From Maylandia zebra (taxonomy: Eukaryota > Chordata > Actinopteri > Cichliformes > Cichlidae): 64,000 bases of DNA. The DNA lies in assembly GCF_041146795.1 (NCBI RefSeq), contig NC_135170.1, positions 30,987,533-31,051,532 of the forward strand, written 5' to 3'. The position numbers and the translations under genes were made by a program. Numbering within the stretch: position 1 is the first letter of the stretch; each line of letters starts with the position of its first letter. Below, piece after piece: positions 1 through 64,000 of this stretch. Below the pieces are notes generated by a model that was not told the origin of the DNA, did no database searches, and was given only the letters and a program-made list of their open reading frames with translations.

Positions 1-560
1 CCAGATACATCCGCTTTCCCTCCTCTTCCCAGCTCATCTGTGGTGGCGGCGAACAACAGCGGAGCCGGGAGAGACGGAAGGCGCACACACCAATACACGC
101 TTGTACAGAGAGAGAGAGTGGAGAGAGAGCGTGAGGGAGGAGGAGGGAGAGAGGAGGGAAGACAACACTCTCCTCCCTTGCTCTCTCAAAAGCAAAGTCT
201 CTTATTGAATAGCTTTCCTCCTCCTCCTACAAACACTGCCACCTTAGCTCGCATTTGTATCTGAGCCCTTCATATTTTCATATGGCACCAACCTCAAACT
301 GAGTGATGGATGGATGCAAAACAGGAGGCTGTCAGGGAGGAAGATAGTAAACGGGAAAACAGTGGTGGCTGCTTGGCCAGGGATGGGGGGGGGGGGGGGG
401 GGGGGGTATGTCATGGGAAGTGAAGCAGAAGTAGAGACGGAGGAGTAAAGGCTGGGAGATGTAGGTTGAGGGGAGGGATAAGGACAAAAATAAAATTGGA
501 AAACTAAAAAAAGAGCAAACGAGCAAGCGTGGTCACACAGGCTGCACAGCAATGGCACAC
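1..560. other. Purine-rich, GC-richer leader-like region, no gene assigned
   Basis: The first 60 bases are GC-rich with several CpGs, followed by GA-rich tracts (about 105-165), CT-rich tracts (about 165-235) and a run of 22 G at 385-406. This composition resembles the 5' untranslated exon or promoter of a vertebrate gene more than the AT-rich DNA that follows. No conserved protein is encoded in any frame; the short open frames are low-complexity. Synteny with human 17q21.31 would place hdac5 on this side of hrob, so this could be part of its promoter or leader exon. That is inference only: no HDAC5 coding sequence is visible. Confidence 0.3.
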
Positions 561-3500
561 AGAGGAAAGTAATTTAGACGTGCAACGTCACATGAGGAAG
601 AGGGAGACACAGATGTAAAGGGAATAACAAGCACACAGAGTGTGTTTGCCGTGTGGAATGCAACATTTAAATCACGAGCTTGTAATTCATAAGGAGTCTG
701 ATCTTTCTCAGAATGAAGCGAGAGCGAGAAAACAGCGAGTTTTGTGAGGCAACATAAGGAGACAGGAGCAGCAAAGTGGTGAGGAGAGAATAACACGAGG
801 GTGTTAAAGGTGGTAAAAGAGGAACGAGAACGCCTGTGTGTGTATTTGGACTGACTGGAAACAGGTTGTCAGAATGATCCCTAAAAATATATACGAATTT
901 CACCTCCAACTGAATAAGAAATTGGACAGCTGGAGAGGAAAATATATCAGTTTGACACATTTTATTCAATTGGAACCGCTAATACATGAGCTAATATTTG
1001 TCTTTAACTTAAATCCACAATAAACTGATTACTCCTTAGGTTAGAAACTTAGACTTTAATAAATACAAAAGCAGTCTTTTGCACCAGGGAAGCTTTTACA
1101 TCACTAAATCAAATTCAAATAAAAATATGTTAAAACTACAAGAAGAAATAAATGGAAAATATTGTTACAATTTTACCTAACATGTTAATCAGAGGTTATC
1201 AGGATTCTGACAGGTTGGCAGGCTGAATTACACAGTAGGCCATCTTGCACAAACATGTTACATTTACCATGTTATTGAAAAGATTAGCTGGGACATCAAC
1301 ATAACACACAGAGCAACTGATACTGGATGCATTACACCTGCTGAATCTGACAGTACACTAATACTCTTATTCTTTTAGTCCTTATTCTGGTCCTCGTGTC
1401 TGTATGCCAGCTCCCAAGCACTTCAAGTTTCTTAAAACATGCACACACAACAATAAAGAAAAATGTATACTAGACAACCGCCATCTCATCAAACTTAGAC
1501 TCACTAATAAACACCAACAAGCAGACACAGCTGATACTTGATTTGACAATTCCAGAATAGTACAGAATGAGAACTAAGGAGTGATTTAGGTGAAGTCAGT
1601 GACAAACTTTAAAACTTTAGGATCCCTCTTGGTGAAATCCCAACATGCTGTCAGCTGAGAAGCTCATTTTCTAAAATTACCGGGCAATTACAGCATACCC
1701 CTAATCAAGTGATTAAAAAGTAATGAGCAGCCCAAATGAAACAGCCACTCATAAAACTATGTGTCGGTGCCTGGAGCACAAACCTCTTCACTATTTCTAA
1801 AGATACGGTTTGATATTTAATCAAAGGTACATCAAGTGCCAAACATTTTTAACCATGTGAAGTTACTAATGATAATTCATGCATTTTTAAACTCCTGCCA
1901 TTATAATTAGCCTAACTTCCTACCTGTATGCTTGTTTTCTAAGGCACATCAACAGGTTGATATGCTGCTGCACATCCTGTTCAACCTATTTAACAAATGA
2001 TTAATTTTTATTAAATGTATTACACTTTTATTTCAGTTGAACATTTCTCAAGACATTAATACCCTATTAAAAATTTGGTGCATTGGCTAGCCCGCGGCTA
2101 ATCTCAGCTCATGCAACAGATGAGGTTTTAACTCCTCCCCCTTCGTACTCTTTTAAACAAGTTCATCATTTTAGCCAGGGCTCCTTCTGTTTGTTTATAG
2201 GATATAGAGAATGTTCTAATATTAAGATTATATTTATTTTTCTAACCACAATATTAAAGAATACAGACCAGCTCAGCAGCTTGTGTTGTCTTCTGGACCG
2301 ACTGTACACTTTCACCTTTAAAACAAAGATGGCGACCGGAAATTAACTACTTCTGCCCGGATTTCACAACAAAATAAGTTGATGACCACTTAAAAAAAAC
2401 CCATGTATAGATAACCTATTATACCAACAAAACCAACCTAGCTCCTGTAAGGACAATGTAATATCTTTTATTTCTTTGTTTAACCAAACCAGAGAGAAAT
2501 TTTGGGGGAATGGTTGCTTGTTTAGCTTCTACTTCACAGGGATATAATAAGTCAGTAGCTTATTGTATAACCAAGGGAAAAAAAAAACAGACTCCAGTAC
2601 TATCTAATATAAAAATTTAAGTTGTGCCTAAGGCACAAAGTGGGTTTGTATCTCCAGCAGTTATTTGATCTACAAAGAAAGTCACAACACAATGTTGTTG
2701 TTTTTTTACTCTTTCTACTTTTTATTTGCCATTTAAGAAAACATGTTTGATATTGTCCTGTACCTATGCCATCACTTTGCCCTTTCACACTTATTTCAGC
2801 AATTAGCAACAACACACAAATCCTAATCCCACAGAAGTTGAAAGATTAGGTTATTTTAGTGTTATCTTTCTGACAAGCACACACTCCGAAGCGCACTCAA
2901 AGCCTACACCCACACACACTGTCAGTTGATCACAGTCTTTCTCCGAAATGTGGTCTCAGACAGCTGCAGGGTTTGCTGGTTTCTTAACAACTTAATTAAG
3001 CAAATCTCCCCTTTTTTCACTGAGGTAATGAGCATGGTTTTACAGGGATTAAACAGTCTCCAGGGTTGAAAATAAGGCTTTATGTGTTAGCAATCTTATC
3101 TTCCTTTATCCATCCAGCCAACTTTCCATGCACAGGATTAGTGAAGGCAGGAGGATTGTTAGCATTGCCATAAATTTCTCTTTTTTTTTTAATTTGCGTG
3201 GCATTAATGCTAAAAAGCTTAGTGCAACATTCTGAAATGAGTCTGTTTATTATTATTTTTTCTGTCATTGGGAAAAGGCATAATATGCTACTTGACTTGG
3301 ATTAACACCGACAGCCGGTGATCAGTCACACATTTAGAAGTGCCAGGGAAAAGATGCACCTGCATATGAGTGATAAATAAATGGAAAGGGCAAAAATTAG
3401 TCTTGGTGCAGCTGCTATCTTGTCATTGATTTATCAACTACACTACACATGCATAAGATTTTTTGCTATTTTCATAATGTCTATCGCCATAAAACACATA

Positions 3501-6000
3501 TGATTCTTATTATCAAATCAGTGGTTCCCTATGCTCCATGTATCTGTTTGACTGGATTGAACTTTTGTTATTATTATTAGTCTTCAATCTAATGGCCTTT
3601 CTTTGAGGACCTCTATAACAGTAGTGAACAGGATACTCATGGGCTATTTTCCCATCATTTCAAATATCGTGCGGCATGAAAGATGGAAAATTATATTTCA
3701 AAAAAAGACAGTGGGATTTTTCCAGATTTTCTCACAGAGTTAACACTACTTTACATCAGACATGAGAAAATTTTCTTTTCTGCTGGGATACCAAATCAGA
3801 GCAAATCACAGACAGAAAAGAAAGAAAAATCTTTTTTTAATTTTTTGCGTCACTAGGCAGTTCGTGTACTCTATGAATGATGAGACTGAAAGAGTAATTA
3901 CACTTTGACTATCTTAATGGATTATGAAAAATAATAAGCTCTTACCAGGAGATAATTAGGATGTGTACAGTAAGTACCAGACTTGGCAAGACTGGGCACA
4001 GCTGATTATTACCTCTGGCAAGAGGCGATTGAAGTAGAAGGGCAAATTATTCCAGTATCTGAGCAATAGCGGCAGTCTGGCTCAAACCATAAACCCCCTC
4101 CCTGTTCCCCATTTGTGAAGATCTTAATTGGTAGATGTGCAGATTAGGAAAAGTGCAGCTCCTCCTGCACATACACAGAAAGACCGACAGTTTCAAAGTT
4201 CCCCTCCAAACAGGAGTTTTATCATCAAGGCTCTTAACTGGGTGTTGGATGCTTGTTTGTTCTCATAAGCACATGAACTGGGTTAATGACGTCCACTAGG
4301 ACCTGCCAAGGAGGCAGTGCAATGCAATCCTTGCTGCTATCTGTGCAGATACTTTATATCATATGCAATATATATGGAGCTACTGCAGTGGACCTCAAAA
4401 TGTATTTTTTTTTTTTTCTTGGATTGCTTTTCACTTGTGACGACTTATCCCTGAATATGTAAGAAGAGCATTTACATCCCTGGATTGGTTCATTTTAAGT
4501 GCTTTCCGAGAAGCTATAATTTTACAGGGGAAAAAAAGGAAACTTTTTTTTTTAAGTTAACCACAGCAAGGACCTATTCATAGACAGGCATCCATTACGT
4601 TTAACCAGATCGGTCTCTACAAGAAGAAGAAAAAGCTACTTCTGCTACAAAGAATTATTAAGGTTTTAAAATAATACAAAAGAAGGACTTCTAGTCCCTT
4701 CAGTCTTTTGCCATAGGTATCGTGTCCCTCAGATTTATGGTAAGGAGGAAAAAAACCTTCTTGAAGAAGTCTCCAGTCTACAGGGGTAATCAGTGTCTGG
4801 GAAACTGGCTGAATACGTTACATGTTGTTTTATTATACCAGAGATTTGCCGGGTACACTTTCAGAGGATCACAGATCATGTCAGATGGACTAAACCCACC
4901 TGTGATTCTTAGAGTACATGTGACTTTTCAAAATCCATTTGTGTGATCAATGTCTATAGAAGCTGGACCAAAACGAGAAAAGATAATAAACCTTAAAGGA
5001 TAAAGTAAGGCTAATCTAAAATCCCTTTTCAGCAAGCTTGAGGCTAGATTATAATGGCAGGTCAACTATTTCAATGCCAGCATTTGTTTGCTTTTTTTTT
5101 TTTTTAACCAGACTGCACTCCTGTGGTCTTAGCATATAGAGTTAAAGGACAGACTTATTCAGTCTTTTACACCTCCACATTATGTGTCCATACGCCTGTT
5201 TTCTCACGGACTCGCATGGATAGCTCGTGATTCATCTGCTGTAGTAGCAGACCTTGCATTTCACTATGGTGCCATTTTCCTTTTTGCACCTACTCTCTGT
5301 GCTGTCGCCATCGCTAGAGTTCACTAGCTGAGAACAACCTGATGTGCCTTGCTTTAGTCCAATCTGTTATGTTACTTATTCCACTGATCTTATGCTGAGT
5401 TTTGCCCTGCTCGAAACTAACGTGGAAGCCACACAGCCGCTCCTGCTCTGTACACTATATATGCATCTATTGTTGTCTGAAAAAACTGAATGTTTCCTTA
5501 ATGTAAATTAATAATTGTACTTCGAGTTTACCAGTTTAATTTCTTGTAGATTTAAATGACAAAAACAGTTACGTTTCTCTTCGTTAAGCCCACTCAGTTA
5601 GCTCTACAAGAAACCACTCGAAATACACAAGGCCCTCACATCCCTCTACCAGTGCGTAATTTAAAAGCAGATTTGTGCATTTCCACTACAAAACATTGGT
5701 AGTACCAAAAAACTGACCCTGGGAAAGTGCCATATCATTGCTAGGACCTACGTTGAAAGCACTGATGGTGGCTGTAGAAAAGGCTAGTGTACCAGATTCA
5801 CAAATTTGCAACCCACACATTCGGTCCTATTAAACCCACGTGCAGTGGACTGGTTCTCAAAAAGTAGCCTGGCAGCTATAGTTCTTTGAATGGGTAGCAT
5901 AAACACACAGTACAGTGTATAAACTGCCTTACAGTAATAGTATGCAGGTTGTAGAGAATATCACTGCGAAGGTGAAGTCTTAGTACTCACATGTCACACT
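561..6000. other. AT-rich non-coding stretch
   Basis: I see no conserved coding exon, RNA gene or recognisable transposon here. Open frames are short, and none resembles a known family or is flanked by convincing splice sites. One isolated promoter-like motif lies at 2326-2341 (a YY1-type AAGATGGCG followed by an ETS-type CCGGAA). Homopolymer A and T runs are frequent. The stretch is probably intergenic or intronic DNA of a gene to the left. Confidence 0.5.
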
Positions 6001-6009
6001 GTTACTAAT

Positions 6010-6400
6010 TCAGTTGCACTGGCTCCCCATTAACTTCAGATTTCACTTTAAGATTCTGATTTTGACTTTCAGAGCTCTGCATGGAGAAGCACCAGCATAC
6101 ACGAGTGAACTCTTACATGCATACATCTCCAGATCATCCCAGAGGCCATGTAATCAGGGGCTGCTGGCTATGCATCATATAAGCCTGAGAACTAAAGCAA
6201 AGAGTTTTGCAACAGTGGCCCAGACTCTGCAACTCTCTCCCCCACAGAGCCCCGAGCTCTGTGGACTGATCTCTTAGATATCAGCTAAAACCTCATCTTT
6301 TTAAACGTGCTTTTGCAGAACTTTCTGGCATTTTTGTCATGAAGCGCTTTGTGCTGCTGATCTTAAAGACCCTAAATGAAATTTGACTTACTCAAATATG
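6010..6400 (+). mobile_element. LINE 3' fragment (L2/Rex1-like reverse transcriptase C-terminus)
   Basis: The + strand frame from 6014 encodes a peptide with LHWLPINFRFHFKILILTF followed by RALHGEAPAYTSELL. This matches the conserved segment near the end of the reverse transcriptase ORF in L2/CR1/Rex1-type LINEs (usually LHWLPV..RI.FKILLL..KAL.G.AP.YL.ELL). Downstream comes a C-terminal tail and a short 3' region with GAAGCGCTTTGTGCTGC, similar to the 3' ends of such elements. No endonuclease or catalytic YxDD core is present, so this is a 5'-truncated dead copy, which is normal for LINEs. The exact clade is uncertain. Confidence 0.7.
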
Positions 6401-7700
6401 CTTATTTACATTTAAATGAATCAATGGGTTTTATATTTTTAGTGGTGACTGAGTTTTCAAACTGAGTTTAAGGGTTTTAGATCAATACTCAGCAATGGCA
6501 ATATAACAATTTAAAAGCAAAAAGCTGAACAGTATGATTACTTTCTAGAAAGGACACTGTTTATTCTGGATGAGCCGCTGATCACACTCTCAAACCTGCC
6601 TTATAAAGTCAGTATAAATGAATCGAAGGAGGACATCACGTCTGGATAGAAACATCAGTTAATCCATAAGGGCAGTGACAGGCTACAATGTAATCAGCCT
6701 TACATTTACACTGAAAATCATTACTCTCTCCTCTCATTTACTGGCCCATTACAAATCCAACGTGCAGAAACAGAGTGCAAACAGATCATGTGTAACTGTC
6801 CAAATACTTAGACTGCACTGTAAATGTACTTATTTAAGCCACACGGCTAAGTTGAAAAACTGCAAATACAACCCATTTCATCATCCCTGTTCTCTCTCTC
6901 CCTCTCGCTTTTCAACTTAAACCAGGCAATTTGAGCAGCTGCATCATACTCAAAATGAGAACGAGGATGAGGATTAACCTGAATCTGTTATACTCAGGCA
7001 GGAGTGCTGAAGAAGTCTGGATCTGAGGAGGAGATGTCGGGAAAGCCACCATATTAGCCTGTTAGTCACAGTACGACTCCACCCTGATGCACTGCACAGT
7101 TGGGTAAACACTGCTTAGGTCAGGAAACCACATGGGACTCAGACTACCTCTCGCAATCCCAAGCCAAAAACCTCTGATACACCTCTTAATGCACCGTAAA
7201 CAAGCAGCGTAAAAAAAAATCATCCAGTCCACTTTGAAACTGAAAACTAACTGGAAAACAGCCGCAGCCTCACCTTGGTTTCATTTTGCATAATTAGTAA
7301 ATCAATGCTGTGTAGATTAGTCTTCCATTTCAAGGTCAGTGGAGCAGGTACAATGAATAAGAATGAAACAAAAAGGGAAACATCTCTAATACGCACATAG
7401 AAGAGGCTCAAAGTCGCTACAAGAACACAGGATGTGTAGATGAAATCAAAAGAGGCAGATTTTTGGAACTAACGAGCAACTTATCAATTATCGGTGATAC
7501 AAAGCATCGGCACACTTACAACAAATTAATTCAAGACTATTCTCTGTTTGTATTTATAAACAGATCTGAAACAGTTTTGAGTAAACAACATGTACATCGT
7601 TTCACCAGTATTTCGGTGTTTAGAAGGTGACTCAAAAGGAAAATGAGGGTAGAAGTGCAAGGTGAGTCAGTCATAATGCAAGTCCTGGGAGACAGTCTGT
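6401..7700. other. Non-coding interval, probably includes the hrob 3' UTR
   Basis: There are no coding exons. The part nearest 7722 should be the 3' untranslated region of hrob, which is transcribed leftwards. I could not identify a clear AATAAA (TTTATT on the + strand) close to the stop codon, so the 3' end is not defined. Confidence 0.4.
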
Positions 7701-7722
7701 AAAGTTTCATGTGAAGTTTCCA

Positions 7723-10700
7723 TCATAGGCTGCAGGCATCCTCGGGCAATTCTCCCAGCAGTTCATCCAGGTCATCATCTGTGCAACAAACACACAGGTC
7801 AGCACATGAGACAGTATTTTAATGCCTCAGACATTTGATTAAACAAAAACAAAACAGCAATGATTGCAATTTTTCAACTACAATCATCAGGGGTTAGTTA
7901 TTAAGTAAAAAACACACATGGTACTGGTTTTATCTTGTAATGCTCTAATACTCAGTTGGATGAAAAACAAAGCAATGCATTTTTTATTAGGTGCTGCTGC
8001 AAATGCAAAATGCAAAGAGTGATTTGATGGTGATGCCAGATCAAAGGCCATGACGGCATCATAACGGATTTGTAGAATAAACAGTTTGAATATAGCATTT
8101 TAATCCAGTTTTCCTGCTCGCATGCATCGAGGCAGTGAGCTGCTGTGACCACTGGAAGCAATTCAGTTTGTTCTTTCAACACGTGGGCGGGAGGAGCTGG
8201 AGCTCAAACAGCACCCCCTGTGACCACTGGATGTCATTGCTATTATTGGTTTTTAGACTGCGCTCCAGAATTTTAGACCATAGCTAGATGTTGATCAGCC
8301 TAAGATGCTAACATTTCACATTTCTGCATGGAAATTCTCAGCTGTGGATTTCTTAGGATTTGTCCTCCAAAGACAGTCACTGTGTTTGTCATTTAGGCAA
8401 ATTGAGGTAAAATTCTGGGACTAAGAATCCTAAACATGGCTTGCCTTTTTGCATCATATCATTTTTAGATATGAGATAAATATTTGCTCATCAGACAAAA
8501 AAACAAAAAACAAAACAAAAACAGTTTAAAAACAAATCAGGCTATGACTGATAGGGTTTCAGAATTGCAGTCAAATGCCAATGACCAAACATCATTAATG
8601 TTTTATTCGGAAAATAACTCCTTATATTTCAGAGCGACAGCAGGCGAGCTCACGATGTGAGAAGAATTCATCTCTCTTCTGCTTCTCTACAAGTGTTGCT
8701 TGTACTAAGCTCTTTTCTCCCTGTCTGCAAGTGTTACTGCATGTGCCCCACCTGCATCCCAGCTTGGCTCCTGTGGTGCTGTGCTCCCACCACGCTCCAG
8801 GGAGCCTCTGCCACTGTCTACAGGGGCTCGAGGGTCTCCCTCTGTGTGTCTTTCCCAATCTTTTCCCTCGTCATCCTCTTCATCAAACATCAGCTGCATG
8901 CAGGAAACTGGCTCCTGAAGGACACCGGGAGACTGAGTGGGTGACAGCAACATCGGCTCCTAGAAAAGAATGAATATGTTTCAAAGGGACTGATGACAGG
9001 TTGACAGGACATATATCTAAAAAGAAAAAAAGTAAATATGTTTTTGTATTTCTTGGAATGTAGACGTGCTAATCTTATTTTCAGCAGCAGCCATCCTGCT
9101 CACCAGGACCAGAGGGGGAAGCTGAGTGGAGGTCAGACTGACTCCATCAGCAGCGTAGATCCTCAGCAGGTTATTGGAAGTTACATTCAGGTAATGGTTA
9201 CGATGGGAGGGGGAAAACACACCCACCTGTTCACAGAAGTAAGAAACTGATTTGTAACCACTGTATAACTCAGATACAACACTATAGTTATACGATTGTG
9301 GGCGGTATGCCTTACTTGTTTGAGCAGCAGCACAGCCCCGACCTTAAGCTCCTCTGCTCTGTCCTCTAAAAGACGCCGATGAATAGTTCCCTGAATCTCC
9401 CCTTCAGTCCAAAGCATTATAAAGAAGTACAAAAAACATTTAAACACACACAACTACTCATAACTTCTCACAAAAGATACATTTTAGCTGCATAAACACA
9501 TCCTCACTTTTTCACTTTCCTTCTTGAATACAAATGTTTTTATCCATAATCTGCATTTTATGATCAAAATGTATGAAACGCTTCATTATTTACCTTCTTT
9601 TTTTATTAATCTAGCAATAATTTTTTTTATTTTCTGGACAGGCAACCACCAAAAAGTCTGATAATTCAATGAAATGGCATGAAAGCTCTCACTTTAATGT
9701 GCATGTGAGTGTGCACATTTGCACAAGATAAGAAGAAAACATGGAGAATTCACAAAAAGATACCAGTCAGAATTTCTTTTCCTTCTATTCACATTTGATT
9801 AGAAGACAAACTGACCCCCAAACAGCATAAAGGTAAAGATGAAAGATTCCTTTTAATCTGCTGCTACCAGATTATATAATACCCAAAGGAGTATTACTCC
9901 AAGGGAAATTCAACACAGCCAGGCTTTCTTTGCTGTAGCTGGCTCAACAAAACCTAAAACCTTTCACTGTTACGCCAGGCTTTCTGCTTCCCGCCCTGTG
10001 TGACGCTCTCATAAAACCGGGCATTACATACATCACGACTCTTATCCACAAAACGATCCCTATGAGCGTCCCTACTACAATCAGAGAGCTTATCAGGTGA
10101 TGATAAATAGATAAAGAACATTAAAAAAAAATAACAGTAAAATGCAACACTGTTGCAGTTAAGATGATACTGAAGACCAGAGATTTAGCACCAGGTAAAA
10201 ATAAATATAATTCTAATAGTGGCCGTTCCAGCAGTGTTAAAGAAACTCGACAGCAGATTAACGAATACAGTCTTGTGAGAATTTAATGCACAATTAGCGT
10301 TTCATTCAATGGTTTTACTAAGGTGCAACTTAACAATGTGCACATATAAAACATCTTTGGAAAGCAGAGAATCTATAATGCGCTTAAAACAGGCTGTAAA
10401 TAAAACAATCAGTGAAAACACTGCACTTGTACTCAATTTTAAAGTGAAACTTGGAACATAACCGGCTCCTGAGCAGTTTGTGTGTTCAGCAGTAATTCAG
10501 ACAGGTAAAAAGTATCTTGAGCCACAGGAAACTCCGTAAACCCCTCAAGTGATCCAAATTTGCAGGATTTATGAATACTCTGCTTGCCAACTCGACCAGC
10601 TCTGCCAACTCTGAAACCTTGACCCAGCAATCATTAGCTACGAGCTCCAGCTGCCTAGCACTGAAAGTTAAAATAATTCATGCCGACAAAGCAGGAGAAG

Positions 10701-13700
10701 GCTCCAAAATGACAGCAAAGTGTATTCATTTAGCCGTTTCTTCAGTTCATAAAGAGCCAGCAGTTAATAGATCAAGGTCAAGTTGATGTTAATTACAAGA
10801 AATTCATATCAAAATCACCATGTGACACCAAAAGACCTTGGGGAAGACACAGCAGACTCCTTTGTCTGAAAAATAGTTGAAATTTTGCAAATGAACATCT
10901 AAAAGCATTTTAGATGTTCATTTGGTTCATTTAGGAACCAAAAATTTGACTAATGAAGTTGAAACGAGGCGTAGAAAGGGTGGGTGCAGCAGCGAGTAGC
11001 ACTTGGAAAAGTTTCCTTAGCAAAAGCAAGACTGGATTATACTCATTACCAGCAAAATCTGAAGACAAAAAATATCATAATCTCTGTAAAAAACAAACAA
11101 AACTCAGGACAAAAACAGACAATCATAAGCACAGATGCCTTCTGCAGTAGCAACAGAGAGAAAGGTCTCTACCAAAAGTCTCTCCATGCCGTGATGCACA
11201 CCAAAGGACATTATTAAGAGTCGACCATCTAGGATGCCCCATAATTTGCTTTGGGCCTTTTTTTGGCCATTTTGAAACTAAAACAGGAAACTGAGTGTGA
11301 AATTTAAAAAAATAAAAAATAAATGTAAATAAATAAATGGAAGAATCAGGTCACATTTTACATGCCTAGCTATTCACAGTAACCCAAAGTTTTGCAAGCC
11401 AATCCACATTTCTAACAATGTAGGAAAGCTTTTTCCACACTTTGTGATGTGATTATTCCGGGTAAATATTCAAACCCAAGAGGATTCAAATATTCACGTT
11501 TGACGGAAATTTCCAAAAGAAACCAGAGACAGCAGCATTTTGCACACATTTCCATAAACTCTCTGACATATTTAGTGTAACGGTTTGGGCAAAAAAACAA
11601 AATCAAAAACACAACAGGAAAGCCAAAAAAAAAAAAAGAATATGAACAGTGTGTCACTCTGAATAAATCCGAGATTGTATTGAGAGCTTCAGAACAAGCC
11701 TGGAATAAAAACCTTTTAACACCACAGCTTCCTTCTTCAAACTCATAAGAATAAAACTGCATGTTTATTAGACAGCTAAGCTGCATCTAAAGATCCTCAT
11801 CAGCATCTCCCAGATATGGTTCTTCTGTTTTCATACAAATATAAAAATATCAGAAAATAGTGAAAAACTTTCCTGAAGCTCAGAATGACACCTAAATCCA
11901 CAGCAGACTCTGCTGTCAAGAACGTGATCTAAAGATCCGTGTTTCCGTTTTTTTCCACCACCAGACTGCTGTCATACGCACCGAGTCGTGTTTATGTACA
12001 CATTAGGAATATTTTACCCATTTTAAACTGCAAAAAGTCCACAAATGGAGGCTCGAGGGATCGGCAGCGACATGAAAGAGTTCATCACTCACCAGAAGCA
12101 AGTGTTTGAATCCCCATTTTTCATACTTATACATACACACACATTATGATGAAAGCCCAAAATTTTTTGTTAATGATAAATGATTAAGATACTAATATGT
12201 TGATTAATTTCTCCTCAGCTTGTTTTTTTTCCCCCAGCACTAGTGGATGTTAAGCGTGCGCTGTTAGCAGCTTCTCAGATAACACTGTCTGCTGGGTAAA
12301 AAGCAAAGAACCTTCCAGCAGGTCAGGGTCACATGACTAAGCAAACAGTTTCTTGTGGTGTCAGAAGCACTTAATACCCGCCCACTACTGATGCCAATCT
12401 GTGGCAATTGAATCACTAATAAGCACTTAAGTCCGGTGTTGAGAGCAACATCCACTCCTGAGTGATGATAATCAGTTCACCTCATGTGGCTGCTCTCTGG
12501 GGGCCATGGCAACCGACTCAGCTTAGAGGTGCAGCAGACAAAAGTGGGGGGAAAGGTTTAAGAAAGAGCGGGAGAGGAAACGAGCGGTGGGAAGAAAGAG
12601 GCGTCCTGCTGTTTGGGCAAGACGGGGTGTGTGTACATGTGTGTATGTGTGCACGCAATCAAGCGTGTTACAATAGCTGAACTTTGCTCTCGTACCTCGT
12701 GGAGCTCAATCAGGCGAGCTCCCAGTGAGCAAATGTCAAATGTGCAGGAAAAAGCTCGCAGCTCCTCTGCTCCCATGGTTCAGCACTAGTTAACACGCTT
12801 TCCTCTTTCTTTTCCCTACCGAAGTTTTCTTTGAGGCTCTACTAGAGTCGAGCATTGTAATCGACTCACAATGAATCATCATATTTATTTTAAGACTGAG
12901 TGTGTCTGGGTTTGTCTGTTACCTGTCGGGTCCTTAAACACTGCCTTGGCATCAGCATGCGTGTGGACGATGCTCTTCAGAAGCACAGCCATGTTTGGAA
13001 CTTTATTTCTGACCAGCTGTTTCAGCGCAGCCTAACAAGAAGAGGGAAAATACACACACAGACACACACACACACACGATAACTTTTGCTAACAATATTT
13101 CTAAATAATTCATGGATTAACAGATTAAATATAACAAAGTTGATCATTCATCTTTTTAGTAATGGTTCAAGCAAAAATATCTAATTCTTTCTTGTAAAAT
13201 GGGTCTGAAGCATTTCTATGTTGAATACAGTAGAAAACAGAACTCGATTTAGTGTTAAGGAAAACATGGAAGCTAAATAATTCAGCTGAGGATTGTGTGA
13301 TGACAGTCTGATTTCATGGCACACATTTTACTCACATATATATTTAATGTTAGTATTATAAGAAAATAACCGAATCAACTGTTTGCTTGTTTTTAATTGT
13401 GTAAACACATGTTCTGTGCTCCAATTGGATACTGAATTTTAATAACTCTTGTGTGCAACTTCAGATTTTTTTTCTAAATCTTCAAATTTAAGCTCTAAAT
13501 CTATCAGCACATCAGGGATAATGGGCTTTTCACATAAGAGCCTACCACCTGCACTATTTATTACATTTTCGATGGGAAGAGCCGGAGGACCGGAGGTCTA
13601 GCTGGGCTGATTGGCTGGTAGTACAGTGGGCAAGTGCAAGCCCAGACAACTGCTGGCTGTGCACACAAATCAAGAATACGCTCGTCTCCCACAAAGATAA

Positions 13701-16700
13701 AAAAAAAAAAAACATAAATGAATAAAAAAAAAAAAAAATCATCTTTTGAGGTTCTGGGGCAGAATTACGCTTGTTTATCCAACAAAATGCTTCTGCAATA
13801 TAACAGCATGGAGGAAATTTTATTTTGGCAGTGGACTACCTGCAGCTGTAGGATGTGCAATTTAAAATTTACAGGGACATAAACATGAAGGTTGGTTTCT
13901 GGGAGGCGGCTGGGGACTTGGCACCGTAAACGGCCAGCCAGGATGCCTCGCAAATGGACAGAATTATTGTTTTTTACCTTGTTTGAGTGTGGCCTCTGAT
14001 GTTTTGGTGGCTGTGAGCACAAAGCAAGAGAAAGCCCGAGTATATTTGCAGCCTTCCTTCTCTCAGTGACGGCCAGTTTAAAAACGTCAGTGTTGCTGAT
14101 GCAGCGTGGTGTTGAATTTAAACCACATTCGCTTTAATTCGCAGCACTGCCGTAAAGAGAGTGCAAAGTGCACTGTGACTGGGTGAAAATATGGCATCAT
14201 ATTGTCCAGGAGGGGTTTGACTTCTGTGCAAAGCCACATGTTGTCTTTTACGCAAGTGCTGAAGGTACAGGATTTGGAGTTGCTTAAAAGTGCCTCATGT
14301 GGGTGTAATACTTTTGACATCAACTAGAATGCGAGGGTCTGTTTGAATCTCTTCATGTGGACATCCATGTGCCCTCCAATGTGCCAAAACTGCAAGGTCG
14401 CCAGCTGTGCAAGCGTCCCTCAAGTGGAATAGGAACAACTAATCATCTGTGATGTCCACAGCTGTCTGCAAGTGTTTGCACGGGATTAAAAACCCAGCCT
14501 TATTTACTTTAGATAAACTGTAAGTGTTCAGTCATTCCGATAATCTATGATAACCTGATGCTTTGAAAGAAACTTTACAAATGATATCAAATCTTCTCCA
14601 GTATACCAACCTACTGATTAACCTCAGTTTTTAAATTAACCCTCGACACAAATCTGGTGTTACGAAGATATACTGATGGAAGTAAATACACAGCAGTGAG
14701 CAGGATTTCCTCTTGAGATCAACCTTTCTTTACACTGCATTTGTTAGAACACATTGAGGCAGTGTGGTCATTTGTTTATTCACGAAAAACAAGGATTTGG
14801 GGAAGCTGACATTCACGTCAACGGCTTAACCTGAGCGAGCTTATCCAGCGTCCTGCCACCGACTCTGCTCCTGTTAAATGGAGCCAGTGACAAGCAAACA
14901 CAGCAGAAACCACCGTGTAAGGTTTCAAAATGACTGCCACTCAAAGCTACTTCACACTGGCGGCCCTTCACACACAGCTACAGGAGAGCGACAGCAGAGT
15001 CCCCATTAGTGTGACTGATGAGCGATCGTACTGTTTATAATTACACAACACCTCCAGGACAGCGCCGTCATTTGTCCTGATTATGCCAATAGACCTCCAA
15101 CGGCGGCAAACGGGCCGTTGTGGTGTGAAGACACATAACTTGTAAAGAGGCTTGACCTAAATATTAGACAGCGCTTGAATAAACAGTACGAGTGGGACTT
15201 CTTCTCCATTTGTGTAACGACGTTGTCAGCTCACCTTGCGAAGCACCATGACCACACTGTAGGAGTGCAGGAAACATGATGGATGCCTCTCATCCAATCC
15301 CATCTCCATCTTCATCGCTGCCCAGGCACCGCCACTGAACTCTTCTTCCTCAGTCTGTGAGCTGGAAGCCTTTAACATAAAGTTTTTACACCCACAAACA
15401 TACAGCGACACTATAAATGGAATTCTTAACCTTTGCTGGTTCTTCCAAGTGGCTCTAATTAATATTTCACACAAATAACTGTATATAGTGTTATGTAGAG
15501 TACTGCATCCTGTACAAACAATGCACAAATTGGCAGGCAGCTACTCGTCCTACGTAGACTAGCTGTTGAACAGAGTGGAGCATTAAGCAGCTGATGTGCC
15601 AGATGTTTCCTTCAGGAGAGCAAAAGTGAGAGAATACTGCACTTGACATCAGGGGACTATTAACAAGCTGGATGTGTAAATAGGCAGCTCTTTTCCATCT
15701 CAGCTCATAAGGTGGTGTCAGTGCTGTTTTAGTCATTAATTTCCGCTGCCTCCATGTGGCCAATACAAAATCTGTTCATGATTTACTGGCCTCACACCGT
15801 GTGGACACCTGGCATTTTCAAGCCTTTTCTGTAATCTCGTCTGCTTTTGAAGGTGCAACAGTGATAGAAAAGATGGAAAAAAAAAAAAACCTGCTTTATT
15901 TACCTGACTTGGTAGTCGAGCCACAGCCCCATGGGCAGGAGTCTGAGGAACAGAAACCACAATCTCATCCAGGTTCTGACCCTGAGGCTGAGAGAGGAAA
16001 TTTAAATCACTATATGCCAGCAAGGTGGGAAATAAAAACAAAAAAAACCCAAAACAGAACACATAACTAATTCATTTTCTTTCTGAGTTCTACTCAGGCA
16101 TCTTTGCCTTGGCTTGACCGTGCTTGTGCTTTCATTTGCAGAAAGCCAGATTAGGAGAGAGTGCATCAGCATCACATGAGACCAACCTGCTGTGGCAGAA
16201 GCCCAGCTGGACCAGGGAAGCGCCGGGTCCTGGGCTGGCGTGGCTCTGAGCGAGGCCTCTTCTTGGGAAGCTTATTGGAGGCAGAGACTAGCTGGACCAG
16301 GCGATTGGTGAGTACTGGCGTGTGAAGAGGATGAGAGTTCACAGAGGGAGAGGGGGAGGAAGGAGGTGCCGGGGAGACTGTATCAAAGAGGTTGCGGGGC
16401 TGAGAGGAGGGTCTTGGAGTTGTACATGTTTTCTGTGGCTGCTGAGGTTTGTTAACCGTCCTGGAAAAAGAGCTCAGGGCTGGAGAAGTTGCAGTGAAGC
16501 CACGGAAAACGTCAGACTTCTGTGGAGGGGCTAATGGGAAAGCAGGACATGGATTTGGATGTTGGACAGGTGGAAAAGGAGCCAAATTGTGACCAGTGGA
16601 GCTAGAAGTCTTGGATGCGGCGCTAAGCTCCCTCACTGTCCGAACAGGTAGTGTCTGAGTCTGTCCACAGGTCGAGGGTCGCAGCATTTTGGCTGGAGGC

Positions 16701-17174
16701 TCTACTGTGGGTGCACGTGGAGCAGGAGGTTCAGGCATCCGTCCCATTTGGCCATCACATTCCTCCAGGTCTGCTAGGTCAACATCCCAGTCATCAAAGT
16801 CATCCTGAGCCACACAGGGCTTTGGCAGCCCCTTAGCGTGAGCGTGACTCTGTTGTGTTGCCCGATTTGGCTCAGAGTTATTCAACGTGGGAGAAGGAGT
16901 AGGGAGAGGAGAGCGGGAATGAGAGGAAGATGAGAGCCGTCTCAACCCCAAAGCAACAGTTTGTCCCGTAGCAGTAGTGTGCGTGCTGCTCTCTGATGCT
17001 GTGCCATTGCACGGGGCAGCTGATCTCTCTCCAGTTTGCTGGAGGCAAATTTTCTCCGGCTCTCTGTGAGTAACAGAGGAGGCACGCAGAGCACAGGATG
17101 ACACAGCAGCTGCCACATTGGCTGGTCCAGACACGGAGCAGGAAGCCCAGTCTGTCTCGAGCAGGTCCTGGGAA

Positions 17175-17243
<69 letters not shown>

Positions 17244-17572
17244 GGGATTACGAGGGAACAGGAGGACCATTATGTGACAGAAAGCAGCCTGAAACGACAG
17301 TTAAATAAAATCAGGTGTTATTATATTTACTGATTATTACCTCATCTTCAAAGTCCTCGCCAATGCTGAAAAGGCCACTTAATTTACAGGTCTGTAACAC
17401 AAACACAACAATAAAACACAGCACGAGTACCAATAAATGTCAATAATAATAATAATAGTAATAATATGTCCTGGTAAACTCGAAAACATGCCACACATTT
17501 GAGCTACTTAACGTGTATTAGCTTAGTTAGCCTCAGCTGCGTTCAGTTTGCTGGACTTACCATTGCAGTCAT
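7723..17572 (-). CDS. hrob: Homologous recombination OB-fold protein (HROB/MCM8IP, C17orf53)
   Basis: HROB binds the MCM8-MCM9 helicase and RPA and promotes repair DNA synthesis during homologous recombination, in the nucleus. Ten coding exons (minus strand, 5' to 3'): 17572-17561, 17391-17341, 17167-16187, 15987-15904, 15369-15235, 13031-12923, 9401-9316, 9226-9104, 8959-8752, 7778-7723. Every junction has GT..AG and the phases agree, giving 614 residues (human about 647). Diagnostic segments: acidic N-terminus GEDFEDEDLLETDW; DDWDVDLADLEE; TRRFPGPAGLLPQQ; VSVPQTPAHGA; then the conserved OB-fold region with GLDERHPSCFL, VVMVLRK, VFKDPTGEIQGTIHR, VGAVLLLKQ and GVFSPSHRNHYLNVTSNN; C-terminus DDLDELLGELPED. 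The start could be Met1 or Met4, both in exon 1. Exon 3 (327 codons) is disordered and Pro/Ser-rich. The gene is head-to-head with asb16. Confidence 0.93.
9402..12922 (-). other. hrob intron 6
   Basis: A 3.5 kb intron between the exon ending VFKDPT-G and the exon starting at GEIQG. It contains no conserved coding sequence. A perfect 17-bp inverted repeat with a 3-nt loop lies at 10888-10924. The open frames inside (for example 11412-11786 on the minus strand) have no recognisable similarity. Confidence 0.6.
10888..10924. repeat. Perfect inverted repeat, 17-bp arms and 3-nt loop
   Basis: Arms 10888-10904 (CAAATGAACATCTAAAA) and 10908-10924 (its exact reverse complement) flank GCA. Outside the arms, about 10869-10887 and 10938-10953 are weakly complementary to each other, so the hairpin may be the core of a larger degenerate palindrome, as in a small MITE. 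It lies in hrob intron 6. Confidence 0.8.
13032..15234 (-). other. hrob intron 5
   Basis: A 2.2 kb intron between the hrob exon ending VVMVLRK and the exon starting AALKQL. It holds no conserved coding sequence. A short segment at about 13565-13710 ending in an A-run, with a second A-run at about 13726-13738, looks like an A-tailed insertion but could not be classified. Confidence 0.5.
17184..17241. repeat. (CA)n / (TG)n microsatellite beside a hrob splice acceptor
   Basis: About 29 CA dinucleotides on the + strand, read as (TG)n in hrob pre-mRNA. It is followed by a short GCGCGC stretch, and only 16 bases separate the tract from the first base of hrob exon 3 (17167). The acceptor itself is TTTCCCAG. 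The repeat therefore occupies the position of most of the branch point and polypyrimidine region of intron 2. Confidence 0.95.
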
Positions 17573-18703
17573 GGGCTATCGCGATAAAAAACCGTTGTTG
17601 ATCACTTTGAACAAATATACCAGACTTTGTAAGACATTAATTGCCATTTAATGCCGGCTTACAAATATGATCTCTGCTATTTCTTTTCCTTTTTAACTAC
17701 AGTTAAGTGAGACTAGCTTGCTAGCTACAGGTAAAGTTTATCTGGGCTGTACTGCTTGGTATCGCGCCGCCACGTTCAAACACGACGTGATGACGTAAGG
17801 AATGTTTTTACAAAGGAGGTTGAAGTGAAGCGAGATGATTCAATCCCCATTCCCATTAGATGTAGCTCCGTTTTTGTTCCAAGTTTAGCGACGCTACGGC
17901 GTGGTTAATAACAAACCTATCTTACTAATAAAAATAACCGATTCACGCAAATACTCTTTTTTCTTAAAAGACAAAATTCTTTAGCAATTTTGTAATGTCT
18001 CCCAGACGAGCTAGTATCATCTCTGAGAGAGCAAAACATTTTCTTTTTTTTTTACTCGTGAGCAGTAGATGTTCAGGTAGACAGCTGTCGTAGTTGTGAA
18101 AGCTATCAAGTTTATTCGTAATAAACTCCAAATTGGCTTTTCTTCTTACCACCTTTCCCTTACGTGAATTTCGGGACGCTATGAATTTACTCACTTTTTA
18201 AAGTTGTGATCACGTGGCCTTCCTCGTTGATTTCTATAGATTATCTTGATACTTCTATGCTCTTTGGCGTTCATGACCGCAATAGAGCTAAATGCTGGGT
18301 CGATACTGTCATCTAGTGGTCGCTGTGGAAACACTTAGTATCAGCTTACGTTCTGATCTATTAATATTCAGTGCTGAACTTGTGCAACAATCTTGTGACT
18401 GTAGCCACCACGGAAGGGCATTTAATTTGGAAATCGCTTCATAATAGTTTAATTTCAAAGGGAAATGAACCTGATTCTAGCTGTGAAAGTATTTAGTTGA
18501 CCTCTGCTTGGACTCCTGTCACTCACAGCTGTTCCATTAAAGGGTGAGTAAATGCTGCATGTTGCTATTTTCAGTAAACAGTACTTCCCAGTGCTTCAGA
18601 GGCTGGCTTTAGCGGGGTGAATGTGTTAATGTTCTGCTGTGATAAAACTGGAAAATGGCATGAAATCAGTACTTTTAAACCTGTGTTTTGACTTTAAGGC
18701 CCC
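17573..18703. promoter_or_regulatory. hrob/asb16 divergent intergenic (promoter) interval
   Basis: About 1.1 kb separates the hrob start codon from the asb16 start codon, and the two genes are transcribed away from each other. A CRE-like site TGACGTAA is at 17791-17798, next to GACGTGA and GCGCCGCC, on the hrob side. On the asb16 side a plausible leader-exon donor is at 18543/18544 (AGG|GTGAGTA), with an acceptor just before the start codon (TTAAG at 18694-18698), suggesting a short 5' UTR intron. Transcription start sites cannot be fixed from sequence alone. Confidence 0.5.
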
Positions 18704-21700
18704 ATGTCAAAGGACACATTCCCATTTACCTCTACTTCACTGCGCTCTCTGAGACTGGAGCAGGCGTTTCAGGAATGGGAGGATGCACGGCGGGCACTGG
18801 CTCACAGGAGAGCCATGACTAGAGCGCCTTTGCCTCGGGCCCCAAGGCCTCCTCCCCGTCAGCAGCGGCTCCAGGAAGTCAGGGCCCCTCCGCCCCAGGT
18901 GAAGTGCAGAGACACTGCCGTCCACAACACCTTCATGTGCGGGGACATGAAAGGAGTGTATGCAGTGCTGAAGGACCCTGCTATGGTCAATGCCTTGATG
19001 GAGACGGTGCATGAGGAGATGGTGTGGGCTCCAGAGATGGGTATGACTTTACAGATCTCTATCTTTTAATCTTCTATAAACGCTTTAATTGAATGAACTC
19101 CCTTTTCCTTCTTCCGCCAGGCATGTGGACCATGAGCTCCACGGTGAAACAGACCTCAGCCTTACGTCTGGCTGCCAGCAGAGGACACACAGCATGTGTG
19201 GAGGAGCTGCTGTTTCGTGAGGCGGAGGTGAACGCTGACCCTGGAGGCAACACAGCCCTCCACGATGCCTGCATAGGTGGCCATTCTATTTGTGTCCAGC
19301 TGCTGCTCTCTCATGGAGCAGAGCCTGATCTGTTGGCTGCAGATGGCAGTGCCCCTCTTCACCTCTGTACCTCTGCCCAGTCATTCCAGTAAGTGCTAAA
19401 AAAGCTGACGACTTTATTCTTATTGTGCTTAAGCAGAAATATTCAGCAGAGGGTATTGTTGCCAAGGAGTAGCTGAAGCAAAGCTTTATATTAATCTTGT
19501 CTTATATGAAAAATGTCCTTTAAAGGCTATTTTCTCAACTGCGGTAAAAAAACAACAACAAAAAAAAACCAACGTAGTTTAATAGAATGTAATGTAATAA
19601 TACAAATCTAGTGAGCCAGGAAAAAAAACATTTCTGAGATATTATGAAAAATATCTGAGGGAGATGGATTTCTTATGGACTGAATGTAGATATTGTGCAT
19701 GTCGTGACCAGTAAATGTACTATTCTTTAAAGCTGCGCTGAGCTGCTTTTAGAAGGAGGTGCAGAGGTCAATGTGAGGACCAGGGAGTCGAGACTCACAC
19801 CTCTGCATGTGGCTGCTCGGCGAGGCCTCGAAGAGCACGTCCAGCTCTTTCTTAGCCACGGAGCTGATGTGTTAGCCACAAATCGAGAGGGCGAGACCCC
19901 TCTGAACGCTGCATGCTCCGGAGCCGAGAGACCATCTGAGGCCGGACGCTATCTTCGTGTGGTTCAGAAGCTTCTGGACGCAGGAGCCGATGCTCGAACT
20001 GCAGGCAGGAAGCAGCACACTCCACTGCACAACGCCTGTGCAAACTGCTGCCCCAGGATTGTAGACCTCCTCCTGCAGCATGGGGCCAAGGCTGATGTCA
20101 CCAACTGTGCAGGATACACAGCCATGGACTGTTTGCTGCAGGTAGCAGATGCTATGTATAAGAGCAACAAAGTACTATTTAGCATTGCAAACACAGAAAC
20201 ACATTTTTAAGTTTGAGCATTCGGATAAAAACTTTTCTGTTTGGTTTTTAAGGTGGTAGAAGATTTCCCGGACCAGCAACCTGAAGCAATTGCACGATCA
20301 CTTCTGAACCACGGAGCTAAGCCTGTTTCACCAAAGGTTTGATCAAACAGCCATGCTGTGAGGGAATGTGAGAACTGCTGCATGTAAATTGTAGTGTTAT
20401 CTAATGCGCGCACACTGACAACACTGACTCCATGCCAGTGCTGTCAGTGTGGTGATGAAACTTCATGAGGCAACAATTTCAAAATACGTAAGGCTTAGAT
20501 AAACACTACATCAGGGATTGTAAAAAAACAAAACAATCTTTAAATGAAATATTAATACATGTCAAAGTCTGAAGAGTAGAAACAAACAAGAAAAAAACAT
20601 TATGAAATATTAGATGGGGGGGGTCTATCTACATTTTTGTAAATCTGCAACAAAATATGTAAATAAAAAAAATGTAAACACTTTAAAATTAGACAAAACC
20701 AACAAAGTTAGTGAGAACGTAAAAAGCAAAAAGTGAACATGGAAAAAAGGAATAATGTCAATATGTCCTTTTTATTCAAATTAAGTCTTTCTCTCCATTT
20801 CAAGAAATCCTGACTTTTATAAAGCTGCAAGTTGGGTTTATAATACTTGTTTTAAACAGCATATAAGTAAGCTAGTGTGCTGGCTGAAAGAAGACGGCTG
20901 AGACGCTGTAGTCTGCAGTTTGCTTCCTGTTTCGGCCTTTCTTTAGTTTCGTTTTTACTACCTCTTTCATTTAGGGAAAGCTCATGGTTTATGTTCAAAT
21001 ATGAGAAGTCAGGAGTGAAACCAGGCTCTCTATTGCTGCTAAAGAAAGTTATGCACATCTCTGACTTTCATTATGTTTGACATGCCTGAGCTGAGAATAG
21101 ACTCAGTGATTAGTGATGAAACCTTCACAAGATCAAATATTTGATATAGTGTGAACAATTATATAAATACACCTGCCACTTTATTAGGTATACCTGTTTA
21201 AGAATGCAAATGTCTAATCATCAGCAACTTAGTGCATTTACGCATGAAGACATGGTAAAAATGCTAGAGTTCAAACAGAATGGGGAAGAAAGGTGATTTA
21301 AATTACTTTGAAGGTGGCGTGATTGTTGGTGCCAGTGTGGTCTGATGCTTCCAAAACCGTTCATCTCACACAACCATTTCTAGTGTTTACAGAAAATGAT
21401 CTGAAAAAGAGAAAATATCCAGTGAGCATCAGTTTTGTGGGAGAAAATATCTCATTTATGTCATAGCTCAGAAGAGCTGATGGAAACCAGGTAATCGAGA
21501 AACTCAAATAACCACCTGTTACAACCAAGGTGTGCAGACGAGTATCTGTAAATGCATAACAGATCAAACCATGAAGCAGATGGGCTCGAGTAGGGGTGTC
21601 CAGCTCCAGGCTCAAGGTCCTGGTTTTAAATATTACCCTAAGTCAACACACCTGAATCAAATGATTAGTTCATTACCAGCCCTCTGGACAACTTCAAGAC

Positions 21701-22951
21701 ATGTTGAGGAGGCAATTTAGCCATTTAAATCAGCTGTGTTGGATCAAGGACACATCTAAAACCTGCAGGAGACTGGCCCTTGAGGCCTGGAGTTGGACAC
21801 CCATGAGCTCCAGCGGCAGAAACCACGCCGGTTGCCACTCATCAACTCCTTAAACGTGACAGTGATGTTACTGTACTCAAATGGCCTTTAAAGTCACCAG
21901 ATCTCAATCCAATAGAGAACTTCTGGGACGTGGTGGATGTGAAGGTGACATATCTGCAGCAACTGCATCGTGTCATCATTTCTACATGGACCAAATTCTC
22001 CACTGAATGTATTCAGTGCTTTGTTGAATCTGTGAGATGAAGAATTAAGGCACTTCTGAAGGCAAAACGGAGTTCAACACATGAGAAGCAAAGTGTACCT
22101 AATAAAGTGGGTGGGGCCCTTATGTGTCAGTTGTAGATGGGACCTAAATGTGCTCAGCAGAAGCAGGTGAAATAGAGAAGAGGTGAATCTTTAATAGAGC
22201 GTCTCTCAGCTGTCATAGGATGCGAGGCCGGGCATGGCCCAGGGCTGGAACAGATTAGGAAGACAAGAAAACTAAAGCACAGACAAAACAGAGGAAGTCA
22301 AAGAAACACAGGAGACTCTGGAAAAATGTGCAGAATGAGAAAAACGTCATTTAAATCAAAACAGGAAACAAAAACTTAACAAATACACAGCAAAAAACAT
22401 GGACTGTGACACCAGTGTCATCAGCATGTAATAGTTATTGGTACCATATGACATAAAATTCATAAAGTAACATGTTTTATTACCAAAATAACATCACTTA
22501 AATGTAATAAGCTATTGAATGATTAATTAGTTACTGTCAAATTTTACAAGCAGTGTTTTATTTGCAGATGCTGAAGCAGTGTGTGCTCTCCCTGGCCACT
22601 GTCGAGGTGCTGCTGAACTCGTACCCCCACCTCCCGCCCTGTGAATGGATGGATGCTGTGTCTGCTGAGATATATGAGGTGAGCTCTCCGCAGTGTTAAA
22701 TCTACTCTCCTCTGCTTGTTTACCTTCAGCACTGTAGTGTTTCTGTTTCTACCTCCCTGCCTCAGGAGCATCGGTCTTTCTTCCAGTTGGTGCGTCAGCG
22801 AAGTGCTCAGCCTCGCTCTCTGCAGCATCTCTGTCGGTGTGCTTTACGTCAGCATTTAGGAGCCCAGTGTCACTCAGTTGTCAGCAAACTGGACATTCCC
22901 AGCTGTGTAAGGGATTATTTGTTGCTCTGTAATGATGGCACGCTCTTCTGA
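18704..22951 (+). CDS. asb16: Ankyrin repeat and SOCS box protein 16
   Basis: ASB proteins are substrate adaptors for ElonginB/C-Cullin5 E3 ubiquitin ligases: ankyrin repeats bind substrate and the SOCS box binds ElonginBC and Cul5. Six coding exons: 18704-19040, 19121-19388, 19733-20141, 20253-20336, 22568-22678, 22766-22951; phases agree, giving 464 residues (human ASB16 about 453). The N-terminus is basic and Pro/Arg-rich after [20 protein letters not shown]. About six ankyrin repeats span residues 120-360, with motifs such as [50 protein letters not shown] and [20 protein letters not shown]. The C-terminal SOCS box (about 419-458) begins [17 protein letters not shown] and ends near [10 protein letters not shown]. 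Assignment to ASB16 rests on similarity plus position between hrob and tmub2. A likely poly(A) signal AATAAA is at 23625-23630. Confidence 0.92.
20411..20451. repeat. Inverted repeat, 16-bp arms (one mismatch)
   Basis: Arms 20411-20426 (CACACTGACAACACTG) and 20436-20451 (CAGTGCTGTCAGTGTG) with a 9-nt loop. The single mismatch becomes a G-U pair if the minus strand is transcribed. It lies at the start of asb16 intron 4. The stem does not extend outward, so it is short for a pre-miRNA. Confidence 0.75.
21171..22114 (+). mobile_element. Decayed Tc1-like DNA transposon in asb16 intron 4
   Basis: The terminal inverted repeats are CACTTTATTAGGTATACCT near 21177-21195 and, inverted, GTGTACCTAATAAAGTGG at 22093-22110. 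The interior shows a rearranged transposase on the + strand. The N-terminal helix-turn-helix part lies about 21240-21590. The C-terminal part at about 21865-22080 reads [20 protein letters not shown], the conserved SPDLNPIE segment near the last catalytic acid of Tc1/mariner DDE transposases. The central catalytic region is missing and frames are interrupted, so the copy is dead. It carries a nested hAT MITE at 21594-21806. Confidence 0.85.
21594..21806. mobile_element. hAT-type MITE nested inside the Tc1 copy
   Basis: A roughly 210-bp insert begins AGGGGTGTCCAGCTCCAGGC and ends with the inverse, GCCTGGAGTTGGACACCC. The interior TTAGATGTG/ACACATCTAAAACCTGCAG and CCAGCCCTCTGGACAACTTC are typical of an abundant teleost family with hAT-like CAGGGGTGTCCAA termini. 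Flanks GGCTCGAG and AGCTCCAG look like a diverged 8-bp target duplication, the size expected for hAT. Because it interrupts the Tc1 sequence, it is younger than that insertion. Boundaries are good to a few bases. Confidence 0.75.
22115..22430. repeat. A-rich repeat-like segment in asb16 intron 4
   Basis: An A-rich, AC-rich low-complexity stretch (runs such as CACAGACAAAACAGAGGAAG and AAACAGGAAACAAAAAC), ending in the small palindrome TGACACCAGTGTCA. It resembles interspersed-repeat debris common in fish introns, but I cannot name a family. Confidence 0.35.
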
Positions 22952-23624
22952 CTGTACATATTGTGTATCTTGCCTCATTGGAAACTTATATTATTTTAGA
23001 TTTCAGGGGTTTTCAGGTGGTGACCCTGAGATACATATGATAGAAATGAGCGTGTTACTTGACTTTACAAAAATAGTTGCACTGAAGAACACAAATGTAT
23101 GTAAATTAGATTTAAATGACATGTTTGTGATACTATTTTAAACTAACAATTGTTGTTTGTGAAATTCAGACACATTTAATGGTTTTATTTGTTCATGGGG
23201 AAGAGAATAACCAAGAAAACGTTCAGATGAAGTTCTAAGAAGTTTCGGGCTATTTACTGTTGATTTGGATTAGTTGGTGCTATATGTGTATACGAAATGT
23301 TCATGGAAGTAATGAAGAAGGAGCTGCAGACAGAGAAGTCAATGAAAAGAAGCTCCTGGTGCAGTTTTTCTCCTGATGTTAATGTCAGAGGAAGTTTGAA
23401 ATGCTCGTTGTCGCCTCTCTCAGCTCTCATGGGGCAGAGACTGGGTACACACTGGACCCACCAGTCGCCAGGCTATTACAGGGCTAACACAGAGTTCACA
23501 TATTTTTTCATTTAATTAATTGATTTCGTTTTGAATCCTTTGTGAATACTGAACCTACGAACAACTTTGGGCCATACAAATCATAGGATTAGTTTTTTTT
23601 CTTAGGTGCTGTTATATATAAATT

Positions 23625-23630
23625 AATAAA
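23625..23630 (+). other. Likely asb16 polyadenylation signal
   Basis: AATAAA about 675 bases after the asb16 stop codon and about 160 bases before the tmub2 promoter; a second AAATAAA follows near 23647. Sequence motif only. Confidence 0.45.
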
Positions 23631-23739
23631 ATATTTAAATATTTTCAAATAAACAACTAACAACGATGTAACAATAAAACTGTTTTCAAAAAAACTACAG
23701 TTATGTATTTATTTACGTTGTATCATAGAAGTGGAGCAA

Positions 23740-23895
23740 TGGGCGCGCAAACAGTTTCCAAAACACGCGCCCACCCCGCTGGCCCGTGATGACGTCACGC
23801 CGCCGCTATGTTTATTATGTGGTTTTTAAGCAGCAGCAGCTGCTAGCTAGCATTAAGCCTCGCCTTCAACCATGCGCTGATTTTACAGCTGGCAG
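23740..23895 (+). promoter_or_regulatory. tmub2: tmub2 promoter and non-coding first exon
   Basis: A GC- and CpG-rich island in AT-rich surroundings, with a consensus palindromic CRE (TGACGTCA, 23790-23797), CGCGCCC and CCACCCCGC boxes, and a leader exon ending GCTGGCAG|GTGAG (donor after 23895). The next acceptor in this direction, TTTTCTTCAG before 25804, joins it to the tmub2 coding exon. The transcription start is probably between 23800 and 23860. Confidence 0.6.
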
Positions 23896-24387
23896 GTGAG
23901 ATCATTTGATGTTTATGCATATCGGTACATACGATAAAGACTTTTATATGTCTGGCCGAAGCAGTTGCTCTGTCGGACAACTATTATGCGACAAAATAAA
24001 TCGAACTATGAGAGCCGTAAACAACGGAAGGTCGTGTTTTTTTTTTTCAGTTAGCTACTTAAGCTAGATGGGAAGCTAAGTTGGGTCGTAGACAGCAGCG
24101 TAAACTACAGTGTTGTAAGTGCAGCAGAATAGCTTTCGTTGTGGCTAGCGTCTAGGTTAAGGCTGTACATCGTGTGGAAAAATCATGACAGGAAGAAAAA
24201 GAGGGGAAAACAATAATGACACGGCCCTGAATTAGCCGGATGGCTGGCTGAGACTTCCCTGCTACACGAAACAGCTGTTGACCAACCTTGGTAAATGCTA
24301 CGTGTATTTCTGTAAAGTAATTCTGACGCCGATGAAACCAGGCCTTGATTTCTGAATTTGTAAATACACCTTGAAAGGTTTATCTCT

Positions 24388-24410
24388 CCCCCCCCCCCCC
24401 CCCCCCCCCC
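24388..24410. repeat. Poly-C run
   Basis: About 23 consecutive C in tmub2 intron 1 after TATCTCT. It is a simple repeat, a likely site of length variation or assembly error, and a possible i-motif/G4-forming tract. Confidence 0.9.
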
Positions 24411-25819
24411 TACTACAATTCTTCTTAAAAAAAAATTAAAAAGTACAAATGTAAATATGCAACTGCATGCAGCTACTGAGCTTTGAAGTGCTTTCACTAG
24501 AGTTTGTGTCTACAAGAATAGAAGAGTAAATGCACAGAAAAACGGGTTGTAAGCATGAATGAGTGTCCTACACAAAGAAGTAAACTTACACTTCAAGAAG
24601 GAGGAAAAAAGATATTACACTTATGTTTTCCCCCGTCATCATACAGCCTATGGGTGGAACATGTGAATCAAATCCTGTGTCATGTCGTTTTCACATGTTT
24701 TCAAATGGGCTGAAATTAGAAAATTGATCAGTAAATATTTTGACAGTTGAATAACCCAAACCTCTCCTTTGCCCAGTTCCCTTGTTTATCTGCTTTTCTA
24801 GTGTTTCATAGATATGTCAGTAATAAATTAATTGTTTGATGCAGTAAACCTGGAGTGAGAAATTGCTAGTTTGTCACAGTTAAGTAAACCCAGTGCTACC
24901 ATATGGCTGTCTTGTTCAGTGTACTGTAAGACCTGTAGAGATCTCAGAGTGCAATTGACGTTGTTTAGCTGTAACTGAATAGATGTAGAGGAGCCTTCTT
25001 GCTTGTTTCAACAAAAAAAACCCAAAAACGAATAAAAAACAAATTAATATGCTAGAGTATTTCATGGCTTCAACTATGGATGTGTGACTATAGTCTAAGT
25101 TTCCATTAAGTAAGGATAATGAGTCTCTGATACATTATATAATAACCCCCCTCTTGCTTTATTTATCAGTTCATAAATAGAAGAAAAATTGGCGAAAAAA
25201 AACTTTACAATGCGCACATTGTTTTTGGCTTAGGCTAAAACCTTTCTGTAGAGTGCCAAAAGGTTTGTGCAAGGGGAAAAAAAACAAACGCAACAGTATT
25301 ACAGCTGGCTTCCTTTGGATAATGTCATGCCTGCCACCTCATTCAGTGTCTTTGCTGTGCTAATTTTGGTTTTCCTTCAAAGAATAAACACCAGATTATA
25401 ATAGAAATTGTCAATGACCAGAAATAACAGGAAAATTCCCAAACTTATTCCTAACTCAAAATGGATCTTTGAGATCCCCTATTTTATGCTTGAGTATATA
25501 GAACCCTGATTAACAGTGGTTTAAAAAAGTAGTTTTGTTATTATGATGATTTTTATTTGAGGGGGAAAAAAAGTAAACTTGTCTGGGGATAACAACAAAT
25601 CACATATTTGCAGGAGAAAAACCATGTTTTCATGTAGGAAGTTCTGTGTACATCGACAAGGTTATCTTAGAAAGTTTAGATCAGTTTGTTTAGATCATAC
25701 TATCACATGCAGTATGAGGCAAACTGTTGAGCAGGCTCTACAGCACTTGGAGCCACATTTGAAATTGTATGCTACGAAATGTCTTAAACCTGTGTTTTCT
25801 TCAGGATTAGAGGACAGAG

Positions 25820-27275
<1,456 letters not shown>

Positions 27276-28069
27276 AAAGGCAAAGAAAGGGCACACTTAT
27301 AGTTGAATGTTGTGAGGTGAAATAAAAATAACTACAGCAGTGGGTGAGTGTCTGGAGAGATGTACTGACCATAAAGGGCCTCGGTGCAGATGCTGCAGCT
27401 GGTTTGAGAGCGTGCATTTGTGCGAGCGTGTGGGTGGTTAAGTGAGCCTGTTTGTGCATGTACAAAGATAAAAACATGAGTGACTGAGGAGTGTAAGTGC
27501 AGTTTAAAAAAAACAAGACAAAAAAACAGCAGTGAGTGAGCATTTGCTTTAACTAAAACCTAATTTAGTTCCTATTCAAAGATGTAGTGGTTCAGACCAT
27601 GTTGTAATACTGGCTTCATCTCATGGCTCTTTATTGCTGTAAAATACTCATTATGCTTTCCTGTGCGCTATTCTTTGAGATGACTTTGTGTTTTAAATGT
27701 ACAGTAAATACAGTCTACACTTACTACAGGTGAACGGCAGCCACCTTAATTAGCATTATGCACTTGAATTGGGAGGGGTAGCAAAATAGAATTCAGTTGA
27801 CATCTAGTGGTAAGATTTTACATACTGTACCTTTTAAGAAAACCAACCAAAAAATGGCTTAAAATCATTTGGAACCACTCACTGTTGTGCTGCGTGTGCC
27901 AGTTTGAGTCTTTGCCATCATTGTATTATTTGAATGACTCGAGCTCTCTGTATGCAAATATAAATTGTACAACTGCCTCAGTGCAAGACTGTTTCTTTTA
28001 TGCTACGTAAGAGTAGTTTAATTTAAACATTATGAAAAGATACTGTAAATATATTGTGTATTTTGTGTA

Positions 28070-28075
28070 AATAAA
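28070..28075 (+). other. tmub2 polyadenylation signal
   Basis: AATAAA in an AT-rich context about 795 bases after the tmub2 stop codon. It faces the presumed 3' end of atxn7l3, whose distal signal lies only about 140 bases further on the opposite strand. Confidence 0.6.
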
Positions 28076-28213
28076 ATTATACAATGAATCAATGTGCACT
28101 GGCACTTGCTGTCAGACTGCTCTGGTTTCAGTTGCATCTCTTATTAAAGCATTTCAAAACAAACCCCTCCTAGCTCTTTGTGGTTTAAAGAAGTCAGTCT
28201 CATGGTATTGGTG

Positions 28214-31037
28214 TTTATTTATATACAAACATCAGTATGCATGGCAGTGGAAAAAAAAGAAAAATAATTTATGTATCACATTGTGTTCAGATACAAGTTG
28301 TGCACACATGCACTTATTTGTGCTTGTGCATGGAAAAAAAAGGAAAGTCACAACATTGCTTTCTTTTGTCATTGCACTTCTACAGCACAGAAATACACAA
28401 AGAGCCACAAATAAACCACAAGCAGTTACCCTTATTCACAAACAGTGCCATGACCATTGGATCATAGTTACCAAATTATCTAAAACAGTTCATTTAACAT
28501 TAGTGCACATAGCAAGATTTTACTGGACAGATTCAACCGGGCACAGTCAGAAATATAGGGACAAAATACAAAATCGGGCTTTGGCAGATTGTCACGATTG
28601 TGAGAGAAAATTGAAAGCACTTGACTTTAAGGATTGTATTACATGACCCTCAAAACTTGAACAAATGCTTAAAAATAGAGAACCTGGTGAATGTGAACCC
28701 TTAATCAGCATCCGTTAATCCACCAAACAGTCTGGTACATGCAGCACCTCTGCGGTTGCAGATGTCGAGATCGCTTTCTGTTCTATTTCTTGGAAATAGC
28801 TGGTCCAAAAGCATCTAGAATGCCTTCACAAAGAGACATGATTGTATCTTCAAAACTGCCAATTACGCTGATGTTAAAAAATGTAACAAATGAGTTTGGA
28901 CAAAAGTGCCAAAATTCTCTCTCCGAAGGCCTTTTAGTGAGACAGAAAGTCACAAAAATGTCCAACCTCATGAAAGGTATATATGAAAATGCAACAAAAA
29001 AGTGCAAATAATGAAAGAAATTAAAATGACTGGTTTAAAACAGGGGTTACTTAAACTATTAAGTAAATCAATAGGTTGGCCTCATTTCAAACTCCACATT
29101 CTTATTCTTCGTATGATTAACAGTTGACAGTTAAAGCCCCACATTTCATCCATCTGAAATAAGTATATTTAGCTCCTTTGATTTCTGGTTGGTTGCCTCC
29201 TGCAAACAGAAGGTTCTAACTATAGGTGGGTGGGACAGCTGTGTGCTTGAGATGACCTTACTAAGGATATCCCCTCTTGATGAATCGCAGGTGCTTATGC
29301 CTGGCACATTGGCAACTTTCCCCATGTTTAATATGAACATTCAATATACATGAAATAAAATAAGAATAAACAGAATAGGTCAACTTTACCTTCCCTCTTT
29401 ATGAAATCCTGATTAAAATAAAGCATCCTGGATTTGCACTTCAGATTCCACTATAAAAACTGCATAAAGTCTTTGGGTGAGCAATTTCCAATTTAGAAGA
29501 AAAATTAATTCTTCTCCAAGACCTGAAAAGTACAGGACTTTGGCATCTACAATATGTAATAAACCTCATAATTTACATCAGACACTGTTGGTTACAAGCT
29601 TACAAAATGCAACCTTATCGCTCATGGTCATTAACAACAAGCTGAACTGCTGGGCTGATCTACTTTTACAATGTAATCTACAAGCAAAGTGAGTGAAAGC
29701 ACACAGGACAAGGCTTTCTAAGAAGGAAACAAATAAACGTTGAATTCATGATTTATGTCAAACATACATGTACTGTACATGTGCCCCAAAAGCCTACTGG
29801 CTCATCAAATATCAAAATTCTGCATTTACACACAAGTAATATGCACATCACCACAAAGGCAGTGACAAATACAAACTTAAATATACCGTTAATGTAAACG
29901 AGTTAAATATTCCAAATGACACACATACTTTCACAAGAGTCACATTCTAGGATGCATAGTTTTGTGAAAAGAATGATTACACACACATCAACCGCACGTA
30001 CACTTACCCACAGGCACGCACGCACACAAAATTGACAGTCACGCTAAATGCAAATCATCATACAGACACACAAACACACACACACACGCACGACTGTGCA
30101 ATACAATGCTAGAATTAAAAAGCCACCGATGAGTACTCCAGTATATGTGTGTCAAGTGTTGAACGTGTCCTTACGACCGAGTCTGAACGCAAAGTCCAAG
30201 AAGAGGGGCCGGTCACAGGCTCACCAATGACAGAGTATCTGAAGGTTTTAGAATTTAAGGCCTTTCAATTTAAGTAGAACTTAAAGAAGAAAAAAACCTC
30301 AACTTTCACTACCAGCTTGTGGTCTGAAAAGTTTTTTTCAGTTCCAGGACATTGCAGTGCTTTGTATGAATCCAGGTGGTCTTATTATTGATGTCTTTTG
30401 TAACTTCAAGGCCCTCCGTAAAATAACATTTAGAGCACAGGAGATATCATTTACACACAAGTGGTTCATTTTTTTTTCCAAAGATTTATTTCTAAGCTTT
30501 TTTTGCCTTTATTGCAAAGGATCGGCTGCAAGAGCGAGGATGACATGCAACATGGGTAGCATGTTCTTTATTTCTATATCTGCATAAAATTATGTTTTGG
30601 TTCAAATAATCTACTTTCACTACTTTACAATTTTCTTTAATTGGCTGCAAAGTTTTCTGCAGTGTTGTGTGGAAGCTCCTCATTGAAACAGCCACACAAA
30701 GCGTCAACCGAATGCATCAAGTCCTCCTCGATATCAGCTGAAGACAAATATACGTCGTAAATTACGTGTATAGCGGAAGTAAATTCTGTTTTACACTGGA
30801 AGTGAGCCAATCCGTTATTGCAGATACTCTGACTGGACTCGGACCGCAATTCTTAAACTCTGTGTTCATAATTTAGGAAGGACAAATCTTTAAATGTAGA
30901 TGCCTCAGTTATCAAGGCCAAATGATTACTAAGGAACTTCTAAGTCAAGTTTCATCCCATTCAGCTCAGACTTTTAAAGCTTGGTGTGAAAGAAGGGACT
31001 TAATAAGAGGAGGCGAGGGCTGGTCTGACAAATTGGC
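28214..31037 (-). other. atxn7l3: atxn7l3 3' untranslated region (probable)
   Basis: There is no conserved coding sequence between the atxn7l3 stop codon and the tmub2 poly(A) signal. Minus-strand AATAAA hexamers (TTTATT on +) occur at 30485-30490 (proximal) and 28214-28219 (distal). A long 3' UTR of roughly 2.8 kb with alternative polyadenylation is plausible. A (CA)-rich stretch is at about 30003-30092. A 184-codon + strand open frame at 28092-28646 shows no similarity to any family and is taken as chance. Confidence 0.45.
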
Positions 31038-34000
31038 TTATGCTAAATCATCATAGATACTTGAAATAGGAGGTGCTGAGAGTTTGGGCCTCTTTTTTTT
31101 GGTCGATATACTGATATTACTCTGAGAGCTGCTGCCGCCGCCTCCAGCCAGGCTTCCACTCCCACTTCCTCCTCCTCCACTGTTCAATGGAAGAGATGGC
31201 TTCTTCTTTTTCTTGGGCTTCCGAGAATCTGAATGGTTGGTGCCTGCAACAAGAACAGGAATGTATTTTACTGATAAAACCTACATGTCATAATTACTAA
31301 ATGAGTGTCCCTTCCTTACTGGCTTTAGATGAAGCAGAATCAGTAGGTGAAATATCCGAGTCCTCCCACTGCAGGCGGCTCATTAAGGGTTGTGCATCTG
31401 GAATGTCAAAGCTGTCAGTCTCCACAGCATCTGCATCAGGCAGCGTTGGCCTGTGACATAAAAAACAGACACAGTAACACAGTTTTAGACAAAGCCACAC
31501 ACAGATATACACACAAACAAAATGTCTATATATCTGTCATGTAATTGCACTTTTCAGTTTAAGTTTCTTTTCCATCTCTATGATACCAATAACAACACCA
31601 CAACTAACAACACCACTATTACTTTTAATAATAACTCTACAACACAAATGCACATTTGCCCAAAATTTTGCTTATAGTTGTTGGACAAATGTATCTTTGT
31701 GTGCTTATTAACACATGTCCTTCTTTCTGACCCACACTGGTTTTTTTATACATGACTTCCTCTCACTGGGTTTTTGATTTTAGGTGAATTCTTGGGGGAA
31801 AAAAGGAAATGTCTCGAGAATCAAAAGAATCAAATTTCAAGCAAAAACAATAACATCAAAAACTGCTTATTATTGCCTCTATCAATAACAAGATAAATAG
31901 CTTCATTTTCTGAACCGTGTGCATAAAGACAAGGCCTGGAAAATTATACTCAACCATTTTCACCATTTCTGTCACTTTGTAGATGAAATATTTTATACAT
32001 GAACTAAGATGATATTTCTCTTTAAGCGCAGTCTACTCATCTCAGCTGTTAAACCATACCTTCAGACTAAGATGTATGGAGTGGGTTTATTATTATTTTT
32101 AGTAAGGCCGATAGGCTGTGGTGTTTATGATAACAAATAGTTACAAGTGAGGGTGCTACAACCACAGATTTTGGTGTCATGTTCCGGTTCACAGGACCAG
32201 AAAAACTTCCTGTGGTAGTCTATCGATCTTTCCCAGTGTTTAAAACTCATGCAGCGTTCAGTTCTGTTAACAATGGCTTTACAAGTCATTTACAACAGTG
32301 CTTTTGCATAAAAGTCGTTCCTGGCAAGAAAGGCGTCCCTCTGCCAGAGTATTCACAACACCGACCAGCAGCATCGCTCTGTCACTGTCTCCAGCCAAGG
32401 CAACCATATCAGCAAACAGTGAACTGTTTGAGCAAACACCTGCACGATGAGGGTAACAACACCAACTCAAACATGACTTTTGTCAAGTGCACTCTAGTTA
32501 GTGGTTTTGGTGAGGAACGGGTCAGGGTACACTCACGCGGACGGCCCCAGGAGGAACAACCTGACGGCCCTCCTCTGTTCGTCCGTGTGTTGGGGACATC
32601 GCTGAGACCTGGTGGGACACAAGGTGGCATTATACATCCCTGACTGATGGCCCGCCCATACCCACCACATAGTTTTACACATCTCCCTGCCTGCAAGCCA
32701 GCAGGGGAGGTGGGGCGGACTGATGGGACACAGTCAGAGACCAACTGATAATGGGCAGTTATGAGTTACAAACTATTAGAGGTTAGTCACTGATGGGTTC
32801 CTCATTATTATAAGTCTGTTGTTAAGACCTTTAAAGATTTGGCTCTTCACCTTGGAGAAAAAGAACAGGTCTAAAAGAGATCAATTTTGAGTTGCCACTT
32901 GTGTTCCCTTGAGTTAGTTTGATCATACACAATTTTCTTATTTAATTAAAAAAAAACAACTTCCTTATATTTATGTATTTCATTTTCAGCTGTGACTTTC
33001 AGTTTCAGACAACAGTTCTAAGCAATTAAGATTTCAAGCTATGAGGACGCTGACCTCAGAATTTAGATTCAATTAGATGGTTAAACCAACATGAATCCAG
33101 GTGTTATGTTACCAGAAACTGTGCTGCAGGGAGCTACACAAAAGCAGCTGGCTGTTTTCTCAAAACAGAAAAGGTTTAATTACAAGTTAATCTTTGTGTC
33201 AGAGGCTTAGGCAGTAATTACCTGGTACACATCTTCTTTGTGTGCTCAGATATCACCCCACATTGCTGTAGAAACACACAATACTTTAATGATTCACACT
33301 TATATAATTAAATCAGTAGTTGGAACAATAAAAAAATGACATGCTTGGGCAGATTCATGAAAATTGCTCACCGTCGTTAGAAGGGATCTGACTTCATCGG
33401 GGCCCAAGGTTTCATAACTGATGCCAGTATTATAGTTGTACTGAATTTAAAAACAAAACCTTTATGAGTATAGAATTTACAACACTCTATAGCCTAGCAA
33501 TCAATTTGATCACAGGAGGATTTGTCACCTTGTAAGATTCGGCACCGACGCCACTTCCAAGCTCACCTGGAATGCATATGCACAAGCACACTGTTCATGT
33601 AACAGATTGAGACCACTAAAAGCAAATCAAAATTGAACTATAAATTCCATCTGCATCTAAAAGAAAAATATTTGCATTTCACTTTGAATTGTTTCCTACA
33701 ACTTTGAGCTATGAACTTGAAAAAACAAAACAACAAAAAACCCAGATAGACTCACCGTTTTTATGTTTCAGGGATTTGGATCTTCTTGGGGAATTTTGAC
33801 TCTGCACAAACAAAAATGTTAAGATTAAAATAATGTTATGATACACATGAAAAATTCATTTATACTAACAATGTGTAATTTAAAAAACAAACAAAACAAA
33901 AACATACCTTATCTGACTTTCTCTTCTTGGCTGTAAAAAGGAAATAAGAAATGTTTATTTTAAGTAACCACCTGGAGATTTCTTTCATCTCTCAGTACAA

Positions 34001-34742
34001 TGCAATCACTCAAGTGCTCACTTTTTTTTTCAGCCCCATACGACCAGTCATTATCATTAAGGTCATCATTGTCTTCCTGATCACTCTCTGATTTGCTCAT
34101 ATTATTACTGCTGGCTAGCCTGTTAAAAGAAGATCAAATAATTAAATTAGAATTTCATGTATAACTTTGGATCACTGCAGGAATTTCTGCTTTATGACCT
34201 TCACTGACCGACCTGCGGTTGGCGATGCGGCTGCTGTTGCGTCCCATGCCAAGGCATTTCTCCAAATGTGGAGCAAAGCGAGAAGCTGCTATTAATCTTT
34301 TACAGTTGGGACACTCACACTCTTTGTTCTTCCACTGATTGTACACCTGCCCAAATATGTCCACTCCTGGTTGATCCACAATTTCTGGAGGGGAAAAACA
34401 AACAAAAAAAAACAGTAAGCAAACACATTGAAGACAGACAGAATAGAAACCAGATCCAATGGCACCAACCAAACTCCTTCATGCTCTCTTGGTCCGTTTC
34501 ATCCAGGAAGAAATAGCCCTGTTTAACAGCTCGATGCACCTCAAAACACAGGCCCAAACAGGCATCTTCCACCAGCTCAGAGTAGATGTCATGGGCCAGG
34601 GCCTACAACAACAAAAACATAGTGTAACACCAAAGACAAACCCAATGTTAGGTAAATGCATGGGTACCTGTATGCACAGGTAATACCTCACCTCCAGCCT
34701 GGTGTTGTCTGGGCCTGAGAGGGGCATATCCTCCATTTTCAT
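31038..34742 (-). CDS. atxn7l3: Ataxin-7-like protein 3 (SAGA deubiquitinase module subunit, Sgf11 orthologue)
   Basis: ATXN7L3 activates USP22 (and USP27X/USP51) with ENY2 to remove ubiquitin from histone H2B, in the nucleus. Twelve coding exons: 34742-34692, 34602-34470, 34384-34213, 34119-34022, 33930-33908, 33801-33756, 33566-33529, 33440-33372, 33265-33222, 32608-32537, 31450-31320, 31243-31038; phases agree, 360 residues (human 347). The N-terminal helix ([20 protein letters not shown]) docks ENY2. A Sgf11-type C2HC zinc finger follows ([20 protein letters not shown]), with [13 protein letters not shown]. After an acidic/basic linker, the SCA7 zinc-binding domain has [12 protein letters not shown] and [13 protein letters not shown]. 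The end, SSIYDDLA, matches the vertebrate SIYDD terminus; the last exon has a Gly/Ser-rich insert. Met3 has the stronger start context (AAAATGG). Confidence 0.95.
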
Positions 34743-35483
34743 TTGAAAATCTCTATTGGAAGTCTTGACAGCAAGGTAATAAGATTGATATCTGAGGACT
34801 TAAAAGAGATGGGATAAAAGTGAAATCACAGCATGCTTGAAAAGCAACAGATGTAAGGCACACATATTCAAGATACCAGTCGCAAATAACATACTTTAAA
34901 AATATGTGTTAGCACTTGTTCCAGGTCTATCTTCATCCTGTTGAAAAGAAGAAATAATCGCTGGTCATGTCCAAGATCACCACAGAAGTTTCATGTAAAC
35001 ATATGATAATTAGCGGTACAATCTGACCACTGTAACCCCAAGCCTGAACTGAACATATCAGCACATATCAGCTACAGCAACATCCTGATTTTCACATTAC
35101 TGGACATCACACACACAGAGAGAAATGTGGTTTTAACTATGTGCTCTAACCAGCTTTAACATTACATGTGTTTGATTGAGATAAACAAGATACCTATGTA
35201 TCCAACACGAAAGCTCAAAAATAGCTACATTTTACAAAAACACATTCATTTAAACTACCTCACGAACGACTAGCTAACGTTAGTAGAACCTAAACGCAGG
35301 TAGTGACAGTTCCTTAGCAAATTAACTCCGGCTAATATCACCTTTCATGGTTTATATCTGCTGGCCCCACTGCTCTACTAATATGAGCTGAAGGAAAGGC
35401 CTTTGTGGCATTCAAATACTAAGAAACAGTGTAGCGACGTTAGGTGTGTTTTAATTTCAAACTGTTTCCTCTTACCCTGTCAT
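34739..35483 (-). CDS. Spliced upstream ORF in the atxn7l3 leader (36 codons)
   Basis: Three leader exons can be read: one ending at 35476 (GCATGACAGG|GTAAGA), a 43-nt exon 34937-34895 (after TTTTCAACAG, before GTATGT), and one starting at 34798 (after CTCTTTTAAG). Joining them gives an open frame from ATG at 35483, with a second in-frame ATG at 34935. It encodes MTGMKIDLEQVLTHIFK, then [19 protein letters not shown], then TGA. The stop (34741-34739) overlaps the main atxn7l3 ATG (34742-34740) as ATGA. Splice sites are good by eye but unproven. It could act as a translational control element with termination-reinitiation, or simply be fortuitous. Confidence 0.45.
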
Positions 35484-35570
35484 GCCGAAAACTCAGCCTG
35501 AACCGGGCAGTTTCTCTGAAGGAGGCAACATGACCGAGTCCATCCAAATAAAACGCGTTAGCAGGAGGCC
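35476..35570 (-). promoter_or_regulatory. atxn7l3: atxn7l3 first non-coding exon and promoter region
   Basis: The donor AGG|GTAAGAGG (exon end 35476) is preceded in transcript sense by a moderately GC-rich leader containing CCCGGTTCAGGC. Upstream (35570-35720) are further CpGs. The 5' boundary of the exon is not determinable from sequence. Confidence 0.45.
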
Positions 35571-35884
35571 CGGTCTTCAGCTACAGCCATTCTAATAACA
35601 CGGGCAAAACAAAAAGCTCGATAAAAGTGTTTGCTGTCGCAGGTGTCGGTTAGCAAAACTGACGGTACGAGCGAGGAGGCCGACAAAGCATATAAACCAG
35701 CTAACTTCCGGTTGTAGCAATAAAAATAAAAGCTTAACCTGCAAACGTGAAGCGAGTTGCTGGAACTCGACAAAAACAAAAAAGAAAAAAAAAAAAAATC
35801 AAGAATACAGTCCATGTTGAAATCGTTAAAAAGGATAGAGATTAAGCTAATTTAATCATTCAAATGCTTATAAAATATATAAAA

Positions 35885-35922
35885 TAATGTAATGTAAGGT
35901 AATGTAATGTAAAGTAATGTTG
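35885..35922. repeat. Imperfect short tandem repeat (GTAAT)n
   Basis: A run of about seven imperfect units of GTAAT/GTAA. It is a simple AT-rich microsatellite upstream of atxn7l3. Confidence 0.7.
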
Positions 35923-36374
35923 CTAAATTCAAAAATACCAATACACATCATGACTCATTTAATTTTTCTGTCACTATTTGCTATATTAATGTGCATTTTT
36001 ATATTAACAAGCAAGATGAGGAAATGTATCTTAATTTTTTAAAAATCTAATCTTTTAATTTCTAACTGAAAGAAGAACAACATTTTAAAAACAATTGTTA
36101 ACATTTTTGTTTAGCCACATATCTTTAACAGCTAGCTACTTGCCAGAATTTTCATATTTACTTTATGAGCTGTCGAGCTCATTTAACATCACAGGGCACG
36201 AACAGCCAATTTGAACTAGAAATTGACAATAAATTGTGAAGAAAAACTTTATTGTTCATCTATTATTTAATTATTTTGTCTTAAGGGACAGCTTTATAAG
36301 TGGGGAAAACGGTAAAAGCTATGAAAATACAATGTACAGTCTGAAATTTATGCCCTCTATCACATATTCCAAAG

Positions 36375-36440
36375 CAGTCCAGTGGGCCAGACTGTAATTT
36401 TCGTAGGGCCGATTCTGGCCCCTGGGCCAGCAGCAGACAA
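36375..36440. mobile_element. Short hAT-like terminal remnant
   Basis: GTGGGCCAGACTGTAATTTT followed by GTAGGGCCGATTCTGGCCCC and TGGGCCAGCAG resembles the GGGCC-rich terminal region of widespread vertebrate hAT/MITE families. No opposite terminus or target duplication was found, so the classification is weak. Confidence 0.35.
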
Positions 36441-36854
36441 AATTAGCGCCACCTAGACCAGCTACACTTAAACGCCTTAAACGGATCTAAGAAAACAAAC
36501 AAAAAATCTAAGGTCCTAATAAATTACATAAAATTATGTTTAAAACTGTGTTTAAAAATTTAGTACAGAAGAAACTTAGTGACCTTCTGGTTATATGGCA
36601 CCCTGCATAAAAGAAAAATACAAAAAACACAAAACAAAACAAAACAGAAAAAACTGTGGGGAGATTAGTGAGGTATTGAAGAGCGCGTTTATACTTTTAC
36701 TTTGAAGGTACAGTTCGGGTGTTTCCGCTTTCACAGCGAGGTTTCTTTCAGCTCAGACATCCATAAATGAACGCTAGATTTTCGCTCTTTATCTACAATC
36801 TGTTTGTAGAGCCTGGGCGGGCTGAATGAGGTCATCACTTTAACTTTGTTAAAT

Positions 36855-37205
36855 GACAGAAAGTATGTGGACACCTTAACATTACACCAGCATAGGATTA
36901 TTGGATTCTAGCTCCAGCTACTTTTAAAACCCACAAGATTTTGGATTTTCTCCATCCCAGCTATGCTAGGTGAAGAGTTGGCCCTCCAGTTTATCTTTTA
37001 TGTGTTGGATTTGGTTAAAGTCAGGGATTCACTAGAGGCCATTTTTCCATTTTGTGGAACTTGATATACACCACCAGAGCAACATCTGACATGAGTTCCT
37101 TGTGGGGGATCCTGCTTTACAACATCACATCAAGGTTTGAGTATTGCTTCAGTTTAGTCATGTGTAGCAGAACTACATTTGGGAATCACTGGACACCCCA
37201 TGATA
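36855..37205. mobile_element. Degenerate Tc1/mariner-like fragment
   Basis: The stretch starts AGTATGTGGACACCTTAACA, close to the terminal repeat of a common fish Tc1-like family (GTATGTGGACACCTGA...), and ends near GGACACCCCATGATATG, which could be the degraded inverse end. No transposase can be followed through it. It is offered as a probable non-autonomous or badly decayed copy. Confidence 0.35.
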
Positions 37206-37399
37206 TGAAATTATCACAATACGTCACTCTACATCCAATATTTTTTGCCATTTTTGCCATTTTGCAATTTTTCACCTTTTTACAAGTCAGATTGTAACTG
37301 TTTGCAGAAATGTTGCCACCTGTCAGATGACCTGTGCAATGTTTGTAAGTGTGCAACACTCTGACATCTGAACAAATTGCAATCAGTTGCAGAATATGA

Positions 37400-37855
37400 A
37401 AAAAATTCAATACAATCAAAAGGCAGCCACACTTTTTTCTTGTAGATGTCCTATTTTACTTATGCAACTGAGCCATTAGCTTTCCTTGAAGTAGGAGGTA
37501 GCTTTGTCAAGTCTAAGCGTCCGCTCTTGGATGTTTTTTCGGTTGAGTCGATTTCATGCAAGAGAGATAAGCCCTCTTGTCTGCAGTTTCCAGAATGTTG
37601 ATATACTGGCATGCAAAATATCATGACGCTATGCTGTATCCATTCCTCCTAATCAAAACTGCTACAGGTAAAAAAATTTAGTGCAACAAAAACTTTTCTT
37701 CAGCATTTTTTGCTTCATGTGATCCATGCCCTGGATCCTGTTTGGTTAAAATGTATTCAGGACCATATATAACAATTCTTAAAACTGTAACCAAGTAGTG
37801 ATTTGTGTGCTGTCAACATATTAAATAAATCCACACTTTTAACTGTTAAAGGTCA
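37400..37855. other. Intergenic DNA between atxn7l3 and ubtf
   Basis: AT-rich, with no coding exon or recognisable element. It ends near the probable ubtf poly(A) signal. Confidence 0.4.
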
Positions 37856-40318
37856 TTTATTTGCCCAAATACTTGAACTACAAGGACATAAGAACACCCT
37901 CAGCTATATAAAACATCAAATTCTGTCAATTTGTCAGCAGTACAAACTTGTAAAGCTTTGCTGTTTTAGATATCTCTATAAACCAACATAAGGGAGAGAA
38001 GAAACAACTAAAACAGGCGAATTTAACCAAAAATTCTCCCCCGTGAGTGAAAGACTCACTGGCCTTTGAAACCACAGATGAGGGCTTGCCAAAATAAAAG
38101 TACTAACAAAACAATAAGCACTCGATACAAAAACAGTATTTACAGAAAATTACAGTTGCTTTTTTTTTTTTGTCTTTTTTAACCCCAAGTCCACTGGCAA
38201 CTCAGTTTCCTAATTCCCTTTTACAAACTTTCATCATTCAAAAAGGAAATGCTTTGCTTTTCCCTCCCCCAGTTATTTAAATAGTCCACGCTGGTTTTAT
38301 TTCAGTCTGTGATGAGATTCAAAATGGTCAAAATAAACCCATTATTAACAGATTATTAATAGTTGCCATGTACTTAATCTGTCTGGAGACCCAAAAACAC
38401 AGTCACATAAGCCCATTTTTAGGTTTTCAATGACATGACCGCAAAGACCTTTGGAGAAAAAAAATAAAATAAAAGATTTAACAATATCTACATTCATGGT
38501 GTTGGTATGATGTCCCCGCACAGGCACATACATGCACACTGCTGTCACGTCATGGTATGCAACTAAACGGCAAAAACAACACACATTAAAGCAAAGAAAC
38601 ACGCAAACGCCCTCATATATACAAAGTTCTGTGCATGCATGCACACAAACTCACACAGAGGGACAGATTTACAATAAGTGCACGCTTTTTTTGGGATAAG
38701 CATCAGAACAGAACCCATGTGGATTACAGTCAATACTATTAAAACTCGGAAATAAAAATGGACGAGTCCATTCAGCTCAACACCCACGACGAGTCCAGAT
38801 AGATCAAAACACAACTGCTCACAATTAAAAACAAACCTGGTAGCAAATCGCAATTGAACTGTAAATGAAATGGAAAGCAACAGTTCTGAAGAAAAAGAAA
38901 AGCATATTTAACGTTGCTTTTAAAAACAGAGTCAGACTGAGCTTTAAATATGGACAAGTGTTGCAATTAATAATTACAACCTGCTCAATGAACTGAGTAA
39001 GAACTGTTAAGACTGATCGACAACAACACGTCAGTTTGGATAAATGAGATTTTTCAGTGACAGACACATGGCAATGTGCAATGTCCTGAAAAGTAATCAA
39101 CCCCCATTGGACCTTTATGTTTTATACTGGAACCATAACGGCTAATCCGGCTTTATAACTCTTTTACGGCCAAGTTAAAACAATCCCTGTAAACCAACCT
39201 AAATTAAGTCCCAATATAAAACTAAACTGTTTACACAGTTTGACACTACGTTCTAAATCTGGAAGCCCAAACAGCTAGGTAGACATGAAAAGCACCAGCA
39301 TGCAATCGCAGTCTTGTGTTTTAGATTCGTGTTTAATCTAGACAGAATCTAGCTGAGGGAATATTCCATCACGCCAAGGCTTAGATGAAGTCGATGTCAG
39401 TTCTGTGTTGAAAAGCTTTACAACACACCCCAAAAGATGCAGTCTGTTAACTTCCAATAAATGTTGCTATGCCTCCTTACATCCCGATGTGTGTGAAAAG
39501 GTCCAACTGAATCCTTGTTGAAAAGCAATAAAACATGAAAAATCCAAGGATTGAATACTTTATAGGCAGTGTAAATTTCAAATGAAAAAACATGGGTATG
39601 TAACAAACTCTCAAATTTTCCAGCGACAAAAAAAAAAAAAGACATTCATAATGGCTTGATTTTTTTTTTGTTTTTCCTGAAAAAAATACCACCTCTTTAA
39701 GAACCAAATCATAAAATCTACATCGTAAGTCGAGGACAACACAACAATGTTGTGAAAAAAAAAAAGAAAAAAAAAGATTAAATGAAAATCTTTTGTAGAG
39801 TGCAATTTTCCAGTACCCCGCATACCCTCCCCCCTGCCCACCTTCAGGTGATCCACCGTACTGTGTTCTTTGGCTCAGCCTGTTCACAACTCAAGCCACC
39901 TGTCCTTAACTAATCATCGGAATAACAAAAATAAAAGACTGAACGGGTAATCAATTACCCAACACATTAAAACTCTAACCTTAAACCACTGAAGCTGCAA
40001 GTCAAGATTGAAACCAGTGCAGAAATGTTCATGACATCACCAAACCAGTGGGATGCTGTTTTTGGCATACTGTCAGTGGCCCGTGCTGTGAGATGACTAC
40101 TACGCTGGGGATGGAATTGAACTGATTTCCAGATAGGGGCAGGGTCTCTCCTGTACAGATCGCCAGTACAGCAACATAAAGTGGGTGAGTGTGAAATGGA
40201 TGAGGCAATGCAGAGGCTCCCTCTGGTGGTGGGAGGAGAGCAGGGTTGGCACAGTGGCAGAGCTCCCTGGACTCTTGGCTCAGCTCAGCGCTGCTCAGTT
40301 TGTCAGTGATGGCGCGTT
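37856..40318 (-). other. ubtf: ubtf 3' untranslated region (probable)
   Basis: There is no conserved coding sequence downstream of the ubtf stop codon. A minus-strand AATAAA (TTTATT on +) is at 37856-37861, about 2.46 kb from the stop. Long 3' UTRs are usual for ubtf. Several A/T homopolymer runs occur, including at 38160-38171 and 39629-39641. Confidence 0.45.
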
Positions 40319-43300
40319 TCAGTCTGAATCAGAGTCTGACGACCCCTGTGAGTTCGACTCACTGCTGCTGTCCTCCGACTTGTTCTCCTTGTCGTCTGCT
40401 TCGTCGTCCTCTTCGTCGTCTTCATCGTCGTCGTCCTCCTTCTTTAAACAAAAAGAAATATATACACGCATTTTCAGCAAAAACTCAAAACCACTGGTTG
40501 CAACTATCTCATGTATCTGAGCAGAGAAAACACTCACGTCATCATCATCCTCATCGTCCTCACTGGAAGAGTCGCCTTCACTGGAAGCTTTCTCCTGCTC
40601 ATCGTCGTCGTCATCCTCCTCATCGTCGTCGTCATCATCCTCGTCCTCCTCCGTATCCTGCAACAAGTGATCCCCCCCTTTCAGATAATGCTAATAACAT
40701 GACTATAAAAAATTTAAGTTTCTGCTCAACTCAGCTCCAAGACAGTAAACAAAGAAACAAGTCTGTACTCACAGATTTCTTGGCCTTTGCCTTGGGGCCT
40801 CCTGGTTTTGCTGTAGTTCTTCTTTTCTGAATGATTTGCGAAATAATAGATCATTAAAATATATCAAAAACAGATATTGCAATTTCAGCTGTTTGTAAAT
40901 GCTAGCTGTTACAAATCAAAAACATTCCTCACTTGTGAATTATATTCTTTGTAAGTGTTTCTCTCTTGCGAAGACAAACTCTGTGGAAAGACGGAAATAG
41001 ATTTTTCCAAATGTCTCAAAAACATCTTGCCTCCCCCCCCCCCCCCCATCCATTAAATTCTTCTTACAGCGAGCCACTGTTCCAGTTGGACTTTGTACTG
41101 CCTTTGCTTCTCCTCAGCAATCTTCTTGTAGCGGTCCTTGTCCTTCAGTGGTAACCTCTGCCAGCGGCTGCCAATCTCAGCCATCCGCTCTTTCATTGGG
41201 AGATGATTCAGCTCTCCATTGGACAGCATCTCCTGAGAGAACTTCTGATATCCATTTCTAGAGTCAAAGTAAAAGGAGAAAAAAAAAAAAAAGTCAGGCC
41301 TTCGAATTGGCTAAATCAGGCAGCACAGATGAGCTGAATGTCGCAAACTTACGATGGCGGTTTCTTGGGTTCACCCTCAAATTTCATCTTCTTCCCTGAG
41401 GCAATGGCAGCAGCAGGCGAGCGCATCTCACTTACTTCTCTCTGTTGAGGACAGGTAAATCAACATTTAGCTCTCACTGGTTTCATATAGAGAAACAGGA
41501 GATTTTATTGAGACTGTGTCCTAACCTCATATCTTTTCTGGTCTTCTGCTGCCTTTTTGATCCACATAATCTTCTCTTTTTTCTCCATGGTGCTCCAGGT
41601 TCCTTCCATTGCTTTCTGTGCCTTTGGCCGGTCGTTCTGCAAACCACATACAGGCATTAAATCCATTCCTGGGTATGTTATCTGTGTTTCCAGCACTCTG
41701 TCATCAACAGCATTACACATCTGTAGCTCATTGTTAACATCAGCATGATTATTAAGTAAATTTCTATTCACAAAAACATCCAAATATTTTAACGATTTGC
41801 TATTATACTGAATAATGTGGGCTAAAATACAACAGCTAGTTTGTGGATACCTTAAATCTGGCCAGGTAGTCGCCTATAACACTCTGCTGCCAGATGTCTT
41901 GTGCATTTTTGGGCGGATCTGGGAGTCGACTGCGGTCCTCTTTTTCCTTCTTCTCCGATTCTGCCTTCAACACCGATTCTAAGCGCTTAAACTTCTCCTA
42001 AATCATTAGAGAAATCCAGCACATCACAAAATAATTGAAAAATCCCACTTTCAGAATAACCTTTGAACTTGAAAGCCTACCGATGCGGCATTTCTGTTCC
42101 ATAAACTAACACGTTACCTTCTTCTTATCTGGCAGCTCGTTCCACATGCGAGCAAGAAGTCTTGTGATCTCACTGTCAGCGAGGTCTGGCCGCTCCTGCT
42201 GCAGTTTGGGACGTTTCTCCTCAGCAAATATGAACATGGCTGAAATGGGTCTTTTGGGTTTTTCTGGATTTGCCTGCAAGTTCCACGTGAGAATATCAGA
42301 ATAATACATGAAAGCATCTATGTAAATACAAATCTAACTGTAAAGCACACCTGAATTTAAAATTCTTATTAAAATGTTATTGCATTATGCTGCAGTTTTC
42401 TCTTTCTGTACCTCTGAAAAACAGACCGATTGGCTCTCTGAACAGTTTCGCACAAATATATTTTCCTTGGCTTCATACCTTTCCGTGTTAGGTGAACATG
42501 TAAAAAGCTACACTATATATCAGAAAATAACACGGAACAAAATCTGACTCGAGGACATATTGCATTGCTACACTGACAAGTTGTGTTTTTCTTAAATGAC
42601 TGCATCATTATCAAAAACATAAAAAGTTGCTGTATTCTGGGACATACGTTTGCTTTAGAGTTTTTCTTTTTAGATGCGGGACTATTGGCTCCAGTGCTTT
42701 TCTTAAAACCAGTCTTCGCCTCACCCAAGACCCGCTGCTGCTCCTCCTCTGATATACTCTACAGATGCACAGCAAATAAACCACACATAAGAAACACTTC
42801 CAGTAAAAACAAAACATGTAAACAATGTTTGAGACTTACACTGAGAAATCTGTTCATCTCAATTTCATACTCTTTTTTCCTCTGAAAGAAAAAAAAGACA
42901 AAAAAAAAGTGACAATTTAGATAAACTTGCTTTATTTATTGACTTTTTCCTCTCGGTTATTCATGATTCTCAAGTCACCTGTTCGCAGCGTTTTTGGTAG
43001 GCGTCCTTTTCACCCTGCTTTAGCAGCTTCCACCGCTGACTACACATCACCATACGCTCTGTGCTGGGAACGTCCTTCATGCTCGACATTAGCTCCGCAC
43101 AGAACATCGAGTAACCGTTTCTGAAAGCATTCAAACACCACATGTTAAAACCAAATATCTCGCAAGGGCAGTGACTCCCTCCCTCAGATGTGTCAGGAGA
43201 GTATTTGTAGCCGTGACTCACGGAGGTGGTTTGTCAGGACGTCCGTCAGATTTGTCCTTCAGGTGCCTCTCTGCCTTGGTCAGGGTGGACTTTACGATGT

Positions 43301-45027
43301 CTTCCTGAGTCATATTTAACTCCGGATGCTGTTGGATGTATTCACGCATCGTCTCCTGGAAGATCGCAAAAAATCCTCAGTTAAAAATTATTTTCTTTTG
43401 TCATCTTTTGTCATCTAAGGCAACCACACACTGATTCTTGTCTCACCTCATACTGCTTCTGCTGTTCCAGCGACTTGGTGATCCATTTGAGCCTCTTTTT
43501 GTCAGAAAGCTGCGTCCACTGTTTGCCAAGACTATCTTTAATGTCTTTGGTGGTCGCCTGGGTGAGACACAGAAAAAGTTAAAATCTCTGAAAGCGGCTA
43601 AAAGTTGCATTCTGTTTTGTTGCGCAGCTAAACTCACATCAGGGTGCAGCTTGAGGAAGGCCTTCTTTTCGTGGTTGTACCACAACTGTTGGGGCGTCTT
43701 GGGCTTTTCTGGTACATTTGAGCCTTTTTTGGCCATGCTCTCCACCAGGTCTGGATGCTCTTCCCTGTTTAGGCATCATAAAAAACGTATTAAACAGGTA
43801 TTATGCATTTTAGGCTTATGTGTTATGACTAGTTTAAAAAAATAAAGTAGTAAATCATCTCACCTGAACTTCATCATACTTTGAACAAATGTTTCCTTAT
43901 CTCGTAAGAAGTCGTCAACATATTTTTTCTGTAGTTATGAAAAGAAACGTTATTTTTCCAAGGATATTTTTTAGGAAAAAAAACAAAAAACATGATGGTC
44001 AAAACAGTGGTGTTCGTCTTTGACTGACCTTCTTTTTATCAGGCAGCTCCCGATACTTCTTAGATAGGATTTTAGTGAGGTCCAGGTTGCTCATCTCAGG
44101 GTGCAGCTTTGCATACTTGGCCCTCTTCTCCATAAAGAAACGGAAGTATGGAGTCAAAGGCTTCTTGGGGAAATCTGGGTGTTTCTGCATTTGTGGGAGG
44201 GAAAGGGGACGGAATTACTTAAGCCTTGAACTCCACTAACACAACTGGCAGGCCATAAAATCATGTGAATGTTGACTTGAATTCACCTTTATTTTCTTGC
44301 CCTTGTATGGGTTCTTTATGTAGTCTTGAGCATCAACTATCAATTCTGTCAGGGTCCTGAATTTACGAATCTGTGTTTGGCAGGAAAACAAAACGGAGAA
44401 ACTCAGAAGACTTGACTTAACAGAACAATCTGACTTGGAGAAAAATCGATACAAATCAACTCACCTCTTTCGACACCACCTGCCATTTCTGCTTGCACAT
44501 CTCAGCTGTGTAGGAATTGAAAGCAACTTTCTGCCAGTCCAGGTGGGACTCTGATGTTTTGTATTTAGTCAGGTCTTTCTGTGGAAGAGCCACTTTCATG
44601 GCCTCCAGCAGTCTTAAAAGGTCATCCTGCGCCCATACTGTGAAAATGTTAAAAGAGAGAGAGAGAAGAAAGACATAAAAATCACAAAGGAAAAAAACAG
44701 ATCTGCCCAAAATGTCTTTCAAATTATACATCCTTTTGTGTATTCTGACAAGAAAATGTTTTAATTACTATTCTATTCTTACTGTTGGCTTACTATTGGT
44801 AAACCATATATTCTAATCTAATCGGAATCAAACATTCAGTTTTAATTGCTGTAATTCTTAGAAGAACTAGTACATTAATCACGTTTAATACTAAGGTCTT
44901 AATATACAAGGTTATGTAAAGTGCTGCCTTGCCATGATTAATCTACATATCAACTCTGTTCAGAAAAACTTGATTTAGCAAAAAACCCACCTTGGTCTTG
45001 TGTCGTTGCCTCCATTTCTCCATTCAT
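40319..45027 (-). CDS. ubtf: Upstream binding transcription factor UBF (RNA polymerase I)
   Basis: UBF is an HMG-box architectural protein of the nucleolus that opens rDNA chromatin and supports pre-initiation complex formation with SL1. Twenty coding exons: 45027-44991, 44637-44465, 44370-44287, 44184-44029, 43928-43864, 43764-43638, 43557-43447, 43355-43222, 43120-42979, 42881-42840, 42758-42648, 42273-42118, 41997-41851, 41636-41526, 41441-41353, 41257-41068, 40980-40933, 40826-40773, 40657-40538, 40441-40319. Phases agree, giving 739 residues (human UBF1 764). The dimerisation region is residues 1-100 ([20 protein letters not shown]). Six HMG boxes begin near residues 104, 187, 292, 398, 473 and 558, with cores [75 protein letters not shown] and [15 protein letters not shown]. 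The tail is Asp/Glu/Ser-rich (about 660-739), ending SDSDSD. The translation start in exon 2 matches the MNGE start of mammals. Confidence 0.97.
41031..41047. repeat. Poly-C run (G-run in ubtf pre-mRNA)
   Basis: About 15 consecutive C on the + strand, about 20 bases past the donor of the ubtf exon ending at 41068. In the transcript it is a G-run, a motif known to influence donor use. Confidence 0.85.
43447..43557 (-). other. ubtf: ubtf 37-codon cassette exon (UBF1/UBF2 switch)
   Basis: A phase 0/0 exon of 111 nt encoding [14 protein letters not shown]...KQYE, the second half of HMG box 2. In mammals, skipping of the equivalent 37-codon exon yields UBF2, which is weaker in rDNA activation. 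The exon length and phases here would allow the same switch. Whether it is skipped in fish cannot be seen from genomic DNA. Confidence 0.7.
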
Positions 45028-45051
45028 TTGCGGATATTCTGTCTTGGATCT

Positions 45052-47469
45052 GCGAAAAAAAAAAAATCCCATAAGATTATTTAAAAGCATATCTTTTATA
45101 TATCGACTTCAATCAAGAACCAATCAGCAGTTTATAATATACATATTCGTGTATATTACCTTTAACCAGTTCGTGATCTTTAAAAATAGTAATTAATGTT
45201 ATTTTGTTTTATTTGTATAAATGGGCTTAATTACCAATTAATGTGGCTAATTCTTCATATAAAAGTAATAATGACGAGTCAAAGTCGTTAAATTTAAATT
45301 TGGCTCGACATAATGGTTTATGTTCATTACACCGCCCCTTAAACGTTTACGCTACATGGTGAGACATAGGCTATTGCTTGTGACGGCTTCAAATCTCAAA
45401 TAACACTGCGGAGGGCTTCAACTAGCACATCTAGCTACGACAACAGGAGTCTCCGTCGAGCAAATTTTGCCAACCGGAATTTGGCGTATTAGTACTGTCC
45501 TTATTCCACAACAAAAGTATCGTGGACACACAGGAGCGACCATTTTCTCGCCTGGTCCGCTCAGTAATGGAGGATTTTCTGTCGGAGCTGAGGTTGGGGA
45601 GGATCCACGGAAGGAGGAAGCGAATGGACGTGGACGGACGGGCAGCTGTAGGCGACCAGCTGACCACGGACGAGGGATCTGCTTTCGGTCTCCGAGAAAG
45701 GGGAATGGTAGCTTGGAAGCACTGCAGCCAAATGCGCCACTCGACAGAGGCGCCTCATCACCGTTGGGCGCTGATCTAGCTCCGCCACGCAAAACCTATA
45801 ATCTTCTCCTCGTAGTGTTAACTGAGACCGGAGCGATGAAATCGAAAATAACATTCGTTTACAGTAAAGAAATGTGTTTTAAGGCTATCTGCAGGCCGTT
45901 TTTATTCAAGTTATAGGCGTTTCAGAGTGGGATTTGCTAGCAAAATCCAGAGCATTCTTCAGCGAGGCGTAACCGAGCTGTGTTCCAATGATGGCGGCTG
46001 CTCGTTGTTCATCTTGTCCTTGATGGCCCCAGCTCAATGTGGTGTCAACCGTGTGACCTAGCTACATTTAAACGATCGATTTCACCATTTATGTAACTAA
46101 ATAACCTCCACGTTGTATATAAGAAACTCTTGAAACATAAAATCTACCTTAAATTTAATTATTATGACAATATGCGTGATATAAATTTGAGTGTTGAGGC
46201 ATTACACGAGCAAGGACGATTTGACACACCGAATGCGGCTAACATTGGGACATTTTCTTTTAAATATTATTAGCTATGCCTTTTTAAAGGTTATTTAATA
46301 CAAGGCTTTAGGCTTTTTGGCATCTAAGAACAATTTCGTGTCCTGCAGAGTAGACCTGGACCACATTGACATTAGCTGCTGTTTACAACCAATCATCTAA
46401 ATCACGTAACGGTTTTTATTTAGCTGCCTTTAATAAAAAGCAACTAATTTAAATGGTGGACAGCGTAGATGGATTAGTAACAAATTGTAGAAATGCCCGT
46501 AAATATCGTGGTGGCTGGAAAGTCTTGCGGAGGCGCAGGAAGAAAGAAGAAAACGGAAAATGTTTTTAACGGGCAAATGTTATCGCGTCAAACTGATTTT
46601 ATTTTTTTTAAACCACGATTCAGTTTTAACCGTAGCTGCTTACAGTTCCGGTTGCAGTATTGTAGCATTAAACGGCATCTAAAATGGTTAGCTAAAGCTC
46701 CGAGGAAACATGTTAACAAACCGCGGCTGAGTAGCTTCTCTGGCGCGACAAACAGCTCCAGGTCCGCCATGCTTCAGCTCTGCTCTACAAGGAAACCTAC
46801 CGTGACAAGGTCCAATGGCGCACTGCAAACACAGAGAAACGGAGCTTAAAACTAAAGCCAGGGCGTCGCAGACTCCCTTCCCTCGATCCAAAAGCGTTTA
46901 AGCGAGGGCAAGAAGGCGGGTTCTCCGAGCTCGGTCGTCGGAGGTTCTGGGCTAGCCAGTGAGAGAGAGGGGGAGAGAGAGGGCGAGTCTCTGCACGGTG
47001 AGATATTAAACTGAGATCCCTGATGGCTAACCGAGAGAGGCGGCTGGCTGTTCCGCCAACAGCCGCATGGAGGTCTCGGCGCGGAAACCACCGTTTATTC
47101 TCCTACGCAAATACTCCCTGTATAGCAGGAGCAGGCGAGTTTCGATGAAGGGGTTAGCTCAAAATAGTCCTTTTTCGTGTTATTTTGAAAAGAAATTTAT
47201 CACGTTTACCCCGGGGTCTTACGTCCAGTTCCTTCCCCGCTGTTTGGGACAAGAAATTCGGGTATGGCCGCCGTCGTCTGTACCCTACCACCGTCGGTTT
47301 ATTTCGCTACTACAAAGAAGCTGCCGACCGAGGCGCTTTACGAGAAAACAAAAACATGCATTAAATGTATATTTATCGCGTATATATATATTTGGTGGCT
47401 TTTTCGCGGTTTGTTTATCACGTACGCGCATTGTATATTGAAACCGATCGGCTGTTGTGTTGGCTTACC
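45052..47469 (-). other. ubtf: ubtf intron 1 / 5' region
   Basis: Exon 2 starts after a TTTTCGCAG acceptor at about 45052. A GC- and CpG-richer patch at 45430-45800 contains long overlapping open frames on both strands with no similarity to any family; it may be an alternative promoter. GATGGCGGCTG (YY1-like) is at 45990-46000. The rest (46040-46850) is AT-rich, then becomes GC-rich again towards 47.5 kb. No coding exon is recognised. Confidence 0.45.
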
Positions 47470-47700
47470 TGTCTCTCAGCGTGAGTCTCGGTGTCGCTGT
47501 GGAGGAAGAAGGGGAGGGTTGAACGATAGCCAGCACTGCGCCGTCGGTCCTGGGCTCCAGTCCCCGCAGAGATGGTCCTTCCCCCCCGCCTCCATCTCAC
47601 TCGCCGTCTCCCTCCACTCAGCGCGCAGCAGCTCTTCTCTCTCCATCCAACCATTTCGCTACGCCGAGACCTCCACATTTTTTCCGATCTCTCAGTTTGA
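47470..47700 (-). promoter_or_regulatory. ubtf: ubtf non-coding first exon and promoter
   Basis: A strong donor CTGAGAGACAG|GTAAGCC (exon end at 47469-47470) closes a CpG- and pyrimidine-rich leader. Immediately upstream is GC-rich sequence with GAGGCGGGG-type and GGAGGGAGAC boxes. Splicing from here to the acceptor before 45052 gives the ubtf transcript. The 5' edge is approximate. Confidence 0.55.
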
Positions 47701-47809
47701 ATACAACCGAGGGCGATTATTTTTACTCCCGCAGGCCGACCCCGTCCCATCTGCAGCGAAGTTTGAACCCACCGAATACTTTATCGGGTCACCGAGAGTG
47801 CAATGAAAG

Positions 47810-48366
47810 CCAACGTTTTACAGGTGATTGTAAAATTCATGCAACTCAATCAACTCACGTTTTTCCCTCAGATTTTTTTATATGAACTTAAAACCGAAAC
47901 TTCACAAATTTTACTTAGAAACGCCAGATTTCCACTTAAAATATAAATATTAAAGTGGTCTATAAAGCAGAAACCGCGCTGTTTCTCGCTGCTCCTAACC
48001 TCTTTTTTGTATATTGTAAGCGGCTGTTTGACAGCTTCATTTTGGTACAGCATGTTTTGCTTTTCAACTCCACCTTGTGTGTTTGTGGGCGGAACCCCCG
48101 GCCATCCAATCCAGGCAGTCCGATTCAGGGAAAACAAATGACTTTCAGGCCCTCGGCCTTGTTAAACCGTGTTGCGTTCCCATGGTGTAGGAAAAACGGG
48201 TATCTTTGCATGTTCAGACAAATGAAGACATGCTTGAATGAATAAGTCACATAGAGCTGATCTTAACTTTACGAAATGTCACATTTACCTATAGAAAACA
48301 AACAAAACTCATTGTAAAGAGGCAGGGGACTTAGCAGTGTGTAATGAATGTTTTTAAAATGTAAGA
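47810..48366. other. Intergenic DNA between ubtf promoter and hAT element
   Basis: No coding sequence or element was recognised in this stretch. Confidence 0.4.
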
Positions 48367-48374
48367 CTCAGAAC

Positions 48375-50334
48375 CAAGGGCGTAGATTTGGTTTTGGCAT
48401 TGGTGGGGACGGATGATTCAACCACTGAACCCTGCCCTGTTTCTTTTTTTCCTTTTTGTCTTTGCTTCTTGATTTAAAAAAAAGGAGAAATATACTTGCC
48501 TACATATGCTATTCTGCATGCTTTTAAACCATTTAAAATGACAGTTCATAGTTTTATATGTGAATTATATAATGTTAAATTACTATTAAACAAATGACTA
48601 AGTATTTTAGGCTTTAGTTTACTTCAGCCATATTCCATATAAATCAGGTATCATACAAACATAAAAATAGCTTCAAATACAGTCATGACAATAAAAGAAT
48701 ATGACTTTAAGAACTTAACAACATTAGTTCAGTTGTAGTACACCAACATCTCTAACACATTAGCACTAAGGGAACACTGAATGACCTGGTGGTTTTTGTC
48801 CATAAAACTACTCATCTAAGATTACCACAAAAGATCTCTCAGCAAAATTATGCAACATTTTAGGCACAATATTGCCCCTATCAAATCAGTGAGCTGGGAT
48901 TTTTTTTTTATTCTAAACATGAACTACTGTTACAGCAACAGACATGGACTACTGGTGCCCCACACAACAACTCAATGTGGACTACGTGAAGGAGCCAAAC
49001 ACATGCCTTCTCCTCTCGTTAACTGAGATAAACTGCTGGCATATTTGTTTTACATCTATACTGTCCAGTCTCCCCTGGTGGACCTTAGCCATCTTTTTAG
49101 TCTTCTGAGAGCACTGAAGCTTCTTTCAGCCTCAGTACATGTGTTTTATCCTCAGATTAAAATTATTATTGTGTGCTTGATGTGCCTCACCTTTGGCCCT
49201 GGCTCTTCCCCTCTGACTGCACTAGGACATATTGCTACCTGATAAAATAACACATGGATTCGTGCCATATAAAAAGTGAGACATGTCAATTCAGATTCTT
49301 TGTCAAATATACACTAATGAATCAATTTACATCAGCAGCCTAACAACTATCATGATAATAAATACTAGTTAATCTATAGCACCAAATCATCAGTCAGTCA
49401 CCTGTGACCTCGCCTCTTCACCTCTGTCCGAGCTACAACATGGCAGAGCTGCCTCTGTCACCTGATGAATAACAGTGAGACATTCCAAATACATGCAGTC
49501 ACACGTGCTTCAAATACAGTAATGAACCACCAAGTCATCATCCAATTTCACCTGTGATTCTTGTATCACCATTACTCTATCACCTGACAAATAGGACATA
49601 CATGACAATAAGAATAAAATGGGGAGCTGCTTCAGTGTTTCTGTCAATTTGTGCAGATCTTGACTCATCAGTAATGTTTGTAGGGTGAGTACATTTTTAA
49701 AACACTTTGTGCAAACTGCACTCCAAGGTGGAATATTTGCAAAATCACGACTACCTCATGATATTTTGTCTCAAAAATTAACCCTATGAATATGTCAGTG
49801 CCATTAGGAAGAAATTATTGTGTCACCAACATTTTAATGTTACACATAAAATTTTTACAGCCTCTGTAAACTAGTATCCTGGCTTGCTCGAGGCTGCCGT
49901 TTTCTCTGACAGTTTCAATCAAAATTAGAAATGCTACTCTGGGAGACTGAGATAACTAATAGTGCTGCCTGTTGTGCAGTTAGTTTCCGAAATACTTTTT
50001 TATATCCAGGTTCTTCCTTTTTGCTGCCATCCTCCTCGCCTCCTTGCAGGTCCTCGCAGCGCAGGCTTGCAGCTGCTAAAACTAAACAGAGCTCCCTGAA
50101 AGGCACAGCCAATCACATTGGCCATATTTGTCACATGAGGCAGGACTCCAGTAGAGAACGTAATTTAACTCTTTCTGCACCGCTGGCTGAATGAGACGTT
50201 GACGGATCGTTTTTTTTTAATCGAGTTTGTTTTTCTTTACTCGAAGAGATCAAATTATTGGTGGGGACAATTGAATAATCGCTGGATATTGGTGGGGACA
50301 TGTCCCTTCCGTCCATGCCAAATCTACGCCCTTG
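48375..50334 (-). mobile_element. hAT-superfamily DNA transposon, 1.96 kb, inactive
   Basis: The ends carry an exact 17-bp terminal inverted repeat CAAGGGCGTAGATTTGG (48375-48391 and, inverted, 50318-50334). The flanks carry a perfect 8-bp target duplication CTCAGAAC (48367-48374 and 50335-50342), diagnostic of hAT. Inside on the minus strand (about 49133-49064) is a peptide EAERSFSALRRLKRWLRST, the conserved hAT C-terminal dimerisation signature. The rest of the transposase is unrecognisable or lost, so the copy cannot move itself. The perfect target duplication suggests a fairly recent insertion. It sits between the ubtf promoter and the slc4a1 3' end. Confidence 0.92.
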
Positions 50335-50342
50335 CTCAGAAC

Positions 50343-50892
50343 AAGAAATTTACCCCTTTCCTGCCGTGATCATTTTCCCCAAAGGATTTTAACTATTTGT
50401 GTCGCAGTTCAGTTTGCCTCAAAGCAGTTGCACTATTTAAGGAATAGGAAAATCCAACTATGTTTGTCTTGACTGAATATTAGTAACATTATTAAAAAGT
50501 GACATCATGACATAAAAAATACATAACAAAGGGCATATTTTACAACTTCACGGTTTTGTATGTTGTGTATCTATATATTATGTGACATGTCATTCAGCTA
50601 AACATGTTTTACTAGTCTGAGAAAGAAAACAGTATTCCGTTTAATGATCCCCTCTGTGTTATTATCATAGTTCAGGCTAATAATAAGTAAGAATAGGCCC
50701 CTTGTCTTCCAGAGCAGCAGGACTTTGAAGTTTCCTGATATCATTGAAGGCAACATGAAGCTGAGTGGCAGACATGCTCCTCACGCCCTCTCCTCTTTCT
50801 TGCAGGGTAAAAATAATGACAAACTGTTGACATGTGATGTGACATATTGTGTTACTTAATGCGTTAATGAAAACATGCGTTTTAAGGTTGTC
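50343..50892. other. Intergenic DNA, slc4a1 side
   Basis: Short AT-rich interval between the hAT element and the slc4a1 poly(A) signal. No coding sequence was recognised. Confidence 0.4.
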
Positions 50893-51825
50893 TTTATTTT
50901 TTAATAAAATTAAATCCAAAGCATGTACAGTGTTTTGCACACAAATGTGATGGGCAACATAAAATGCACGACAAGGAAAATGTATACAGAGTTTTACCTG
51001 ATTATGTCATCAGTATAACAATCAATACAAACAATAAGATCTCAGCTTCAACTATCTACCTGCACTGCACATCTCATTTAAAATCACAAAGCATTTAAAC
51101 ACTTACACACAAGCAGTGCATTTATATTCTATATAGGCCAACTGAACAAAAAAAGTCTAAACTGTTGCATAAAGAATACACAAAGTAAATGGGAAAACTT
51201 CAGAAACAACTTCACACTTTTCTGAATAATCTGATACACTATGGACAAAAGGCACATTATAGTCTCACAAAATTAATTATTTTGTGCTCATCTGAAGAGC
51301 TGACATCAGCTTTCCTTAGCTTAAAGTAAGGTGAAATTACATTATTATAACATAGGCAGAACTACAATTTAACTGCATTGTTGTAATATTAAAGCCATGC
51401 TGTAATTGAGCACTAAAAGAAAATAACACTATTATATATAAATGGATCTATCTAACATCTCAGGGGAAAATATCTCTTATTTTCAAAATTCATTCATTCA
51501 TTTTTCCCTGAGAGAAAATGCCACTCTGTATCTAAGTACATAAACAGCCACTTATACCTTAAAAAACATTTTTGAAATCCTAAAACCTCAAAATATTAAT
51601 TAGTAATACCTGATAGGTCTCGATGATGAAATTGAATACATTTTGGTTGTCTGTTATGGTTGCAAACACAAATTTAGATGCAGAAGTCATATATTAATAA
51701 ATGTCAGGTAATGCCCTTTAAAGACAAACAATAATGGAACAGTTTGAATCTGCAAAGAAGTGGCATCACTAAATAAAATGTGACTATGAACGGTATGGTG
51801 ATGTTTGTGGCAGTATGGATCCATC
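50893..51825 (-). other. slc4a1: slc4a1 3' untranslated region with poly(A) signal
   Basis: TTTATT at 50893-50898 on the + strand is AATAAA for slc4a1, about 930 bases after its stop codon. No other coding sequence lies between. Confidence 0.5.
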
Positions 51826-54800
51826 CTACTCATCCTCCTCAAATGTCACTTTGGCGTCATCAGCGTCCAGCTGCAACACATGCAGATCAGGTTACAACAA
51901 AGAAATGTACATATGAAATGACACGAAGAGCTACATCTGAAAAATATAGATAAGCACTTACACATTTCATTTCCATGGCAGAGAAGAGCCTGCCAGTCAT
52001 GAACATGCGCAGAGGAACGGTAAGAATGAGAACAAAAGGCAGAGCCAGAGAGAAGCTGCTCATCTTCACCGCCCAAAGTACACCCAGGCACACGAGCTGG
52101 ATCAGAGTGAACAGATGCATTCGCATGGTACTCACCTGTACAAATGACAAAAATAAGAGTGAGAAATGCACTAATTGACAAGCTATTTGGTAATTATTAC
52201 ACCATTAGACTTGGATATATAAGAAAAAGCAGGATGGGATACATAATCTAATGCAAGGAGCTGTGAACCATTGGCTGTTTTTGAAAGTACCGTTAACAGG
52301 TCTGGGAAAGTGAGTAAAAATGAAAGCAAGGTAAAAAATGATCACAAAGATATACAACAAAAGACACAAATGTGAGGCACAAAGCTACAAAGACATGCAA
52401 AAAATAGCAAATAGATTAAAAATTGTAAACAATACTAAATACTTTTTGTGCTCTGAGGAAAACTGTCTAACACAGTGAGTTAGCTTCAAAACATGAAGGT
52501 GTACGGCATGCAAATTTTTATGATTAGCTGATTAGTGTAAAATAAACTGTATTGTGCTGAATAGATACCCTGGTGGCATAGGCATCAGGGGGATGGTATT
52601 TCTTGGGAGTAATGAGCAGAAGGATCCTGTCCCACATCTGGATTCCATTTAGAGAAGTGATACCCATATAGAGGAAGATGCCAAACAAGGCTGTCATTGG
52701 AATCATCTTCAGAATAGGCTCCATGTAAATAGAAACTCCTGAAAATTGGCATGAGAGGTAAAATGGTTATTTACTCTGACTCTGAAGTGCCTGCATCATT
52801 GCTGTAGATGGCAGCACCTACCAATCATGATGGCCACAATCATGCCGCTGACCCTCTGCTCAATCACTTTCTCTATCTCTGGTTTGGGGCCCTTAGACAT
52901 GACAGTGAGAGCATTGGCGTGGGTGACAGATCGCACAGTGGCAGCACTCAGCCAAGGGACTCCAAAGATAGATGCGATTCCTCCCATGGTGACCAGGATG
53001 AGAAGGTCCCAGTGGAAACCCGACCCTTTTATCATTTTCCTTTCCGCTTTGCTCACAATCAGCCTGGGATTCCCAGAGAACATTGAAAACAGAGATTTCT
53101 TAAATATTTTCTTTTTAAGTAGTTGAAATCACAAAAACTAATACTGTATTCGTTTAAAGTGTCACTCACGTAGTAATTTGGGACTCAAGGAAGATGAGGA
53201 TGAAGACAAGCACTGCAGGTATACAGCTGGCACCTATCATCCAGCCGGGGAAAGGCTTCTTTTCTCCCATGGGATTGATAAACCATCCCCTCACCGTGGG
53301 GTTAGTCACTTCAATACCTTTTGGCACAACCAGTTTCTATGAGAAGACAGAGTGATGATGCTAATTAGAAAGACAGTTAAAGGTAGATTCTTTGGACTTC
53401 CATCATACATTTTGAGAACTGTTTGGATTCATAAAATTCATGCTAATGGGACAGACGTGGAGGGGGCAAGTTATCTTGCTTTCTCTCTAAGGGTTAGTTT
53501 AAAAAAGATAAGTTTAAGAATGCTAAACATGTGACATTAGAAAGGGTTTTGATTTGTCTTTGAATGTAGACACAGCTCTAACTGATCTCAAGAAAGGCAC
53601 ATTTCCATCTAATTTAGGGAATGTTTAAAAGCTCTGCACCTGATCACCATATAGGTGTAACTGGGTTAGAAACACTGAGCGTGTCAGATATGTATTTGGC
53701 TTGTGATTATTTGCACACAAAGACATGGATACTTTTTAAATAAATATTTTTTATATGCTCATTTCCACAACACTCACCTGAGTGTAAGCATCTTCAATGC
53801 TGATATCTACTGCAATCATGAAGAAAATAGCAATGGGGACTCCGAAATCTCCAATCAAACGACGAAGCTAGTAAGAAAGAGAGCAAAGGACACAAAAAGG
53901 TCAGATTCTCAGCATCTAAATAAAGTGTTGAGTTGGAAAACTTCTCCGTTCAAGACTTGATCTTACCCAGCCAGGAAGGAAATGGCCATTCTTAAATTGA
54001 CGGAAGAAGTATGCAATGAAGAAGCAGCCAAACATCAGGCACATAGAGAGCAGGGCAGTGTTGGGGTATGCCCTTTCAATTTCAACATTCTTAACTGTTA
54101 CATTTCCATCTGGATGAATCTCAACATGCTCCGTCATGACTGGGTGGAAAGGATTGTCCAGTGTATCATTCAGATATTCATAGTTCAGGATCAAAGGATG
54201 GGTTTTGAAGATCTGAAAAAGAGAAGGAATAGAATAGAATAGACCTTTGTAGTCATTGTACATGTACAACGAAATTATGAGAAAGTACAAGAAGATAAAG
54301 CAAATAAGACAGTTAGAGAAATCAAATTAAACCTTGAAGAGCTTATTGAAGGTCTCGTAGATGAAGATGAGAGAGATGAGGATGGAGAAGATTTCTTGGG
54401 TGAAGCGGGAAATGTATCGGACCAGGAAACTGCCCTCCATTGCCACGATGAGAACCACGATCACTATCAGCCACATACCCACCCATATGCGGCCTACGAT
54501 GTACTCAATACCCTGCATCTTGCAGAACTGTTAAAAAAGGAAAAAAGGAAAGGAAGTTTTAAAAGTAGCCTTTAAGAAACTTGAGTTTTTGAGTTCTAAC
54601 ATGCAACGACTTTTACATACAACGAAAAAAGCTTCCTCAAACACCAGCAATGGTCCGGAAAAGCCGATGACAAGGACTGGCTGGGCGGCAATTAAACAGA
54701 AGAAGACACCCTGGGCGGCAGTGGAGATCATAAGCTCTGACACGCCCATCATTTTTTCCGTTTTGTCAGCTGGGTGCACACAATAAGGATGAATATTAAT

Positions 54801-57800
54801 GAAACAAAGCAAATTTCTAAAACGAGTTAAGAATGCAAAATCACACATTTCTCTCTATGTCGCTCTCTTTTACCTAGAAGCCCTCCGAAGGTGATGGCTG
54901 GAGAAAGGGCAGCGAAGTAAATAAAGATGACGGCAGCAAGAACCTGAGGGTTCACAGCATCTGTGAAGTCGCTGATGTAGTGGCGGTAACGGCGCTTGAT
55001 ATCCTTCACCATGCCACCAAAAGGATAGCCCGTTCGGGCCAGAGGATCCTCCTTCGGCCCCGGTGGAGGTTGCAGAGCTAGAGAAACAAACAAATCAAAT
55101 ACATTTTATTTACTGCCAAAATCCTTCAGTTCTTCCTTATGCACGAGATTCTTTTAGTTTTTTTGTGTCCATTTTTTCTTTTTCTGTTACTGTGTACAAT
55201 AAATTTAATCTAAAGGATCTATTACTCCCCAAACCTCATTGGCTCATTTTGCTGTTGTAGGTGTTGTAGATATCTCTTTTTAAACGCCAAATAGGAGCTT
55301 CTTATTTTAGTTGTATGCTGACCTTTCACCCTTTCCCCAAAGGTAAGACGGGGGTCAGTGGAACGGAGTCTGTCACTCAAGAGTTTTTTCTGGAAGTCAA
55401 TCACCGGCTCCAGCATTGCCTTATCTTGGATCTGAGTGGGTGGAATCACAATGCTGCAGTCCATGAAGTCAGCGATGGCATCTGTGATCTCTTTTGAAGT
55501 CTGAGCCAAGTGAGCTTCCAGGCAGAACACCTGACATAGAGACAGATATAAGTTTTTATTCACCTGAAACCAAACAAATGAGGTGTCCTTTATTTTGATT
55601 AAACTGCGCAATTTCTACAGAGGCATGTTTCCTCTTCTTGCTCACCCAGTCGGCCAGCAGAGCACCCATGGCACGACCGCTTTCACTGTAGTTGATTCCA
55701 CTGTGGCCGGGGCCCACCAACAGAAATATGAAGCGAACAGGGATAGAAGACTCCAGGACAGACTCCATCACTACAGAGTCACTCAGCCTGGCGAAGGCCA
55801 CCGCTGGTTTCTGCAGGAAGTCCAGTTCACCTGTGAGAAACACGCACATTTTGATATATCTGTTCTAGAACTAGGTACAAAAACTGAAGATAAATGAATG
55901 GGAAATCAGGAAAAGTTAGGCATACCTGAGAGGACAATTGAAGCCTCTACATTGTCAGAGCTGTCTCTCTGCAGAGAGAACAAGTAAAGTAGTAAAACAT
56001 GTAAACTCTGCTTCACTGACAATAAATAAATAAATACACATATAATAATCTGCATAACCTCCCCCCAAATTTGTACCTTTTTCGTGACAGAAAAGGTCTG
56101 CATCTGAATATCACCAAAGGGAGTGACCACAGGTCCCTCAGTTTGACTGGAAGGACAAATCAAATGAGCAGTCATGTTTAAGAATTTGGCATCTTGCAAA
56201 AGAAATATGTTGTATGGGTTACCTGCGTTTCATCAGGAGAACTCTCATCAGGTCACTGTGATCACTGGAACGGATCACATCCTTGTTCAGCATTTCATCA
56301 ACCATTTTCTCAACCACAGCAGACAGATTGCTGGCATTCATGTCAAGGATAATAGCACCTGGGGAAATGTAACACAGGTTTTAAAGTTTGATTTTATTCA
56401 GATATAAACAGTGATTTGTGTACACATTAAGCTCCATACTCACCTGTACTCATGGCCTTGCGGACGTGGAGCAGGCTGGTAAAAGTGAGATAGGAGACAT
56501 GAGAAGGACCCCATTTTCCTGTGGCCTGGTTAAAGTTTTCCTCGTAGCCCACCCAGCGGCCAGTCTCCTGCCAGATGTTTCCCTCGAGCTCATTCAGCTC
56601 CACATAGGCCTATGATAATTCAGTGTGATTAGTTCATTTCATTGGTGAATTTTAATAATGGATTTGAAACACTAAAAACTGTAAACTAACTTGGGCATCC
56701 CCTCTTGTTGTGGCATTGGTATTCAGGTTCAGAAACGCTGAAATAAAAAGACAGAGGTGTGATTTGTACGTAGGTATATAAAATCAAACCACAACACAGA
56801 GAAAACACAGACTTTAAGAAGACTTTACCCTCTGAATTGGTGGGAATGACGATGGGCTTCGGAGATGGCTCATCCTCTTCCACCTCCTCCCTCCCCCTTT
56901 CAAGGTCAAAGTCATCACTCTGACCTGGTATGGTCCTAGTGATAGCACCAAAGGAAAACACTATTTAAGATCAGGGATCATCATGAATTCTGCTCAAAAA
57001 CACCTTCTGACATCACATCAAGTCTTACAGGCAAGTCGTAAAGACAAGCAGGCAGTTGATCTGTGATTAGATATAAATTAAAAAAATTACATTGCCTTAT
57101 CTGTGTTTTTAGAGAGATTAACTTTGAAGTCAGTGATTGCATTTAGCAAAGTAAATATCTTTCCTTGATTAAATCAGTCAAACCACTCACACAGTTAGTC
57201 TGTCATTAGTGTCATTCTGAAAATGGCCACAAGATGGCAGGCTTGCTCAACTAATTTGTTAGCTGCTTTGTAGCGTAACGATGATTGGCTGTGTATCTCA
57301 TTGCTGACCTATAAACTTAAACTACCTCTGCTACCCGGAATTCATGATAATTAAACATTTGTCAGTGTGCGAGCTTTTGTAAGAGGCATCCAGACCTCTC
57401 TTTCCTACATGACTTAAATCAAACATAATTGTAAGCTGTGGCTATTGAGAGCAGCCCAACACGCTGTTAGGCAGGCACTATAATTGTAAGCAGCTGCCCA
57501 TGTATTACACCCAGAAGGTATCTCGCAATATACAAATGTCTCTTTTTGATATTTTTCTGACCATCTGATAAGCATCATTAAGTTTATGTGCTATTCTGTT
57601 GCTAAACTGCGATCAAGTAAATGTGGATGTTTTCACTTAATGCAGCTGACTACTGCTATTGCTGTATCTGAAAACCTAAACAATTAGCCAAAAGAGCCTA
57701 AAAGCCTCATAGCCTAACTTTGTGATGGAAACTTAACAGACAAAATAGTTTGATTAGAACTTAACCTAAATACAGTCATGGAGGAAGTTGTTGGGGCAAG

Positions 57801-58119
57801 AGTATGCTCATTCTCATTTGAGGGCAGGGAAGGACCCACTTATCTTATCAGAGACACCACAATTTCAACATAAACATGGACTGCAGTTTTGCTTAACGAC
57901 GCCAGGAGGAACTCACAGCATCACTGGAGAAGGGAAGGCTGAGCCATTGTCTTCATACGACATGTCACTGCCCTAGATATGAGCAAAGTTGTAAAAGAAG
58001 TCATTGAAACAGCTGGATGAAAATGGATCAAAAAAAGTGACATAGATTTTAGATGGATGAATGGATGGATGTAAAATCACAAAACAAACAACCTCCTCAA
58101 AAGTTAAGTTGTTTTCCAT
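51826..58119 (-). CDS. slc4a1: Band 3 anion exchange protein (AE1)
   Basis: Plasma-membrane Cl-/HCO3- exchanger of red cells. Twenty coding exons: 58119-58093, 57972-57917, 56935-56829, 56737-56691, 56609-56444, 56358-56223, 56146-56077, 55968-55926, 55830-55646, 55530-55323, 55077-54874, 54769-54621, 54527-54333, 54212-53967, 53867-53778, 53336-53170, 53063-52822, 52738-52569, 52135-51962, 51870-51826. Phases agree, 908 residues (human 911). It has an acidic N-terminus and a cytoplasmic domain (about 70-350; [30 protein letters not shown]). The membrane domain follows from about 390: [112 protein letters not shown]. The glutamate matching human E681 (FLESQ) and lysines matching K539 (ETFNKL) and K851 (LWAVK) are kept. 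The fourth loop has an NVT sequon. The tail LDADDAK is kept but ends early. Confidence 0.96.
57839..57851 (-). promoter_or_regulatory. Double GATA motif in slc4a1 intron
   Basis: CTTATCTTATCAG, read on the minus strand as CTGATAAGATAAG: two adjacent WGATAR sites in the intron just after the second coding exon. AE1 is a GATA1 target in vertebrates, so the motif is a candidate erythroid element. Sequence evidence only. Confidence 0.4.
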
Positions 58120-60960
58120 GGATGTTGGCTTATCTGTCCTCCCAGTTTTCAGATACTTTCATGCATTCCCTAAGGCAGAGGATGAATGAACATATAATTA
58201 AAAACACATGGGATAACTAATAAGAAATAACAACACCTCACTATGGACTAAGTGCAAGACAGGTGTTTTATCTGTTGGGATTTCTGGCATACTTTGATTC
58301 CCTAAATGATCACAGTAAAACCTGCTTTGATCTTTTTTAGGGAGTTTCAATGAGGAATCCATCATATATCATCCTCGTTCGTGAGCAGAGTTGCAGCTGA
58401 GGGCAGATAATCAACCAGCCGTTAAGAATATGAACTACGTTACAGCTGAAAAAAAGGCCCTACAGTCTTATCTCTGGGTTACACCCTTCAACAAGACACA
58501 TCTCTTATCCTCAACAGCACTACAGTAATAATTTTCAAATTTTGGACTATTTGGTATTGAACCATAAGTTATAGAAAAATATTATAAATCTAACTGAAAT
58601 TTTTTTGAGTGTAGTGTATTTCAAGTTTTCAAACAAACGAACAAGTCTTGCACTTTTGGTATAAATGGCAACCGAAAATATTTGTTGTTGGACACCTAAA
58701 AGGTAGAAAAATAAAGGTTTCACATTGCAAATCTACTCTATACCAGATTCGAATAATGCTTTTGCAATTCTTGGAACAAATGACATTAGTTAGTTTAAGT
58801 CTTAAGAAGGCGTTGTCATTTGCTGATAAAGATATTTTTCCCGGCACTGAAAATATGCAGATTATTAAACATATAGTCAGAATAAGCAGTAATATATATT
58901 TTAAACAATAATAAAAATCTAAACATTTCATGCATGTTCTATCATGCATTCAAATTAACAACAAAAAGCGGAAAATAAAGCAACAAATATAAACAACAAA
59001 TTTTTTCTTTAACAAGATTACCAGAAAATTACTCAAGCAAATGAATTAATTTCACTCTAAACTTCTTACAAACATGTCAGAAACATAAGAAGCTTGACTC
59101 TATGTTCCTACTGGAGTACATTCCGATATCCATCCTGTTTGACCCCTTCCCTGTGGATCATTAATGCTAAAAAGTGTGAACCCTACAACAGGAGGTAACA
59201 CCCCTACCTGTACACAGGTACTCCTACCAGGTTTCCAGCACAGGAAATAGGCCGATCACAGGCCGAGCCGTTCTGTCAGCTTCAACAAGCCCGGCGACAA
59301 AATGAGCCAGAACAAGCGAAAAGACAAATACAGCAAGAAAACTAGAGTAGCGGGAACACCCATATGAAACTACGTCGACCGTAAGAGGTGCAGTACCCTC
59401 CTGGTCCTCTGGTTGGCTGTTGGGGCAACCTGGCAAGGAATGGGTGGGGGGTGATAGAGACAAACATGGCTATCAGCCTTAGACACCTTGACATAGGGAT
59501 ATCCCAACCCTAATTTGGACGATCCGCCCTCTCAGCATGAACCAAGTCTGGACAGGGACAGCATGAAACAGCAAGCTGTACTTCAGCTTGTCGAAGGAGC
59601 ACACATGGGCCAAAGAGGGTAAAGAAGGGGGCAATGTACAGTATCAAGAGCAGAGCATCCTACTACGTCAGTTTGTTTACGTACTGGGGATTCCCTCAAA
59701 TTAGGGGTTGGGTGAGTGATGTGATGGGAACACATTAAACTCAACTTTTTTTTTGGTTACAGCCTTCAAGCTCACCTGGTTTGTCCCTCGAACATGTCAT
59801 GTGGTATCAACAGGGTGAGACATCCTCAGCAGTTGCCTGGCGGTGGAGGCTGGTAGCTGGTGATAGATAAGCCACACATGGATGTGGCTAGACTGAGAAA
59901 AAGTGTAAAACAGATGAATAAAGACACAAAAACAATAAGAGCAATATAATTTTTTTCAAAACATGTGATAACAGCTTGTGGAAGAGCACTGCTAATGAGA
60001 ATTTACTGCAGTGCAAGTCCAAAAACAAGTGCAGTTATCAGTCAACACACAAAGTAAACTGACCGTTTTCCTGTTCACAAGTCTTCTGGGGGTAAAACCA
60101 ACCATACAGGCAATCTGAAAAGCACTCCTGTTGGCATTCACTTAAAGCCACAGAACACATGATTGTCATCACTGATAAACTAAATGCATTTTTGAAGGCT
60201 TCAGTATCAGTTCTGTATTAAGATATGTGACCTGGGCCCAAGCCAGCATCCCTGCCAGCATCTGCCAACGCCAGCCCCCCTGAGCCTGCGTTCAGTGTGA
60301 GTAAAACTGATTAATCCCGTGTGTTTTCCCTGAGACAGCAAATTCCAATCATAAGGCTCTTTCCAGTTTCTTAGCAGGCCAATAATAAAGTGGTGTTTTC
60401 TCTTTCTGAGTCTGCAGATTTACAAATTAGGTGTTCTGTTTCTGAGAGGGAGAGCAATATAACTATGTGTTCTTTTTCCGCATTGAGACTGAATGCTGTA
60501 GTGTAAGAAAGACTTGTGCTATTTTGTGCTCTTCAGTCTGTACAAGCTGCGTTAGCATCTGAGGGAGACAGTCTCAGAGATTGCTTTATGAAGGGCCATC
60601 CAAGACACTGAATCCCAGCTGCCATGCCCCCAGTCATCCCATGTGTCCTGTGCGTCTTTCATTGGGTCCTGCACAGCTCAAGTCTTAACTCAAGACTGTG
60701 TGTCTGAAATTCAACAGCGTCTGAGTTCTGGACTTTGTTTATGGCCCGAACTATTAGCATTAAAGCTAGCCTTGGTGTCATTCCTGTCTCTTGTGTCCAA
60801 TATTTGGGTCTGAAATTCATCCGCCCATCACACAGCCTTAAATATGACAGATCTTGGATCAAGATCACAGTCTTTAAAACTGCAAAGTTTGGCATTGACA
60901 CTGTGGTTGGTGGAGAATGTGCTGTTAGCGACTAATCTTGCAGATGTTGGTGTATGATGT
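58120..60960. other. slc4a1: slc4a1 upstream region
   Basis: No conserved coding exon. The 5' non-coding exon(s) of slc4a1 must lie here but cannot be placed confidently. Candidate erythroid motifs: CTTATCTG at 58129-58136, CTTATCTC at 58467-58474, and TGATAGATAAGCCACAC at 59861-59877, which combines two GATA sites with a CACC-like box. The open frames on both strands at 58629-58949 and the 79-codon minus frame at 59224-59463 have no recognisable similarity. Confidence 0.45.
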
Positions 60961-60964
60961 TATG

Positions 60965-61225
60965 CCGTTAGCCAGAGATTTCCAAACTTTTTGAGGTGAC
61001 GGGCCTTTTGTATGACCTCTGATCAAAATAATAATGTGAATGTGTGTTTCAGAGAAATTTACCAGCTTGTGTAAAGTAAAATGAAAAAAATGAAAAATGA
61101 AAAAAATTCTGAAAACATGTATAACACATAATGTGCTTTATGTAGCTTTGTTTAAATGTTGTATTACTCACAAATACTTGTATATTAACTATCTGGCGGC
61201 CTGGTATCTGGCCGATAGTGGTGTC
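60965..61225. mobile_element. Possible hAT MITE relic
   Basis: GATTTCCAAACTTTTTGAGG followed by TGACGGGCC on the left, and GCGGCCTGGTATCTGGCC on the right, resemble degraded ends of CCAAACTTTTT/GGGCC-type hAT elements. No target duplication or coding capacity was seen. Weak call. Confidence 0.3.
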
Positions 61226-61269
61226 CATTGATATCACTATGAAACTATGAATGAACACTTTTGGAATTA

Positions 61270-62512
61270 AATAGTAAATAAAAAAGTGTGAAATGATTCA
61301 AAACATGTTTTATATTTTAGAAGTAGCCATTCTTTGCTTGGAGTACTGCTTTGCACACTCTTGGCATTCTCTCGATGAGCTTCATGAGGTAGTCATTGTT
61401 TTCCGACAGTCTTGAAGGAGTTCCCTGAGATGCTGAGCACTCTTTTTCCCTTTGCCATCTCAACAGGGTTTAGGTCAGGTGACCATGGAGGCGAGACCAT
61501 CTGGCGCAGCGCTCCATGACTCTCCTTCTTGGTCAAATTGCCCTTACGCAGCCTGAAGATGTGTTTGGGGTCATTGTCCTGTTGAAAAATAAATGATGGT
61601 CCAATTAAATGCAAACCGGATGGGATGGCATGTCGGCAGAGGACGCTGTGATAGCCATAATGTTTAAGTGTGTTTTCAATTTTCAATAAATCCCCAACAG
61701 TGTCACCAGCAAAACACCCCCAAATCATCACATCACCTCCTTCATGCTTCATGGTGGGAACCATGCATGTAGAGACCATCCGTTCACCTTTTCTGACAGG
61801 GCAGGTGGAACCCAAGATCTCATATTTGGATTCATAAGACCAAAGCACAGATTTCTACTGGTCTAATGTCCATTCCTTCTGTTTCTTGGCCCAAACAAAT
61901 CTCTTTGCTTGTTGCTTTTCCTTAGACCATAAAGCCCTGATTCACGCAGTCTCCTCTGAACAGTTGACGTAGAGATGTGTCTGCTGCTGGAACTCTGTGA
62001 GGCATTTATCTGGGCTCTAATCTGGGTTCTTAAAGTAATGATGGACTGTCATTTCTCTTTAGTTAGCTGATTGGTTCTTGCCATAATATGAATTCTAACA
62101 GTTGTTAAATAGGCTGTCAGCTGTGTACCAACCTGACGACACAACTGATGGTCCCAACCCCATTAAGAAGGCAAGAAATTCCACAAACGAACCCTGACAA
62201 AGCCCACCTGTGAAGTGAAAACCATTTCAGGTGACTACATCACGAAGCTCATTGAAAGAAGGCCAAGGGTTTGCAGCGCTGTAAACAAAGTAAAGGGATG
62301 GTGACTTTCAGGAATATAAAATGTAAAACATGTTTAGAGTTATTTAGCAATTTTTTTCTTTGCTACGTAATTCCATATATCTTGCGTCGTATATTTGATG
62401 TCTTCAGTACATTTACAATGTAAAAATATAAGATAGTAAAAAGTAGTCAAAATAAAGAAAAACCATTAAATGAGACGATGTGTCCAAACTTTTGACTGGT
62501 AGTATACATACA
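61270..62512 (-). mobile_element. Tc1-like DNA transposon relic with transposase fragment
   Basis: The right end carries the terminal repeat TGTCCAAACTTTTGACTGGT (about 62480-62505). The left end is degraded, near 61255-61290. A minus-strand frame (61848-61393, 151 codons) encodes the C-terminal half of a DDE transposase: GDVMIWGCFA, then FQQDNDPKH (second catalytic Asp), LTKKESHGALRQM and PPWSPDLNPVE (third acidic residue). The sequence after NPVEMAK lacks the usual W-DEL segment. The N-terminal helix-turn-helix part is broken into short frames at about 61850-62280. The copy is inactive. Confidence 0.9.
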
Positions 62513-62585
62513 AAAAAGCTATAAATAATAAACAGCCTGTACCAATAGCGGGGTCTGAAGTTCTGAGACTACCACTGAAAATATA

Positions 62586-62623
62586 TGTAAATTCATATAT
62601 ACGTGTATATATATGAATTTACA
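62586..62623. repeat. Perfect AT-rich palindrome, 16-bp arms
   Basis: Arms TGTAAATTCATATATA (62586-62601) and its exact reverse complement (62608-62623), loop CGTGTA. It lies between the Tc1 relic and the LINE relic. Confidence 0.85.
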
Positions 62624-62631
62624 GATACATG

Positions 62632-63300
62632 AGGAAGTCAGGAGTGGCAGAGAAGTATGTGAGGGTTACGCAGGACATGTAAGAGGACAGAGAGATAGTG
62701 GTGAGGTGTGCAGTGGGAGTGACGGATGGGCTGGGATTAAATCAGTGATCAACTCTGAGCCCCTTGTTCTTTGGTGATGAATAGGCTGACAGAGGAGGTC
62801 CGGCAAGTCTCAGTGCACTGTGATGGTTGCAGACAACATTATGATCTGTAGTAAGAGTTGGGAGCAGGTGGAAGAGAGGCTGAAGAGTTGGAGGTATGGT
62901 CTGGAAAGAAAAGGAATGAAATTCAGTAAAAGCAAGACAGAAAATGTGTGTGAATGAGAGGGACACTGGTATCACAGTGAAGATGCAAGGAGCAGAGTTG
63001 GTGAAACTAGATGAGTCTAAATGCTTGGGGTCAACAATCGTAGACAATGTACAGTTGACAAAAGAAGAAGAGAGTTCATGCAGGGTGGAGTGGGTGGAGA
63101 AGAGTGTCGGGGTGATTTGTGAATGAAGCATAGCACCAAGAGTAAAAGGGAGAGTTTACACAATGGTAGTGAGACCTTCTATGACAAATAGTTTGGAGAT
63201 GATGGAACTAATAAAAAGACAGGAGACTGAGATGGTTTAGACATGTGAAGAGGTGGGATATATTGGACAAAGGATGATGAATTTGGAGCTGCCAGGCAGG
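62632..63300 (+). mobile_element. LINE reverse transcriptase fragment (RTE-like, clade uncertain)
   Basis: Translated fragments on the + strand, in shifting frames, match a common fish non-LTR retrotransposon: SGVAEKYVRVTQDM (62640), EIVVRCAVGVTDG, VADNIMICSKSWEQVEERL (62823; the catalytic ADD is changed to ADN), GLERKGMKFSKSKTE, and at 63100-63290 pieces similar to the C-terminal VKGKVY, RHVKRW and ELPGRR segments. Multiple stops and frameshifts show an old dead copy lacking its 5' portion. Confidence 0.75.
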
Positions 63301-64000
63301 AGGGAAATGTTTATTAGAATAATCAGCTTAAACATTTGAATGAAAAGTTTATTCTGTGAATTTAAAAAAATCTTAGCATTGGTCTGCTCCCTTTGGCTTC
63401 AATGGCAGCACCATTTGAGCTGCACAGGACTCCAAGTCAGAAAGATGTGAAAATAGTAAAATGCACTCATAAAGAAATCACTGTAACATATCTAAACAGT
63501 AGAAACAGAAAAACCGTGTTTGTCATTTGTGACTGTACTTGGATGCAGTCCTTTAAGATAGACACATGTCAGTGTGCTAACAGGGGCACAGTGGCAATGC
63601 TAACATACTGAAACTACCAAGACAATCTAATTAGAACTAAAGTCAAAGTCATCTGAGGAGGCATCAAAGTCAGGGGCTCAAAATAATCATATGTCTAATA
63701 AGTGTATCTATCTGCTCTACTTTGATTTTTTAAAAATCAGACTTGTGGTGTACATTAAAGGTTTTTTTTCAAGTTTTCAAGGACTCCCCTTAAGCTGACA
63801 GTGTGAGCTCGTCAAATATGTCTTCATACCCACCAGCTAGCTAGTCAGACAGTAAACAGTAGCTGGAACATTTTTTGAAGTGACTGATTTCAGAGTTTAG
63901 AAACACTGGCAGAACTACTAGCAACAATGTGTTTGTTTTACGGGCTTAAATTGCCTTCATGCTTATATATGGAACTATGATTATGCATGATTATGATTTT
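63301..64000. other. AT-rich DNA, nothing recognised
   Basis: No gene or element was identified up to the right edge of the window. The 72-codon + frame at 63393-63611 has no recognisable similarity. Confidence 0.4.

Follow-up and report, generated by a model that had tools for sequence, protein, structure and literature searches.

The window analysed here, a stretch of 64,000 nt of the Maylandia zebra genome, carries on its minus strand a gene whose coding sequence was rebuilt as 20 exons running from 45027 to 40319. The frame is open over 739 aa, with GT at 19/19 donors and AG at 19/19 acceptors. Judged by its sequence, the gene is a fish orthologue of UBTF (UBF), an architectural factor of RNA polymerase I chromatin with six HMG boxes. 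UBTF opens ribosomal RNA genes, and boxes 1-3 of the dimer are described as bending about 140 bp of DNA into a single loop (PMC10435976). Six HMG boxes in tandem, box 5 being divergent, are recognized (Pfam HMG_box, 172.7 bits over six stretches; HMG_box_5, 174.7 bits), and the best matches in the PDB are UBF boxes 1, 3, 4, 5 and 6, each at the right place. An N-terminal stretch and an acidic tail are both present, the N-terminal part rising above cut-off for none of the Pfam families. Open reading frames around the gene encode, in order, HCO3_cotransp, Sgf11, ubiquitin-like and ankyrin domains; the human gene order we take to be SLC4A1-UBTF-ATXN7L3-TMUB2-ASB16. The neighbouring anion-exchanger exon, a single one of 59 residues, scores higher with AE2 (64.3 bits) than with band 3 (59.1 bits).

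The first coding exon, E2 (44991..45027), has its ATG at 45027 and ends in phase 1. E3 (44465..44637) encodes the putative N-terminal (dimerization) domain, perhaps Myb/SANT-like, and E4 (44287..44370) its end part. Against Pfam Myb_DNA-bind_4, E3 reaches 15.1 bits (E 0.031), under the cut-off of 27; AlphaFold, given E3 alone, returned a pLDDT of 75 in the best of five models and 50-60 in the others, and the PDB fold nearest to the E3 model is Myb, but with E 0.9. Box 1 then occupies E5 (44029..44184; 156 nt, phase 0/0), the left end of a putative block 1, as far as eight residues past the tryptophan position (Trp+8), and ends in E6 (43864..43928; 65 nt, phase 0/2), which also begins a linker and is followed by an intron with no match in the second half of the gene. 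The linker and the start of box 2 make up E7 (43638..43764; 127 nt, phase 2/0), and the box 2 core, from Trp-13 to Trp+23, is E8 (43447..43557; 111 nt, phase 0/0), the counterpart of the exon skipped in mammalian UBTF2. Linker 2-3 is E9 (43222..43355; 134 nt, phase 0/2). Box 3 runs from NGY to Trp+17 in E10 (42979..43120; 142 nt, phase 2/0) and on to Trp+31 in E11 (42840..42881; 42 nt, phase 0/0), and E12 (42648..42758; 111 nt, phase 0/0) holds the stretch after box 3 and the inter-block linker, so that block 1 would end within or after it.

The second half repeats this plan. E13 (42118..42273; 156 nt, phase 0/0), the counterpart of human exon 13, takes box 4 to Trp+8 and is the partner of E5, while E14 (41851..41997; 147 nt, phase 0/0), with the end of box 4, the linker and the start of box 5, is that of E6 and E7 together. 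E15 (41526..41636; 111 nt, phase 0/0) is the box 5 core from Trp-13 to Trp+23 and pairs with E8; E16 (41353..41441; 89 nt, phase 0/2) is linker 5-6 and pairs with the related E9. Box 6, from NGY to Trp+31, lies in E17 (41068..41257; 190 nt, phase 2/0), the partner of E10 plus E11, and the stretch after box 6 in E18 (40933..40980; 48 nt, phase 0/0), which pairs, with weak similarity, with the start of E12. E19-E21 (40319..40826) encode the acidic C-terminal tail and the stop. The exon coordinates, lengths and phases on which the sequence-only reading had built its case all proved exact in this gene model: the 156-nt exons in which boxes 1 and 4 start, the 111-nt exons inside boxes 2 and 5, the phase-2 introns before NGY in boxes 3 and 6 (43222/43120 and 41353/41257), and the one difference in the linker, 65 plus 127 nt in block 1 vs 147 nt in block 2.

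Intron offsets were anchored on the conserved Trp and computed by script, with Trp+31 of box 3 counted from the gene model. All six introns of block 2 (boxes 4-6) match introns of block 1, which has eight, in both position and phase. The matched sites are the start and Trp+8 of boxes 1 and 4, Trp-13 and Trp+23 of boxes 2 and 5, and the phase-2 P/NGY site and Trp+31 of boxes 3 and 6. The last of these, a phase-0 intron 31 residues past the conserved Trp (FLS/S at 42840/42758, WLA/S at 41068/40980), is an addition to the earlier reading, as is the second unmatched intron of block 1, in phase 0 at Trp+17 of box 3 (42979/42881). Among the 15 possible box pairs, 1/4, 2/5 and 3/6 have two introns in common each, and the other 12 have none. 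Were introns placed uniformly over about 660 aligned nt, six of six would match eight with p ~2.5e-13, and five of five would match seven, the block-edge intron being left out, with p ~2.0e-11. The observed pattern likewise appeared in 0/200,000 draws from a pool of 15 HMG-box intron sites, and in 0/200,000 from the eight sites occupied in UBTF. Pair order is by itself weak evidence, because shuffling the six observed intron sets among the boxes gives the order 1-2-3/4-5-6 in 48/720 permutations (6.7%).

The earlier reading took these introns as private to UBTF, a view ruled out by a survey of HMG boxes elsewhere in the genome. The survey scored 21 comparator exon ends, from genes whose family names were read from sequence rather than assigned from a database; SOX-like, LEF/TCF-like and some other loci (L001-L008, L017, L023-L027, L030-L039 and L049) were for the most part inspected by eye and stood outside the scored set. 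The phase-2 site of boxes 3 and 6 (P/SA) recurs in HMGB box B (3/3 scored) and in one other gene, and the Trp+17 site of box 3 is common to the CIC/BBX-like genes (3/3). TOX/HMG20/SSRP1/WDHD1-like genes have an intron at Trp+9 (10/10), and HMGB one at Trp+24 (3/3), each a single codon from the UBTF sites at Trp+8 and Trp+23. None of the 21 scored ends falls at Trp+8, Trp+23 or Trp+31, and, as far as the comparators were read, none showed the box-1/4 start, Trp-13, Trp+23 or Trp+31 sites. The boxes of HMGB (box B), TOX, HMG20, SSRP1 and CIC-like proteins have the same fold as those of UBTF and intron sites of which one agrees exactly in HMGB, one exactly in CIC/BBX-like genes, and two to within a codon. 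One matching intron alone is weak evidence, and it is the complete set that counts.

The proposed sister pairs 1/4, 2/5 and 3/6 were examined in four box trees, among them a UBTF-only tree and a variant leaving out the long rows of a paralogue (C8, below), CIC and PBRM. Two of the pairs stood. Boxes 2 and 5 fall on one side of a branch in all four (support 97/98, 99/98, 81/99 and 95/99), as do boxes 3 and 6 (98/98, 100/99, 99/97 and 99/99). Boxes 1 and 4 are joined in 0/4 trees and stay apart when the long C8 rows, CIC and PBRM are dropped; constraining them together costs 0.16 to 6.1 log-likelihood units and is unrejected by the AU test (p 0.39, 0.31, 0.41 and 0.26). Other pairings are at or near rejection (1+2, p 0.056, 0.036 and 0.031; 2+4, p 0.034 and 0.030). 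In the largest tree box 4 adjoins SOX/CIC. The UBTF boxes taken together do not form one clade, although such a clade is not rejected (AU p 0.22); in one UBTF-only tree box 6 is nested, with low support, within box 3. Besides box 5, box 2 is the only one among seven segments to match Pfam HMG_box_5 (30.0 bits vs a cut-off of 25). The box 4 profile finds three of the four box-1 sequences at its top (40.3-42.1 bits), followed by HMGB (37.7), and the box 1 profile places HMG20a (42.9) just over box 4 (42.3). The box 2 profile scores box 1 (37.3-40.5) above box 5 (29.9-30.7), and in raw pairwise scores 1/2 (112) exceeds 2/5 (95). Since the trees never join boxes 1 and 4, the case for that pair rests on introns and pairwise similarity. 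Linker 2-3 is related to linker 5-6 (z 8.6 and 10.8), and the likeness of 1-2 to 4-5 falls short of significance (z 1.5 and 1.9). The stretches after boxes 3 and 6 are weakly alike (z 3.0, 2.3 and 1.5, where unpaired linkers reach up to 2.5), the value for E12 vs E18 being 3.0.

An HMG-box search, in which 150 of 173 candidates were scored, found at least three UBTF genes in this genome. New in this analysis are the two paralogues, here C18 and C8, which have fewer boxes and retain, phase included, all of the modelled introns that survive. C18 is without the box-4 exon (E13); C8 has boxes 1, 3 and 6 only, with E13 again absent. E14 of C18 begins ERCREAES where that of the window gene begins EKFKRLES, a likeness reached by 22, 81 and 439 of 20,000 shuffles over 8, 10 and 12 residues; against the mammalian sequence, over 8 residues, 3,214/20,000 shuffles reach it, which is not significant. 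The sequence is suggestive of a relic of the box-4 helix. C18 lies between a FAST_1 domain and a ubiquitin-like open reading frame of TMUB type (two of four pieces lack a Pfam match), and because these flanks resemble the human order, presumably SLC4A2-FASTK-TMUB1, C18 may be a sister gene dating from the genome duplications of early vertebrates. Against this count the grouping of its box 3 with mammalian box 3, apart from that of the window gene (96/79 and 95/85), and its identities to the mammal when set beside those of the window gene, 86 vs 80% in box 1, 77 vs 73% in box 3 and equal in box 6; in box 5 C18 has 73% vs 80% for the window gene. Beside C8 the anion-exchanger exon, again one of 59 residues, scores slightly higher with band 3 (63.8 and 62.8 bits) than with AE2 (61.2). 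For each gene the band 3 and AE2 scores come from a single exon, and C8 may be a teleost-duplication sister of the window gene.

That a single tandem duplication, in frame, of a three-box unit in the first half of UBTF gave rise to the second half is, in our judgement, the probable explanation. The matching of all six introns, the 2/5 and 3/6 clades and the related linkers 2-3 and 5-6 speak for such a block; the failure of boxes 1 and 4 to group and the non-significant likeness of linkers 1-2 and 4-5 speak against it. The same weakness invites a history in two events, in which boxes 2 and 3 with their linker were copied as a pair to give 5 and 6, and box 4 came in by a second event, for instance as a copy of E5 that became E13. 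The 2/5 and 3/6 pairs and their linkers are solid where 1/4 is not, and box 4 is missing from both paralogues; it is also, reportedly, the box missing from Xenopus UBF. According to the title of reference 24 in PMC8863233, the Xenopus protein has five boxes, and the copying of exon 13 in leukaemia offers a precedent for single-exon events (PMC10244165). Box 4, however, extends from E13 into the beginning of E14, and a copy of E5 alone would thus supply no third helix, and the start of E14 in C18 looks, suggestively though not significantly in the mammalian comparison, as if a box-4 helix had once been there. We consider this two-step history unlikely.

Much less credible still is that the boxes multiplied singly, the matching introns being old HMG-box introns that were paired by chance. 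It would draw on the P/SA phase-2 site in HMGB box B, on Trp+17 in CIC/BBX-like genes, on Trp+9 and Trp+24 one codon away, and on the 48/720 permutations in which pair order alone recurs. Yet a pattern of three exclusive pairs, each matching twice, came up in no draw from either pool, linkers 2-3 and 5-6 are related, and the box-1/4 start, Trp-13, Trp+23 and Trp+31 were seen in none of the comparators as far as read. As for an independent gain of the matching introns in fish, at proto-splice sites, which the sequence-only reading named as fatal to a block duplication, we found no support for it and regard it as extremely improbable. The two other UBTF paralogues have identical boundaries, and the mammalian 37-residue exon (PMC8863233) and exon 13 (PMC10244165) correspond to E8 and E13, so that the mammalian data answer the point for these two exons.

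Under the block duplication, E5 to about the start of E12 would have been copied to give E13 to E18, boxes 1 and 4 belonging to the same event. The breakpoints probably lay within the flanking introns, where they would keep the frame, because the unit is bounded on both sides by phase-0 introns. Two introns, in the linker and at Trp+17 of the third box, would afterwards have been lost by block 2 or else gained by block 1, and phase-0 modularity may later have let whole exons drop from the two paralogues. The duplication most likely predates the fish-mammal split, as published mammalian exon data and most of the trees indicate; it may also predate the vertebrate genome duplications if C18 is a sister copy from them, on which the evidence is mixed. 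A wider proposal, possible but in our view doubtful, is that symmetric exons act as removable cassettes and give, within one fish, a series of paralogues with six boxes, with five (box 4 missing) and with three (1, 3, 6), that the six-box state came from one phase-0-bounded block duplication before the vertebrate genome duplications, and that C8 is perhaps a fixed UBTF2-like form, binding rDNA chromatin without building a promoter complex with SL1. The likeness to UBTF2 is suggested because box 2 is gone from C8, and with it the equivalent of the 37-residue segment that mammalian UBTF2 lacks. Our literature search, which lay outside most subscription papers, turned up no description of UBF as the product of a three-box block duplication; UBF work of the 1990s may contain one.

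How a central RNA polymerase I factor came by its six boxes would find a testable answer in the block duplication. The event would also account for the likeness of box 2 to 5 and of box 3 to 6, and for the fact that skipping, duplication or loss of exon 8 or 13 leaves the frame intact. The five- and three-box paralogues amount to natural deletion mutants, of box 4 in the one and of boxes 2, 4 and 5 in the other. That HMG-box intron sites cross families is a caution to anyone who would infer a duplicated domain from one intron in common.

Repeat proteins such as titin and spectrin have grown by the tandem copying of multi-domain units together with their introns. The UBTF unit differs in comprising three non-equivalent boxes and in belonging to an RNA polymerase I factor. 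With human and mouse UBTF/UBF the fish gene shares the six HMG boxes, at 68-80% identity in those five for which a mammalian structure has been solved (box 2 offered none for comparison), and its N-terminal stretch and acidic tail appear to correspond to theirs. Mouse coding exon 7, described as the differentially spliced 37-residue exon (PMC8863233), is matched by E8 in exon count and length, and E13, like human exon 13 (PMC10244165), bears the leucine-rich motif of box 4. A further parallel is found in AML, where UBTF tandem duplications are in-frame and lie in exon 13 (box 4); one is genomic, a 598-bp duplication over exons 12 to 14 that yields an exon13-exon13 transcript (PMC10244165). The mechanism is the same at the scale of one exon, the AML events being somatic and centred on exon 13, whereas the ancient event in UBTF would have copied about eight exons.

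UBTF lies on the minus strand of the window, its coding region running from 45027 to 40319 and specifying, in the gene model, a protein of 739 aa in 20 coding exons (E2–E21), with GT donors at 19/19 and AG acceptors at 19/19 of the splice sites. Pfam finds six HMG boxes together with the UBF box-5 family, and the top PDB matches are UBF boxes 1, 3, 4, 5 and 6, each where expected. The adjoining ORFs encode anion-exchanger, Sgf11 (ATXN7L3-type), ubiquitin-like (TMUB-type) and ankyrin domains, an order that we take to be consistent with human 17q21.31. This is an ordinary gene with a real record of internal duplication. Its N-terminal domain (window 44637–44465) may be Myb/SANT-like: the Pfam match is weak (E 0.031, under the cut-off), and Myb/GARP proteins make up 5 of the 14 fold matches, none significant (best E 0.9).

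Intron offsets are given in residues relative to the conserved helix II Trp, replaced by Tyr in box 1; a slash marks the intron. Boxes 1 and 4 begin in an exon whose start precedes the end of the PKKP/PKRP motif by 9 residues and whose own end is at Trp+8, in phase 0. Boxes 2 and 5 have phase 0 introns at Trp-13 and Trp+23, and boxes 3 and 6 share P/NGY in phase 2 and Trp+31 in phase 0. The sequence-only reading had claimed that intron positions and phases repeat, and had spotted five of the six matches; all six introns of block 2 (boxes 4–6) are matched in block 1 (boxes 1–3). Six of the eight block 1 introns are matched in turn, the extra two lying in the box 1–2 linker and in box 3 (Trp+17). 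Among the 15 possible box pairs, the three predicted pairs have two introns in common each and the other 12 have none.

As a control, 21 exon ends were scored in other HMG-box genes of the same genome, with families named from their sequence. Ten end at Trp+9 in phase 0 (TOX-, HMG20-, SSRP1- and WDHD1-like boxes), one codon off the 1/4 site; four end at Trp+24, one codon off the 2/5 site, namely three HMGB box-B exons and locus L041, and all four of these also start at P/SA in phase 2, the site of UBTF 3/6. Trp+17, an intron site of UBTF box 3, is where three CIC/BBX-like boxes end; the remaining four (SMARCE1- and PBRM1-like) end at Trp+19 and Trp+12. Translations of all 21 exons are open through Trp-13; seven second exons (5 TOX, 2 HMG20) match the probe unbroken as far as Trp+36, and an SSRP1 one as far as Trp+29. 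The P/SA phase 2, Trp+9, Trp+17 and Trp+24 sites thus recur across HMG-box families (L010–L049), and a single shared intron is insufficient as evidence of box kinship. The observed exclusive pairing arose in 0 of 200,000 draws from a pool of 15 HMG-box sites, and in 0 of 200,000 from the 8 sites used in UBTF. When the observed intron sets were shuffled among boxes, the 1-2-3/4-5-6 order appeared in 48 of 720 permutations, so box order alone is weak evidence.

Two side observations concern HMG boxes elsewhere. A single alignment run of mitochondrial TFAM spans UBTF box 1 and the next box or boxes (window boxes 1–3; boxes 1 and 3 of a paralogue on contig C8), and a deeper TFAM–UBTF kinship is possible. 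Fourteen dispersed matches to HMG_box positions 38–69 on contigs C1, C2, C6 and C9, 13 with the same score (30.2 bits), look as if they belong to a repeat family bearing an HMG-box fragment.

The expectation that 1/4, 2/5 and 3/6 would be sisters held for two pairs. Boxes 2 and 5 fall on one side of a branch in all four trees (97/98, 99/98, 81/99, 95/99), as do 3 and 6 (98/98, 100/99, 99/97, 99/99), but 1+4 is recovered in none of the four. It is not rejected either: AU p is 0.39 when all 31 rows are used and 0.31 once five long or partial ones are dropped; with UBTF boxes only, it is 0.41 under the mixture model and 0.26 under the plain model (log-likelihood deficits 0.16 and 1.27). In these UBTF-only analyses, mixture and plain, respectively, 1+4 occurs in 75/300 and 56/300 bootstrap trees and all three pairs jointly in 32/300 and 48/300. 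The alternatives give AU p of 0.056, 0.036 and 0.031 (1+2) and 0.034 and 0.030 (2+4). UBTF boxes as one clade are absent from the tree but not rejected (AU p 0.22). In profile searches, box 5 best matches box 2 (32.0 bits; next kind 12.9), boxes 3 and 6 are reciprocal best matches, and the three top matches of box 4 are box 1 sequences; for box 1 itself, HMG20a outscores box 4 by 0.6 bits, and box 2 prefers box 1 (37.3–40.5 bits) to box 5 (29.9–30.7). Part of the likeness between boxes 1 and 4 may be ancestral, these being the most canonical of the six.

These results bear on how many events occurred. Tandem duplication of boxes 1-2-3 into 4-5-6, as first proposed, is the best supported reading and probably the right one: the introns and pairs 2/5 and 3/6 favour it, and the failure of trees to recover 1/4 counts against it. 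A serious rival, to which we give a distinctly smaller chance, has two events, one copying boxes 2-3 together and another adding box 4. Linker 2–3 resembles 5–6 (z 8.6 in the window gene, 10.8 in the paralogue on contig C18), these stretches taking in the start of the following box, and similarity of linker 1–2 to 4–5 is not significant (z 1.5, 1.9). The stretches after boxes 3 and 6 are weakly alike (z 3.0, 2.3, 1.5), with unpaired linkers reaching 2.5.

Block duplication has an available route. Because the E5–E12 unit both starts and ends in phase 0, it would be inserted in frame by recombination joining the introns on either side of it, as judged from gene anatomy; exon loss in the two paralogues would use the same property in reverse. 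The C18 gene (C18:415857–407647, minus; E3–E18 modelled from loci L009 and L029) has GT donors at 15/15, phases as in the window gene, and exons of 156, 65, 111, 142, 42, 111, 190 and 48 nt equal in length to E5, E6, E8, E10, E11, E15, E17 and E18. It is a five-box UBTF that has lost exactly the box-4 exon, E13, which the 135-nt E12–E14 intron is too short to conceal. A genome-wide Pfam box-5 search gave five matches, three in the window gene and two on C18. The C18 gene is flanked by a FAST-kinase-domain (FASTK-like) ORF and a TMUB-like ORF, surroundings that presumably resemble human 7q36.1; neither the box-3 tree nor the box 1 and box 3 identities agree simply with that reading. Within the C18 gene (L029, ~9050–8850, minus), a tandemly repeated 44-bp unit duplicates the exon 10 (box 3) acceptor together with the beginning of that exon, giving four acceptor-like CAG/TAA sites spaced 44 bp. 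The C8 gene (C8:16013627–16020368, L050/L040, plus; E4–E21 modelled, E3 by translation) retains the N-terminal domain, boxes 1, 3 and 6 only, and the acidic tail. Its exons are open, one 108-nt phase 2/2 exon replaces E7–E9, and E13–E15 are missing. Its boxes are divergent (26–43% identity per box with other UBTF genes and mammal), and it lies downstream of a co-oriented anion-exchanger gene, as the window gene does.

The duplication is most likely older than the fish–mammal split, since each of the mammalian boxes compared (1, 3, 4, 5 and 6) groups in one tree with its fish counterpart (90/79 to 100/100); one UBTF-only tree, at low support, places box 6 inside box 3. At least the E8 and E13 boundaries are not fish novelties, as far as the published passages go. 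Mouse coding exon 7 is described as differentially spliced, UBTF2 lacking 37 residues of box 2 (PMC8863233), and E8 is likewise the seventh coding exon, of 37 codons. Human exon 13 carries a box-4 motif, printed as ELLTRLA (PMC10244165), where E13 has EITRLLA. The same source describes, in a leukaemia case, a 598-bp duplication over exons 12 to 14 that yields an exon13–exon13 transcript (PMC10244165). From that account, the exon 13 duplication follows the mechanism proposed here for the UBTF block, on the scale of one exon.
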